The notes under the pieces: generated by a model
The model's input: the letters and a program-made list of their open reading frames with translations, nothing else
Database searches by the model: none
Told to the model about the DNA's origin: nothing
Source: a virus
Virus record (IMG/VR): IMGVR_UViG_3300028920_000140
Coordinates: 1 to 41,459 of that record
DNA: 41,459 bases
Reading direction: 5' to 3' (one strand)
Shown here: one piece after another, positions 1 through 41,459 of the stretch
Numbering within the stretch: the stretch's first letter is position 1
Layout of the letters: each line of letters starts with the position of its first letter
Program-made: the position numbers and the translations under genes

Positions 1-155
1 GGCAAAACTTCTTTTCCCAAAATACCACCACTAAACGTGCCGTCAATTTCAATTTTATCCAGCTCCTGACAAAGTTCTTTTCCTTTCTCATGTCCGAAAA
101 CTTTGTGCATCATATTGTACAGATTTCTCTTGTTGATCTTTAATATTTCATTCAT
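1..155 (-). CDS. Partial phage protein, 5' part of paralogue copy B
   Basis: Start ATG is at 155-153, sharing its A with the TAA of the M15 peptidase gene (TAATG overlap), after a GGGGG ribosome binding site. The 51 complete codons here (MNEILKINKRNLYNMMHKVF at the start) align almost residue for residue with the complete gene at 41104-41373. The gene runs off the left edge. Its C-terminal part is probably the fragment at 41370-41459. Function unknown: a small soluble protein with no motif I recognise. Seen: homology between the two copies. Inferred: that the two window ends belong to one gene. Confidence 0.75.
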   Translation of the reverse strand, partial: MNEILKINKRNLYNMMHKVFGHEKGKELCQELDKIEIDGTFSGGILGKEVL

Positions 156-568
156 TATTTCCCCCTCTTATCAAGCCTTACTTTCTTGCTCTTAAATGCG
201 AAATGCACACGATTATCCTTGTACAGGATTATCTCATTACAATTATTTCCGAACTCTTTTTCCAATAATACCTGCACTACTTCAACAGGCACAGCAACCT
301 CATTGCAGCCATGCATCACAGCAAGTACAAAGTCAAGTGCTTTGCCTTCAATGTGTAAACTGTTCTCAGCACCGCCTACTTCCTTATTATGCTTTTCGCA
401 TCTGTGTCCAGATGTAATGTAAATCACAAAATCTACAAACGCTTCTGAAAAAAGTGACGCAGTTGCTCTCAAATTGCCGAAGACTTTTAATGGAATATCA
501 TCACATCCGCATTGACAAAAAAGATCTTCTGCTGTTATTTCTTCTGTTCGCAAGTCAATTCTTTTCAT
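155..568 (-). CDS. Peptidase M15-like D-Ala-D-Ala carboxypeptidase (endolysin candidate)
   Basis: The 137-residue protein contains the M15 zinc-peptidase signature SxHxxGxALDF at residues 70-80 (H72, D79) and a downstream H122 in VHFAF. These three match the usual His-Asp-His zinc ligands of VanY/M15 enzymes that cut peptidoglycan cross-bridges. The preceding SGHRC..HN..VGG stretch (53-66) is typical of phage M15 proteins. The ATG at 568 is chosen because GGGGGAAAAG lies just upstream and the stop of the preceding 54-aa gene overlaps it (ATGA). No signal peptide or membrane segment is seen, so export would need a holin. It sits in the leftward operon, not beside the membrane genes at 37-38 kb. 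Family is well supported; the role as lysis enzyme is inferred. Confidence 0.82.
   Translation of the reverse strand: MKRIDLRTEEITAEDLFCQCGCDDIPLKVFGNLRATASLFSEAFVDFVIYITSGHRCEKHNKEVGGAENSLHIEGKALDFVLAVMHGCNEVAVPVEVVQVLLEKEFGNNCNEIILYKDNRVHFAFKSKKVRLDKRGK
538..568 (-). repeat. 31-bp repeat copy 1 at a gene start
   Basis: These 31 bases are identical to 995-1025. On the minus strand each copy begins at the ATG and encodes MKRIDLRTEE. The two genes downstream of the shared start are otherwise unrelated. Confidence 0.9.
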
Positions 569-729
569 CTTTTCCCCCACTCTTTTTGTTTAGTAAATTT
601 CACCCAGCTTTTCTTATCTGGCTTTTCCTTTTTCTTCGCTTCTGAGTTACCACTTGTTGCAATCCATTGTATCGGTACGAAATACTCACATCTTAGTATT
701 CCTTTGAGTCTCATACATTCATAATTCAT
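565..729 (-). CDS. Hypothetical protein, 54 aa, basic
   Basis: Start ATG at 729 follows an excellent GGAGGTGGATAA ribosome binding site. The stop TGA overlaps the ATG of the M15 peptidase gene. The product (MNYECMRLKGILRCEY at the start) has a Lys/Glu-rich second half and two cysteines, C5 and C14. I do not recognise the family. The tight coupling and strong site make it a real gene despite its size. Context is the leftward early operon. Confidence 0.65.
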   Translation of the reverse strand: MNYECMRLKGILRCEYFVPIQWIATSGNSEAKKKEKPDKKSWVKFTKQKEWGKR

Positions 730-770
730 TTATCCACCTCCTTATTAATCAGATCCAGTTGTGTGCAATG

Positions 771-1025
771 TTACAAAGCAGCAAGTCTATCACAAAAACT
801 GTCAATTTCTTCATCTGTCATCTCCATATTTATATCTTCAATTACACGGCTTACAATATTATCCCAATAAAGTTCTCTAATCTTCCAATCAGGCGTATCT
901 ATATAATGTTTTTCACCGTTAGCAGTATAGTGGTCTAACCATTGGTTAATCATATCTTCCAATTGACCATCCGGTAAAGAACTGCATGACTTAGTTTCTT
1001 CTGTTCGCAAGTCAATTCTTTTCAT
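771..1025 (-). CDS. Hypothetical acidic protein, 84 aa
   Basis: Start ATG at 1025 follows GAGGTGACAAC and overlaps the stop of the upstream gene (ATGA). The first ten residues, MKRIDLRTEE, are encoded by a 31-bp segment repeated exactly at the start of the M15 gene. The rest is acidic and rich in Trp, Asp and Glu (for example DMINQWLDHY and MTDEEIDSFC). No known domain recognised. It looks soluble, with no membrane segment. The duplicated N-terminus may come from recombination between gene starts. Confidence 0.6.
   Translation of the reverse strand: MKRIDLRTEETKSCSSLPDGQLEDMINQWLDHYTANGEKHYIDTPDWKIRELYWDNIVSRVIEDINMEMTDEEIDSFCDRLAAL
995..1025 (-). repeat. 31-bp repeat copy 2 at a gene start
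   Basis: Exact second copy of the 538-568 segment, starting at the ATG of the 84-aa gene and encoding MKRIDLRTEE in the same frame. Confidence 0.9.
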
Positions 1026-1225
1026 GTTGTCACCTCATACTTTTTTTTCTTTTTATATATCCTGTCAGATTTGTTTTCGTCCAATATGCAATACATAGCA
1101 CAGTTAATCGGAAGTTTAGCTTCACGTGCTTTTCTTGTTAGCTCTGCATTAGCTGCTTCCGGGCAAGTTTCAAAATCTGGACAAGATTTCTGATAACAGT
1201 AAGCACGGTCTTTATAGCACATCAT
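1022..1225 (-). CDS. Cysteine-rich hypothetical protein, 67 aa
   Basis: Start at 1225 (tandem ATG ATG) follows GGAGGTAAAGCA. The stop overlaps the next start. Cysteines at 3, 9, 15, 21, 42 and 46 are spread over the whole protein, and the last quarter is a Lys-rich run. The spacing suggests a small metal-binding protein, but no named zinc-finger pattern fits cleanly. Belongs to the coupled leftward gene chain. Function unknown. Confidence 0.6.
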   Translation of the reverse strand: MMCYKDRAYCYQKSCPDFETCPEAANAELTRKAREAKLPINCAMYCILDENKSDRIYKKKKKYEVTT

Positions 1226-1623
1226 TGCTTTACCTCCTTTGCATCAACAGCCAGCTCTTCATCAATCCAGCCGCGAATGTCCATGCCCTTAGATTCTAAC
1301 CAGTCAAGATGCCATACTCTGTAATAGACATTAAAACCATTATCAAGAAAACCAAATTGTGTAAATCCGGATATATTATTTCTTTCCAGTTCAAAATGTT
1401 TGCAAAACTCGTTTTTTTCTTCATGTGTCATATCGTCAATATCTCTGAGGATCGGTTTGCAATCTCCGGCATAATGAAACTGCCTACAGGAATTAACATT
1501 GTTTGTAACAAGTTCGTCATATTCACCGTTTGTATTAATTCCAATTAGTTTAAATATACCGTTAGTTGTTTTTATTTTTTGACCTATCATCCTTCCCCAC
1601 GATCTAGCATCTAGTTTTTTCAT
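1222..1623 (-). CDS. Hypothetical protein, 133 aa
   Basis: Start ATG at 1623 is preferred over an upstream in-frame ATG at 1635 because GGAGGCACAT lies directly before it and the stop of a 20-codon ORF overlaps it. The protein has a Lys/Arg N-terminus, a possible beta-rich middle (TTNGIFKLIGINTNGEYDE) and an aromatic C-terminal half ending in an acidic segment. No family recognised. It is the first sizeable gene after the hairpin leader at 1687-1756 and could be controlled by it. Confidence 0.65.
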   Translation of the reverse strand: MKKLDARSWGRMIGQKIKTTNGIFKLIGINTNGEYDELVTNNVNSCRQFHYAGDCKPILRDIDDMTHEEKNEFCKHFELERNNISGFTQFGFLDNGFNVYYRVWHLDWLESKGMDIRGWIDEELAVDAKEVKQ

Positions 1624-1682
1624 ATGTGCCTCCATGTTTTACGCTTTATGCACATTTCTATAGTTTTCCAGATTTCTTTCAC
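1620..1682 (-). CDS. Micro-ORF, 20 aa, behind a masked ribosome binding site
   Basis: GTG start at 1682, eight bases after AGGGAGG. The product is MKEIWKTIEMCIKRKTWRHI. Its TGA overlaps the ATG of the 133-aa gene, and the GGAGG of that gene lies inside it, the arrangement of a leader peptide or a translational coupler. Its ribosome binding site forms the 3' arm of the long hairpin described at 1687-1756. Whether it is translated is not shown. Confidence 0.4.
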   Translation of the reverse strand: MKEIWKTIEMCIKRKTWRHI

Positions 1683-1686
1683 GATA

Positions 1687-1756
1687 GTTGCCTCCCTATG
1701 GCAATTGTTAATAAATTTCTTTATCAATAACTGCCATCCTGTACAGGGAGGACAAC
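1687..1756 (-). ncRNA. Long 5'-leader hairpin masking AGGGAGG (cis-regulatory RNA candidate)
   Basis: Read on the minus strand, the transcript would fold into one long stem. GUUG-U-CCUCCCU at its 5' side pairs with AGGGAGG-CAAC at its 3' side. An inner 16-bp stem (1736-1721 with 1714-1699) has 13 Watson-Crick pairs, two G-U pairs and one mismatch around a 6-base loop. An 8-base internal loop interrupts the strand at 1737-1744. The paired AGGGAGG is the ribosome binding site of the 20-codon ORF starting at 1682. The consensus promoter at 1770-1797 would start RNA only a few bases before the hairpin. The structure is read directly from the sequence; regulation is inferred. Confidence 0.65.
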
Positions 1757-1834
1757 TAAAGATGCACAAAGTATACACATTGCAACACATATGTCAAGCA
1801 GTCTCCAGTCCTGCACGGTTAATTTATTTTCCAT
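1724..1834 (-). CDS. Possible 36-aa membrane micro-ORF
   Basis: ATG at 1834 follows GAGGAGG at a nine-base distance and overlaps the end of the 121-aa gene. The product has one hydrophobic stretch (residues 14-31: DICVAMCILCASLVVLP). The same bases contain a consensus promoter and half of the leader hairpin, so the open frame may be incidental. Confidence 0.3.
   Translation of the reverse strand: MENKLTVQDWRLLDICVAMCILCASLVVLPVQDGSY
1770..1797 (-). promoter_or_regulatory. Internal leftward promoter, TTGACA-16-TATACT
   Basis: On the minus strand TTGACA (1797-1792) and TATACT (1775-1770) are separated by 16 bases. That is a perfect -35 and a near-perfect -10 element. Transcription would begin near 1763, immediately before the long hairpin, and run into the 133-aa gene and the rest of the leftward operon. 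Confidence 0.65.
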
Positions 1835-2189
1835 TGCCATCATCCTCCTCTTCAACTTTTTTTAAAGTAACTTCTCCGACAAAATCATAATTTTCCATAT
1901 ACCACTCTTCTGTCTGTTCGCAATCCATTGATTTTTCACAGACGCAGCATTCTGCTTCTTTATTTTCGTGCAGACATCTATAGTTTTCCCTGTTATCGGT
2001 TTCTGTAAAATGCGATTCGGAGACTACTTTTGCACATCCAATTGCTCCGCTCATCACTTCCGGAGAAAAGCCTTCGTTTTCTTCGTATGAGTTTCGTATC
2101 CACTCATCGCATAGCTTCTTTGCTTCTTCTTCCGTTTTGCACCACTCATACAATGATTCTTCGTTATTGTAAACAAGATATTTATACAT
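1824..2189 (-). CDS. Hypothetical acidic Cys-rich protein, 121 aa
   Basis: ATG at 2189 shares a base with the TAA of the mini-NrdD gene (TAATG) and follows GAGGCGAAGTA. The protein is strongly acidic, with a CxxC motif (ECCVCEKSMDC) near residues 80-90 and many Glu residues at both ends. The N-terminal MYKYLVYNNEESLYEWCKTE resembles short phage proteins of unknown function. I cannot assign a role. The Cys cluster may bind a metal. Confidence 0.6.
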   Translation of the reverse strand: MYKYLVYNNEESLYEWCKTEEEAKKLCDEWIRNSYEENEGFSPEVMSGAIGCAKVVSESHFTETDNRENYRCLHENKEAECCVCEKSMDCEQTEEWYMENYDFVGEVTLKKVEEEDDGNGK

Positions 2190-2362
2190 TACTTCGCCTC
2201 CTCAACCTTCTCTTCTGTATCGTCTTTGGTCTTGTTCATATCGAATGTTTTTCGCTGTCTGTACTCTTCTTTTTTTCCTTTGTTCCAGTTCTGCACTGGA
2301 CGGTAGTATCCGACAACTCTACTATACGTTTCCATCGGTAAATTGCATTTCACTTTTGCCAT
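2189..2362 (-). CDS. Stand-alone glycyl-radical C-terminal domain of anaerobic ribonucleotide reductase (NrdD-like), 57 aa
   Basis: Residues 11-40 carry the C-terminal signature of class III ribonucleotide reductase: YSRVVGYYRPVQNWNKGK followed by the E..R.RKTF block. G18 in RVVGY corresponds to the glycine that holds the catalytic radical. The rest of NrdD (ATP cone, barrel, zinc-finger Cys) is absent. The gene is complete: ATG at 2362 after GAGGAAAATTTT, stop sharing a base with the next ATG, and an acidic 17-residue tail. By analogy with the known spare glycyl-radical protein YfiD/GrcA, which replaces the damaged C-terminus of pyruvate formate-lyase, it may repair oxygen-cleaved host NrdD. 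It could instead modulate NrdD or its activase. The match to the motif is strong; the function is inferred. Confidence 0.85.
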   Translation of the reverse strand: MAKVKCNLPMETYSRVVGYYRPVQNWNKGKKEEYRQRKTFDMNKTKDDTEEKVEEAK

Positions 2363-2372
2363 AAAATTTTCC

Positions 2373-2564
2373 TCATTGCATTGTTTTATTTCTTTTTTTT
2401 AATTCTTCACTGACAAGCTGGAACCTGCAATTTTCGTCAAGCATACTCAATAAGTTAGCTTCCAGAAAATTAACATATTCAGAAGTAAATCTGCCTTGGG
2501 AATCCTTGCAATCCTGTTTTCTGCCTGTCATATAATCTTTTCGTAATAATTCTTGTAGCTTCAT
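2373..2564 (-). CDS. Hypothetical protein, 63 aa
   Basis: ATG at 2564 follows GGGGGAAAAA, and the TGA of the resolvase gene overlaps it (ATGA), so translation is coupled. The product is charged and helical (MKLQELLRKDYMTGRKQDCK at the start) with no membrane segment or motif recognised. It sits between the RuvC-like resolvase and the mini-NrdD gene. Confidence 0.6.
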   Translation of the reverse strand: MKLQELLRKDYMTGRKQDCKDSQGRFTSEYVNFLEANLLSMLDENCRFQLVSEELKKRNKTMQ

Positions 2565-3091
2565 TTTTTCCCCCATTTCCTTCTGGCATATTCTGCAATC
2601 GCGATAGCGTCAGATCTTCCGTCAAGCAATCCGCCACGGCAACCATATATATCAGGGTCGAAAAAATTCTGATTAACAAAATCCGCTGTTGTTTGCTTTT
2701 TCTCTTCTGCTGTGCCTTTTATTTCCAGTTTCAGAAATTTTTTCCACGTTGCCGGAGGAACTATTTTAAAAATATAGCAGTTTGTCATAGAGCTTATAAG
2801 TTCAAGGGCGTTTATTATATCTCTGTAATTCATGCCAGAGGCAAAAGCATTCTTTGTTCCAGACGTTTTCATCGGCTGTGGTTGTTCAAGTGCTACAATG
2901 AATTTTTCTTTGCTCAGAATCGCATTGTTAAGCGTTTTTGTTTTAATAAATAAATTAAAAGTGTCGCAAACCTTACCCTTTAATAATCCAGTTTTTCGTA
3001 CGGCAAGATCAATTACTTCAGCAGTGTTTTCATTGTCTCGGATTATTGCAATTGCTCCTGTTGCTCCCGGGTCTATTCCTATATACAGCAT
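2561..3091 (-). CDS. RuvC-like Holliday junction resolvase
   Basis: 176 residues with an RNase-H fold signature: IGIDPGATGA at the N-terminus (D7), an acidic position in ALEQPQP (E69), and a C-terminal LDGRSDAIAIAEYARR (D157, D161). These are the usual metal-binding acids of RuvC-type resolvases, which resolve four-way junctions before packaging. The ATG at 3091 follows a G-rich site (GGGGGGG-ATT). It sits with SSB and a Sak4-like ATPase, so it probably belongs to a recombination module. Length is normal for phage RuvC-like enzymes. It could instead be a related structure-specific nuclease. Confidence 0.8.
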   Translation of the reverse strand: MLYIGIDPGATGAIAIIRDNENTAEVIDLAVRKTGLLKGKVCDTFNLFIKTKTLNNAILSKEKFIVALEQPQPMKTSGTKNAFASGMNYRDIINALELISSMTNCYIFKIVPPATWKKFLKLEIKGTAEEKKQTTADFVNQNFFDPDIYGCRGGLLDGRSDAIAIAEYARRKWGKK

Positions 3092-3102
3092 AATCCCCCC
3101 CC

Positions 3103-3543
3103 TCAGAATGGTAAGTCATCATCATTATCAACAAAATCCCTAACACTGTCCGGAGTAGATTCAGGAAGTTTAGATTGTTTTTCAGAATTATGTAAAGGAT
3201 TATAATATTGTTTTTCACCGTCTGATGTCTGTTTCGAATCCAGAAACTTAATTGTGTTGGCAATAATCCCAGTAGTGTACTTCTTGCCGCTGCCGTCTTT
3301 AGATTCATATTCCTCTGTTTTAATTTTGCCTTCAAGATACAACTTACTTCCCTTCTTAACATACTGTTCACACAATTCAGCAATTTTTCCGAATGCTGTT
3401 ATCCGATGCCATTCAGTTTCTTTTTTATCCTTGTATTTTTCAGTTGTTGCAAGCGAAAACTTGCAGATACATAAGCCTGAATCAGTGTTAAATGTTTCCG
3501 GATCTTTTCCGACATTGCCAATTAATATTACCTTATTAAGCAT
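3103..3543 (-). CDS. ssb: Single-stranded DNA-binding protein
   Basis: 146 residues with a canonical SSB OB fold: MLNKVILIGNVGKDPE at the start, FSLATTE, TEWHRITAFGKIAE and GSKLYLEGKIKTEEYESKDG. A Ser/Gln/Lys-rich linker follows, then the acidic tip DNDDDLPF (139-146) that binds partner proteins. All family landmarks are present, so it should coat single strands during replication and recombination. The gene overlaps the coiled-coil gene upstream by a few bases. Sak4-type annealases are known to depend on a cognate SSB, and a Sak4-like gene lies two genes upstream. Confidence 0.95.
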   Translation of the reverse strand: MLNKVILIGNVGKDPETFNTDSGLCICKFSLATTEKYKDKKETEWHRITAFGKIAELCEQYVKKGSKLYLEGKIKTEEYESKDGSGKKYTTGIIANTIKFLDSKQTSDGEKQYYNPLHNSEKQSKLPESTPDSVRDFVDNDDDLPF

Positions 3544-3928
3544 TGTTTTGCCTCCGTTCTGTTATTTCTCTTATTTTTGTGTTCGATTCATAGATTTCAT
3601 CATAAAAATGTTTAATATCTTCGTAAATCTCAGCTTCCAGTTTTTCAATCAAGTCTTTAAGATCATTTTCCTGCTTCTCTAATTCAAGCCATTTTTTCTT
3701 ATTGCCGCTTTCTTCAGCGTCCATCATTTTTGAAAAAATCAATTTTGCTTGTTTGTTTAGCTTGCTTAAATCAGTAGTTTCTTCATACTCGGATATCTTG
3801 CATCTTGCATAGTCAAGTTTTCTTTTCCAGTATCTAACATCATCCTGCTCAAGATGTCCATGCCGTAATTCCCGGAGATTGTCCAAGGTGTCGTTAATCA
3901 TTTTAATCAATTCCTGCTTATCTTTCAT
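3536..3928 (-). CDS. Coiled-coil hypothetical protein, 130 aa
   Basis: Almost wholly helical and charged. Long heptad-like stretches (residues 55-125, for example WLELEKQENDLKDLIEKLEA) predict coiled coil. It lies between the HTH protein and SSB, overlapping both by a few bases, so it is co-translated with the recombination genes. No catalytic motif seen. It could be a DNA-metabolism accessory protein, but this is context only. Confidence 0.7.
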   Translation of the reverse strand: MKDKQELIKMINDTLDNLRELRHGHLEQDDVRYWKRKLDYARCKISEYEETTDLSKLNKQAKLIFSKMMDAEESGNKKKWLELEKQENDLKDLIEKLEAEIYEDIKHFYDEIYESNTKIREITERRQNNA

Positions 3929-4196
3929 CTGTTTTTCTCCGTAATTCCATTTTAATTAATGTTGGAAGAATTTCAATGCCTAATTTTTCTTCCAGTATGC
4001 GGAAAACCGTATCAGACCAGCCAAGAGGGACAGAATCTTGTTCAGAAAAATTAATGCACCTATAAAGCAGGGCTGGTGTAATTCCTGTTTTCTTAGCGAA
4101 AGTAGCCGGATTGTGGTATCCGGCTTTAATCATTCTGATCTTTATCTGGTCTCTTAGGAAATCCAGTCTTTTTCTTTTCTGTGCTGTTATTCTCAT
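3918..4196 (-). CDS. Small HTH DNA-binding protein, 92 aa
   Basis: A helix-turn-helix of XRE type is visible at about residues 30-50 (ATFAKKTGITPALLYRCIN), flanked by a basic N-terminus and a C-terminal helix. ATG at 4196 follows GAAGGGAAAAA and overlaps the TGA of the Sak4-like gene. It is encoded inside the recombination operon, downstream of the operator-bearing promoter at 5336-5364, so it is one candidate for the protein that binds those operators. Other candidates are the 54-aa protein at 6855 or the 57-aa protein at 9492. Confidence 0.7.
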   Translation of the reverse strand: MRITAQKRKRLDFLRDQIKIRMIKAGYHNPATFAKKTGITPALLYRCINFSEQDSVPLGWSDTVFRILEEKLGIEILPTLIKMELRRKTDER

Positions 4197-5299
4197 TTTT
4201 TCCCTTCCTTTTCTTGTTTTTCGATTTCATTTAAAACATATCCGTCTTTTTCTTTTTTATTCTTCACGCCCTTCATTTCAGCTTCTGCATATTTCATCAA
4301 AATCCATTCTTGCAGCTGTTTTTCAGTATATCCCGGAAATAGTGCTTTAACTTTTTCTATTATAGACTTCTGCATTTCATCCGCAAAAGGATAGTCATGT
4401 TGAGGAAGATGTATTGTAACATTTTTCTTCTCTGGCTCAGGTTTTTTCTCTGTTTCAATAGTTTCGTATAGTTTTTTCAATTCAGTAATTGTCATATCGT
4501 TAATATTCTTGTCTGTATATCTGGGAATATCGCCTTTCTTTAGATTCTTCAACTTAAAAAGCTCTCTGAGAGAATCAAGCATTTCTGTTTTTTCCTGATC
4601 TTCTTTATTTTTTTCTTTCTTATCTGCACCAGTATTAAGCCATTCTATCAAGGCTGCTCCAAAATCAACTCCAGGCTTCTCAATTATTTTGTCTTGAAAC
4701 TTACCTGTCCTGTCTTTTGACACTGTAAAATAATGATCAACTGTACCGTCCATAACCATTGTGAATTCATATTCAATTCCTTTTCTTTGCTCAGATCCCA
4801 TGCCGACTTTTGCTATGATTGTTTTTCCTTTTTCGTTCTTGTCCATTGCATATTCTGTTTTAGATCGTATAGTTACAATAATATGTAACTTGCTGGATAA
4901 CATAGACTGTATCCATCTGTCATAAACAGGAGTTCCCTCAGACCAAGCACGATAGGAATTGCCATTGTATTTAGTTGCTGTAAGCATTTCTACATGTTCT
5001 AGAAGTGTTTTCCAATAATGAGTAGAGCTGTCTACAATAAGAACATTGTATCCTGCTTTTTCTGCTTCCTGTACGCTTTTAATAAAGTCTTTAATCAAAA
5101 ATGGATTCGACACTTCGACAACATCAAAATCGAAGATGTCTGCATACAAAGATGCACTGCCATGCTCCGTGTCAATAACTGCAATCTTGCCGCCTATCCC
5201 AGTTGCAATAGAAAGAGCGGTGTAAGTTTTTCCTCCGCCGCTGGGACTTGTAATTGCAAGTCTTAATTTTGACTTGCTTTTTTCTGCTTTTTTAAACAT
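4193..5299 (-). CDS. Sak4-like RecA-fold ATPase (AAA_24), recombination mediator
   Basis: 368 residues. Walker A SPSGGGKT lies at 18-25 and Walker B LIVDSSTH at 87-94, followed by the RecA-like core up to about residue 235 (GVDFGAALIEWL). The C-terminal 130 residues are Lys/Glu-rich with a helical terminal domain. This layout fits phage Sak4-family single-strand annealing ATPases (remote Rad51 relatives), which work with the cognate SSB encoded two genes on. ATG at 5299 follows GAGGAGGCAAGAAAA. It is the first large gene behind the strong leftward promoter at 5336-5364. The C-terminal extension is longer than in the minimal Sak4 core; its role is unknown. Confidence 0.8.
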   Translation of the reverse strand: MFKKAEKSKSKLRLAITSPSGGGKTYTALSIATGIGGKIAVIDTEHGSASLYADIFDFDVVEVSNPFLIKDFIKSVQEAEKAGYNVLIVDSSTHYWKTLLEHVEMLTATKYNGNSYRAWSEGTPVYDRWIQSMLSSKLHIIVTIRSKTEYAMDKNEKGKTIIAKVGMGSEQRKGIEYEFTMVMDGTVDHYFTVSKDRTGKFQDKIIEKPGVDFGAALIEWLNTGADKKEKNKEDQEKTEMLDSLRELFKLKNLKKGDIPRYTDKNINDMTITELKKLYETIETEKKPEPEKKNVTIHLPQHDYPFADEMQKSIIEKVKALFPGYTEKQLQEWILMKYAEAEMKGVKNKKEKDGYVLNEIEKQEKEGKK

Positions 5300-5335
5300 T
5301 TTTCTTGCCTCCTCGAGTTAATAGAAAACTTACAT

Positions 5336-5364
5336 ACTATATTTCATTTTATAACTTATGTCAA
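5336..5364 (-). promoter_or_regulatory. Leftward promoter, TTGACA-17-TATAGT
   Basis: On the minus strand TTGACA (5364-5359) and TATAGT (5341-5336) are 17 bases apart, close to the sigma-70 consensus. It faces the Sak4-like gene. Its -35 box lies in the middle of three alternating AAGTTAT half-sites. Confidence 0.8.
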
Positions 5365-5381
5365 GTTATTTTTCATAACTT
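5351..5381. promoter_or_regulatory. Triple half-site operator over the -35 box
   Basis: Three 7-bp half-sites alternate in orientation at an exact 12-bp period: ATAACTT (5351-5357), AAGTTAT (5363-5369) and ATAACTT (5375-5381). Neighbouring pairs form two overlapping perfect inverted repeats, each with a 5-bp spacer. The first pair spans the -35 element, so occupancy should block the promoter. A related 19-bp site (14 of 19 positions) lies within the promoter at 6624-6651. Confidence 0.75.
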
Positions 5382-5504
5382 TTCTTTTGTGACCGAATAA
5401 AACAACAAAGTTGCAATCCCAGCAATTGCTAGAATAAAGCATATTTCAACAATTTCCGTTATAAAAACAGCCGAGATTTTAAGTTTTTTTATAAAGTTTT
5501 TCAT
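5373..5504 (-). CDS. Small membrane protein, 43 aa
   Basis: ATG at 5504 overlaps the TGA of the upstream 50-aa gene (ATGA). One strongly hydrophobic helix is predicted at residues 21-36 (ICFILAIAGIATLLFY) after a basic N-terminus, giving a single-pass inner-membrane peptide. No family recognised. Short early membrane peptides in phages often act in superinfection exclusion or as holin-like proteins, but nothing here proves that. Confidence 0.55.
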   Translation of the reverse strand: MKNFIKKLKISAVFITEIVEICFILAIAGIATLLFYSVTKEKL

Positions 5505-5653
5505 TCCCTGATCTCCATTATTTTTGCTTTTTCAGAAGCAGTCAACTTTTCTGCTTCCTGTTCTTTCTGAAACTCATAGTCGCTTTTTCCTGCTATTCCG
5601 TATAGAATTAAGAACAGCAATAAGATTATTAACGCTGTTATATTTTCTTTCAT
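5501..5653 (-). CDS. Small membrane protein, 50 aa
   Basis: ATG at 5653 follows AAAAGAGGTTAAG. The N-terminal half is a transmembrane segment (residues 5-21: ITALIILLLFLILYGIA) and the rest is a charged Lys/Glu helix that ends in the coupled start of the next gene. The topology (N-terminal anchor, charged helical tail) resembles a tiny i-spanin or regulator, without enough length to assign it. Confidence 0.55.
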   Translation of the reverse strand: MKENITALIILLLFLILYGIAGKSDYEFQKEQEAEKLTASEKAKIMEIRE

Positions 5654-5690
5654 CTTAACCTCTTTTGATCAGCTAAATTACATGGTCTAT

Positions 5691-6104
5691 CTATTTTTGA
5701 ATGATTGGAAACACACGCTTTATTTCAAGCCCACCCAATTTATTGTAAGACCACCCATTATCGGAAAAAAACAAACTACCGGAAAAACACCCATTACCGG
5801 AAATACACACACTATCGCAAATACACACACTATCGAAAACATACACATTATCACGAACACACGCATTATTTAAAACGCACACATTATTTAGAACACACGC
5901 ACTATTTAGAGCACACGCATTATCGAAAATTTTTGCTTCATCATAGATCCAGCAATTTCCTTTCTGACTTAAATTTTCTTCCTTTTCAACCCATCCACCT
6001 AGATCACCTTTCTTAATATTTGAAAAATCTTTCAGTGCTCTAATTCTGTAGAGTGTTCTTCCATGAAACTCTTTACTTTCTTTTGTCAGCTCAAATTTGT
6101 TCAT
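5691..6104 (-). CDS. Hexapeptide-repeat beta-helix protein with a cysteine ladder
   Basis: 137 residues. The N-terminal MNKFELTKESKEFHGRTLYR, then DLGGWVEKEENLSQKGNCW, is the head of a known family of phage proteins with left-handed beta-helix repeats. From residue 62 to about 110 the repeat is strictly six residues long (NACALN, SACVLN, NVCVLN, NACVRD and so on). Cysteine recurs at 64, 70, 76, 82, 94, 100 and 106, with Tyr at 88. Most relatives carry varied residues at that position. ATG at 6104 follows GGGGGTGACAAG. Function of the family is unknown. The cysteine column could bind metal or form disulfides, but that is inference. Confidence 0.7.
   Translation of the reverse strand: MNKFELTKESKEFHGRTLYRIRALKDFSNIKKGDLGGWVEKEENLSQKGNCWIYDEAKIFDNACALNSACVLNNVCVLNNACVRDNVYVFDSVCICDSVCISGNGCFSGSLFFSDNGWSYNKLGGLEIKRVFPIIQK
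5770..5930 (-). repeat. 18-bp degenerate tandem repeat within a gene
   Basis: About nine 18-bp units, each coding for one hexapeptide, with a core close to ACACGCATTATTTA on the plus strand. Neighbouring units differ by a few bases only, so unit number could change by slippage while the frame is kept. The period and coding context exclude a CRISPR array. Confidence 0.85.
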
Positions 6105-6108
6105 CTTG

Positions 6109-6243
6109 TCACCCCCAATTGTTTCCCAGTGTTCTTAAATACATTTCCTTTATGTATGCGTCTACTTTCCGGAAAGCATCATCAGACTTTTTTCTGATGT
6201 CCTCTGCAAATGCTTTCCGCTCTTCTTTTGTCATTTTTTCCAT
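6109..6243 (-). CDS. Hypothetical protein, 44 aa
   Basis: ATG at 6243 follows GGAGGCAATT. The product (MEKMTKEERKAFAEDIRKKS at the start) is a charged amphipathic helix. Its stop lies five bases before the start of the hexapeptide-repeat gene, with GGGGGTGACA shared as the next ribosome binding site. No family recognised. Confidence 0.6.
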   Translation of the reverse strand: MEKMTKEERKAFAEDIRKKSDDAFRKVDAYIKEMYLRTLGNNWG

Positions 6244-6362
6244 AATTGCCTCCAATAAAAAAAACGATAAATTCCTTGCTGTTTCATCCTTTCGAAATCA
6301 TCAGCACATACAGGAAGCAGTTTTAAGACTTGCTCCAGGTCCTGGGATCTAAAGAGTGTCAT
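6231..6362 (-). CDS. Hypothetical protein, 43 aa
   Basis: ATG at 6362 overlaps the stop of the upstream gene (ATGA), and its own TGA lies inside the start of the 44-aa gene. The product begins MTLFRSQDLEQVLKLLPVCA, with an aromatic basic C-terminus. The ribosome binding site of the next gene is embedded in its last codons. The coupling at both ends supports translation; function unknown. Confidence 0.5.
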   Translation of the reverse strand: MTLFRSQDLEQVLKLLPVCADDFERMKQQGIYRFFYWRQLWKK

Positions 6363-6577
6363 TCTTCTGACTTGCCCGTTTCGAACGTGAAGTCTCTTAT
6401 GGTCACAATTTCCTTGTTAAGTGGTTTCTCGATCCATCTTGCGAAAACCACGTACTCATGCGTGTCAAGTTCTATCCCTTCATTATACATGTAGTATTTC
6501 CCTGCACACTCTGTCAGCACTTTACCAGTGCTGATTTCTTTTCTTATTTGCTCTCTTGTTAAATGTCTAATTCGCAT
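6359..6577 (-). CDS. Hypothetical protein, 72 aa, first gene of the leftward operon
   Basis: The ATG at 6577 is chosen because GGAGGCAATT precedes it. An upstream in-frame start would fall inside the promoter. The protein (MRIRHLTREQIRKEISTGKV at the start) has a short basic helix followed by a beta-rich half with several aromatic residues. It is the first gene behind the promoter at 6624-6651. No recognised domain. Confidence 0.65.
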   Translation of the reverse strand: MRIRHLTREQIRKEISTGKVLTECAGKYYMYNEGIELDTHEYVVFARWIEKPLNKEIVTIRDFTFETGKSEE

Positions 6578-6623
6578 AATTGCCTCCAAAAATAAATAAA
6601 AAAAACCATAAAATCCTAATACT

Positions 6624-6651
6624 ATTGTAGTTATATTTTTCAACTTGTCAA
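6624..6651 (-). promoter_or_regulatory. Main leftward promoter, TTGACA-16-TACAAT
   Basis: On the minus strand TTGACA (6651-6646) and TACAAT (6629-6624) are separated by 16 bases. Upstream of the -35 box lie long A and T runs (6653-6700) that could act as an UP element. RNA would start about 45 bases before the first leftward gene. Confidence 0.7.
6628..6646. promoter_or_regulatory. Operator-like site between -10 and -35
   Basis: Minus-strand AAGTTGAAAAATATAACTA matches 14 of 19 positions of the AAGTTAT-5-ATAACTT operator at 5363-5381 and fills the promoter spacer. A shared repressor for both leftward promoters would explain this. Confidence 0.5.
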
Positions 6652-6652
6652 G

Positions 6653-6746
6653 ACTTTTTTTAAAAAAGTTTTAGTAAAAAATATGTTAAGACAACTACTT
6701 GATATTACAATTGAAAAATGATGGATTTTTTTTTGCGTCATTTTTC
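6653..6746. promoter_or_regulatory. Palindromes in the divergent control region
   Basis: Two inverted repeats lie between the divergent promoters. The first is ACTTTTTT-T-AAAAAAGT at 6653-6669, next to the leftward -35 box. The second is GAAAAATGA (6713-6721) with TCATTTTTC (6738-6746), nine perfect base pairs around a 16-base loop. Apart from the promoters and repeats listed here, the 277 bases between 6578 and 6854 hold no gene that I can see. Confidence 0.5.
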
Positions 6747-6793
6747 TACAAGACAAGATATTGGCATAGTTTATAATTAATTTATTTTTGTCC

Positions 6794-6821
6794 TTGACAT
6801 TGTCACCAATAACCGTATACT
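6794..6821 (+). promoter_or_regulatory. Main rightward promoter, TTGACA-16-TATACT
   Basis: TTGACA (6794-6799) and TATACT (6816-6821) are 16 bases apart. The promoter drives the Cro-sized gene starting at 6855. Its spacer contains the first of two operator-like direct repeats. Confidence 0.75.
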
Positions 6822-6841
6822 GAATACTGTTACCTATAACC
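6803..6841 (+). repeat. Direct repeat pair around the rightward start site
   Basis: TCACCAATAACC (6803-6814) and TTACCTATAACC (6830-6841) match at 10 of 12 positions. One copy lies in the promoter spacer and one just after the expected start of RNA. The arrangement suits a repressor of the Cro type acting on its own promoter. Confidence 0.5.
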
Positions 6842-6854
6842 AAAGGAGGAAAAG

Positions 6855-7019
6855 ATGAAAGTAACACCAGAAATGATTAGACAGAAGTACAAGAGCGTAT
6901 TAGCATTTTCAAGAATGCTGAAGGTTACTCCGGCATCCGTTTACAAGGCTATTAACGGCGGTGCATCTATGGACAAATTACGTAAGAAAATTTACGAATT
7001 TATGGAGGTAGAGCAATGA
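6855..7019 (+). CDS. Cro-like HTH regulator, 54 aa
   Basis: ATG at 6855 follows AAAGGAGGAAAAG. The product contains a compact helix-turn-helix (residues 13-34: SVLAFSRMLKVTPASVYKAI) of the Cro type and a short C-terminal helix. Being the first gene of the rightward operon, next to the divergent promoters, it is the natural candidate to bind the repeats at 6803-6841. The stop overlaps the ATG of the ParB-like gene (ATGA). No CI-type repressor was found opposite it. A lytic lifestyle, or a different lysogeny control, remains possible. Confidence 0.75.
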   Translation: MKVTPEMIRQKYKSVLAFSRMLKVTPASVYKAINGGASMDKLRKKIYEFMEVEQ

Positions 7020-8194
7020 ATCAGACCACTTTGTTTGAAGCTTTAGAAAATATTGAAAAATTAAAACCAAAAGATTTGAAAGAAGTTTTTTCGTTTCTTA
7101 AAAAATTATCGCTAGAAGAAAGAATAGCGAAAATTAACGAAATTAGGGAAACACTTCATTTTTTTAGTCCTTTTAAAAATGAACCTGTTGATTTTGTCAA
7201 ATGGGTTAAAAATGAAGATGTGGCTGCAAACGATTATAATCCAAATAAAGTAGCTCCTCCGGAAATGGAATTGCTTGAAGTTTCTATTATGAATGATGGA
7301 TATACACAGCCAATTGTTACTTGGGATAATCACGAAAAAGGGAAAATTGAAGTTATAGATGGATTTCACAGAAACAGAGTAGGAAAAGAATCAAAGGTTG
7401 TAAATCAAAGAGTAAAAGGATATTTACCTGTTGTAAATATCAGAACTGAGCAATCTGGGAAGAATGACAGAATTGCATCAACGATTAGACACAATAGAGC
7501 AAGAGGAAAACACCAAGTAAATGCAATGTCTGAAATTGTAATAGAGCTGAAAAATAGAAATTGGTCAAATGCAAGGATTTCTAAACAACTCGGAATGGAT
7601 GAAGAAGAGGTCTTAAGGCTTTGCCAGGTATCAGGTCTTGAACATCTTTTTAGTGATAATGATTTTTCAAGATCATGGGAATCGTCTGATGTTTCTGGAA
7701 AGTATGAGCCGATAACTGACGATATTGAACAAGACTGTTTTGATTTATATAGGATACCAAATGAAAAAGATGATGATAGAATATTTCACACACATGACAA
7801 ATGGGAATGCCACAAAGCAGGTTTTTATGCATCAAAAAAAGAAGGAATGACTAAAGAAGAATGTGAGCTGTTTTATGCTGATTTTCTTAAAGATGATATT
7901 AGATTTCGTAATGCACTAGACCATGTTATAAAAGAATGGAAATATTCTTGCGAGCATTATTTGACGAATAAAGCAATGAATAGAATAGCGTGGTTAGGAC
8001 AAGCATCTGTTTGCTATGACTCTGGAATACCTAGCATTTATTGTTCTGGTTTCAATTTACTTTCAGAAGATGAGCAGGATAGAGCAAACAACACAGCTTT
8101 GGAATATCTAAACGAGTGGCTAAAAGCGAACAATAGAGAAGAAGTTGATATAAATACTGGTCTTAGTAACGGAAGACAAACGGAGTTGTACTAA
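7016..8194 (+). CDS. ParB/sulfiredoxin-fold protein, IbrB-like
   Basis: 392 residues. After a helical N-terminus (1-52) a ParB-like domain spans about 56-165, with the core motif IDGFHRNR at 114-121. A helix-turn-helix follows at about 176-206 (NWSNARISKQLGMDEEEVLR). The C-terminal 150 residues (FHTHDKWECHKAGFY and beyond) are a conserved-looking domain I cannot name. It overlaps the PAPS-reductase-like gene by one base, and the two are the usual partners known as IbrB and IbrA in E. coli, where they regulate eib genes. The pairing is common in phages; the biochemical role is not settled and may be DNA- or nucleotide-directed sulfur or ATP chemistry. Confidence 0.78.
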   Translation: MNQTTLFEALENIEKLKPKDLKEVFSFLKKLSLEERIAKINEIRETLHFFSPFKNEPVDFVKWVKNEDVAANDYNPNKVAPPEMELLEVSIMNDGYTQPIVTWDNHEKGKIEVIDGFHRNRVGKESKVVNQRVKGYLPVVNIRTEQSGKNDRIASTIRHNRARGKHQVNAMSEIVIELKNRNWSNARISKQLGMDEEEVLRLCQVSGLEHLFSDNDFSRSWESSDVSGKYEPITDDIEQDCFDLYRIPNEKDDDRIFHTHDKWECHKAGFYASKKEGMTKEECELFYADFLKDDIRFRNALDHVIKEWKYSCEHYLTNKAMNRIAWLGQASVCYDSGIPSIYCSGFNLLSEDEQDRANNTALEYLNEWLKANNREEVDINTGLSNGRQTELY

Positions 8195-9417
8195 TGGCTA
8201 CAAAAAAATATACAAACAAAAGTGTTTTGGAAGCATCAAAAGAAAGAATATCTAATATTTTTGATAATTTTGAAAATTATTACATAAGTTTTTCTGGAGG
8301 AAAAGATAGTACCGTAATGACTCATTTAGTTATGGATGAGGCAACAAAAAGAGGTAAGAAAGTTGGATTATTGATTATTGATCTTGAAGCTCAATATAAG
8401 CACACGATAGAACATGTAAGAGAAATTGTTGAAACATACAAAGAACATATTGATTTACATTGGTTTTGTGGAGAACTGTTGCTTAGAAATGCTGTAAGCG
8501 ATTTCCAGCCAAAATGGGTTTGCTGGGATGAAGAGAATAAAGATATTTGGGTAAGGGAAAAACCTGCAGAGCAATCAGATTTGAGCCAGTACGATTTCTA
8601 CATACCAAAAATGGAGTTTGAGGAATTTATGGTTATTTTTGGGAAATGGTATGCTAAAGACAAATTGACAGCAGGATTTATCGGGATAAGAGCAGATGAG
8701 AGTTTGCACAGATATAGAGCTATTGTTGCTGAAAAAAAGGGGTTGATGTTTAATAATTGGAAATGGACTACAAAATTAACACAATATCTTTATAATGTTT
8801 ATCCAATTTATGATTGGAGAACTGAAGATATATGGATATTTCATACAAAAAACAAACACTTGGCTCATAACAAAGTTTATGATCTCATGACAATGGCAGG
8901 TGTTAAACTAAGTAATCAGAGACTTTGCCAGCCTTATGGAGATGACCAAAAAAAAGGTCTATGGTTATACCACATACTTGAACCTGACACGTGGTATAAA
9001 TTATTAAATAGAGTTTCTGGAGTTAATAGCGGAGCGTTATACATACAAGAACATGGCAACATAAACGGATACAATGATATAACTAAACCAGACAATCACA
9101 CGTGGGAATCATATACAAACTATTTGCTAAAATCACTTCCACATAAAATGCAAGTTCACTATAAAGAACGTTTCAGAAAATTTATTGTTGGGTGGAAAAA
9201 AAGAGGTTACAGCAAGATACCTGATGAGGCGCCACATGATTTAGAAGTAAAGCAATGGGCTCCGTCGTGGAAAAGAATGGCAAGATGCATTTTAAGGAAT
9301 GATTATTATTGCAAAGGTCTTGGTCAAACACAGCCAAAATCGGAAGCATACGAAAAATACAAGTCAATTAAAGAAAAAAGAAGGCTTGAAAATCAGTTAC
9401 AAAGTAATCAAAAATAG
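8194..9417 (+). CDS. PAPS reductase-like ATP-pyrophosphatase, IbrA-like (DUF3440)
   Basis: 407 residues. The PP-loop SGGKDST lies at 34-40 (YYISFSGGKDSTVMTH). IGIRADES and YDWRTEDIW, further on, are standard in the phosphoadenosine phosphosulfate reductase fold. The C-terminal half is the DUF3440 region seen in IbrA proteins. These enzymes bind ATP or an adenylated sulfur compound; whether this one is a true reductase is unlikely, because it lacks an obvious C-terminal redox cysteine motif. The ATG shares a base with the stop of the ParB-like gene, so the pair is made together early in infection. Confidence 0.85.
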   Translation: MATKKYTNKSVLEASKERISNIFDNFENYYISFSGGKDSTVMTHLVMDEATKRGKKVGLLIIDLEAQYKHTIEHVREIVETYKEHIDLHWFCGELLLRNAVSDFQPKWVCWDEENKDIWVREKPAEQSDLSQYDFYIPKMEFEEFMVIFGKWYAKDKLTAGFIGIRADESLHRYRAIVAEKKGLMFNNWKWTTKLTQYLYNVYPIYDWRTEDIWIFHTKNKHLAHNKVYDLMTMAGVKLSNQRLCQPYGDDQKKGLWLYHILEPDTWYKLLNRVSGVNSGALYIQEHGNINGYNDITKPDNHTWESYTNYLLKSLPHKMQVHYKERFRKFIVGWKKRGYSKIPDEAPHDLEVKQWAPSWKRMARCILRNDYYCKGLGQTQPKSEAYEKYKSIKEKRRLENQLQSNQK

Positions 9418-9433
9418 TATTTTCATGTTTTTG

Positions 9434-9462
9434 TTGACTTTTGTATTCCTATTTTTTAAGAT
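9434..9462 (+). promoter_or_regulatory. Possible rightward promoter, TTGACT-17-TAAGAT
   Basis: TTGACT (9434-9439) and TAAGAT (9457-9462) are 17 bases apart in the short gap after the IbrA-like gene. It would give the replication genes a second start. The -10 element is weak. Confidence 0.45.
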
Positions 9463-9491
9463 TAAGATTAACTTTAACCTATGAGGTAAAC

Positions 9492-9665
9492 ATGAACTGG
9501 AACAAATTTAAAGCGAAACTGATTGAAAGAGGATTAACAATCAAGCAATGGTGCAAGGATAACGCTTTTGATTATGAGCGTTATAAGAATTTAAGGGCTG
9601 GTCTTGTTAAAATAAAAGAGGAGGAAAAAAAACTTTTTGATTCTGTATTGAAATGGGGTGAGTAA
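9492..9665 (+). CDS. Small HTH protein, 57 aa
   Basis: ATG at 9492 follows GAGGTAAAC. The protein (MNWNKFKAKLIERGLTIKQW at the start) looks like a minimal DNA-binding fold, with a putative recognition helix around residues 17-38. Its stop TAA shares a base with the ATG of the replication initiator gene. It may be a regulator of the replication genes. The HTH call is by eye and of moderate strength. Confidence 0.6.
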   Translation: MNWNKFKAKLIERGLTIKQWCKDNAFDYERYKNLRAGLVKIKEEEKKLFDSVLKWGE

Positions 9666-10426
9666 TGAACAGAGGATATGTAAAAGTATGGCGAAAATTT
9701 CAAGATTCATTCTTTTACAATGATTCTGAGGCTGTACATTTATGGCTGCATATTCTTTTGTCTGTTAATCATAAAGATAGAGAATTTATGTTTAACGGAA
9801 AGCGTCAAAGCTGCAAAACTGGAAGCATGATTACTGGGATGTCAAAGTTATCTGAAATTACCGGGATTAATAGAAGTAAAATTAAAAGGCTTTTGGATAT
9901 GTTCGAAAGTGAAACGCTAATTGAAACGCAAAGAAACAATAAATTTTCAATAATTTCAGTGATTAACTGGGACGAGCATCAGAGCATTGAAACGCAAAAT
10001 GAAACGCCAGTGAAACGCCAGCGAAACGCTAGTGAAACGCCAGTGAACCCAAACAAGAATTATAAGAATGATAAGAATGAAAAGAAGATCAAAGAAAAAA
10101 TAAAAAAAGAAAAATTCGGTGAATTTCTAAATGTACTCTTGACTGAAGATGAAAGAGAAAAGTTGAATTTTCTTTTTGGGTACGTAAATGCAGAAATGAA
10201 AATAGAAAATCTTTCTACTTATCTCCAAAGCACAAATTGCAAGAAATACAAAGATCACTATGCTACGATTTTAAGCTGGGCAAGAAAAAACGGTGAGAAT
10301 TATGATTTATCTCTGGCAAGACAGGCATCTAAAAAACAATCTAAAGAAGATTATGAGAAAGAAAAGAAAGAAGATGAAGCAATGCAGGAAATGATTAGAA
10401 CATTAGCAAGAGGGGGTACGGTATGA
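9665..10426 (+). CDS. Phage replication initiator / replisome organiser
   Basis: 253 residues. The N-terminal winged-helix type domain (MNRGYVKVWRKFQDSFFYND, then SKLSEITGINRSKIKRLLDM, then INWDEHQ) is typical of phage initiators with a DnaD/RepA-like N-terminus. A Lys- and Asn-rich linker follows at about 125-150, and the rest is helical. The linker is encoded by the iteron and AT-rich segment at 9910-10110, so the protein probably binds its own coding sequence, as lambda O and DnaD-type organisers do. The following gene may be a helicase loader or partner. Family well supported; exact partner unknown. Confidence 0.78.
   Translation: MNRGYVKVWRKFQDSFFYNDSEAVHLWLHILLSVNHKDREFMFNGKRQSCKTGSMITGMSKLSEITGINRSKIKRLLDMFESETLIETQRNNKFSIISVINWDEHQSIETQNETPVKRQRNASETPVNPNKNYKNDKNEKKIKEKIKKEKFGEFLNVLLTEDEREKLNFLFGYVNAEMKIENLSTYLQSTNCKKYKDHYATILSWARKNGENYDLSLARQASKKQSKEDYEKEKKEDEAMQEMIRTLARGGTV
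9910..10050 (+). repeat. Iterons inside the initiator gene (replication origin candidate)
   Basis: TGAAACGC occurs at 9910, 9922, 9988, 10000, 10011 and 10033, with CGAAACGC at 10022 and a degenerate TGAACCC at 10044. From 10000 on the spacing is exactly 11 bases, about one helical turn. Because 11 is not a multiple of three, the repeats are read in shifting frames, so protein sequence alone cannot explain them. An A/T-rich tract (10050-10110) follows, suited to unwinding. Confidence 0.85.
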
Positions 10427-11064
10427 AAATACAAGAAGTGCTTAATGATTATGATGTTAAGCATTATACGAATCAATACGGCTCAAATCTTGTCAACAGG
10501 TCCTTTAGTATTTTTGAAAAAAAATATAAAGAAGGTCGTGTAAAAGCAGGATATGAAAGATCTTATCTGATTAAGATAATAGAAAATCTTGACAAGAAGC
10601 AGCAGGAATCTAAAAATGATAACAAAGACAGCAAAGAGAACTATTCCAGGATGATAGAAGTAGCACATAATTTTTATGACATTGTGTCTAAAAAACATGA
10701 TTTTGATAAAGAAATTTATGTAAAAAGATATTTTAACATGACAGACCAACAGAAGGATCAAATAGAAAACGATGCTAAAAGGACTATCTGGTATCAGGAA
10801 AGGAATATTAGAGCAGAAAATAAAACTAAGATACAATCCACAATGAGAGATGAATTTCATGCACACAGCAGTGCAGATATACTGAGGAACGCTTTTAATT
10901 TAGGCGGGAAAGGCTTTCTTTCTTTAGCTTCTAACAAGAGCGAAAATTTGAAAAAAGTTTTTCTGGATATTGAAGCAGAAGCAATTCAAGAAGCAATATT
11001 CTGCTTGCTTTATGTTACTAGAAAAAACCGGAGATATGAAGGGGGTGTAGATTATGATGTATAA
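10423..11064 (+). CDS. Hypothetical protein, 213 aa, replication-module partner
   Basis: ATG at 10423 overlaps the end of the initiator gene and follows a GGGGG site. The protein is mostly helical and charged, with a Lys/Asp/Asn-rich stretch near residues 58-75 and a long C-terminal helix. No Walker motif is visible, so it is not a classical DnaC-like loader. Its place directly after the initiator suggests a replication accessory protein, by context only. Confidence 0.65.
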   Translation: MKIQEVLNDYDVKHYTNQYGSNLVNRSFSIFEKKYKEGRVKAGYERSYLIKIIENLDKKQQESKNDNKDSKENYSRMIEVAHNFYDIVSKKHDFDKEIYVKRYFNMTDQQKDQIENDAKRTIWYQERNIRAENKTKIQSTMRDEFHAHSSADILRNAFNLGGKGFLSLASNKSENLKKVFLDIEAEAIQEAIFCLLYVTRKNRRYEGGVDYDV

Positions 11065-11344
11065 CACATCAAGATCCTGCGAAAATTGCAAGCATTACAA
11101 TGCGGTCATACAGGACAACTTTACAGACTGGGGATGGTGCAAGCAATTGAAGGTGTGCGATACAGCGAAAGAGACTGGCGATATACTTGTTCTTGGAACA
11201 CATGAATCATCGGTGTTTTTCTCAAAATATTTTTGCTGTAAACATTGGAGCCAGGAGGCAAAAAATGGGTTGCATAAAACAGCAAAATCGGAAGACAATC
11301 ACAGCGATCCTTGCAAAAGGGATTCAGAAACACAGATGATGTAG
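11054..11344 (+). CDS. Cys-rich zinc-binding-type protein, 96 aa
   Basis: ATG at 11054 follows GGGGGTGTAGATT. SCENCKHY near the start, WGWCKQLKVC in the middle and YFCCKHW later form the C-x2-C plus C..C pattern common in small phage zinc proteins. The C-terminal 30 residues are polar and poorly structured, and a second frame with its own ribosome binding site overlaps them. Function unknown. Confidence 0.65.
   Translation: MMYNTSRSCENCKHYNAVIQDNFTDWGWCKQLKVCDTAKETGDILVLGTHESSVFFSKYFCCKHWSQEAKNGLHKTAKSEDNHSDPCKRDSETQMM
11265..11339 (+). CDS. Possible overlapping 24-aa micro-ORF
   Basis: ATG at 11265 lies five bases after a strong AGGAGG in the middle of the Cys-rich gene, in another frame. 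The product is MGCIKQQNRKTITAILAKGI plus four residues, a basic amphipathic peptide. The site may instead be a chance match. Confidence 0.3.
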   Translation: MGCIKQQNRKTITAILAKGIQKHR

Positions 11345-11355
11345 GAGGCAATTAA

Positions 11356-11757
11356 ATGGGAGAAAGTAATTTTAAAATGATAGATAGCGAAGTTAAGGAT
11401 TTGCAATACAGTACCAATTTTTATTACCAAAAAAACGTTAAGACAGATCATGGCATGGACGTTAGCAGTTTTATTAATATGTGGACCAGCGGAAAGACGG
11501 CTGAGGTAGCTCTTACAGTTACGCTATTCAATTACAATAAGGATGCCCGATTTCTATGCACTGTTTCATATCACGGTCTGTTTGAGTGGGATGAAGGAAT
11601 GAGCAATGAAGATTTAAAAACAAATCTTAACTATGTAGCTCCTGGAGTTCTTTATTCTTATGTCAGACCAATTTTAATTCAGGTTTTAGAGTTATTCAAG
11701 ATGCCAGTTGTGCATATACCACTTATGATTTTAAATATAGAAGAGAAGGATAATTAA
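11356..11757 (+). CDS. SecB-like chaperone
   Basis: 133 residues. The second half has the SecB pattern: beta strands VALTVTLFNY and FLCTVSYHGLFEW, then residues 92-123 (NYVAPGVLYSYVRPILIQVL, then MPVVHIPLMIL). These correspond to the SecB ILFPYAR helix and the FPxLxLxPVNF strand. SecB is a tetrameric export chaperone that keeps precursors unfolded. Stand-alone SecB-like proteins also serve as chaperones in toxin-antitoxin-chaperone systems. Here it lies in the early operon with no adjacent toxin pair. It may hold phage proteins or hijack host SecA or the export path. Fold call good; role unknown. Confidence 0.75.
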   Translation: MGESNFKMIDSEVKDLQYSTNFYYQKNVKTDHGMDVSSFINMWTSGKTAEVALTVTLFNYNKDARFLCTVSYHGLFEWDEGMSNEDLKTNLNYVAPGVLYSYVRPILIQVLELFKMPVVHIPLMILNIEEKDN

Positions 11758-11952
11758 ATGGAAAAACTAATGACTAATCAGTGCCGGATAGTATACGAAT
11801 GCCTGCATACACTGGATGAACCTTGCGTTTATTACAGCCCTAAAGATGACAATGAAAATCAGTGTCAGTATATGGACTGCATGGGAAGATGTAACAGCAC
11901 GGTTGCGAAGGTGAGTATGCTTTACGTAAGTTTCAACAGGGAGGTAGAATGA
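11758..11952 (+). CDS. Cys-rich hypothetical protein, 64 aa
   Basis: ATG at 11758 follows AAGGATAATTAA. Six cysteines (for example CRIVYEC, PCVYY, QCQYMDCMGRC) suggest a small metal-binding protein. The stop overlaps the next start (ATGA). No family recognised. Confidence 0.6.
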   Translation: MEKLMTNQCRIVYECLHTLDEPCVYYSPKDDNENQCQYMDCMGRCNSTVAKVSMLYVSFNREVE

Positions 11953-12308
11953 GAACTTGTAGAAAATGCGGGAAAAGAATAACAAGAGAGCAATTATTGT
12001 TTGCTTCTAGGACACAGAGACATATAATGCTGTGCCAAAATTGCTTTCTAAGCCACGAAAAGAGACTGGCTAGGGTCGGAGGCAAGACACAGATCGAAAA
12101 AGAGATCAGGCGTGAAATACGGACGCTAGACGGTACGTTGCAGAAGTTAGAAGATTATCTTGAAATACTTAATGACGAAGAATTTGCAGTATTACGGCAT
12201 AAAATCAAAAATTCGGATAATAAAAGTGTTTTCCGGATTAATCGACTTTATGTGAAAAGAGAAGAGATTTTAAGATTGCTGGAAGATTATTATTTTGAGA
12301 TTGTTTAA
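11949..12308 (+). CDS. Zinc-ribbon plus helical protein, 119 aa; late-regulator candidate
   Basis: The N-terminus has CRKCGKRI, then MLCQNC, forming a C-x2-C ... C-x2-C zinc ribbon over residues 4-32. A basic helical region follows, then a long helical C-terminus. Start at 11949 follows GGGAGGTAGA. It is the last gene of the early rightward operon and lies just before the terminase genes, where many phages encode their late activator. No sigma or RinA-like signature was recognised, so that role is only positional inference. Confidence 0.65.
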   Translation: MRTCRKCGKRITREQLLFASRTQRHIMLCQNCFLSHEKRLARVGGKTQIEKEIRREIRTLDGTLQKLEDYLEILNDEEFAVLRHKIKNSDNKSVFRINRLYVKREEILRLLEDYYFEIV

Positions 12309-12481
12309 GAGATGAAATGTTCTTTAATCCCATCCCATTTCAAGAGCTTCAATCTTCGGTTTGAGGCTCCGTACCATCCGCCATAAGCACGAATAGTAAA
12401 ATATTTAATCCCTTGCCGCTGACACGCCTTGTTGAAGCGTGCCAGGGCGGAAGGGGTTTTTATTCTGTAGAAGAATTTCAT
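12305..12481 (-). CDS. Hypothetical basic protein, 58 aa, cassette 1
   Basis: ATG at 12481 overlaps the TGA of the 164-aa gene (ATGA). The frame stays open for 58 codons and its stop overlaps the stop of the convergent early-operon gene by three bases. The product (MKFFYRIKTPSALARFNKAC at the start) is basic with several aromatic residues. It has fewer A/T-rich codons than neighbouring genes. The same bases form two strong hairpins on the plus strand. Start coupling argues for a real gene; no family recognised. Confidence 0.6.
   Translation of the reverse strand: MKFFYRIKTPSALARFNKACQRQGIKYFTIRAYGGWYGASNRRLKLLKWDGIKEHFIS
12344..12369 (+). other. cUUCGg-capped hairpin
   Basis: On the plus strand GAGCTTCAATC pairs with GTTTGAGGCTC around a TTCG loop: an 11-step stem with one T-T mismatch and one wobble. 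It lies 36 bases after the end of the early operon and inside the 58-aa minus-strand gene. It could stabilise or help to end the early transcript. Confidence 0.6.
12410..12461 (+). terminator. Rho-independent-type terminator after the early operon
   Basis: An imperfect GC-rich hairpin (CCCTTGCCGCTGACACGC with GCGTGCCAGGGCGGAAGGGG) is followed by TTTTT at 12457-12461. It ends rightward transcription about 150 bases after the last early gene, although it lies within the antisense 58-aa gene. Confidence 0.65.
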
Positions 12482-12972
12482 ATTTTTTCCATTTCTCTAA
12501 TTTTAGCTGTTATTTTGTTTGCTTCTTTAAAAAGTTCAGATCTTTTGTTTTCAAGACAAACAATTTTTTGTGCTTTTTTAAGAGAGAAAACAAGGTCAAT
12601 AACTTGTTTTCTATCAAACTGTTCCACAGTTCCGAGAATATCATTCGTAGACATATTAGGAAAAAGATATTCCCAAACGTCTAAAGAAGCGAAAATATCT
12701 AAAAAATAACGACCAAAGAAAGCTCGTCGATTGTCTTCAGAAACAAAACGTATGCGGCATGTTTCAACAATATCCTTAGAAACAGAAAACGCAAAACTCT
12801 CTTTTGTACCGCAAAATTTTACAGCGGACGCAATACCGCCATTGGTATTGCGAGAGTCTATGTAAGAAAGACTTTCGTCTTCCTCTATAAATTCGTTAAG
12901 TTGGTAAACCATGTTGCTTATTGAAGCAGCAGGGGTTAATACTTCATTGTGTAGAAATTTTTTAGCTTTCAT
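12478..12972 (-). CDS. Hypothetical protein, 164 aa, cassette 1
   Basis: ATG at 12972 is chosen over 12987 because GGAGGATATT lies directly before it. The protein is soluble and helical, with a central segment (SFAFSVSKDIVETCRIRF) and a Lys-rich C-terminal helix (EANKITAKIREMEKI). No signature I recognise. It faces against the surrounding rightward genes and has its own promoter (13031-13059) and a palindrome in its leader, so it is likely expressed independently, as a moron. Roles in immunity, exclusion or counter-defence are speculative. Confidence 0.65.
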   Translation of the reverse strand: MKAKKFLHNEVLTPAASISNMVYQLNEFIEEDESLSYIDSRNTNGGIASAVKFCGTKESFAFSVSKDIVETCRIRFVSEDNRRAFFGRYFLDIFASLDVWEYLFPNMSTNDILGTVEQFDRKQVIDLVFSLKKAQKIVCLENKRSELFKEANKITAKIREMEKI

Positions 12973-13006
12973 AATATCCTCCATCAAAAATTAAAGATCA
13001 GAGCCA

Positions 13007-13019
13007 GGGAACCTTTCCC
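13007..13019. promoter_or_regulatory. Palindrome GGGAA-CCT-TTCCC in the cassette 1 leader
   Basis: A perfect 5-bp inverted repeat with a 3-bp centre lies between the promoter and the start of the 164-aa gene, where a repressor could block it. Confidence 0.4.
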
Positions 13020-13030
13020 GAACTCTATAA

Positions 13031-13059
13031 AGTATACCATATATTATGTCTTTTATCAA
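13031..13059 (-). promoter_or_regulatory. Promoter of cassette 1, TTGATA-17-TATACT
   Basis: On the minus strand TTGATA (13059-13054) and TATACT (13036-13031) are 17 bases apart, close to the sigma-70 consensus and directed at the 164-aa gene. Confidence 0.75.
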
Positions 13060-13124
13060 GCGACAAAGTGGAGTTAATTCAAAGTAATTCCAAGTAGTTG
13101 TAAAATAAATGTAAAAAAATGTAT

Positions 13125-13153
13125 TTGATTAATTTTAAAAGTTGTGGTAAAAT
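13125..13153 (+). promoter_or_regulatory. Rightward late promoter candidate, TTGATT-17-TAAAAT
   Basis: TTGATT (13125-13130) and TAAAAT (13148-13153) are 17 bases apart, directly before the small terminase gene (ATG at 13185). It is the only promoter-like sequence seen ahead of the packaging genes. Confidence 0.6.
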
Positions 13154-13184
13154 TGAATAGTTTTAATTTTTTTAGGGAGATAAA

Positions 13185-13607
13185 ATGGCTGAAAAAGGAA
13201 AAAACCGTAAACCTAGATTATCCCCTGAGCAGAAGGAACAGAAGCGAAAGGAAAAAGAGGCGGCAAGAAAACGCATCCAGATAGATCTTGAACAAGTTGA
13301 AAAGCTTGGGATGCTTATGTGTACCCTGGAAGAATGCAGTGCATTTCTTGACGTGAAAAGAACTACACTGGAAAAAAGACAAGATTTTCTGGATGCATGG
13401 CGGAAGGGGAAAGAAAAAGGCAAGATGTCGTTAAGACGACACCAATTTCATCAAGCAGAAAAAAGTGCTGCAATGGCTATATGGCTGGGTAAGCAGTATT
13501 TAGGTCAGACAGACAAGCAAAGTCTTGAACATTCCGGAGAAATGAAAATTAACTGGATGGAAGAGAAGACTTACAGTAAAAAAACAGATGAAGAAAACAC
13601 TGAATGA
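13185..13607 (+). CDS. terS: Terminase small subunit
   Basis: 140 residues. A basic, helical N-terminus (1-35) is followed by an HTH-like segment (MCTLEECSAFLDVKRTTLEK) and the conserved AAMAIWLGKQYLGQTDK motif (about 97-113) of phage terminase small subunits. It recognises the packaging site and regulates the large subunit. GGGAGATAAA precedes the ATG. The stop overlaps the ATG of the large subunit. Position and motif make the call firm. Confidence 0.9.
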   Translation: MAEKGKNRKPRLSPEQKEQKRKEKEAARKRIQIDLEQVEKLGMLMCTLEECSAFLDVKRTTLEKRQDFLDAWRKGKEKGKMSLRRHQFHQAEKSAAMAIWLGKQYLGQTDKQSLEHSGEMKINWMEEKTYSKKTDEENTE

Positions 13608-15001
13608 AGTTATCCGAAAAACAAACCTTAGCTCTTGACGTTTTAGAGAATTCCTCAACAACTGAGTTACTTTATGGCGGCGGTGCGGGATCGGGCAAGA
13701 GCGTCCTTGGCTGCTATTGGATTTTAAAAACCTGCATAAAATATCCTGACACAAGAGCATTAATCTGCAGGAACACTTACAAGGATTTAAAAGATACAAC
13801 ACTTATGACTTTTTTCTGGGTTGCTCAACAACAAGGAATCAAACCGGGCGTACACTATAAGTACAATCAGCAAGATGGCAGAATCAGCTTTATAAATGAT
13901 TCTATTATATTTCTAAGGCATCTTAAATATGAACCTTCTGATCCTAATTTTGATCGGCTGGGTTCGCTTGAAGGCACCAGGCTATTTGTTGATGAAGCGA
14001 ATCAGTGCCTTGAAAAAGGCGTTGACATAGCACAGTCCAGGCTTAGATATAATTTAGATAAGTACTATTTAATTCCGAAATCTTTTCTTTCTTGCAATCC
14101 TGACCAATCTTGGATCAAGCAGAGGTTCTATCAGCCGTGGAAAGATAATGTTCTTCCACCATACAGAATGTTCATACCCGCACTTGTAACTGACAATCCT
14201 TATATATCTAAGCATTATATTGACAATCTGGACAAGCTGAAAGGAACTGACAGAGAAAGGCTGCGAAAAGGTAACTGGGATTTCCAATCATGTCCTGAAC
14301 AGCTATTTCTTCCAGATCTTGTTGTTGATGTTTTCAATAATGAAATTATGCTGCAGAAGGGAAAAAATGAAAGATACCTTTCCTGTGATGTTGCACGGTT
14401 CGGACGTGATTCAGCTGTTATTTGTGCGTGGATTGAAACAAAAGTGATAGAATGGAGCGTTTCTTCAAGTTGCAGGATAACGGAAGTCGTAAATGAGATT
14501 ATAAGACTTAAGAAAAAATATAAAATTCCAAACAAGAACATTGTAGTAGATGATGATGGTGTCGGAGGCGGTGTTGTGGACGCTATTCCGGGATGTGTCG
14601 GATTCGTTAATAATTCTTCACAAGTTCCCGAAAATAAAGAAAAGAAAAGCAATTACGGCAATTACAAGACACAGGTTTATTTTAAGATGCAGGAGTTTTT
14701 TGAAAACGGTGATGTTGATTTCAGCTTTGATAATATCTCACATTTCGGAAAAAACGAAAAGATGTTATCTGGATATGAAATACAGCAGATCCTTTACGAT
14801 GATTTAATGTGGATCAGAAGAAAAGATCCTGATAAGGAAAATAAAATTTACCTTATTCCAAAAGATGAGATCAAAAAAACGCTCGGCAGATCTCCAGACT
14901 TTGCAGATGTTGTAATGATGAGATTTGCTTTTTTTCTGAAAAAAGCTAAAATAAAAACAGTAGAAAACATAAATGATTTACGTGTGGGGTTGTTCGGATG
15001 A
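13604..15001 (+). CDS. terL: Terminase large subunit
   Basis: 465 residues. Walker A GGGAGSGKS is at 25-33 and Walker B LFVDEA at 127-132, so the ATPase drives DNA into the head. The RNase-H-fold nuclease starts at about 255 with YLSCDVARFGRDSAV (D262, D269) and continues with VVDDDGVGGGVVD near 314-326. Length is typical. ATG overlaps the stop of terS, and the stop overlaps the portal start. Confidence 0.95.
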   Translation: MKLSEKQTLALDVLENSSTTELLYGGGAGSGKSVLGCYWILKTCIKYPDTRALICRNTYKDLKDTTLMTFFWVAQQQGIKPGVHYKYNQQDGRISFINDSIIFLRHLKYEPSDPNFDRLGSLEGTRLFVDEANQCLEKGVDIAQSRLRYNLDKYYLIPKSFLSCNPDQSWIKQRFYQPWKDNVLPPYRMFIPALVTDNPYISKHYIDNLDKLKGTDRERLRKGNWDFQSCPEQLFLPDLVVDVFNNEIMLQKGKNERYLSCDVARFGRDSAVICAWIETKVIEWSVSSSCRITEVVNEIIRLKKKYKIPNKNIVVDDDGVGGGVVDAIPGCVGFVNNSSQVPENKEKKSNYGNYKTQVYFKMQEFFENGDVDFSFDNISHFGKNEKMLSGYEIQQILYDDLMWIRRKDPDKENKIYLIPKDEIKKTLGRSPDFADVVMMRFAFFLKKAKIKTVENINDLRVGLFG

Positions 15002-16314
15002 AAAAATTCAAGGCAATATTTGATACTTTTAGAATGGTAAAAGATCAATGGAAAAACACTGTCACAGGTGTCGGAGGATCAAAAGATCCTACAAGGCAAC
15101 TTACTTATGGACAAGGAGCAAAACTTACAGAAGCGGAAGCAGATAATCTTTTTCGGTTCAACTGGATTGCAAAAAGAGCAGTGACAAAGGTTCCTGAAAT
15201 AGCTCTGGCAAAAGGATATACTATTGAAGGTGTTGAGGAAGATCTTGCTGAAAAAATAACTGACAGGCTTAAGACTTTTAAGATCAACAGCGTTTTGAAA
15301 CGGGCGTTGATTGAAAGCAGGGTTTCCGGAAGTTCATATATTATGATTGGGGCTTTAGATGGAAATTTAGTTGAAGAGCCTGTTAATAAAAAAATGATTA
15401 GCAGGTTAGCTTATTTTCACGTTTTTAGCCGTGGTGAAGTAACGCCTTTTAGTTACAACAATGACCCTGAAAGCCCTGACTATGGCTTAACGGCACAATA
15501 TTTTGTGACACCATACCACGGCGGGAATTCTTTTGTAGTTCATGCGTCAAGGATGATCAAGATAGATTCAACATTCATGACGAACTATGGCAATACGAAA
15601 GAAAACTTTCAAGCTGATAGCGTTCTTGATGCAGCTAATGAAAGCATGAAAAGAATTGGAATTTCACTTCAAACGGCTGTATACTTAATCCAAGATTTTG
15701 TTTCCAAGGTTCTGAAAATTAAGAATTTTGATGAGCAGATGCAAGATGCGGAAACAATTGCAGGATTGAAAGAAAGAATTCAACTACAGCAAGAGACAAA
15801 CGCTGTCTGGAGTATTAACATTATCGATTCTGAAGAAGAATATCAGAAAATAGGGACTCCAGTGACAGGGATCCCGGATATTATTAAAATCTTGGTAAAA
15901 GAAGTATCAGCAGCCGTTAAGATCCCGGAATCTGTGCTTTTCGGTGAGAGTCTTGGACAGCTTTCTGGTGCTGAAGCAAGTATTGACAATTTTTATGACG
16001 AAATTCAGAACTTTCAGGAAAATGATCTAAAAGACATTATTTTGGAGCTAGTTGAATTTATCTGTCTTGACAGGACTTTTTTGAACAATGCTTTGAAACT
16101 TGACATTAAGTTTAATCCGCTTCGTAATATGACCTTAAAAGAACAGCTTGAAAACGAAAAAAGCAGAGCAGAATCTTTTAAAATTTATCTTGATTCCGGC
16201 GTAATTTCAGTTGAAGAAATAAGAAAATCGATAAAAAAGAACAACTTAAATCTGACACTAGATGACGATGATTATACAGCTATTTCCAGTCCTCCGGAAA
16301 TAGAAAATGAATAG
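14998..16314 (+). CDS. Portal protein (DUF1073 type)
   Basis: 438 residues. Recognisable DUF1073-portal landmarks: FRFNWIAKRAVTKVPE near 55-70, ESRVSGSSYIMIGA near 108, and VKIPESVLFGESLGQLSGAE near 302-321, followed by a helical C-terminus. The portal forms the ring through which DNA enters and leaves the head and binds terminase. It sits in the expected order after terL and before the Mu-F-like protein. Confidence 0.88.
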   Translation: MKKFKAIFDTFRMVKDQWKNTVTGVGGSKDPTRQLTYGQGAKLTEAEADNLFRFNWIAKRAVTKVPEIALAKGYTIEGVEEDLAEKITDRLKTFKINSVLKRALIESRVSGSSYIMIGALDGNLVEEPVNKKMISRLAYFHVFSRGEVTPFSYNNDPESPDYGLTAQYFVTPYHGGNSFVVHASRMIKIDSTFMTNYGNTKENFQADSVLDAANESMKRIGISLQTAVYLIQDFVSKVLKIKNFDEQMQDAETIAGLKERIQLQQETNAVWSINIIDSEEEYQKIGTPVTGIPDIIKILVKEVSAAVKIPESVLFGESLGQLSGAEASIDNFYDEIQNFQENDLKDIILELVEFICLDRTFLNNALKLDIKFNPLRNMTLKEQLENEKSRAESFKIYLDSGVISVEEIRKSIKKNNLNLTLDDDDYTAISSPPEIENE

Positions 16315-17206
16315 TTTGACCAACTTCCCCCCAAGTTCAGCAGGTTCTTATGGATGGGAGCCTGCTGTTTTTTCTTTGGATGCTAAAGATACTTTGTTCG
16401 CAATCAACAAGCAAAGAGTACAAAGTCTGGGAAAGAAAAAGCCCGCTAAACCTTTAATCTTGAATCCGCCTAAAACTGTTGAAATGGCTTACTACCAGGC
16501 TTTAAAAAAACTTGTTAAGTATATGACAAAAAAAACAAATGAAATTATTATTGACAAGTTTCCGGGACTTAAAGAGCTATACAAAGCGGAAATGAATCTT
16601 GATGGATACGGAAACGAGATTGTTAATACAGTAGGCGGGATTGATTTTGTGGTTTCAAGAATATTTGAAGAACAGGCGGAACAAGTTACATTGTCAATGT
16701 TTCAGGAAACTAACCAGTTTTCAAATAACCAGTTCAAAAGACAGTCAGTCAAAGTTGTCGGGGTGGAGCTCCTGACAAATGAATCCTTTCTAAAACCGTT
16801 AGCAAATTCTTGGACGGCTGCAAATGTAGACTTAATTAAAACTATTCCAAGTCAGTATTTTAATCAAATTGAACAGCTTGTTTTGACAAATGTTGAAAAA
16901 GGTGTTTCAACTAAGGAGTTAAGAGATAGTCTTGTTAAGTTGTCAGGGAAAACAGAAAAAAGATGCATGGTAATAGCAAGAGATCAGATTGGAAAACTTA
17001 ACGGGCAGATTAATAGGTCAAGGTCAGTTTCTGCAGGTCTTACTAATTTTATATGGCGAACAGCTCAAGACCCTTCTGTAAGAGATTCACATCAAATGTT
17101 AGATAATAAAAAGTTTTCATGGGAAGATGGTGCTGACGGTCTATTCCCAGGTCAAGAAATTCAATGCAGATGCGTTGCAATTAATGATTATTCTATTTTT
17201 TATTGA
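16307..17206 (+). CDS. Minor head protein, Mu gpF-like
   Basis: 299 residues. The C-terminal 100 residues carry the phage Mu F domain: ARDQIGKLNGQINRSR, NFIWRTAQDPSVRDSH, and a final SWEDGADGLFPGQEIQCRCVA. The N-terminal 60 residues are disordered and Pro/Ser-rich. Such proteins join the head inside or near the portal and help morphogenesis. The last 14 bases overlap the convergent end of cassette 2. Confidence 0.9.
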   Translation: MNSLTNFPPSSAGSYGWEPAVFSLDAKDTLFAINKQRVQSLGKKKPAKPLILNPPKTVEMAYYQALKKLVKYMTKKTNEIIIDKFPGLKELYKAEMNLDGYGNEIVNTVGGIDFVVSRIFEEQAEQVTLSMFQETNQFSNNQFKRQSVKVVGVELLTNESFLKPLANSWTAANVDLIKTIPSQYFNQIEQLVLTNVEKGVSTKELRDSLVKLSGKTEKRCMVIARDQIGKLNGQINRSRSVSAGLTNFIWRTAQDPSVRDSHQMLDNKKFSWEDGADGLFPGQEIQCRCVAINDYSIFY

Positions 17207-17372
17207 TATTTTTTCTTAAAGGACAATTTTCAAGAATACCTTCAATAGGGATTAGTTTCACGCTGCATTGAAAAGGATGAGTGCATATTATTTTTTTATG
17301 CTGTGTTCCAGGAATGTTTCGCAATCTTGCATATTCTGCACAGTCTTGGCAAGTCTTTTCGTAATTTCTCAT
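17193..17372 (-). CDS. Cys-rich microprotein, 59 aa, cassette 2
   Basis: ATG at 17372 overlaps the TGA of the methyltransferase gene (ATGA). The protein has C-x2-C near the start (TCQDC), then C30, H32, C36 and C50, a possible metal-binding set. It ends by overlapping the plus-strand Mu-F-like gene. No family recognised. Confidence 0.6.
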   Translation of the reverse strand: MRNYEKTCQDCAEYARLRNIPGTQHKKIICTHPFQCSVKLIPIEGILENCPLRKNINKK

Positions 17373-18022
17373 ACTGTCATTCCCACGCTGTGGTGTCGGC
17401 CTGATACAGAAATCGGATGTCCAAACTTGAATTTGAGACGGTCGCTGTTTTCTACAACTTTTTTTACGGTTGAAATGCGGAAATCATAAACAAAAAACGT
17501 GTCAACATCTAAATCAGCGTTTTCAAGAATTGTAAAAGTGTCAGAACAAGTATAGTCATGATTCTCAATTGTATTTGCAGGACCATCAACATAAACAAAA
17601 TCAGCTTCAACATCTTTAAAATCGTAATCATATCGCACGGTCATAGCATCATTATCAACAATCTTGTCATAAACTCTAAATTCAATGTCATTTTTCAACA
17701 AAGTTTCTCTTACTGAATCTTGATAATCTTTGTTTTCGTCTATGCTTATTATTTCACAGAAATTGCCTTTTTTCTGGTATTCAGCAAAAATCATAGTACT
17801 GAGACCAGATCCCAGCTCAATAATACTTTGAGGGCAGTATCTATCCAGCATATCCCACAACTCTAATAATTTATGTTCTACAAAATACTGCATATTCTGT
17901 TTTTTTTCTCTGTTAATTTCCAGTTGTTTTGCTACATTCGGTAAGATTCTAGGCAACAACTTTTGTGCGTTTATGCAATTAAATAGATATTCTTGCCGGT
18001 GTATCTTGTTTTTCAGATCCAT
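17369..18022 (-). CDS. Class I SAM-dependent methyltransferase, cassette 2
   Basis: 217 residues. Motif I is IIELGSGLSTMIFAEY (about 65-80), followed by an acidic strand end ISIDENKDY and a DFVYVDGPANT motif near 136-146. This resembles the small-molecule or sugar O-methyltransferase branch (Methyltransf_24-like) rather than DNA methylases; no NPPY or DPPY motif is present. Start at 18022 follows AGGGGGACAGC. It may alter a cell-surface glycan or another phage or host molecule. Substrate unknown. Confidence 0.75.
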   Translation of the reverse strand: MDLKNKIHRQEYLFNCINAQKLLPRILPNVAKQLEINREKKQNMQYFVEHKLLELWDMLDRYCPQSIIELGSGLSTMIFAEYQKKGNFCEIISIDENKDYQDSVRETLLKNDIEFRVYDKIVDNDAMTVRYDYDFKDVEADFVYVDGPANTIENHDYTCSDTFTILENADLDVDTFFVYDFRISTVKKVVENSDRLKFKFGHPISVSGRHHSVGMTV

Positions 18023-18031
18023 GCTGTCCCC

Positions 18032-18733
18032 CTAAATTGAAAAAATGTTTGTTGTTAAACCTGTTTCTTTCTTTTCTTTTTTCTCTATGCTTAGCTTGCT
18101 GCTGTCAACGTCGTATGTCGCATGATTCAGTGCTAACGGAAATTTCACGCATACATTATCTATTTCTTCCTGATTCTGAATGTAAAAAGCATAATTGATA
18201 ATGTCATAACCACGATATACGATTCCTGAATTATATTCTTTTCCTTCCTCATTCTTGCTGTAATGGAACTTCATTAATCCGTCCTGAATAATATCGTAAA
18301 TATCAGTATTATCCAACATCCACAAGTATTCATCCATTTTCATTACAAAACATATCTCATATCGTTTCAGCTTTCTCCCTGCTGCAAGATTAGCCTTATT
18401 ATGACATTCCAGAATATAGCTGTTTAACTTAGTGAATTTTTCAGTTCTTTTTAGCATAATCTGCCAGATTTTTCTCTCTTCAGCTTCTTTACCTTGCAGG
18501 TTATTAACCAGCTTGTCAGTGTTAATGTCAACAGTTGCCGTAAAATTGTCTATTGATTCACCTATACCATTTATTTCATCTTGTATTTGCTTTTGAATAT
18601 TCTCTATCTCAACTTCCTTGTTAGGTTGCACAATGCCATGTACAATAGCAAGCTTGTTGAAATTGACATTTCCAGGACGGTGCAATTTTGCATCATCAAG
18701 ACATGTTATTTCGTTCTTTTTTAATAGTTCCAT
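18032..18733 (-). CDS. Hypothetical protein, 233 aa, cassette 2
   Basis: ATG at 18733 follows GGAGAAAACATT. The N-terminal third is charged and coiled-coil-like (EVEIENIQKQIQDEINGIGE). The C-terminal part is richer in aromatic residues and beta structure (GIVYRGYDIINYAFYIQ). No membrane segment and no recognised motif. It lies between the HTH protein and the methyltransferase in one co-oriented unit. Confidence 0.6.
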   Translation of the reverse strand: MELLKKNEITCLDDAKLHRPGNVNFNKLAIVHGIVQPNKEVEIENIQKQIQDEINGIGESIDNFTATVDINTDKLVNNLQGKEAEERKIWQIMLKRTEKFTKLNSYILECHNKANLAAGRKLKRYEICFVMKMDEYLWMLDNTDIYDIIQDGLMKFHYSKNEEGKEYNSGIVYRGYDIINYAFYIQNQEEIDNVCVKFPLALNHATYDVDSSKLSIEKKEKKETGLTTNIFSI

Positions 18734-19041
18734 AATGTTTTCTCCTCCGTCAAGGTTGCCGTTAGCATCTGTTTTTCTTCATTTGTGACGCCGGGATCTT
18801 TTTTCATTCTACTCTTAAAAGAAATCCTTGCATTCGTGCCACGCTTGCACCAATTATGTTCAAGATTCCATTTAATAAGCTGTGTTTTACTAATCTTAAT
18901 GCCTGTTTCCTCTGAGATTATGTCAGCAATGTTTTGAAAAGACAATCCTGTTTTTTTCTTTTTCCTGATATACGCCTTAGCAAGTGCAAAGTGTAGAATA
19001 GTGTACTTGCTTTCTTTTTTCCAAGTGCAATTCGGTTTCAT
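18721..19041 (-). CDS. HTH DNA-binding protein, cassette 2
   Basis: The start at 19041 (MKPNCTW) avoids a long overlap with the upstream gene; an earlier in-frame start at 19098 is possible. The segment GLSFQNIADIISEETGIKIS, then QLIKWNLEHNWCKRG, is a helix-turn-helix of the type seen in small terminase and transposase-like proteins. The Lys-rich flanks fit DNA binding. It may regulate the cassette or act in packaging choice. Confidence 0.6.
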   Translation of the reverse strand: MKPNCTWKKESKYTILHFALAKAYIRKKKKTGLSFQNIADIISEETGIKISKTQLIKWNLEHNWCKRGTNARISFKSRMKKDPGVTNEEKQMLTATLTEEKTLWNY

Positions 19042-19045
19042 TTCT

Positions 19046-19276
19046 TCAACTTTCAACTCGTTCCTCCAGTTCTTTAAGTTCTTTAATTTTCCTGTCAATG
19101 TTGATACGGTACAGCGTAATTTCCATAAGTTCCTCAGGGGTCGGGCAATACATTATTAACTCTGAAATAAAATCAGTCATAGACTTTCCGGCGTGATGAC
19201 TTTTCCGGCGTAATGTTTGCTCCACCATTGGACGCAATCTTAAATTAACTTGCTTCGTCAGTCTGTAATCATTCAT
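19046..19276 (-). CDS. Ribbon-helix-helix type regulator, cassette 2
   Basis: 76 residues. The first 40 (MNDYRLTKQVNLRLRPMVEQ, then GKSMTDFISELI) show the beta-strand then two-helix pattern of CopG/MetJ-like RHH repressors. A C-terminal helical tail follows. GAGGATTCGAAATT precedes the ATG. As the first gene behind the cassette promoter at 19312-19340, it probably represses that promoter. Confidence 0.65.
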   Translation of the reverse strand: MNDYRLTKQVNLRLRPMVEQTLRRKSHHAGKSMTDFISELIMYCPTPEELMEITLYRINIDRKIKELKELEERVES

Positions 19277-19311
19277 AATTTCGAATCCTCATTATGATTA
19301 TGTGTATATGT

Positions 19312-19340
19312 ATTGTATATATATCAGAACCAAAAGTCAA
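19312..19340 (-). promoter_or_regulatory. Promoter of cassette 2, TTGACT-17-TACAAT
   Basis: On the minus strand TTGACT (19340-19335) and TACAAT (19317-19312) are 17 bases apart, directed at the RHH gene. An AT-rich TATATA tract lies between them. Confidence 0.7.
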
Positions 19341-19403
19341 ACAACTATTGCAATTTGTTTTATTTATTGGCAAACTTATTTCAGATTATACAGGGGTTTT
19401 GGC

Positions 19404-20588
19404 ATGAAAAGAGAATTCAAAATTAATCTTGATAAAAAAAATAATTGCAAAATAGACGAAAGGACAGGATTTCTGACTGTTCGGGCAAGGTTTACAAGAA
19501 CTGGTGTATTCGATTATGGCAATCATAAAGAGTTACGGACTCCGGAAGAAGTATTCAATCCCGATTCAATTTCAAGTCTTGAATTAGTACCAGTTACTTT
19601 TCTTCATCCTGAAGAACTTGTCAATGTTGATAACAATTCCAAGTATGATGTCGGGACTGTTGGAGAAAAAATAGAAGTAGCTGAAAACAAGTATCTTGAA
19701 GGTAACATCCAGATTAGAGACAAGTCTGTTATAGAATATGTTCAAGAAAAAATGGATTCTGGGAAAAGTGTTGAGCTTTCATGCGGATATTTTGTCGAAT
19801 TAGAAGAAAAATCAGGAGAGTATGAAGGTCAGAAATATGATGCAGTTCAGAAAAACATTACATATAATCATCTTGCTATAGTGCCGCAAGGCAGAGCAGG
19901 CAAAAATGTAAAATTAATGCTTGACGCTAGAGACGATAATAACAACAAAGGAGTGAATGAGATGAAAATTAAAAAAACATTGAATGCAATTAAGACAGCA
20001 AAAATTAATTTTGACGCTGTTAAGATTGAGTATTCTGAAGACAGTGAACAGGCTGTCAGCATCATTGAAGATAGACTTGATGCAGCTCTTGAAAAAATCA
20101 AAGAAATTGAAAAAGAACTTGCATCCAAAAAAGATGCAGCAGATTATGAGAAACTTCAAGGCAAGTTTGATCAGCTTGCCAAAGATCATGAAGATGTTAA
20201 GAAAAATCTTGATGCTCTTAATGATCCTAACAGTGAAGAGTTTCAGAAAAGACTTGACAGCTTCAACCAGATCAAAGAGCTTTGCGATGTTCTGAAAGTT
20301 GATTGGAAAGAAAAATCATTAAAAGAAATCAAAGTTGCTTGCATCCAGGCGAAATCAAAAGATTTTAACCCGGAAAACATTTCAGACGAAAGAATTGATG
20401 GACGTTTTGAGATGCTTATTGAAAACATTGCAGAAATCAAAACTGATGAAAACAACAAAACAATCCTTGCTGTCAAAGCCGGGACCATGAAGCAAAAAGA
20501 AAATAAAGATAAGAAAGAAGAAACTCCAAGAGAGAAAATGGAGCGTGAGAGACGTGAAAGATTTGAAAAAGTTCGTAACAGAAAATAA
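19404..20588 (+). CDS. Head maturation protease fused to scaffold (DUF2213)
   Basis: ATG at 19404 is preferred because CAGGGG lies seven bases before it. The frame continues upstream only through a promoter region. Residues 1-180 are a DUF2213/Mu-I-like domain (LRTPEEVFNPDSISSLELVP, then FLHPEELVN, then VELSCGYF and HLAIVPQGRAG), a family of head proteases. Residues 187-394 form a charged coiled coil typical of scaffolds. A second strong start inside the gene at 19962 may make the scaffold alone. It precedes the cement and capsid genes as expected. Confidence 0.85.
   Translation: MKREFKINLDKKNNCKIDERTGFLTVRARFTRTGVFDYGNHKELRTPEEVFNPDSISSLELVPVTFLHPEELVNVDNNSKYDVGTVGEKIEVAENKYLEGNIQIRDKSVIEYVQEKMDSGKSVELSCGYFVELEEKSGEYEGQKYDAVQKNITYNHLAIVPQGRAGKNVKLMLDARDDNNNKGVNEMKIKKTLNAIKTAKINFDAVKIEYSEDSEQAVSIIEDRLDAALEKIKEIEKELASKKDAADYEKLQGKFDQLAKDHEDVKKNLDALNDPNSEEFQKRLDSFNQIKELCDVLKVDWKEKSLKEIKVACIQAKSKDFNPENISDERIDGRFEMLIENIAEIKTDENNKTILAVKAGTMKQKENKDKKEETPREKMERERRERFEKVRNRK
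19962..20588 (+). CDS. Nested in-frame scaffold, internal start
   Basis: An AAAGGAG lies eight bases before an in-frame ATG at residue 187 of the protease-scaffold gene, exactly at the junction between the protease domain and the coiled coil. The 208-residue product would be a free scaffold, as in lambda C/Nu3 and Mu I/Z. Confidence 0.55.
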   Translation: MKIKKTLNAIKTAKINFDAVKIEYSEDSEQAVSIIEDRLDAALEKIKEIEKELASKKDAADYEKLQGKFDQLAKDHEDVKKNLDALNDPNSEEFQKRLDSFNQIKELCDVLKVDWKEKSLKEIKVACIQAKSKDFNPENISDERIDGRFEMLIENIAEIKTDENNKTILAVKAGTMKQKENKDKKEETPREKMERERRERFEKVRNRK

Positions 20589-20599
20589 AGGAGATTAAG

Positions 20600-21400
20600 A
20601 TGGGACAGACAACTTACAATGCAGAAATGAGTAAAGGTGTTGCAGGGCTTGTTAGTGAAACAAGATACCCGACAATAATTACTCGGAAAAATGGTTCAAA
20701 AATGAAAAGCACTTTTGAGGTAACAGCTACAACTAGCCTTGTCAGTATGGTTGTTAATAGCACAAGCTATCAAACAAACTCCGCAAGTGCTTCACTTACA
20801 AAAAGTGCAATTGCTTCAACTCTTGTTACAGCCGTCAATGCTGGTGAAAGTGATCTTATTGCAACTTATTCTTCCGCTACAATTACAATTGAAGCAGAAG
20901 ACGTTGGAGATAGCTTCACACTTGTTTCGAGTGCAGGTGGAACAGCAACAAACATTATAACAAATGCAACAGCCGCTATTCCTTTTGGTCGCTTTGTTAT
21001 CGATGATCAGGAAAACGCTGATCGTGCTTATATGCCGACTACTTCAGCTTCACTTACCGCAGTTGTCACAAACCTTCTGGGTGTTACCGCAAGAGATATT
21101 GGCATTGAGAATACTGATTCTTCAACAGGCGGAAGCAATGCCGGGTATCCTATTAATAAGGAAATGGCTATTCTTACAGAAGGCAAAATCTATGTTGAGC
21201 TTGATGGAACTGACACACCAGTTTTCACTGACACCGTTTACATTAGACACGTTGCAAGCGGAACAGCTAAGATCGGACAGGTTTCAGGAACTTCTGCAGC
21301 CGGTGAAAATGTCGCAATTGATAAACGCTATGTTAGATTCGCAGAATCTGCAGCATCAGGCGACACATCAATTCTTTGTGAAATCAATTTAAGAAGATAA
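20600..21400 (+). CDS. Head decoration / structural cement protein (DUF2190-like)
   Basis: 266 residues after AAAGGAGATTAAG. The frame of the protein (KGVAGLVSETRYPTI, DQENADRAYMPTTSASLTAV, and the final VAIDKRYVRFAESAASGDTS) matches small cement proteins encoded between scaffold and major capsid. Residues about 45-125 (SYQTNSASASLTKSAIASTL, then VNAGESDLIA, then TLVSSAGGT) look like an inserted beta-rich domain of the kind found repeatedly in phage virion proteins. It probably coats or stabilises the capsid. Family assignment is by pattern and position. Confidence 0.7.
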   Translation: MGQTTYNAEMSKGVAGLVSETRYPTIITRKNGSKMKSTFEVTATTSLVSMVVNSTSYQTNSASASLTKSAIASTLVTAVNAGESDLIATYSSATITIEAEDVGDSFTLVSSAGGTATNIITNATAAIPFGRFVIDDQENADRAYMPTTSASLTAVVTNLLGVTARDIGIENTDSSTGGSNAGYPINKEMAILTEGKIYVELDGTDTPVFTDTVYIRHVASGTAKIGQVSGTSAAGENVAIDKRYVRFAESAASGDTSILCEINLRR

Positions 21401-21410
21401 GGAGATAAAG

Positions 21411-22457
21411 ATGGAAAATGTATTTGAGAAAAAGCCGGTTGTCTTGAATATGGACGCTGCACAGCGTGAGACGCTGTTCAAAAATATCATTGAAAACACA
21501 CGCACAATGATGGGTGATCGCTATGATGCTGTAAACGCTCCCAATATGGCACTATTCTTTGAAAACGAGCTTGAAAGCATAGAAAACACTCTGTATGAAA
21601 CAGTACACGAAGAAAACAACTATGCTGAAGATGTTGTTGTTGACAGTTCAGATCCTCAGGGTGCTGAAACTGTTGGTTTCATTATGTCTGATATGGTCGG
21701 AAAAGCAAAGATCATTAACAGAAACAGTAATGATATTCCAAAAGCTACAACTTTTATGAGGAAATACACTGAGAACGTTCACACACTTGGACTTGGTGCC
21801 GACTGGAGTTATTGGGATATAGCCAATGCAATGCTTGCAGGAAGACCCCTCGAGAAACAGTACATTGAAGCAGTTCGACAGGGTCATATGGATGCAATCA
21901 ATGAATTTTTCTATGAAGGCGACACAGGGCTTAATGCAGCCGGTCTTGTTAACAATCCCAGCATTACTGTTACTGCTTCTATCGCTGGTGCAGTAAGTTC
22001 AGCAACAGCTCTTACAGCGATGACAAGTGCTGATATTATTGCATGGTTCGGATACTACAGACAGCTCATCAATACTGCTTGTGGAAGAAACAGAAGAGCT
22101 TCTGCTGATACAGTAAGACTTCCGGGAAAACAGTACGATGTACTTGCTACAAAAATGGTTGATACTGGAAACGGAAGCAATGTATTTCTTCTTGATCTTC
22201 TGCTTAACGCAAAAGGTATGGGATTCAAAAGCATAGAGCCTCGGGACGTGCTTTCTGGGAAGGCTGCAAACGGTTCTGATGACAGAGCAGTTTTCTATAA
22301 CAGCACAAAAGAAGCACTTGTTTACAAAATTCCTGCAATGATGGTTCCTTTTCCGATTTTTCAGCAGGGTTCCAGGTTTACGCTGGAAGTACACACAAGA
22401 CTTGCTCCGGTTCAGTTCAGATATGAAATCGGTGCAATGTATGTTGATGGAATGTAA
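21411..22457 (+). CDS. Major capsid protein (DUF2184)
   Basis: 348 residues, start after AAGGAGATAAAG. The N-terminal third (FENELESIENTLYETVHEEN, then DSSDPQGAETVGF, then WSYWDIANAMLAGRPLEKQY) and the C-terminal half (MVDTGNGSNVFLLDLLLNAK, then TRLAPVQFRYEIGAMYVDGM) match DUF2184-type HK97-fold capsids. Position after protease/scaffold and cement is standard. No N-terminal delta domain is obvious because the scaffold is separate. Confidence 0.9.
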   Translation: MENVFEKKPVVLNMDAAQRETLFKNIIENTRTMMGDRYDAVNAPNMALFFENELESIENTLYETVHEENNYAEDVVVDSSDPQGAETVGFIMSDMVGKAKIINRNSNDIPKATTFMRKYTENVHTLGLGADWSYWDIANAMLAGRPLEKQYIEAVRQGHMDAINEFFYEGDTGLNAAGLVNNPSITVTASIAGAVSSATALTAMTSADIIAWFGYYRQLINTACGRNRRASADTVRLPGKQYDVLATKMVDTGNGSNVFLLDLLLNAKGMGFKSIEPRDVLSGKAANGSDDRAVFYNSTKEALVYKIPAMMVPFPIFQQGSRFTLEVHTRLAPVQFRYEIGAMYVDGM

Positions 22458-22482
22458 TTAATTATTTAAAAGAGGCAAGAGT

Positions 22483-22947
22483 ATGATTTTTATAGAGAAT
22501 AAAACAACACACGCAATAATAATCCCAGTCAAAACAATAAAAGGAAACAAGACTGTTATCTTAAAACAGGGGATAAACGAAGTTTCCAGTATTGAAATTG
22601 AAGGAATCTTGAAAGCGTCTGAAACAAACAGCACGGTAAAGCACCTTATTTCACTTTGTGATGTAAAGCAGGAAATAAAAGATGAAAATTCTTTTGAAAA
22701 GCTGAAAAAAATAATTACAACAAAACAGCCCGAAAAAGTAATTGAAAAAGAAGAGGCTATAATTGCTTCTGAATTTGTAACTGATATTGTTGACATTTCA
22801 ACTCTTAACTTTCGAGACGCTTCACAAGTTCTCAAAGGTGAGATAGATCAGGATGTTTTAAAGGTCTGGGAAAGTCAGGAAACTAATAGAGAAAACGGAT
22901 GTCGTAAAAGCGTTTTAAACTTGATAACAAGTAAAATAAAGGATTAA
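22483..22947 (+). CDS. Hypothetical head protein, 154 aa
   Basis: Lies between major capsid and DUF4054. The N-terminal segment is beta-rich (FIENKTTHAIIIPVKTIKGN) and a Lys/Glu linker follows. The C-terminal 45 residues (LNFRDASQVLKGEIDQDVLK, then ENGCRKSVLNLI) resemble a small helical head-protein tail in which a short motif precedes an RK-SV-xxxI helix. No enzyme motif. A role in head decoration or head-tail joining is inferred from position. Confidence 0.6.
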   Translation: MIFIENKTTHAIIIPVKTIKGNKTVILKQGINEVSSIEIEGILKASETNSTVKHLISLCDVKQEIKDENSFEKLKKIITTKQPEKVIEKEEAIIASEFVTDIVDISTLNFRDASQVLKGEIDQDVLKVWESQETNRENGCRKSVLNLITSKIKD

Positions 22948-22951
22948 CAAC

Positions 22952-23362
22952 ATGGCAAGCACAACAAAAGCAAGAGTCTTGATAGTAGCTCCTGAGCTGC
23001 AATATATGTCAGATGAAGTTTTCAATGCAGCTATTGCACAGGCAAATATTGAAGTAACTTTAAGCGGTTACGGAAGCAAACAGCAGATTGCTCAAGACTG
23101 GTATGTTGCTCATGTTGTGAAGTTAATTCGAGAAACTTCAGGGGATGTTTCTGGCGGTGGAAGTTACACAGGCAATGCAAGCTCCGCCGCTGGAGGCGTT
23201 TCTAAAGAAAAAGTCGAAGGGCTTGAAAAGCAGTATGCAATAATGGCGGGTATTCTTCAGGACGGCAACAGATTCGATGAAACGAGTTATGGAAGAATTT
23301 TCAATACCATAAAGCCGATAAAGAAATCTTTTAGCTCAACGAATTTTGCAGCGGGGTGTTGA
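22952..23362 (+). CDS. Head-tail adaptor (DUF4054)
   Basis: 136 residues. The block LIVAPELQYMSDEVFNAAIA, then GYGSKQQIAQDWYVAHVVKL, followed by a Gly/Ser-rich loop (SGGGSYTGNASSAAGG) matches DUF4054, the small helical connector protein below the portal. Start after AAGGATTAACAAC. The stop is coupled to the next gene (TGATG). Confidence 0.8.
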   Translation: MASTTKARVLIVAPELQYMSDEVFNAAIAQANIEVTLSGYGSKQQIAQDWYVAHVVKLIRETSGDVSGGGSYTGNASSAAGGVSKEKVEGLEKQYAIMAGILQDGNRFDETSYGRIFNTIKPIKKSFSSTNFAAGC

Positions 23363-23853
23363 TGAGCGGCGTAAAGATCAGCGATAACAGAACCAACTGG
23401 GACACTATGGTTGCAGAACTGAAAGAACTTCAAAATAAAGCAATTGTGGTGGGTGTTTTCGGTTCTTCTGGTTCTGACCTTGTAGAATATGCAACTACAA
23501 ATGAATTCGGAGCAATGGAAAGAAAAATTCCTGAAAGGTCTTTTCTTAGAGGAATGTTAAAAGCTGAAAGAAACAAGATTATTGCTTTATCAGGTAAGTT
23601 GAAAAGCCGTGCAATTACCAGAAAAAATGGGGCTATGTGGTTTGCCAGATTAATCGGGATGTATGCTCAAGATGCTGTGAAAAGAAGAATTACAAACTCA
23701 AAACAGTGGGCTGTTCCTAATAGTCCAGCGACAATAAAGGCAAAGTCAAAAAGAACTGTTAAAGATACACCGCTTATTGATACAGGGCGGCTCAGGGCAA
23801 GTATTGTGTATCAGATTGTACCGAGAGCAGTTGCAAAAAGAGGGACTATATAA
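23362..23853 (+). CDS. Neck / tail-completion protein, 163 aa
   Basis: ATG at 23362 is coupled to the stop of the DUF4054 gene (TGATG). An upstream GTG at 23356 is unlikely. The protein contains ELQNKAIVVGVFGSSGSDLV, then EFGAMERKIPERSFLRGML, then TPLIDTGRLRASIVYQI: the GxF, YA..NEFG, IPxRSFLR and L.DTGRLR..I motifs of the HK97 gp10 / Mu-type tail-completion family. It joins head and tail. Confidence 0.82.
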   Translation: MSGVKISDNRTNWDTMVAELKELQNKAIVVGVFGSSGSDLVEYATTNEFGAMERKIPERSFLRGMLKAERNKIIALSGKLKSRAITRKNGAMWFARLIGMYAQDAVKRRITNSKQWAVPNSPATIKAKSKRTVKDTPLIDTGRLRASIVYQIVPRAVAKRGTI

Positions 23854-24179
23854 TGTTGGGTAGTAGAAGCATCACAATCACACGAAAAACAACTGCTACT
23901 GCTTATCGTTATGGAGTTCCAGTTTCCGATACTACTACAACAGCTAGCAGTGCAGGCTCAGTTCAGAAGTTGTCAGGAACAAAGCAGGAAATTGAGATGT
24001 TTGGTGTTCGTATCTCAAAAATGAGAAAACTTGTGACTAATTATGCTGTCCAGCCTGGGGATATTGTTAATGATGGAACACTCAACTATGAAGTTATGAC
24101 AGTGTTCGATAATAATTATACAGGTTTTTCAGTTAAGCATTATCTTGCATACATGCAATTAGTAGAGGGTCAATTATGA
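23853..24179 (+). CDS. Neck protein, 108 aa
   Basis: Small beta-rich protein (SITITRKTTATAYRYGVPVS, then VTNYAVQPGDIVNDGTLNYE, then FSVKHYLAYMQLVEG). Its place between tail completion and terminator is that of the head-closure proteins of small contractile phages. No catalytic features. Overlaps both neighbours by a few bases. Confidence 0.6.
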   Translation: MLGSRSITITRKTTATAYRYGVPVSDTTTTASSAGSVQKLSGTKQEIEMFGVRISKMRKLVTNYAVQPGDIVNDGTLNYEVMTVFDNNYTGFSVKHYLAYMQLVEGQL

Positions 24180-25027
24180 GCTACAGGATAAACAGGAATC
24201 TTGAAAATAGTATATATAACTGGGCTGTTAATTATTCCGGAGAAGATTCAAATACAATTCAGTCTATAGAGTTTTCTTCTGTTCCTGTAACCGGAACCTA
24301 TACTTTCTCAATTGACAACTTGACAACTGGAGATATTACGGCGACAGCAAGTGTTGCTGATATACAAAACGCTCTGAATGCTCTTGCCTCTATAAGTGCG
24401 AGCGTAACAGGCTCTGTTTCGGCGGGGTTAACCGTTGAGTTCGCTTCGCCGGCAGGGTTTGTGGAGCAGATTTTCCCGGTAGAAACAGACTTAGTTGATG
24501 CTGATTCTGCTTCTGTTACAATCACAACTGAATATCTCAATGAAGGAACAACAGCTGCGAATGTAATCTGGGCTAACAGCAAGAATTACGGATCAAGTTC
24601 AGATAGACCCAATAAACCACAGATTGTACTTAATATTATCAATGTGGATATTGAACAGGATCCGACAAGAGCCTATGATTCTGATGAAGCTGCTTTTGTT
24701 TGGACGTTTCAGAAAACTATGACACTTTCTGTTAATTGTTACGGTGAGGACGGTGTTTTCAATATTCTCAGAAATCTTATAGAAAGTATTTGGACTGATA
24801 CCGGGAAAGAATATCTTGCCAGACGTGGCTTGTTTTGGAGGGGCAATTCTGAGATTAGAGACTTAACCGCATTGCTTGACACAGGATTTGAACAAAGGGG
24901 TCAAGTTGATTTTGATTTTGCTTTCACTGAGACAAAACTTGTTACTGAGACAACAGATATTATTGAAGAAATAAGCGGAAGCATGACACTTTCCGCAAAT
25001 AACACAGCTTTTGATTTTTCAATTTAA
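24176..25027 (+). CDS. Tail/neck terminator (LIC_12616-type) with inserted beta domain
   Basis: 283 residues. The start (MSYRINRNLENSIYNWAVNY) and residues 140-230 (NKPQIVLNIINVDIEQDPTR, then SVNCYGEDGVFNILRNLIES, then ARRGLFWRGNSEIRDLTALL) match the phage neck terminator family known from LIC_12616-like proteins. Between them, residues about 27-120 form an insertion: SVPVTGTYTFSIDNLTTGDI, then SVADIQNALNALASISASVT, a beta-sandwich module also present in the sheath and fibre. It caps the tail tube. Confidence 0.75.
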   Translation: MSYRINRNLENSIYNWAVNYSGEDSNTIQSIEFSSVPVTGTYTFSIDNLTTGDITATASVADIQNALNALASISASVTGSVSAGLTVEFASPAGFVEQIFPVETDLVDADSASVTITTEYLNEGTTAANVIWANSKNYGSSSDRPNKPQIVLNIINVDIEQDPTRAYDSDEAAFVWTFQKTMTLSVNCYGEDGVFNILRNLIESIWTDTGKEYLARRGLFWRGNSEIRDLTALLDTGFEQRGQVDFDFAFTETKLVTETTDIIEEISGSMTLSANNTAFDFSI

Positions 25028-25042
25028 TAAAGGAGAAAAAAG

Positions 25043-26419
25043 ATGGGAACAATGATTAAAGATGTGATTCCGATCACGTTAAATTTACAGGCTCCACAGC
25101 CTTCAGGGGCTGGTTTCGGCGTGCCGCTTATTATTGATGACGTAACATGGACAGACAGCAGAATAAGCACTTATACAACACTGGATGAAGCTGTTGCAGA
25201 TGGTGTTACAACCGCAAGTGCTACGTATGCAATGCTGGTTGATATGCTAGCACAGGACAACACACCGGCAACAATAAAGGTCGGTAGAAGACTTTCAGAC
25301 GCTAATTGTAAGCAGTCTGTTACTTTTAATGCAGATGCGACAGGCGGAACTTTCAAAATTAGCTATGGAAGTACAGCAGATTGTACAGCAGCAATTGAAT
25401 ATAACACAGCAGTTGCAACAATTGAATCTGCCTTAGAGGGTTTATCTTCAATTACTTCTGTTACAGTTGCACTTAATTCAGGATCCACAAATCCAACGAA
25501 TAAAGAGGGTTTTAATGTCGAATTTGACGGAGCAGATGCAAGCACAGATTTTAGTCTGCTTACAATCCATGTTTCCGCACTTACAACCGCAACTTCTGCG
25601 ACTGTAACGAAAACACAGCACGGAAGTTCCGCAGAAGATTGGGATACTGCATACACTAACATAAAAGCCAGCAATACAGATTGGTACTGCGTTCTTCCTT
25701 CAACTCAGGATGAAACAGCGATTAAATCACTTGCCGCACTTGTCGAACTTGATCAGAAAATCATGGGTGTTCAGGTAACAGCAAGTTACACAGATACGGC
25801 AGCCTGGACATTCGACCTTGAGGCGTTAAGCTACAGAAGAACTTTTGTCGTGAACAACAAAACTGATGGCGATTATAAACAGGCAGCTCTTGCAGGACGT
25901 TGTCTTCCTGAAGATCTTTATATCAACTGGGCTTACAGACCATTGAGAAGCGTTACAGGTGACACATATACAAGTACAGAAATTGGAAATATAGTTGCTT
26001 CAAAAGTGAATAGAGTTGAAGAACTTTTCGCAACTGTTTGTGTCCCCGGGGCAAGTTCTGCAAGTTCAGGAACAGGCGGGATAATGGTTTCTGGAGACAA
26101 GATTGATATTATTAGAAAAGCAGATCAGCTTTCTATTAAGATTCAGGAACAACTTGTCTACACACTGCAACAGAATAATAATGTACCGTTTACAGCTGAC
26201 GGCTTTGCACTTATTGAAGGTGTTATCCGGTCACAGTGTAAAATATACGGGACTGATATCGGTTTTCTTGTGGAAGATTCTGTTGTTGTTACAATGCCTG
26301 ATTTAGCAACATATGACACTACGAAAAAATCAAACGGTCAGCTTGACGGTATCGTGATTACAGGAACTCTTTCCGGCAGCGTTGACAAAATAAGTATTAC
26401 ACTTAATTTAGGTTTTTAA
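25043..26419 (+). CDS. Tail sheath protein (DUF3383-like) with inserted domain
   Basis: 458 residues, start after AAGGAGAAAAAAG. The N-terminal domain (VIPITLNLQAPQPSGAGFGV, then TYTTLDEAVADGV, then MLAQDNTPATIKVGRR) and the C-terminal domain (RLNxx-like core near LVYTLQQNNNVPFTADGFAL, then GIVITGTLSGSVDKISITLN) fit DUF3383 sheath proteins. Residues about 88-190 are an inserted module (GGTFKISYGSTADCTAAIEY, then ESALEGLSSITSVTVALNSG) related to those in the terminator and fibre. The sheath contracts to drive the tube. Confidence 0.82.
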   Translation: MGTMIKDVIPITLNLQAPQPSGAGFGVPLIIDDVTWTDSRISTYTTLDEAVADGVTTASATYAMLVDMLAQDNTPATIKVGRRLSDANCKQSVTFNADATGGTFKISYGSTADCTAAIEYNTAVATIESALEGLSSITSVTVALNSGSTNPTNKEGFNVEFDGADASTDFSLLTIHVSALTTATSATVTKTQHGSSAEDWDTAYTNIKASNTDWYCVLPSTQDETAIKSLAALVELDQKIMGVQVTASYTDTAAWTFDLEALSYRRTFVVNNKTDGDYKQAALAGRCLPEDLYINWAYRPLRSVTGDTYTSTEIGNIVASKVNRVEELFATVCVPGASSASSGTGGIMVSGDKIDIIRKADQLSIKIQEQLVYTLQQNNNVPFTADGFALIEGVIRSQCKIYGTDIGFLVEDSVVVTMPDLATYDTTKKSNGQLDGIVITGTLSGSVDKISITLNLGF

Positions 26420-26430
26420 GGAGGCGACAA

Positions 26431-26835
26431 ATGGCAACTTACACATATAGTCTTAATGACGTAACACTCTCAGTTGGACCCTACATTATCAAGGGAAAGG
26501 GTGCAGTAAGAATTATCAATTCTGTTCAGAAATGGAACAGAAGCGACCCGGACGGTGCAGGAAATGAGACACTTTTTAAGAACTCAGCACACAAAAACAA
26601 AACAATAGAAATTGACGTAAAAAGAACATCTTCAGACAATGCATATCTTACATTAATGTACAAAGCTGAGGAATCAATTATTATAACAGTAAAAGACAAT
26701 TTCGGAAACAGCTTGCATGTTTTCCCAGCTGCAAAAATAGCAAGAGATCCTGATCCTGAATATGCTGTTGATCCTGGGATGAATACATGGATATGTCTTG
26801 GACAGGCTGACATAACAGCTGAAAACGGCAACTAA
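26431..26835 (+). CDS. Tail tube protein (DUF3277)
   Basis: 134 residues after AAGGAGGCGACAA. The pattern TYSLNDVTLSVGPYIIKGKG, then WNRSDPDGAGNETLFKNSAH, then MNTWICLGQADITAENGN is that of the DUF3277 tube proteins (KTG-containing) which stack under the sheath. Position directly after the sheath supports it. Confidence 0.88.
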   Translation: MATYTYSLNDVTLSVGPYIIKGKGAVRIINSVQKWNRSDPDGAGNETLFKNSAHKNKTIEIDVKRTSSDNAYLTLMYKAEESIIITVKDNFGNSLHVFPAAKIARDPDPEYAVDPGMNTWICLGQADITAENGN

Positions 26836-26858
26836 AACAATTAAGAGAGGCAAGAGCA

Positions 26859-27260
26859 ATGTTAAAAACAATGAAAATTGAAAAAATTTCAAAGGAACTG
26901 AATTTCACTTTTTATGAAATCGGTGCTGATGATCTTGCAGAAGTTATCAGACTTCTAATGTGCAATCTTATGGATGAAAAAGATCAAACTGAAAATACTT
27001 CTGTAAAAGCAATGTTGAGGAAAGAAGTGTATGATTTTGCAAGGGATTTATTCTTTGACAATATTGAACTTGAAAAGTTTGGGATTATTGGAAAAAGACG
27101 AGCAGATTTTTTAAGACAATACAATCCTGCAAGCGAGATGGTGCTTTATCTTGCAGCATTCGGACATTATCTGGGGGAGTCCTTAGCCGCCGGTGGTATT
27201 TTAGACGGGTCAGACCCACAGCCGGCAGTGAGAACAGCGAAAGGACACCTGAAGAATTAA
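26859..27260 (+). CDS. Tail assembly chaperone, gpG-like
   Basis: 133 residues. Helical acidic protein in the place between tube and tape measure that in nearly all tailed phages encodes the tape-measure chaperone. SD AGAGAGGCAAG lies before ATG 26859. The -1 frame stays open through its 3' half and carries the conserved T-like segment. Sequence gives little beyond position and this overlapping frame. Confidence 0.75.
   Translation: MLKTMKIEKISKELNFTFYEIGADDLAEVIRLLMCNLMDEKDQTENTSVKAMLRKEVYDFARDLFFDNIELEKFGIIGKRRADFLRQYNPASEMVLYLAAFGHYLGESLAAGGILDGSDPQPAVRTAKGHLKN
27107..27113 (+). promoter_or_regulatory. Slippery heptamer T-TTT-TTA in the chaperone gene
   Basis: The heptamer is in the right phase (codons TTT TTA in the gpG frame) for a -1 slip into the frame of the downstream T-like ORF, which is open from 27074. 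Other, weaker slip positions nearer the gpG stop cannot be excluded. Confidence 0.4.
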
Positions 27261-27292
27261 CAGGGATTAATAGATTAATATGGAATCCGATA

Positions 27293-27445
27293 ATGAAAGG
27301 AAAAGCAACCTTGACGGAAATTAAAGAAAAGATGACAATTATTGAGCTTATGACACTTAACAGCTTAATTGATTATGAAGAAGATCAACAACAGCTTGAG
27401 TACAACAGACAGTACGAATCAATGAGAAAAGGCGGCAAGATATGA
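27293..27445 (+). CDS. Tail chaperone T segment, probably made by -1 frameshift
   Basis: 50 residues counted from an ATG at 27293 (MKGKATLTEIKEKMTIIELM at the start). The same frame is open upstream across the gpG stop, where it reads ERTPEELTGINRLIWNP, a conserved-looking segment of T domains. This is the -1 frame relative to gpG, as in lambda G/GT. Its stop overlaps the ATG of the tape measure gene. Most likely translated as a gpG-T fusion; independent initiation at 27293 has only a weak site. Confidence 0.7.
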   Translation: MKGKATLTEIKEKMTIIELMTLNSLIDYEEDQQQLEYNRQYESMRKGGKI

Positions 27446-28944
27446 GTTTAAGAGATCTTTTCATATCTATCGGCGTTGATGCGGATTTAAATCAGCTTGA
27501 CAAGATGGATAAAGGGCTTGATAATATAAAATCTGGTGCTATGGTCGCAGGTGCTGCAATTGCCGGATTAGGTTTTGCCGTTGGCAGTGCGTTCAAATCT
27601 GTAATAAGTGCCGGCGGTGAAATGGAACAGGCTCAAGTAGCTTTTCAAACAATGTTCGGGAGTATTGAAGCTGGTAATAAGATTGTAAAGGAAATTGAAG
27701 ATTTTGCACTTGTAACACCTTTTTCTTTATCACAAGTTGAACAAGGAATCAGACTTCTTAAAGCCTACAACATAGAAAGTGAAAACTTGTTCTCTACTTT
27801 CAGCAATCTTGGAAATATTGCAGCAGGATTGAATGTTGATCTTACAAGACTTGCAACTGTATACGGGCAGGTGAAAGCGAAAGGCTTTCTTGATGCTCAA
27901 GATATGAGACAATTTACAGAAGCTGGAGTCGGATTGCCTAAGATGCTTTCAGAGATAACAGGATATTCTCAAGCAATGATTGCAAAATCTCCGAAAGAAC
28001 TTGGAATTACTTTTGAAAATGTTGCAGAAGCACTTGAAAAAATGACAGGCCCGGGCGGACAATTTGCGGATCTAATGGAAAAACAAAGCCAGACATTACC
28101 TGGCCTTATTTCAAATCTTGGTGTAATGGCAGTTATTATAAAGCGTGACATTGGAAAGCAGGTTAATGAAGTAATTAAGCCATATACAGTAGAACTTTTC
28201 AAACAATTACAGCTTAACAGAAAAATAGTTTCTTCTACTTTGGGAAAATGGATGTCTAAAATCGCTTCTGTTGCTCTTACTGTTATAAAAAATTTCGGCG
28301 GAATTGTAAAAATTGCAAAGGTAGCAACAGCAACACTTGGAATCTTAACAGGATCAGCGATTCTTTATGGTCTTGGAAAAATTGCCATAGGACTTTCTCA
28401 AGTAGGCGTTGCAGGTTTTGCGGCTTTTGCGAAAACTTTTGCAATAGGGCTTGTTTTTGCCGGTGCTATTTCTGCTCTTATTTTGCTTATTGACGAATTA
28501 TGGATGACATTTACAGATCCCAAAGCTGACACTTATTTAAGAGATATTGTAAACGCTTTGAAAGAAGATTTTCCGGAAGCTGTAAAGATTGCAGGAAAAA
28601 CTTTTGATATGGTTTTCGGAAGTATTTTTACAATAATTAATAAAATAACTGGTAGAATTCGTGCTTTTCTTGGAAGTATAATCAGTATAACAACAGGTGA
28701 CGACACTTATTTAAAATCAGCTTTGCAGTTTCTTGATCAAAATGATAAATCTTTCAAGGCAACTACAAATGATGTTTTCAATATAATTCCGAGCAGTAAT
28801 TCATCCAGCAGTAATATAAGTGTAAATGTAGGTGATATAAATGTTAACAATCCAAGCTCAAGTCTTGACGTGAAGAGTGCGATAATAGATAGTTTTACCA
28901 ATGTTGGTTTAAATATGCAGCTAAAAGCAAAAGGAATAAGATAA
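27442..28944 (+). CDS. Tape measure protein
   Basis: 500 residues. The N-terminal 200 (MSLRDLFISIGVDADLNQLD, then MEQAQVAFQTMFGS, then DFALVTPFSLSQVEQGIRLL) are the tape-measure core domain. Hydrophobic helices at about 285-350 (GILTGSAILYGLGKIAIGLS) follow. It sets tail length and is injected with the DNA. At the usual 0.15 nm per residue a tail of about 75 nm is expected, which is short for a myovirus. The ATG overlaps the stop of the T-like ORF. Confidence 0.92.
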   Translation: MSLRDLFISIGVDADLNQLDKMDKGLDNIKSGAMVAGAAIAGLGFAVGSAFKSVISAGGEMEQAQVAFQTMFGSIEAGNKIVKEIEDFALVTPFSLSQVEQGIRLLKAYNIESENLFSTFSNLGNIAAGLNVDLTRLATVYGQVKAKGFLDAQDMRQFTEAGVGLPKMLSEITGYSQAMIAKSPKELGITFENVAEALEKMTGPGGQFADLMEKQSQTLPGLISNLGVMAVIIKRDIGKQVNEVIKPYTVELFKQLQLNRKIVSSTLGKWMSKIASVALTVIKNFGGIVKIAKVATATLGILTGSAILYGLGKIAIGLSQVGVAGFAAFAKTFAIGLVFAGAISALILLIDELWMTFTDPKADTYLRDIVNALKEDFPEAVKIAGKTFDMVFGSIFTIINKITGRIRAFLGSIISITTGDDTYLKSALQFLDQNDKSFKATTNDVFNIIPSSNSSSSNISVNVGDINVNNPSSSLDVKSAIIDSFTNVGLNMQLKAKGIR

Positions 28945-28945
28945 T

Positions 28946-29557
28946 ATGGGACGTGTTTTTATATACCCTCAGGAAAATCCTTCAGAAGCAGGTCTGAATA
29001 TTGACGTTACATCTAAAGAAATGCATTCTAAAACAAACACAATAACCACGCATAGTATTGAAAAAGGCTCTGATATTACTGATAATATAAAAGTTAATCC
29101 AGATGAATTAACGCTTGAATGTGTTATTTCAGATGATCGATTTCAGCTTGCCACAATGCTTTCAGGTATATCAAAATCTTTACGACCTAATATTATCAAT
29201 ACAGCCGCTATGGGTGACTTTTTACAACCTTTTTCAAAAACAGTTTATGACTATCTAACCGAATTGAGAAATGAAAAGAAGCTGCTAATTGTTGACACAA
29301 GTTATGAATTGTATGAAGATATGGTCATCGAATCTTTTACAACTCCGAAAGATAGTAATGAAGCAATCTTCTTTACTTTAAAACTTGTAAAAATAAAATT
29401 TGCGTATAGTTCCACTTCGGACAAATTGCAAGCTGATTCAGCTAATTCTGACAGTGCAGCTACACAAAAAAATGAAGGCAAGAAGCCGCCAAAGCCGGCA
29501 AGTGACGAAAAAAGCAGTCAAGGGAACAAAAGTATTGCAAAAACATTATTTGAATAA
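28946..29557 (+). CDS. Dit-like baseplate adaptor, 203 aa
   Basis: The N-terminal 140 residues (GLNIDVTSKEMHSKTNTITT, then ITDNIKVNPDELTLECVISD, then LRNEKKLLIVDTSYELYEDM) are the Dit-like N-terminal domain seen after the tape measure in small contractile phages. The tail is a Lys/Ser/Pro-rich linker. It connects tube and hub. Confidence 0.75.
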   Translation: MGRVFIYPQENPSEAGLNIDVTSKEMHSKTNTITTHSIEKGSDITDNIKVNPDELTLECVISDDRFQLATMLSGISKSLRPNIINTAAMGDFLQPFSKTVYDYLTELRNEKKLLIVDTSYELYEDMVIESFTTPKDSNEAIFFTLKLVKIKFAYSSTSDKLQADSANSDSAATQKNEGKKPPKPASDEKSSQGNKSIAKTLFE

Positions 29558-29566
29558 GGTGGAAGA

Positions 29567-29884
29567 ATGCCGTTATTTATAATACCTGTTGACAATCAGA
29601 ATCCTGATTTTACGTTTTACACCAATTTAGAAGATTCGACTTATTTTTTCAGGATGCGTTGGAATACAAGAGCTGGGAAATGGTTCATGGATATTCTTAA
29701 TGATCAAAATGAAGCAATAGTACAATCTGTTGCTATTGTGCAGGGAATTGATTATTTCGAACTTGTTCAGGAAAAAGTACCTGTTGGAAAATTGTTTTTT
29801 TCAAATCTGCCTGATCCAACAGCGGATTGTGGGCGTAATGATTTAGGCGAAAATTTTGAAATGTTTTTTAATGGTGCAGTATGA
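29567..29884 (+). CDS. Baseplate plug-like protein, 105 aa
   Basis: MPLFIIPVDNQNPDFTFYTN, then STYFFRMRWNTRAGKWFMDI and GKLFFSNLPDPTADCGRNDL match the small plug protein family (cyanophage Pam3 type) found between the Dit-like protein and the hub. SD AGGTGGAAGA. It probably seals the tube before contraction. Confidence 0.75.
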   Translation: MPLFIIPVDNQNPDFTFYTNLEDSTYFFRMRWNTRAGKWFMDILNDQNEAIVQSVAIVQGIDYFELVQEKVPVGKLFFSNLPDPTADCGRNDLGENFEMFFNGAV

Positions 29885-30762
29885 CAAAATTATATAACAG
29901 AGATGTTGAAATAACCATAGGAAGCAGATCAAATCTAGTTGATTCTGTTTCTTTCGGTGTTGATTTTGACATTGATTTTTCTGTTAATATGACTGCATCA
30001 GGGAAAGATCCGAATACAGCGAATGTAAAAATTTATAATGCAAATGTTCAGGATCACGATTTATTTATTTTTGATTTTGATGACCTTTATCTTCAAATCA
30101 ACGCTGGATATAACAATATTACTGGGACTTTGTATTCCGGGGACATAACATACATGAATGAATATAAAGAAAATGTAAACTGGGTATTGGAAATTGTTGC
30201 CGGAGACGGACAGAAGGCTGCAAAAGACAATATTATTCAGTTGTCATATAAGCCTGATGTTTCGGCGAAGAAAATAGTCAATGATATTATTGATACTATG
30301 AAAAATGCTGGAAATATAGTTGTATCAAGTATAAGCGAAACAGCTTTATCAGCACTTGCAAAGAAAAAAGAAAAAGCAGGCAGAACAATTTCCGAAAGTG
30401 CAGGCGATGCTTTAGAAAAGATGCTGGACAAGTTTAGCTATAAGTATACTATTCAGAATAATGAGTTGATAATCTATGCTGTTGACGATGCTATTGAAAC
30501 AGATGCAATTTATCTTTCCGAAGAAACAGGACTAATTAACAGCCCTGCTATTAAACGGATTGAGAAAGGCAGAAAAGGAAAGAAAACAGTTACTAACGGC
30601 GTTGAGTTTGATTGCCTTATACAGCCGAATATAAAACCTGGATGCACAGTTGAAATTGACAGCATAAACGATTCCTGTTCAGATCAGTACGTGGTTCAGG
30701 ACGTAACAGTTTCGGGAACTACGAAGGATAGTAATTATCACATGAGGGTTTTCGCATTATGA
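29881..30762 (+). CDS. Baseplate hub protein, 293 aa
   Basis: The beginning (LYNRDVEITIGSRSNLVDSV, then NTANVKIYNANVQDHDLF) and middle (DGQKAAKDNIIQLSYKPDVS) match hub proteins of the gp27/gp44 kind. It forms the trimeric ring around the spike. Overlaps its neighbours by one to four bases in the coupled baseplate operon. Confidence 0.78.
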   Translation: MTKLYNRDVEITIGSRSNLVDSVSFGVDFDIDFSVNMTASGKDPNTANVKIYNANVQDHDLFIFDFDDLYLQINAGYNNITGTLYSGDITYMNEYKENVNWVLEIVAGDGQKAAKDNIIQLSYKPDVSAKKIVNDIIDTMKNAGNIVVSSISETALSALAKKKEKAGRTISESAGDALEKMLDKFSYKYTIQNNELIIYAVDDAIETDAIYLSEETGLINSPAIKRIEKGRKGKKTVTNGVEFDCLIQPNIKPGCTVEIDSINDSCSDQYVVQDVTVSGTTKDSNYHMRVFAL

Positions 30763-31574
30763 GTAATTTAAATAACATTCTTGATCCGAAAAAACCGCTT
30801 TCTGATGTTATAGCGGATTTTATTAAGTTTTACGCTGATTATAAAATCCATGTTGCATTGCCTGTAAAGGTTGTGAAATATAATTCTGATAACCAGACTG
30901 TTGACTGTTGCAGGGTAATAAGGGCAAGAAACAATGTTACAGGTGAAATGGACAATCCGGGAAAATTGCTTCTTACTTCAATTCCTGTTGCATATCAGGC
31001 TGTTGACACTGATATTTATAATGCTCTGCCTATTCAAAAAGATATGCCGGGTACAGTTGTTTTCTATGACAAGAGTATTGACAACTGGGTTAATACAGAT
31101 GGTACACAGATTGTTGATGATGACCTTGACCCAAGATCTCATGACATGTCAGATGCTTTTTTTATCCCCGGTACTTTTCCTTTTAAAAAAAATCTTGACG
31201 GGGCGAGCACTTCAGATTGGATATGGCGAAACAAAAACATGAAAATTACTCTTGATCCTGATGGGAAAATAAGCATTGAAGGTGCTACTGATGAAGTGTT
31301 GACTGTTGTATCAGATGCGTTAGGTCACATATCAGGATATTATACTAATATGCTTACACATCTTGCTGCTTTAAATATTGGCGTTACGGCGTTGAACACA
31401 ATGGGCGCTGCGTTAGTCGTTCCGACAGGGTTACCAGATGCGGGATCAAAAACTGCTTTTACTGGTGCAATGGGGGCGTGGCTAGCTTCATTAACAACAA
31501 TGACAACAAATGTTACTACAGACAAAACAAATATAGACGCTGATAAATTAAAAATAGATGGTTTAAAAATATGA
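30759..31574 (+). CDS. Central spike protein (Gp138/gp5-like N-terminal OB domain)
   Basis: 271 residues. The HVALPVKVVKYNSDNQTVDC and the following beta-rich region (residues 32-165) are the OB-fold of Gp138-type spike proteins. The C-terminal part (DPDGKISIEGATDEVLTVVS) is a short beta-helical spike followed by a Thr/Ala/Asp-rich helix. It pierces the outer membrane during contraction. Confidence 0.75.
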   Translation: MSNLNNILDPKKPLSDVIADFIKFYADYKIHVALPVKVVKYNSDNQTVDCCRVIRARNNVTGEMDNPGKLLLTSIPVAYQAVDTDIYNALPIQKDMPGTVVFYDKSIDNWVNTDGTQIVDDDLDPRSHDMSDAFFIPGTFPFKKNLDGASTSDWIWRNKNMKITLDPDGKISIEGATDEVLTVVSDALGHISGYYTNMLTHLAALNIGVTALNTMGAALVVPTGLPDAGSKTAFTGAMGAWLASLTTMTTNVTTDKTNIDADKLKIDGLKI

Positions 31575-31933
31575 GTGATATAAAAATAGACATTAACACA
31601 CAAGATCTTGTTTATACAGACAATGACTTGACTTTCACAGAAGATTCTCAGGAGTCTATAGGTCAGGACATTGCAACTTATCTTAGAACCTGCAAGGGCG
31701 AATGGTTTCGTGATGTAACAATGGGACTTGATTATTTCAATGAAATTTTAAAAAATGGAATTGATCCGGGAATAATTGCGAGCAGGATTAAACAGGCAAT
31801 TCTTTCCCGGGAAGGTGTTCTTTCCGTACAGGGCGTTAATGTTGTTTTTGATTCAGCAACAAGTCTTTTGACGGTTACGGTGGAAAAAATATTTGTGAAA
31901 GATGGAAGTTTTCCTTACACAGTTGAACTATAG
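31571..31933 (+). CDS. Baseplate wedge protein, gp25/W-like
   Basis: 120 residues. LVYTDNDLTFTEDSQESIGQ, then YLRTCKGEWFRDVTMGLDYF and IASRIKQAILSREGVLSVQG match gp25/gpW (Mu gp46) proteins, which nucleate sheath assembly on the baseplate. Overlap with the spike gene and the following J gene is typical. Confidence 0.85.
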   Translation: MSDIKIDINTQDLVYTDNDLTFTEDSQESIGQDIATYLRTCKGEWFRDVTMGLDYFNEILKNGIDPGIIASRIKQAILSREGVLSVQGVNVVFDSATSLLTVTVEKIFVKDGSFPYTVEL

Positions 31934-31942
31934 GGGTGTAAC

Positions 31943-33214
31943 ATGGCAGGAATAACCACAACAGGTTTTGAAATTGATACTTTACAGCAACTTGAACAAG
32001 AGATTGAAGATGCTATAAAAAGCAGTGTTTTAGGGACTGCGAACACAGCCGGGAATACTGTTTTCGGGCAGCTTAAAGCGTTGATTGCTCAGCGGGATCT
32101 TAAAATGCAAGAGTTACTTCAGGATGTTTACAATTCTAAAACTATAGCTGCTACAGGAACTAATCTTGATCTTGTTGCAGAACTTGCCGGGAAAATAAGG
32201 TTTCAAGCTCAAAAGGCTAGAATAAGAGATTTTGAGCTTACATTTTCAGGCAATATTGATTTAAGTGCCGGTTTTACTTTTGCGAAAGAAGATGATGATA
32301 CTGTTTTGTTTGAGCTTGAGGAAGATTTTTCTTATACTTATGTTGGTCCGGGAAACGAAACAACAACAATTGACCTTGTCGCAACAGAAACAGGAATACT
32401 TGATGTAAGTACGGATGAAATTAATGTTATTGTCAGCCCGATTGCAAACCTCGAAAGTGCTACAAATGACAGCAGCAGTACTTTTGTTCAGGGTCGGGAT
32501 ATAGAAACAGATGCTGAATTAAGGATTAGGCTACAGAATGAACCGTTTACAACTCAGGAAGGTACAGCTTTTGGGATTCGTGGTTCTATTCTTGCTCTTA
32601 ACAATATAGAAGATTCCGGAATTACAGCAATTGAAAATGTTTTTGTCGTTGAAAATCCTAGCAATTCTCAGGATGCTGACGGCAGACCCGCACATAGTTA
32701 CGAAGTGATAGTGTATTATGACGGCTGCATTGCCTCTCCGGATTCTGATACTGATGAGGCAATTGTTGAAGCAATAGCAAAATCCAGACCTGTTGGAATT
32801 GAAGCAGTAAGTACAACAGGGAATGAATATTCTGCAACATATACACTTGATAATAATAATTCAATCGGGATAGTATTTTCCCGACCTTCCACGACAGATA
32901 TTTACGTCAGAGTTGACTGTACTGGTGAAAATGGTGCTTTGACTTCAGATCAGAAAACAGCTTTAAAAGAATGGATTGAAGAATGGGGGAATGATCTTGG
33001 TGTTGGACAGGACGTTGTTGTTTACGGTCGGGAAAGTCTTACAAGCAGGCTTAATGATTTTGAAGATATTGCGTTAACTGATTATGAAATAAGCATAACG
33101 ACAACAGGAGCGGCACCGGCTCCAACTCCTGGGACTACAGATGCAAACATAGAAATTAATAACACATCAATAAGTTTTTGGGATACCGCAAACATTAATA
33201 TACAGGATTTATAA
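31943..33214 (+). CDS. Baseplate J-like wedge protein
   Basis: 423 residues after AGGGGTGTAAC. FEIDTLQQLEQEIEDAIKSS at the start, TGTNLDLVAELAGKIRFQAQ, VQGRDIETDAELRIRLQNEP and the ENVFVVENPSNSQDADGRPA loop are standard Baseplate_J features. It bridges the wedge to the fibres. Confidence 0.9.
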   Translation: MAGITTTGFEIDTLQQLEQEIEDAIKSSVLGTANTAGNTVFGQLKALIAQRDLKMQELLQDVYNSKTIAATGTNLDLVAELAGKIRFQAQKARIRDFELTFSGNIDLSAGFTFAKEDDDTVLFELEEDFSYTYVGPGNETTTIDLVATETGILDVSTDEINVIVSPIANLESATNDSSSTFVQGRDIETDAELRIRLQNEPFTTQEGTAFGIRGSILALNNIEDSGITAIENVFVVENPSNSQDADGRPAHSYEVIVYYDGCIASPDSDTDEAIVEAIAKSRPVGIEAVSTTGNEYSATYTLDNNNSIGIVFSRPSTTDIYVRVDCTGENGALTSDQKTALKEWIEEWGNDLGVGQDVVVYGRESLTSRLNDFEDIALTDYEISITTTGAAPAPTPGTTDANIEINNTSISFWDTANINIQDL

Positions 33215-33681
33215 TGGTCAGAACATTAGAAATATACACTTATGAAGAGCCGCCAAGAGTTGAAGTCGGTGATGTTGGTGTAATTAATGTAATTTTTTTC
33301 GCAGCAAATGAACCGGTTACAATAGAAAGTGCTAGTGACATAGAATGCGATAATCTGGTTTTTTTCCCAAGCACAATTGATTTATCTTTCCCGCTTACTT
33401 TTCGGTATGTTGTTATTCCGTTTACAGTTAATCCGGATAGTGTCAATGAAGAAGTCGGGGTGATTAGTGTTGTATGCAATGCAAGTATTACCGCAGATAA
33501 TCTTGTGGCTTATGGTACTGTTAATTGGGACACTGGAGTTGAGCAGATTGATTTTAATGAAGAATTGTCAGAAAAAATATTAAGTCAGTATAAAGCTGAA
33601 ATTGATAATGAAGGAATTTATGTCGATGACAAGCATGCTGATTATATCGATGAACTTGGAAATGTATATGTGGAGGAATAG
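33214..33681 (+). CDS. Hypothetical baseplate or fibre protein, 155 aa
   Basis: Starts on the last base of the J gene. Beta-rich throughout (EPPRVEVGDVGVINVIFFAA, then VNEEVGVISVVCNASITADN) with an acidic helical end. No known family recognised. Position between J and the wedge protein DUF2612 suggests part of the baseplate periphery. Confidence 0.6.
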   Translation: MVRTLEIYTYEEPPRVEVGDVGVINVIFFAANEPVTIESASDIECDNLVFFPSTIDLSFPLTFRYVVIPFTVNPDSVNEEVGVISVVCNASITADNLVAYGTVNWDTGVEQIDFNEELSEKILSQYKAEIDNEGIYVDDKHADYIDELGNVYVEE

Positions 33682-34350
33682 ATGGCAGTAAGAAATCCGA
33701 TAAGAATAAAAAGTAAAGACATTGTAACAAGCCCGGCTGGTAATGAAACAGCTCTTGCATACAGCCCAAATTTGTCAAAAGATATTCAAATTAGTCTAGC
33801 AAATATTGCAGGATATGTCCAAAGTTTACCGGTCACAAAAACAAGACACGCCGTGATACCTATAGAATGGGCGGAAGACGGCTCTGTTGCTCCTGATGCC
33901 GCAGAACTAATTACAGATACAAATGGCAATGTCAGAGTAAGAAAGTTTTCCGGAACAGTTGATCAGGATGTTGTTATTCCCTGGATGGTTCCTGATAATC
34001 TTGATGCTGATGAAGATGTGAAATTTTCAGTTGTCGGTGTTATAACAGAAGCCACAACACCAAGCCCGACAGAGCGAGCTTATTTTGGTCTTGCAGGATA
34101 CAGTATTGGACATGAAGACCCTATTGACGGAACTTTCGGGGATCAAGTTTCAGTTATTGCAGAAATACAGAGTGAATCTCAATATGATTTATTCGAGACT
34201 TATCAATCTGACGCTGTTACGATAACAAATCTTGCAGCTGGAGAGCTTGCGATGCTACAATTACAAAGAAGAGCTACAGAAGGTCAAGACACTTATGCAC
34301 AGAAAATCGGCGTATCTTTTCTAAAAATAGAATACTCAATAACGGAGTAA
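33682..34350 (+). CDS. Hypothetical tail protein, 222 aa
   Basis: ATG at 33682 follows GGAGGAATAG, in the last codons of the previous gene. The product is a beta-sandwich-like protein (TRHAVIPIEWAEDGSVAPDA, then VVIPWMVPDNLDADEDVKFS, then LAAGELAMLQLQRRATEG). The pattern resembles jelly-roll virion proteins. I cannot name a family; a virion role comes from the context. Confidence 0.6.
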   Translation: MAVRNPIRIKSKDIVTSPAGNETALAYSPNLSKDIQISLANIAGYVQSLPVTKTRHAVIPIEWAEDGSVAPDAAELITDTNGNVRVRKFSGTVDQDVVIPWMVPDNLDADEDVKFSVVGVITEATTPSPTERAYFGLAGYSIGHEDPIDGTFGDQVSVIAEIQSESQYDLFETYQSDAVTITNLAAGELAMLQLQRRATEGQDTYAQKIGVSFLKIEYSITE

Positions 34351-34352
34351 TC

Positions 34353-34877
34353 ATGGCAAAGGTTGAAGATTTATTAAATGCACTGCTTATAAACAGTAAT
34401 GATTTAGAGCAGATTGCAAATGATTTATATTCTCTACTTGTAATTGATGTCTGTAAAGGTCAGCAACTTCGAGAAATCGCAAAACTGGTAGGACTAAAAA
34501 ACATTACAGTATCTAATACAGATCAGCTGAGGGCGTTTATCCGGGGTCAGATTGGTAAGAATACAAGTAAGGGAGCAGCAGCAGAAGTATTGAATATCTG
34601 GACACTAATCAGCAGGGCAGATAACCCGAAAATACTGGAAATGTATCCAGCAGAAATAAGGCTTGAAACTGATGTTGATATTAGTACAGAATACGTTGAT
34701 TATATTCTTCAATTTATGCAGGAAAGTGTTGCAGCCGGTGTCCTAGTGTCAAAAATAAAAAGAACAAGATCAAATGACGGTTGGTTCAGGTTTTCAAGGA
34801 ATGGCAGCTTTTCAGATGCAAGTTTTACAGATTGCGGCTTGGATGCTGGAAAATTAGATGAAGCAATAGCAAGATAA
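34353..34877 (+). CDS. Baseplate wedge protein (DUF2612)
   Basis: 174 residues. VEDLLNALLINSNDLEQIAN, GQQLREIAKLVGLKNITVSN, RAFIRGQIGKNTSKGAAAEV and the C-terminal WFRFSRNGSFSDASFTDCGL match DUF2612, which anchors tail fibres to the wedge. Located directly before the fibre genes. Confidence 0.82.
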   Translation: MAKVEDLLNALLINSNDLEQIANDLYSLLVIDVCKGQQLREIAKLVGLKNITVSNTDQLRAFIRGQIGKNTSKGAAAEVLNIWTLISRADNPKILEMYPAEIRLETDVDISTEYVDYILQFMQESVAAGVLVSKIKRTRSNDGWFRFSRNGSFSDASFTDCGLDAGKLDEAIAR

Positions 34878-34887
34878 GGAGATAATT

Positions 34888-36078
34888 ATGGCAAGAAACA
34901 GCGGGCAGAGAGCTAATATAAAAAAACAATTTACAAATCCGACATATGGAACTTCTGAACCTTCAGGCGGATTATTCACTTCTGGTTGGGATTTCGAGGA
35001 TACTATTGATTATGATGAATGGAACTGGATGTTAATGTCTGATACGAAACTGCATGAACAAGTCAACACAGATGTTTTTCAATACACTGTTGATTATACT
35101 TCCGGAACAGATGCTTTTAGTGCTGCCGGAACATCCGGAGATCCTTTCAAAACAATCCCCTATGCCTTGGAGCAGATCCCTTGTGGAAAACAAGGTGAAA
35201 TAACATTAAGTATTGAAGATCATCCAATTACTTCTGATTCTACAATGTTCAGCAATAGCGTTGTTTTCACTTCTGCTGGGACTGCTACAATCACTTTTAA
35301 GCATCCAGCCGCAAGCAATTTCTATTATGGAATTGTTGTTGAAGGTGGAGCTTGTATTGATTTTGATTCAATTCCTGTTAATATGGAAGATCAGATCACT
35401 GCTGCAATAAGTTCTGATATAGGCTTAATTACATGTACAGAGGGCGTTAATGTTGTAAGAGTAAATAGCACTGTTGAGCTTAACAATGTGACTTCAACTA
35501 CAACAGACGTTCCAAGCTTTATAAGAATTGAACAAGGAACGACAAAACTTGAAATCGGATCTTCTGCAACAATCAATAACAACGCAAAAACATATATAAT
35601 GAATATGTTAACAGCTCTTTCAGTTGGTGAAATATATGAGATGACTGGTGCTACAATTGACAATACAGCTTATTATGCTGACGGTGTCACAAGGCAACAC
35701 GTGAAAGAAACTGTTGCTTATGTTCCTGTTACAACCGCAACAGGTGGGACATTCAAGCTGAAATTCAGAGATAAAACTATTGAAACTGGTGCTATTGCCT
35801 GGAATGCTTCAGGTGCTACAATTACAACAGAGATAGAAAGTGCTTTAGGTTCTGATACGGTTCACGCTGTAACAACCACAAAGCCTGGAGGAAGTGCAAT
35901 CACTTCACTTTCTGTTACTTTCGCAAGTCTTATATATGAGCCATACTGTGCAAGTTCGAGCTTGACTGCTGCATCTTCAATCGCTACTTACATCACAAAA
36001 AGACAAAATATCTTACCGCCTGTAAATTTGAAAACAAACATTGAAGGCATAAATGACAATTCAGTCGGATATTCTTAA
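34888..36078 (+). CDS. Tail fibre / adhesin with inserted beta domain
   Basis: 396 residues after AAGGAGATAATT. The N-terminus (FTNPTYGTSEPSGGLFTSGW, then DWEDTIDYDEWNW-like) links to a parallel beta-helix-like core (residues 75-250, repeating N, T and V steps). The C-terminal 130 residues (TATGGTFKLKFRDKTIETGA, then TTEIESALGSDTVHAVTTTK) are the same module seen in the terminator and sheath. It probably touches the host surface. Confidence 0.65.
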   Translation: MARNSGQRANIKKQFTNPTYGTSEPSGGLFTSGWDFEDTIDYDEWNWMLMSDTKLHEQVNTDVFQYTVDYTSGTDAFSAAGTSGDPFKTIPYALEQIPCGKQGEITLSIEDHPITSDSTMFSNSVVFTSAGTATITFKHPAASNFYYGIVVEGGACIDFDSIPVNMEDQITAAISSDIGLITCTEGVNVVRVNSTVELNNVTSTTTDVPSFIRIEQGTTKLEIGSSATINNNAKTYIMNMLTALSVGEIYEMTGATIDNTAYYADGVTRQHVKETVAYVPVTTATGGTFKLKFRDKTIETGAIAWNASGATITTEIESALGSDTVHAVTTTKPGGSAITSLSVTFASLIYEPYCASSSLTAASSIATYITKRQNILPPVNLKTNIEGINDNSVGYS

Positions 36079-36092
36079 AAGGAGTTAAAAAC

Positions 36093-36989
36093 ATGAATCC
36101 TTATAAACTCGGTGCAGTAGTTAGAAGGCGAAACGGCAATGCATGGGAACAGATTACAAGCATAACTGGTTTCACACCTAAAATTTACGCAGGTCATTTT
36201 TGTGATGGGACAAAGATGTTCATTATGGGCGGGAGAAATGCCGCTGGTAATAAAACAACTGACATACAGTATTCAACCGATGGAGCTACATGGACAACAT
36301 CAAGTAGCAGTGTCCCCGCAGTTGAAGCAAACGCTTGCTGTGATGACGGCGGTGGAAATGGTTACGAGACTTATGGAATCGGAGCAAGTTACTTCAACAT
36401 GGTGAGGGACTGGAACGGAATTACTTTCGCAGGTCACACACCAACAGGTGATAATCTTGCGAGATCATACCACGTTGCATTATATTACGATTCAAAAATA
36501 TGGATTATAGGTGGTTATTCAGGAGGTAATCTTGACACGGTTGGTCACATAACTACTAGTTGGGTTGCGACTGATCTTGGCTCACAGCTTCCCAAAACTA
36601 TCGCATACCACGCCGGATGTGTTTTTGATAGCAAGATGTGGATAACAGGAGGTTATGATGGTGCTAATTTTCTTGATAATGTCTACAGCTCAACAGACGG
36701 AATAACCTGGACCTCTGAAGGAACTCTTCCGGCTAGAACATTGAGACACACAATGGTTGTTGCTGACGGAAAGATGTGGGTAATTGGTGGCTATGATGTA
36801 GATGCGGGGGGATATACCAACAAGGTTTACACTAGCACTGACGGTTCGACATGGATAGAAGACAGTGCAGAAGTCAACTGGGATGCAAGAGATTCTCATC
36901 AGGCATTTGTACTCGGGAGTTATATTTACATTGCAGGCGGAAATGATGCAGGCGGGTTCAAGACTGATATATGGAAACTGGAGTATTGA
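36093..36989 (+). CDS. Kelch-propeller receptor-binding protein candidate
   Basis: 298 residues. At least five Kelch-type blades: MFIMGGRNAAG, IWIIGGYSGG, MWITGGYDGAN, MWVIGGYDVDAGG and IYIAGGNDAGG, each with a GG doublet and the following aromatic/Trp position (STDGITWTSEG, STDGSTWIED). The N-terminus (MNPYKLGAVVRRRNGNAWEQ) would join the fibre. Last virion gene of the module; a beta-propeller tip for sugar or protein receptors is likely. Kelch tips are unusual in phages. Confidence 0.8.
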   Translation: MNPYKLGAVVRRRNGNAWEQITSITGFTPKIYAGHFCDGTKMFIMGGRNAAGNKTTDIQYSTDGATWTTSSSSVPAVEANACCDDGGGNGYETYGIGASYFNMVRDWNGITFAGHTPTGDNLARSYHVALYYDSKIWIIGGYSGGNLDTVGHITTSWVATDLGSQLPKTIAYHAGCVFDSKMWITGGYDGANFLDNVYSSTDGITWTSEGTLPARTLRHTMVVADGKMWVIGGYDVDAGGYTNKVYTSTDGSTWIEDSAEVNWDARDSHQAFVLGSYIYIAGGNDAGGFKTDIWKLEY

Positions 36990-37846
36990 TGAGAACTTTT
37001 AACCTTCTGGGAGGAGTTTCATTAGTTGTAGTAATGATTGCAACAATAATTTTTCCTGAAATACTGTTTGCGGTTTCAGAAAAAATGCCAGCTCAGGAAT
37101 CTCTAATACAGTGGGGTGTTGGCTTAATCGTGACAGCAATACTTTCCCCTGTTTTAATATGGTACTTCAAAAAGAAAACCAGAATCTGGGAAGCTGAAGC
37201 GAACAGTAGACTTGATGTGTTTGAAGTTTCAGTAGGTCACAAGTTTGACGTGTTGTATAAAGAAATTGCTGTAATGTCTAGTGCCATAGCAGAAATGCAG
37301 AAATCAGTTGCAGAGATTCATGGCAAACTTGAAAAAATAGAAAGGCGAAAAGGTGAAAAGATTAACTACTCAAGAATGTTTGATGATGAGTGGTCTAAAC
37401 ATAAGAAAACGCTTTCGAAAATAGGACAAGAGCCGGAATATATCGGAAGAAAATTTTTCACTACATTTAAAGAATTTTGCATGAGCGTTCATAATTACAA
37501 CATATCAAAAGAAATTGATTTTGAAGATGTTGTAAATCGTTGGAAGGAAGTAGGCTTGGGAATAGCTGAAGATGTTAGGATGTATGCACTAACGCTTGCA
37601 GATGAGAAATACGTCAACTTAATACTTGACCGTATTAACAAGCCTAACAAACATTACTGGTCAGAAGTTTATGAAATTTTCAGCTGCAAACATACCAGGT
37701 TAAATGACAAGTTTGCCAAATTCCAAAAACTTTCAGAAGCATATATAGCAGAAATGGTTAGTATATTAGTGGCTAACTGGTCGCAAGATTATAAATGCAA
37801 AATGCAATTAAAGACTTCAAGCAAGGTTATAAGTCAGAAATTTTAA
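36989..37846 (+). CDS. Membrane-anchored protein, 285 aa (lysis-module or envelope candidate)
   Basis: ATG at 36989 is coupled to the stop of the Kelch gene (TGATG). Two transmembrane segments lie at about 5-27 (NLLGGVSLVVVMIATIIFPE) and 43-64 (WGVGLIVTAILSPVLIWYF). They are followed by a long charged coiled coil (75-130) and a helical soluble domain. This is too large for a classical holin, but the two-helix hairpin at the N-terminus is holin-like. Function not proven. Confidence 0.55.
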   Translation: MRTFNLLGGVSLVVVMIATIIFPEILFAVSEKMPAQESLIQWGVGLIVTAILSPVLIWYFKKKTRIWEAEANSRLDVFEVSVGHKFDVLYKEIAVMSSAIAEMQKSVAEIHGKLEKIERRKGEKINYSRMFDDEWSKHKKTLSKIGQEPEYIGRKFFTTFKEFCMSVHNYNISKEIDFEDVVNRWKEVGLGIAEDVRMYALTLADEKYVNLILDRINKPNKHYWSEVYEIFSCKHTRLNDKFAKFQKLSEAYIAEMVSILVANWSQDYKCKMQLKTSSKVISQKF

Positions 37847-37856
37847 GGAGGTTATT

Positions 37857-38039
37857 ATGTATGCACGAATTTATATGGCAATTCAGATGCTTGTCGGAAT
37901 ATTCCTTAGCAATCAGTTTCTTCAAAAGGTTGCAATTGAACTGCTTGAGCATCTTGCAAAAAAAACAGACACTGACATTGACGATGAAGGTGTCAGGCTG
38001 TTTAAAAATTATCTCGAAAAAAGAAGGCTAACAAGATGA
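37857..38039 (+). CDS. Small protein, 60 aa, hydrophobic N-terminus
   Basis: ATG at 37857 follows AAGGAGGTTATT. Residues 1-22 (MYARIYMAIQMLVGIFLSNQ) are hydrophobic, the rest charged and helical. It may associate with the membrane. The next gene starts on its stop (ATGAG). Confidence 0.55.
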   Translation: MYARIYMAIQMLVGIFLSNQFLQKVAIELLEHLAKKTDTDIDDEGVRLFKNYLEKRRLTR

Positions 38040-38314
38040 GAATGTCTGTAGATCAGCTATGTAATGATGTAGATACAATAAGAGAAACTTTCTGCAATCG
38101 AAGTAAGGCTGGTGATAGAGACGCACAGCACTTGGAGGATCTATGCTTTCAGATTGTTGAAGGCATTCGTGCATTGAATGATTTACTGAATAAAAAAGAA
38201 TTAAAAATTGAAATGATTGCTAACAAAAACAGGAGATTAGAAAATGAAAAAGCTAATACTAACAGTTGCACTGGCTATGAGTCTTGTCCTTACAGGATGC
38301 ATCGGGACAGTTAA
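38036..38314 (+). CDS. Hypothetical protein, 92 aa
   Basis: Starts on the stop of the previous gene. Helical and charged (MRMSVDQLCNDVDTIRETFC, then EDLCFQIVEGIRALNDLLNK) with cysteines and no membrane segment. Its last 71 bases overlap the lipoprotein gene in another frame. The overlap recalls Rz/Rz1 spanins, but this protein lacks the N-terminal anchor an i-spanin needs. Confidence 0.55.
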   Translation: MRMSVDQLCNDVDTIRETFCNRSKAGDRDAQHLEDLCFQIVEGIRALNDLLNKKELKIEMIANKNRRLENEKANTNSCTGYESCPYRMHRDS

Positions 38315-38456
38315 AACTAAAGTCAAACTTACAGACAAGAAAGGGAATGAGTACAGTTGCACCACAACAGTCTCTCCGGATGAAGCGAAAGCTGAAGGAA
38401 AGAAGGTTGACTTAGAGTGTGAAGTTGATGTGAAACTGAAACAGAAAGAAGACTAA
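38244..38456 (+). CDS. Outer-membrane-type lipoprotein, 70 aa
   Basis: The first 19 residues, MKKLILTVALAMSLVLTGC, are a textbook lipoprotein signal with lipobox LTGC (C19). The mature part is a small charged domain (KVKLTDKKGNEYSCTTTVSP). Such a lipoprotein could be an o-spanin for lysis or a superinfection-blocking lipoprotein. Its presence argues for a host with lipoprotein sorting. It is the last rightward gene. Confidence 0.75.
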   Translation: MKKLILTVALAMSLVLTGCIGTVKTKVKLTDKKGNEYSCTTTVSPDEAKAEGKKVDLECEVDVKLKQKED

Positions 38457-38468
38457 TTCTTTTTTCTG
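38442..38468. terminator. Bidirectional terminator between convergent genes
   Basis: CAGAAAGAAGA pairs with TCTTTTTTCTG (11 steps, one G-U) around CTAAT. The stop codons of the lipoprotein gene and of the leftward gene both lie in it. A/T-rich flanks allow it to work in both directions. Confidence 0.6.
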
Positions 38469-38608
38469 TTCTTGATTTTGTTCTTGATCTTAATTAGAAA
38501 TTTAATCAGCTTGTCAATGCTTACTGAGTATTCTATGAAAAAACTGCCTTTCATTTTTTTAATCCTATAAGTGTTGATTTTTTCTGCAATTTCTTTTGTA
38601 ATTCTCAT
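38453..38608 (-). CDS. Hypothetical basic protein, 51 aa
   Basis: The ATG at 38608 (MRITKEIAEKINTY) is more likely than the TTG at 38635, which overlaps the upstream gene. AAGGA lies ten bases before it. The protein is very basic, with a hydrophobic-basic C-terminal helix (KLIKFLIKIKNKIKNRKKN). Function unknown. Last gene of the leftward operon if the genome is circular. Confidence 0.5.
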   Translation of the reverse strand: MRITKEIAEKINTYRIKKMKGSFFIEYSVSIDKLIKFLIKIKNKIKNRKKN

Positions 38609-38615
38609 CTTAATT

Positions 38616-39416
38616 TTATCCTTTTTCTTTTGCAAGTTTTTTTTCCAACTCTTTTATTCTTTTTCTTTTTTCTTTTTTTTCTCGTGCATCATAATCATTA
38701 ATACATTTTTCAATCTTTGGGTGATTAACACCGTGTTTTTGTAAATCCCTAGCAACACTAATACCAATTTTTTCTTTTTCTAACAACTGATTTACATACT
38801 CTATAGCTTCTTCTTTTGTGCAGAAACCTTTAATTACGTAAGAATCATGGGAGCCATAACCAGCATATTGTCCTAAATGCACAGAAACCTTAGATGCACC
38901 AGTATGATCAACATCAATACGTTTTCTAAATATTACCGATGCTAGCTCTGTTTTTTCATACTCATATGTGGAATTTAAATTTAATAGTTTTTCAATTTTT
39001 ATGAGATTATAAGATGTTAAAACCGCCCACACATAATTACCCTCCACAAAATTTATGAAGTCAGTCGCCCACTCATGACGATTTATTAACTTTTTCATTT
39101 CTTCAAGTTGTTTTTTCGCTTCTAATACTATACTATGTGATTGCATCTTTGCGTTTTTGATTATTTCTTTTGCCTTTAATTCTGCTTTTTGTATGATCTG
39201 ATTGCTCTCAGCAATTGCCAAGTCTGTTGTCATTTTGCGATTTTTTACTAAATTTTGTGGAACCATTAATCTTACTTTTTCAAATTCTGTATATGGATCA
39301 CCATAATGCTCATATACAGAATAAGGTACTTCTATATCAATTATAGCCATATCATCTACAATACCAATTAAATCACATTCCTGATTGTTGTAATACTTTT
39401 TATTTTCTTCTGACAT
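38616..39416 (-). CDS. Hypothetical coiled-coil protein, 266 aa
   Basis: ATG at 39416 follows AGGTGGTTAAG. Beta-rich N-terminus (DLIGIVDDMAIIDIEVPYSV), then a coiled coil (about 70-115: IIQKAELKAKEIIKNAKMQS), then an aromatic globular region and a Lys/Glu tail. No known domain recognised. Confidence 0.6.
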   Translation of the reverse strand: MSEENKKYYNNQECDLIGIVDDMAIIDIEVPYSVYEHYGDPYTEFEKVRLMVPQNLVKNRKMTTDLAIAESNQIIQKAELKAKEIIKNAKMQSHSIVLEAKKQLEEMKKLINRHEWATDFINFVEGNYVWAVLTSYNLIKIEKLLNLNSTYEYEKTELASVIFRKRIDVDHTGASKVSVHLGQYAGYGSHDSYVIKGFCTKEEAIEYVNQLLEKEKIGISVARDLQKHGVNHPKIEKCINDYDAREKKEKRKRIKELEKKLAKEKG

Positions 39417-39437
39417 CTTAACCACCTTTAGTTGTTT

Positions 39438-39554
39438 TTAACTCCACTTTTTACAATGAAACCATCTGTCTATCATAATGTTCCCAGCGTTGCTGCATAT
39501 TGTTTGGCAGTTCCCACACCATTTATAATTGTCTATTGTGACTTCAACGTTCAT
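39438..39554 (-). CDS. Cys-rich microprotein, 38 aa
   Basis: ATG at 39554 overlaps the TGA of the upstream gene. The product has WCGNCQTICSN and a C-terminal HCKKW, giving C-x2-C, a third Cys and a distal His-Cys, a possible zinc site. Part of the coupled chain. Confidence 0.5.
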   Translation of the reverse strand: MNVEVTIDNYKWCGNCQTICSNAGNIMIDRWFHCKKWS

Positions 39555-39988
39555 TTTTTTTTCGCCATAATCACATATTTAAGCTGGTTTCTATCTGTTT
39601 CTGACATACGTTTGAATTTCATTTTGATGATTTCATCGACATCAAGAACTTTAGGATCGTCCAGCTTGCGCAAATTAAAAACGATATCTTTTTTTGTGAA
39701 AATAAGAGAATCATGAGTATCAAATAAATTACCATATTTATCAACAGAATCGTCTTTTGCTTCTGAACAGTGGAAACCTTCGTCTCTTAGAAAAATCTTA
39801 ACCTTACTCCAGATGCTGTTTATTGTTCTCATTCTTGGCATTGAAAAAGCAAAATCAACATTATTTATCATTTCAAACGGAAGCAGTTTCGCTTTATACA
39901 GATTGTATGAGCCTATTGTATCAACATCAAAATAATTCTTTATCTTCCTAACTAAAATCATTACTTCTTTTTCATGTTGTTTATTCAT
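39551..39988 (-). CDS. Hypothetical protein, 145 aa, nucleotidyltransferase-like (tentative)
   Basis: ATG at 39988 after GGAGGAGATAA. The first half (DVDTIGSYNLYKAKLLPFEM, then NNVDFAFSMPRM) recalls the GS...hDh core of minimal nucleotidyltransferases, but the second catalytic acid is not obvious. The C-terminal half is Asp/Lys-rich (LRKLDDPKVLDVDEIIKMKF). It may be an inactive relative or an unrelated fold. Confidence 0.45.
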   Translation of the reverse strand: MNKQHEKEVMILVRKIKNYFDVDTIGSYNLYKAKLLPFEMINNVDFAFSMPRMRTINSIWSKVKIFLRDEGFHCSEAKDDSVDKYGNLFDTHDSLIFTKKDIVFNLRKLDDPKVLDVDEIIKMKFKRMSETDRNQLKYVIMAKKK

Positions 39989-40054
39989 TTATCTCCTCCA
40001 TTAATAATTTGTTCCTGAGCCTTATAATAATTTTTTAAGATAATTTCTTTCAAC

Positions 40055-40495
40055 TCAATAAAGAAACCACCTTTCACTAAAAGATTTTGTGTTAAAAGCA
40101 TCTTCAATTAATTCAGGTTTCCAATGTTCTATTTTGCCGTTTTCGTCAATATCCAAAATTATATAATCACACCAGCCTGGATCTTTTAATGACAAGATTT
40201 CCGGTGGATACATTTGTGATGTACGAATTAACTTCATTTCTGCATCAAGAAATTTATAATAGCCTCTATCACATACTTTATAATGTACTTCTGCTGTGTT
40301 GCCTTGCTCCCAATTAGTAATAACACCTGTATCAACTTCTATAATCGGACACCAACAACCATCTTTTATACATGGCATCTTACCGAGACTATCTTCGATG
40401 TTATTAAGTATAGAATCTTCCCAATGTCTAACACCCGCCGATATTTGCAAATATGCAATATCAATTGTTTTTGTTGTTTTTGATTTAATTCTCAT
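40055..40495 (-). CDS. Hypothetical protein, 146 aa
   Basis: Start ATG at 40495 follows AAGGAGATGTGTAA. The protein has several Cys/Trp residues (KMPCIKDGCWCPIIEVDTG, then DRGYYKFLDAEMKLIRTSQM, then LSLKDPGWCDYIILDIDENG) and a beta-rich core. The pattern occurs in phage proteins of unknown function. No catalytic motif recognised. Confidence 0.6.
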   Translation of the reverse strand: MRIKSKTTKTIDIAYLQISAGVRHWEDSILNNIEDSLGKMPCIKDGCWCPIIEVDTGVITNWEQGNTAEVHYKVCDRGYYKFLDAEMKLIRTSQMYPPEILSLKDPGWCDYIILDIDENGKIEHWKPELIEDAFNTKSFSERWFLY

Positions 40496-40508
40496 TTACA
40501 CATCTCCT

Positions 40509-40658
40509 TTAGTAATTAGGTTCACCACACATTATCCTTTCTGGATAATATGCTATACTCATAATCTCAAGTTCCCCACAGACCGGATGTTCCATGTTGG
40601 AGACAACATTGTCAGGCTCATAGCAGGACAAGAAGATCAGGCATAAAAAGTTAATCAC
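40509..40658 (-). CDS. Hypothetical protein, 49 aa, GTG start
   Basis: GTG at 40658 follows GGAGGCAA. The N-terminus (MINFLCLIFLSCYEPD) is hydrophobic with a Cys, loosely like a lipoprotein signal but too short to be sure. The C-terminal part is Cys-rich. An exact ATTATCC/GGATAAT inverted repeat lies in its coding sequence at 40531-40549. Confidence 0.4.
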   Translation of the reverse strand: MINFLCLIFLSCYEPDNVVSNMEHPVCGELEIMSIAYYPERIMCGEPNY

Positions 40659-40722
40659 ACTTGCCTCCAGATTTCTCCGTTTTTACAATAATCATTGCCG
40701 CTTTCATACATACATAATTCAT
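40651..40722 (-). CDS. Possible 23-aa micro-ORF
   Basis: ATG at 40722 lies six bases after GAGG and overlaps the next GTG. A second frame over the same bases (40729-40655) ends in a GTGA overlap and would also be coupled. Which frame, if any, is used is unclear. Confidence 0.25.
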   Translation of the reverse strand: MNYVCMKAAMIIVKTEKSGGKCD

Positions 40723-40734
40723 TCGACACCTCAT

Positions 40735-41016
40735 TTACATAGCAAAAGGGACTTTTAAAAATTTACCCATAAATGGATAATACATCTCGCCATGATAGCT
40801 ATCTCCGCAAATACCACATTCCTGATCAACCCACTCATAATCAAATAATGGTATATCTGAATCCTGTTTTGTTCCTTTCGGGGAATCAACTATCTCAGGG
40901 AAACCAATCCAATAACCTTCTTCTTTTGCAACCATCGCAATATGATCAAAAACTTCTTTTATTTGGTCAACAGTAATCATTCTATCCTCATCATCTTCAA
41001 CTAGTTTAAAAATCAC
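40735..41016 (-). CDS. Hypothetical protein, 93 aa
   Basis: The frame opens with GTG at 41016 (GAGG at four bases) or with ATG at 40980 (GAGGATAGA before it). The latter gives an 81-residue protein. It contains ECGICGDSYHG, a C-x2-C next to a His, and an acidic N-terminal region. Function unknown. Confidence 0.55.
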   Translation of the reverse strand: MIFKLVEDDEDRMITVDQIKEVFDHIAMVAKEEGYWIGFPEIVDSPKGTKQDSDIPLFDYEWVDQECGICGDSYHGEMYYPFMGKFLKVPFAM

Positions 41017-41017
41017 A

Positions 41018-41107
41018 TCACCTCAAGCAATTCGGACACCATGCGTATCCGTTATTAATTATCACAGCCTGTTTCCCGCAGTACGGACATTTAAAATAAG
41101 TATTCAT
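41018..41107 (-). CDS. 29-aa zinc-ribbon microprotein
   Basis: ATG at 41107 overlaps the TGA of the next copy-A gene (ATGA). The whole product is a zinc ribbon: CPYCGKQAV near residues 7-15 and WCPNCLR at 23-29, spaced 14 residues between the Cys pairs. It is a complete one-domain protein of minimal length. Possible role: adaptor or regulator. Confidence 0.6.
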   Translation of the reverse strand: MNTYFKCPYCGKQAVIINNGYAWCPNCLR

Positions 41108-41373
41108 TCGTTTTCACTCCATTCCATAATTTTTTCACATATATTATACCAAAAATCGGGTTCTAAATGTGTGCCCCCCCAATCAAAAGCATTGTTTAAC
41201 AATTCAAAATCATTTTCGGGCAAAACTTTTTTTCCAAAAACACCCCCATTAAACGTGCCGTCAATTTCAATTTTATCAAGCTCCAAACAAATTTCTTTTC
41301 CTTTCTCATGTCCAAAAACTTTATGCATCATTTTGTACAGATTTCGTTTGTTTGTTTTTAGAATATCACTCAT
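41104..41373 (-). CDS. Hypothetical protein, 89 aa, paralogue copy A
   Basis: The ATG at 41373 is chosen over 41388: it overlaps the TGA of the preceding copy (ATGA) and aligns with the start of copy B. The protein (MSDILKTNKRNLYKMMHKVF at the start, then GTFNGGVFGKKVLPENDFEL, then DFWYNICEKIMEWSENE) is helical at the ends and has no motif I recognise. Its nearest relative in the window is the split copy B. Tandem paralogues suggest duplication. Confidence 0.7.
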   Translation of the reverse strand: MSDILKTNKRNLYKMMHKVFGHEKGKEICLELDKIEIDGTFNGGVFGKKVLPENDFELLNNAFDWGGTHLEPDFWYNICEKIMEWSENE

Positions 41374-41459
41374 TTGTTTTCGCTCCATTCCATAATTTTT
41401 TCACATATGTTATACCAAAAATAAAGTTTCTGGGGAGATTTACACCAGGAAAAAGCACG
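41370..41459 (-). CDS. Partial phage protein, 3' part of paralogue copy B
   Basis: The last codons (FWYNICEKIMEWSENK and stop) match the end of copy A almost exactly. The preceding residues (AFSWCKSPQKLY) align with AFDWGGTHLEPD. The gene runs off the right edge. Together with 1-155 it would make one complete copy if about 25 bases are missing at the join. Confidence 0.7.
   Translation of the reverse strand, partial: RAFSWCKSPQKLYFWYNICEKIMEWSENK

Follow-up and report, generated by a model that had tools for sequence, protein, structure and literature searches.

A very probable phage replication origin of 11-bp iterons embedded in the gene of its own O-like initiator

Introduction

Do the 11-bp repeats that run through the coding sequence of a phage initiator gene owe their existence to the encoded protein, or do they form the replication origin on which this protein acts? 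In lambda and Stx phages, iterons and an A+T-rich tract lie within gene O (PMC7466680), and gene 18 of phage L contains six imprecise 11-bp repeats (TGTCCAACGGA) that were called a likely origin (PMC8022706). Origins in O-like genes have hitherto been described one phage at a time, and the same geometry is now found in about 100 diverged initiators. O-type in-gene origins are well established. The class of element considered here is ordinary at its locus; it is the family-level features that look new. In the literature searched, the tract sequence, the family-wide geometry and the recognition code were all unreported.

The initiator gene and its product

The window, i.e., the whole stretch of DNA analysed, is an entire virus record and measures 41,459 bases. 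Its genes include those for the terminase, portal, capsid and tape-measure proteins. An earlier note on this DNA had spoken of an initiator gene. This gene is the open reading frame (ORF) at 9665-10426 (Table 1), an assignment in agreement with O-like and DnaD-like profile matches (PHROG 2514, E = 1.3e-34; PHROG 186, E = 3.5e-16; PHROG 345 “replication initiation O-like,” E = 6e-12). In addition, tblastn aligned the N-terminal domain with the O/gp18 proteins of Sf6, HK620, phage L and HK022 at 30-37% identity (E values down to 1e-17).

The winged-helix domain was modelled by AlphaFold2 with pLDDT values of 93-98 across most of its length. The model contains helices at residues 59-66 and 70-82 and strands at residues 86-90 and 95-99, with residue 59 at the start of the first helix of the helix-turn-helix (HTH) and residues 70-82 forming the recognition helix. 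A fold search with this domain returned winged-HTH matches including RepA_N initiator structures, with weak matches to 4pql, 4pt7 and 5kbj; a sequence search of the PDB gave zero matches. The model shows a disordered linker (pLDDT below 50 at residues 111-121 and 128-136), followed by helices of moderate confidence at residues 139-248. These C-terminal halves vary from relative to relative. A profile search recognised no helicase or helicase loader gene adjoining the initiator, and the next gene downstream (10423-11064) showed a weak match only, to a family of unknown function.

Table 1. Features of the initiator locus, in window coordinates.
Feature	Position	Strand	Basis
Initiator gene, 253 aa, O-like/DnaD-like replication protein	9665..10426	+	PHROG matches, tblastn
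Winged-helix DNA-binding domain, residues 3-105	9671..9979	+	AlphaFold2, fold matches
Codons of M59, S71 and K74, putative base-reading positions	9839..9886	+	Covariation with iteron positions 5, 2 and 4
Two outlying iteron copies (9910, 9922), 12 bp apart, in the DNA-binding-domain coding region	9910..9929	+	Exact TGAAACGC
Main iteron array, unit TGAAACGCCAG: 9988 (12-bp step), 10000, 10011, 10022, 10033 (11-bp steps)	9988..10043	+	Exact copies, Tandem Repeats Finder, shuffles
Terminal half-iteron (TGAAC-) and junction CAAAC	10044..10054	+	Shared with 68 tract-bearing relatives
Conserved 9-bp repeat tract AAGAATTAT AAGAATGAT AAGAATGAA AAGAAGAT	10055..10089	+	Codon-level conservation, exact-pattern scan
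A+T-rich, purine-rich low-stability region, candidate unwinding element	10055..10114	+	Duplex stability, codon pattern
Variable C-terminal domain, helices from residue 139	10079..10423	+	AlphaFold2, comparison

Iteron array and reading frames

Exact copies of TGAAACGC occur six times, at 9910, 9922, 9988, 10000, 10011 and 10033, all on the coding strand within the initiator gene; both strands of the 41 kb window contain no others. Two imperfect units accompany them, the near copy CGAAACGC at 10022 and TGAACCCA, half a copy, at 10044, which bears out the six exact and two near copies counted in the earlier note. Its placement of the repeats in the linker region is correct for the array at 9988-10044, whereas the copies at 9910 and 9922 lie where the DNA-binding domain is encoded. 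The steps from unit to unit measure 12, 66, 12, 11, 11, 11 and 11 bp. Strict 11-bp spacing, previously assigned to the last five or six units, holds for exactly five of them (10000-10044), as the step from 9988 to 10000 measures 12 bp. Tandem Repeats Finder delimited a repeat of period 11 with 5.4 copies at 9988-10047.

Relative to the ORF, the units start in frames 2, 2, 2, 2, 1, 0, 2 and 1, and consequently all three reading frames are used. Their arrangement was compared with 20,000 synonymous-codon shuffles in which the protein and the codon usage of the gene were kept constant. The lag-11 self-similarity of 27 compares with a shuffle maximum of 24.5 and the six copies of TGAAACGC with a maximum of five, and not one shuffle equalled the array (P < 1/20,000). 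Since consecutive units lie in different frames and the observed values were never reached by shuffling, selection on the DNA is indicated, as the earlier note had argued, and not a repetition of amino acids.

The opposite explanation is a protein-level tandem repeat in the disordered linker, or an artefact of codon usage, with no DNA function. It could draw on the modelled disorder and on the fact that three 11-bp units yield an 11-residue near-repeat (NETPVKRQRNAS), but a repeat of this origin would not be expected to pass through three frames, to outscore all synonymous shuffles or to keep its 11-bp period with different residues in different phages. Moreover, three relatives (L033, L057 and L062) keep the DNA even though the ORF of the N-terminal domain is out of the tract’s frame. 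The frame and shuffle tests rule out a protein-level repeat as the cause of the array, and the explanation as a whole is hardly credible.

Conservation of the geometry among relatives

Protein and DNA searches identified 195 homologous genes, which are represented by 104 genes at 75% identity. The titles of their records name Enterococcus, Lacticaseibacillus, Bacillus, Sphingobacterium, Bacteroides, Ignavibacteria, Elusimicrobia, Campylobacterales, Melainabacteria and several gammaproteobacteria. Most of these initiators, from phages of several phyla, possess an 11-bp array of their own in the same linker, with units that vary from phage to phage (TGTCCAACGGT, TAACCAACAAG, TGAACAGCAAG and TAACAAAGAGC, among others). 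Of the 55 representatives that protein similarity had brought up, 43 showed a lag-11 self-similarity above that of synonymous shuffles (P ≤ 0.01), as did 40 of 47 found by their tract. The initiator genes of HK022 and phiAT3 also belong to this family. For 33 of the 55, 11 was the best lag; a significant 11-bp lag was absent in 12, several of which have 12-bp repeats. Relatives that had lost the repeats and kept the protein linker would, according to the earlier note, have spoken against an origin. Mostly the opposite was observed, as the 11-bp array is kept and the linker residues change, and the comparison across relatives gives strong, if indirect, support to the proposed in-gene origin layout.

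The end of the array is conserved as well. Of 68 representatives with a tract, 53 have their last half-iteron at a distance of exactly 11 bp from the first AAGAAT, a register also seen in the window (half-iteron at 10044, tract at 10055). The half-iteron is 79% identical to the last unit of its own phage compared with 47% to the units of other phages. In a held-out set of 56 new representatives with less than 75% identity to the first set, 27 of 44 were in register and six were off by one.

The two outlying copies overlie the codons of residues 82-89, starting at residues 82 and 86, and this placement recurs among relatives. In 22 of 85 phages, a core of the phage’s own iteron falls within the sequence that encodes the N-domain, compared with 2.7 expected from the cores of other phages. 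Such cores sit mostly at homologous positions (residues 82, 86 and 90; also 50), about 64-102 bp before the array. None was found over the codons of residues 59 or 71-74 in the 85 phages. Own-type iterons within the coding region of a DNA-binding domain appear to be an undescribed feature and may serve as secondary initiator sites. The overlapping coding at these cores could inflate covariation at residues 81 and 87.

Covariation of initiator residues and iteron positions

Among 85 phages, the strongest covarying pairs of protein residue and iteron position were residue 59/position 5, residue 71/position 2 and residue 74/position 4. R59 occurred with C5 in 41 of 47 cases and residues other than R59 with A5 in 36 of 38; Q71 was accompanied by A2 in 29 of 30 and R74 by C4 in 46 of 49, and S/T71 was associated with A4. 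Correlated-evolution tests with 4 degrees of freedom, for which the tree was built without the columns under test, gave likelihood ratios of 49, 48 and 20, where control columns reached at most 18, 12 and 14. The associations replicated in the 56 held-out phages (p = 2.5e-11, 6e-12, 6e-8 and 5e-6), with contingency tables of [[23,2],[2,29]] for R59/C5, [[35,0],[3,18]] for Q71/A2 and [[46,1],[1,8]] for R74/C4. Residues 75 and 76, considered as further specificity positions, failed to replicate in this set and were rejected.

In a coarser sister-pair test over 1,133 pairs, only residue 104/iteron position 1 passed the Bonferroni cut, a signal that may stem from overlapping coding near the array; residue 71/position 2 ranked second (p = 6.6e-5). 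The window itself, with M59 and S71 in the protein and A5, G2 and A4 in the iteron, agrees with the code. Residues 59, 71 and 74 appear to read iteron positions 5, 2 and 4, and the initiator very probably binds the repeats in its own gene. A recognition code of this kind is testable and would allow origins to be located, and initiators to be paired with them, from sequence alone.

The A+T-rich tract

The A+T-rich tract that had been noted after the repeats was confirmed at 10055-10114, with 83% A+T and 85% purine. The 60-mer at 10055 belongs to the least stable 0.27% of the window’s 60-mers and is immediately preceded by the iteron array, which is among the most stable stretches of the window. 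In this tract, 18 of 20 codons are of the form xAx, and these triplets place a near-unbroken run of 5'-TnnT-3' on its bottom strand.

In many relatives, the array is followed by the pattern AAC AAG AAT NNN AAG AAT NNN AAG AAT. In two sets collected by protein similarity, Lys-Asn is encoded as AAGAAT in 96% and 93% of cases within the tract, compared with 28% and 40% in the remainder of these genes (p = 1e-19 and 7e-17). This conservation at the level of DNA points to a shared melting or helicase-loading step. An exact-pattern scan retrieved 79 viral contigs, in which the pattern falls within genes for O/DnaD-like initiators; three further loci were truncated at contig ends. Among the tract-bearing initiators are eight with divergent N-domains (L015, L029, L035, L042, L069, L073, L075 and L086), missed by the N-domain search and identified by PHROG. 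As these carry the same (AAGAATNAT)n tract, their existence suggests that the tract is independent of the iteron-binding module. The (AAGAATNNN)n tract is conserved as DNA and common to different initiator types, and it appears to be undescribed.

Three loci depart from a continuous reading frame. In L033 (tract at 1964), L057 (3514) and L062 (8966), the ORF of the N-domain ends at the tract or shortly ahead of it, in two of them with the ending NKQE* within the tract, and the C-terminal domain runs on in another frame with the DNA architecture intact. The break may represent a programmed frameshift, two separate proteins or a mutation.

DnaD of B. subtilis binds single-stranded DNA opposite the DnaA-trios where this carries two or more 5'-TnnT-3' motifs (PMC10201434). 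The DnaD Recognition Element (DRE) and DnaA-trios of B. subtilis oriC share with the window a triplet-periodic tract beside the initiator sites; in the window, the TnnT run stands on the bottom strand. However, the polarity of the strands with respect to the binding sites is mirrored, and the phage tract is also present in bacterial records from outside Firmicutes; a DRE-like reading is conceivable as a possibility only. A canonical DnaA-trio was not supported, as its consensus fits only one triplet in three in the right polarity. Tentatively, and with more doubt than confidence, (AAGAATNNN)n might serve phages as a portable element for single-strand loading that corresponds to DnaA-trios/DRE. 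One melted strand would then be recognised by a factor independent of the iteron sequence, and the tract would keep a constant 11-bp phase to exchangeable iteron/winged-helix modules, in phages from several bacterial phyla.

Alternatively, (AAGAATNNN)n could be a recombination junction for swaps between N-terminal/origin and C-terminal modules, instead of a site of unwinding or loading. Indeed, the tract is situated exactly between the swapping modules and remains constant while N-domains, including the divergent types, and C-terminal domains vary. A recombination site, however, would need neither the fixed 11-bp phase to the half-iteron nor a very low duplex stability directly beside very stable iterons, and this alternative is considered unlikely.

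A model of the origin

At the level of sequence comparison, DNA-level selection, a fixed geometry and protein-DNA covariation can be demonstrated for this family. We infer binding, melting, helicase loading and the start of replication at the array, and regard it as very likely that the locus is a phage replication origin lying within the gene for its own initiator. In this model, the N-terminal winged helix would bind the 11-bp direct repeats. As each unit spans about one helical turn, initiator monomers would align on one face of the DNA. Residue 59, with which the first HTH helix begins, would contact position 5, and residues 71 and 74 in the recognition helix would contact positions 2 and 4. 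The array would end in the half-iteron, one unit (11 bp) from the A+T-rich tract (AAGAATNNN)n. The initiator complex would then melt the adjacent tract, and the helicase would subsequently be loaded via the C-terminal domain.

An initiator that binds inside its own gene, with outlying iterons upstream of the array, might also be expected if the array were an operator for autoregulation of the initiator or the early operon, in place of an origin or alongside one. The 400 bp upstream of 85 genes, however, contain zero own-type iteron cores. The location of the array, some 320 bp downstream of the gene start, and the constant junction between it and a tract of low stability are better suited to an origin. 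An operator is therefore regarded as very improbable.

Relation to known origins

The lambda-O type of organisation, to which the locus had been assigned, describes its proposed way of working: in oriLambda, too, iterons within the initiator gene are followed by an A+T-rich tract. It does not describe the iterons themselves, as lambda has four annotated 18-bp iterons in steps of 20-24 bp (a lambda control gave lag 20 and no lag 11), and the N-terminal domain of lambda O is only 10% identical to that of the window. The structure of iteron-bound O was unsolved according to a 2024 review (PMC10797057). O/gp18 of HK022, Sf6, HK620 and phage L is a closer match than lambda. These origins share a homologous N-domain, in-gene 11-bp direct repeats and A+T-rich sequence thereafter. 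They differ in the iteron sequence, in an array split into two blocks and in a tract other than AAGAATNNN. A P or DnaB-like helicase gene comes next in these phages, where the next gene of the window gave only the weak match to an unknown family.

Similarities extend to the RepA_N initiators of pSK41 and pTZ2162 and to the pPR9 chimera, which have a winged-helix N-domain, an origin within rep and a variable C-terminal domain. In RepA_N plasmids, the origin lies inside rep, and the initiator has a winged helix and a dispensable linker; the plasmid initiator of pPR9 is a chimera of a phage-like N-domain and a swapped origin region, and it replicates (PMC5703833). RepA_N iterons are described as semi-palindromic with a poly-A centre (PMC7145576). 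In contrast to these initiators, that of the window gave no RepA_N match in a Pfam search.

Other features of the window

GC skew, suggested by the earlier note as a check on the origin, did not serve this purpose, as its sign switch near 7 kb coincides with a switch in gene direction. Skew follows the gene strand and is consequently uninformative for the position of the origin. Both GC and AT skew flip at about 7000 and 38500, where gene direction changes. Just upstream of the initiator, at 7016-9417, a ParB-like gene is followed by a PAPS-reductase-like/DUF3440 gene, an arrangement resembling the IbrB/IbrA pair of other phages. A minus-strand island of one methyltransferase-like gene and several unknown genes (17369-19098) is located between the plus-strand portal and capsid genes. 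Finally, a small minus-strand gene at 5691-6104 contains 18- and 36-bp tandem repeats at 5752-5924. Since these lengths are multiples of three and encode a CVLNN-type peptide repeat, the repetition is probably at the protein level.

Follow-up and report, generated by a model that had tools for sequence, protein, structure and literature searches.

A lone, strongly diverged SecB-like chaperone gene in a replication-linked phage operon, with a possible role in counter-defence

What does a SecB-like chaperone gene do in a phage operon in which no recognisable toxin or antitoxin gene accompanies it? The question is raised by an ORF in the virus record IMGVR_UViG_3300028920_000140 (class virus), which we analysed over its full length of 41,459 bases, called the window below. 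A reading made from the letters alone, hereafter the sequence-only reading, had described the ORF as a SecB-like export chaperone in a phage early operon. It placed the ORF exactly, at 11356-11757 on the plus strand, where we find an ATG start codon behind the ribosome-binding site TAGGAGGCAATTAA. The features of the locus are as follows.

6794..6821, plus strand: promoter-like TTGACA-16-TATACT, candidate driver of the rightward operon (11/12 consensus match)
6855..7019, plus strand: repressor-like ORF, 54 aa, at the head of the rightward operon (weak match to phrog_1468, transcriptional repressor, E 0.014)
7016..8194, plus strand: ParB-like protein (phrog_2159, E 2.2e-67)
8194..9417, plus strand: PAPS-reductase-like protein with DUF3440 (PF11922, E 1e-34; PF01507, E 1.4e-14)
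Between the PAPS-reductase-like and DnaD-like genes, plus strand: HTH gene (family searches)
9665..10426, plus strand: DnaD-like helicase loader (phrog_2514, E 1.3e-34)
10423..11064, plus strand: ORF 10423, 213 aa, no function assigned (weak phrog_36937; no informative Pfam, NCBIfam or PADLOC family)
11054..11344, plus strand: ORF 11054, 96 aa, Cys-rich, adjoining the SecB-like gene on its 5' side (matches no family)
11342..11355, plus strand: ribosome-binding site TAGGAGGCAATTAA, strong, ahead of the SecB-like start codon (read directly from the sequence)
11356..11757, plus strand: SecB-like chaperone ORF, ATG, 133 aa (Pfam PF02556, SecB-family profile, SecB fold model)
11758..11952, plus strand: Cys-rich ORF, 64 aa, beginning directly past the SecB-like stop codon (no Pfam, NCBIfam or PADLOC family)
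11949..12308, plus strand: 119-aa ORF with N-terminal CxxC motifs, closing the operon (from the sequence; weak phrog_2945)
13185 and 13604: small and large terminase, after the end of the operon (family searches)

The rightward operon is tightly packed, with intergenic distances of -4, -1, 77, -1, -4, -11, 11, 0 and -4 bases from 6855 to 12308, and holds the SecB-like gene between the helicase loader and the terminase. The operon is replication-linked. Downstream of the terminase lie the genes for portal, head morphogenesis, protease, major head protein, sheath and baseplate, and from this set we assign the genome to a contractile-tailed phage. Position and packing back the placement of the gene in an early operon, the earliness itself being read from position. 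The total count of promoter-like sites is about the shuffled mean, and the site at 6794-6821 is a consensus match alone. In composition the SecB-like gene (GC 0.34, GC3 0.33) fits its operon. The small Cys-rich ORFs that flank it have GC3 values of 0.46 (11054-11344) and 0.48 (11758-11952), against 0.23-0.35 in the remainder of the operon. Further along, between head morphogenesis and protease, four minus-strand ORFs (17193-19276) break the row of plus-strand head genes; the two of them that were scanned, ORFs 17369 and 18032, had no informative family match. The tight pair of ParB-like and PAPS-reductase/DUF3440 genes (7016-9417) recurs in viral contigs, at 81 and 82 of 143 loci, of which 82 had been collected by means of the PAPS gene, and presumably resembles IbrBA.

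The assignment to the SecB family comes from profile searches. Pfam's SecB model (PF02556) matched the protein with 29 bits against a gathering cut-off of 26 (E 1.2e-6), and with 28.2 bits from the DNA. An HMM that we built from 34 SecB-family proteins, with the phage ORF itself excluded, aligned with its residues 3-128 at 50.8 bits; among 5000 shuffles keeping the same residues the highest score was 12.1 bits. Five SecB models of NCBIfam also matched, all well below their equivalog cut-offs; for the export SecB equivalogs the scores were 23.5 versus 102.8 bits (TIGR00809) and 28.4 versus 180 bits (PRK05751). Within PADLOC two PD-T4-9_C models were the sole matches (E 4.2e-5, 21.7 bits), and PHROG 21664 aligned through positions 10-119 of its 132 (E 0.0012, 20.2 bits).

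An AlphaFold2 model of the protein (pLDDT 75.7, pTM 0.69) has strands at residues 6-19, 34-45, 48-61 and 64-78 and a helix at 84-113, so that the four-stranded sheet and 30-residue helix of the SecB fold are both present in the prediction. The 19 top PDB rows of a Foldseek search with this model were all SecB or SecB-like chains (best E 4.3e-8). VIA-align superposed it on E. coli SecB (1qyn_D) with Z 13.9 and an rmsd of 3.1 over 120 residues; five SecB or SecB-like rows (Z 13.9-11.3) came first, then two streptococcal proteins without an assigned function (9.7 and 9.5), and the rows from Z 6.4 down were unrelated folds, LptE among them. The model supports the SecB-like fold proposed from the letters. 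As to the helix and strand seen there in a sequence motif, LYSYVRPILIQVLEL does fall within the helix, whereas the model renders KMPVV as coil and not as a strand. The alignment given to AlphaFold2 included five viral SecB-like proteins; because of them the model is not independent evidence, and since it leans on that alignment, the family claim rests on the profile. A fold model made from the single sequence was set aside (pLDDT 53; Foldseek matched it to OsmC-like proteins first, with no SecB among the matches listed). Taking profile and modelled fold together, the ORF almost certainly encodes a SecB-fold chaperone, and the label SecB-like, which a missing family match would have undone, is borne out by the Pfam score above cut-off, the gap between 50.8 bits and the shuffles, and the fold model.

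The other half of the original description, that of an export chaperone, is not supported. SecA is contacted by residues D20, E24, L75 and E77 of E. coli SecB (excerpts from PMC4257090). In the phage protein two of these four positions are kept (D15 and L67) and two are replaced (S19 for E24 and T69 for E77), and they vary among TAC-type rows too, that is, among chaperones of toxin-antitoxin-chaperone (TAC) systems. Neither alignment nor model offers a counterpart to the C-terminal helix of export SecBs. R104 (E. coli R111) is identical in all 36 aligned rows, and G74, F76, P96, R104 and P117 are common to the ORF and five export-type SecBs. Substitution of C76 or of Q80 in E. coli SecB influences oligomer formation (excerpts from PMC4257090); here C76 is kept as C68 and Q80 is Y72.

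In a tree of 34 rows, which left out rows shorter than 100 aa and L151, found later, the ORF falls among TAC chaperones, its branch being 2.67 changes per column long; because of this length its exact position is unsure. Support was 81/85 for the fork that joins it to most TAC rows, and the separation of TAC-type from export SecBs had 74/71. Pairwise identity was 27% to L151, at most 23.4% to export SecBs and 19-22% to most TAC chaperones, and plain identity does not tell which of the latter two groups is the nearest kin. The best cellular relative found in 398 genomes of one phylum, G121/L151, scored 26.3 bits with 26% identity over residues 6-127 and stands in a possible TAC, and the next best (G085, G150, G264 and G065) are third genes in CmdT-like modules, so the nearest single relatives are of TAC type. 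A true export chaperone would feed host or phage preproteins to SecA and redirect host export. The passed Pfam cut-off and the retained D20 and L75 agree with such a role, but with E24 and E77 replaced, the C-terminal helix absent and the secB equivalog at 23.5 instead of 102.8 bits we regard it as very improbable. The ORF is probably not an export SecB, judging from replaced SecA residues, missed equivalog cut-off and tree; it is probably an orphan, strongly diverged chaperone of TAC type, a placement that carries middling tree support and a long branch.

SecB-like proteins away from the export operon had been expected usually to belong to TAC systems, and the genomes agree with this. Excerpts from PMC4257090 state that, once the alpha-, beta- and gamma-proteobacteria are set aside, 63% (44/70) of SecB sequences accompany toxin-antitoxin genes, and that certain phages and plasmids carry secB-like genes. 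At E 0.01 we found SecB matches in 28 of 398 genomes of one bacterial phylum, at 33 places, and fetched 32 of the 33 neighbourhoods (G437:C19 was left out). In 15 of the 32, a profile of CmdT-like ADP-ribosyltransferases (ART) matched no further than 2.5 kb from the SecB-like gene, and in one an MqsR profile did so. The ART profile was made from 13 ORFs chosen by eye, 11 from the counted neighbourhoods and 2 from viral loci, so the count of 15 is descriptive; the toxin of L129 independently matches PADLOC PD-T4-9_A (E 2.7e-7). Other neighbourhoods held a GNAT protein (L151), a RAMP-family protein in the gene upstream of the SecB-like one (L135, of which L158 is a near copy), or a ParE/Gp49-like ORF below cut-off next to an ORF taken for HigA by eye (L133). 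The remaining ones hold unclassified neighbours or fragments, which may include partners, and in L162 no SecB-like ORF was found. Scanning viral contigs with the family alignment yielded five loci (L141-L145), all five with two partner genes ahead of the SecB-like gene; L141 and L142 are CmdT-like modules. Both sets of counts agree with the association of secB and toxin-antitoxin genes published in PMC4257090, as far as its excerpts go.

Several of these loci deserve mention in their own right. In L143:7014-8198, L144:7212-8369 and L145:7119-8325 a HEPN-like ORF, an ORF of 123-127 aa without known family and a SecB-like gene follow one another. The Pfam HEPN match falls just under cut-off in the two that were tested (E 8e-4 in L145, 2e-3 in L143), and the rows look like HEPN-type TACs on phages; the module of L145 directly precedes terminase-like genes. 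In L151:9782-11214 a GNAT-family protein (Pfam over cut-off), a 143-aa ORF of no known function and a SecB-like gene stand in a row, possibly a GNAT-type TAC. A separate SecB-like clade (support 95/88; L135:5749-7486, L158:5704-7441, L136, L140 and L153-L157) adjoins other conserved-looking genes. At L159:6294-7508, the place of L102, a SecB-like stretch lies inside an ORF of 404 aa (412 aa as L102) near ORFs that appear integrase-like by eye; L102 was excluded from alignment and profile. PHROG 21664 also matches E. coli SecB (2.6e-5) and, strongly, the TAC chaperones of viral contigs (E as low as 5.8e-26). Together with PHROGs 10298, 20189 and 16879, likewise annotated "unknown function", it matches SecB-like proteins of TAC or TAC-like modules, and on these matches all four could be labelled SecB-like.

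Given these associations, we searched the window for partners. Profiles for ART, CmdA, HEPN, the HEPN partner and MqsR, which do match their own loci, gave no match at E 10 among the 460 window ORFs of at least 25 aa. Single queries for GNAT, HigB, HigA, MqsA and others returned from the window only the SecB-like match itself, and among its 1524 stop-to-stop segments no toxin or antitoxin remnant scored better than E 0.15. The statement that no toxin pair is adjacent therefore stands for recognisable pairs in the window: no cognate toxin and antitoxin of a known partner family lie beside the SecB-like gene. ORF 10423 had no tblastn relative in phages, none in the 398 genomes and no PDB match; ORF 11054 had none in phages, one weak match in the 398 genomes and no PDB match; and no toxin or antitoxin model of Pfam, NCBIfam, PADLOC, PHROG or our local profiles matched either.

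These two ORFs could nevertheless be the toxin (10423) and antitoxin (11054) of an unrecognised TAC that defends against other phages, with the SecB-like protein as its chaperone. Order and packing would suit this arrangement, since the two ORFs overlap by 11 bases and the chaperone gene starts 11 bases further on; two partner genes precede the SecB-like gene on all five other viral contigs, and antitoxin sequences vary widely across CmdTAC homologues (excerpts from PMC9519451). Set against this are the absence of any matching toxin or antitoxin model and the 4-base overlap of ORF 10423 with the helicase loader, a place that in the phage contig L007 is likewise taken by an additional ORF right behind the loader gene. 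GC3 (0.46 for ORF 11054, 0.33 for the chaperone) speaks weakly against a shared recent arrival, and as no relative of ORF 10423 was found, the pairing offers no synteny check. We consider this reading unlikely. That the gene is the leftover of a TAC which lost toxin and antitoxin, its chaperone now without an essential job, strikes us as quite improbable: viral contigs do carry TAC modules (L141-L145) and the branch of the ORF is very long, but the ORF is intact, has a strong ribosome-binding site, sits in a packed operon and keeps the R104 that is invariant across 36 rows, and the 1524 segments yielded no toxin or antitoxin remnant.

Close relatives of the protein did not come to light. Queried by tblastn, phages gave one chance-level match at E up to 10 and plasmids gave none. 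The viral contigs returned no relative to the ORF protein alone, to alignments A1, A3, A4 and A5 or to the terminase, and the genome contigs none to the ORF protein; these contig-search blanks are weak because the search patterns missed the conserved LYSYVR region. A SecB-family search of viral records that share the PAPS gene found none in 50 (of 80 records), and the local SecB-family profile found a SecB-like ORF at none of 82 loci (the ORFs of 80 PAPS-sharing stretches plus L088 and L089), which do not share the phage's head genes. E. coli SecB as tblastn query hit eight phage records. Five of these, whose match is 97-100% identical to enteric SecB, and two from Acinetobacter were rejected as phage SecBs and taken for bacterial DNA, as was MT836042.1, which reads as bacterial genes only. 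The Campylobacter phage records MG065691.1 and MG065686.1 hold E. coli SecB at 100% identity, seemingly bacterial DNA.

This scarcity bears on another role, that of a holdase reserved for the phage's own products: the protein would bind freshly synthesised head, tail or replication proteins and maintain them in solution for assembly, a small SecB-type supplement to the GroEL of the host. Chaperones of the SecB type show little specificity for the unfolded proteins that they bind (excerpts from PMC4257090), CmdC binds the T4 capsid protein (excerpts from PMC11618068), and phage-borne chaperones have been published, DnaJ/DnaK in moraphages (excerpts from PMC12619734); moreover, the operon of the SecB-like gene just precedes the head genes. 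The sequence, however, ties the ORF to no client, and a conserved client would lead one to expect relatives in related phages, where 0 of the 82 PAPS-sharing loci had one, though head genes differ there. We rate this role as rather unlikely. If it applied, the phage would have a small SecB-type holdase that may bear on the origin of capsid-protein recognition by TAC chaperones.

Our leading guess, to which we give roughly one chance in three for the whole chain, is that a TAC-type SecB-fold chaperone without toxin or antitoxin acts in counter-defence. It builds on CmdTAC, the system identical with PD-T4-9 (excerpts from PMC9519451). There, newly made T4 capsid protein displaces CmdC from CmdA, ClpP degrades CmdA and CmdT is freed; CmdA builds up when CmdC is produced, and T4 escape mutants work through an altered protein by which CmdA is stabilised (excerpts from PMC11618068). 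By analogy, the phage chaperone would be made early from the rightward operon and ahead of the capsid protein, a timing that we infer from gene position. A SecB-like tetramer would bind extended aromatic or basic segments in unfolded proteins. In a host bearing a TAC, new capsid protein would draw the host chaperone off the antitoxin, which would be degraded and release the toxin. The second chaperone supplied by the phage could then hold the antitoxin in its folded state or absorb the trigger, and the toxin would stay silent; this counter-defence step is drawn by analogy. The more specific version, in which an orphan CmdC-like protein made early preserves the fold of the host's antitoxins at the time when its own chaperone is titrated by capsid protein, and so silences the TAC, is possible but on balance doubtful. 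If true, counter-defence would run through chaperone supply and not through inhibition of toxin or protease.

In favour of the counter-defence reading we count the SecB fold, PADLOC matches confined to PD-T4-9_C, the TAC-type best relatives, the replication-linked operon, the GC and GC3 match to it, the replacement of two SecA-contact residues and the ART genes in 15 of 32 neighbourhoods. Against it we count the long branch (2.67), the support values of 81/85 and 74/71, the near equality in identity to export SecBs, the two SecA residues that are kept, and the absence of a close relative in the phages, plasmids, viral contigs and genomes searched with the ORF protein. Among the roles that the sequence-only reading had offered to a phage chaperone, we would by analogy prefer disarming a host TAC and place holding virion proteins second.

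Compared with known systems, the protein shares its predicted fold with E. coli export SecB (PF02556, TIGR00809; Z 13.9 to 1qyn) and keeps D20 and L75, but differs in E24, E77, the missing C-terminal helix and a score well below the equivalog cut-off. Its membership of PHROG 21664, an unlabelled SecB-like phage family, is at best remote (20.2 bits). Rv1957, from the M. tuberculosis HigBA1 TAC, shows the same strand order, four strands with a helix of 30 residues (excerpts from PMC6377645), and its structure 5mtw matches the ORF model with a Foldseek E of 2.3e-6 and a VIA Z of 11.9; the phage ORF lacks the long N-terminal helix and the insertion between strands 3 and 4, and the window has no HigBA match to the L133 pair as query. 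The SecB-like protein of L151 (G121) shares an SYxRPI motif with the ORF, but its gene is the third after a GNAT protein and an ORF, and no GNAT match exists in the phage window. Within the limited collection of literature searched and the wording used, we recognised no description of a SecB orphan in a phage or of a chaperone that counters TACs. The family and the occurrence of SecB-like genes in phages were known already; unusual here is a lone, far-diverged SecB-like copy in a replication-linked operon. With CmdC of the anti-phage system CmdTAC the protein shares the SecB family, its only PADLOC matches (PD-T4-9_C) and near relatives that include CmdT-module chaperones, but the window has no CmdT or CmdA match, and the ORF scores 21.7 bits where L141, L145, L129 and L138 score 46.7-96.7. 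CmdTAC fires when a phage protein removes the chaperone from the antitoxin, and a lone phage chaperone would suggest an obvious counter-move.
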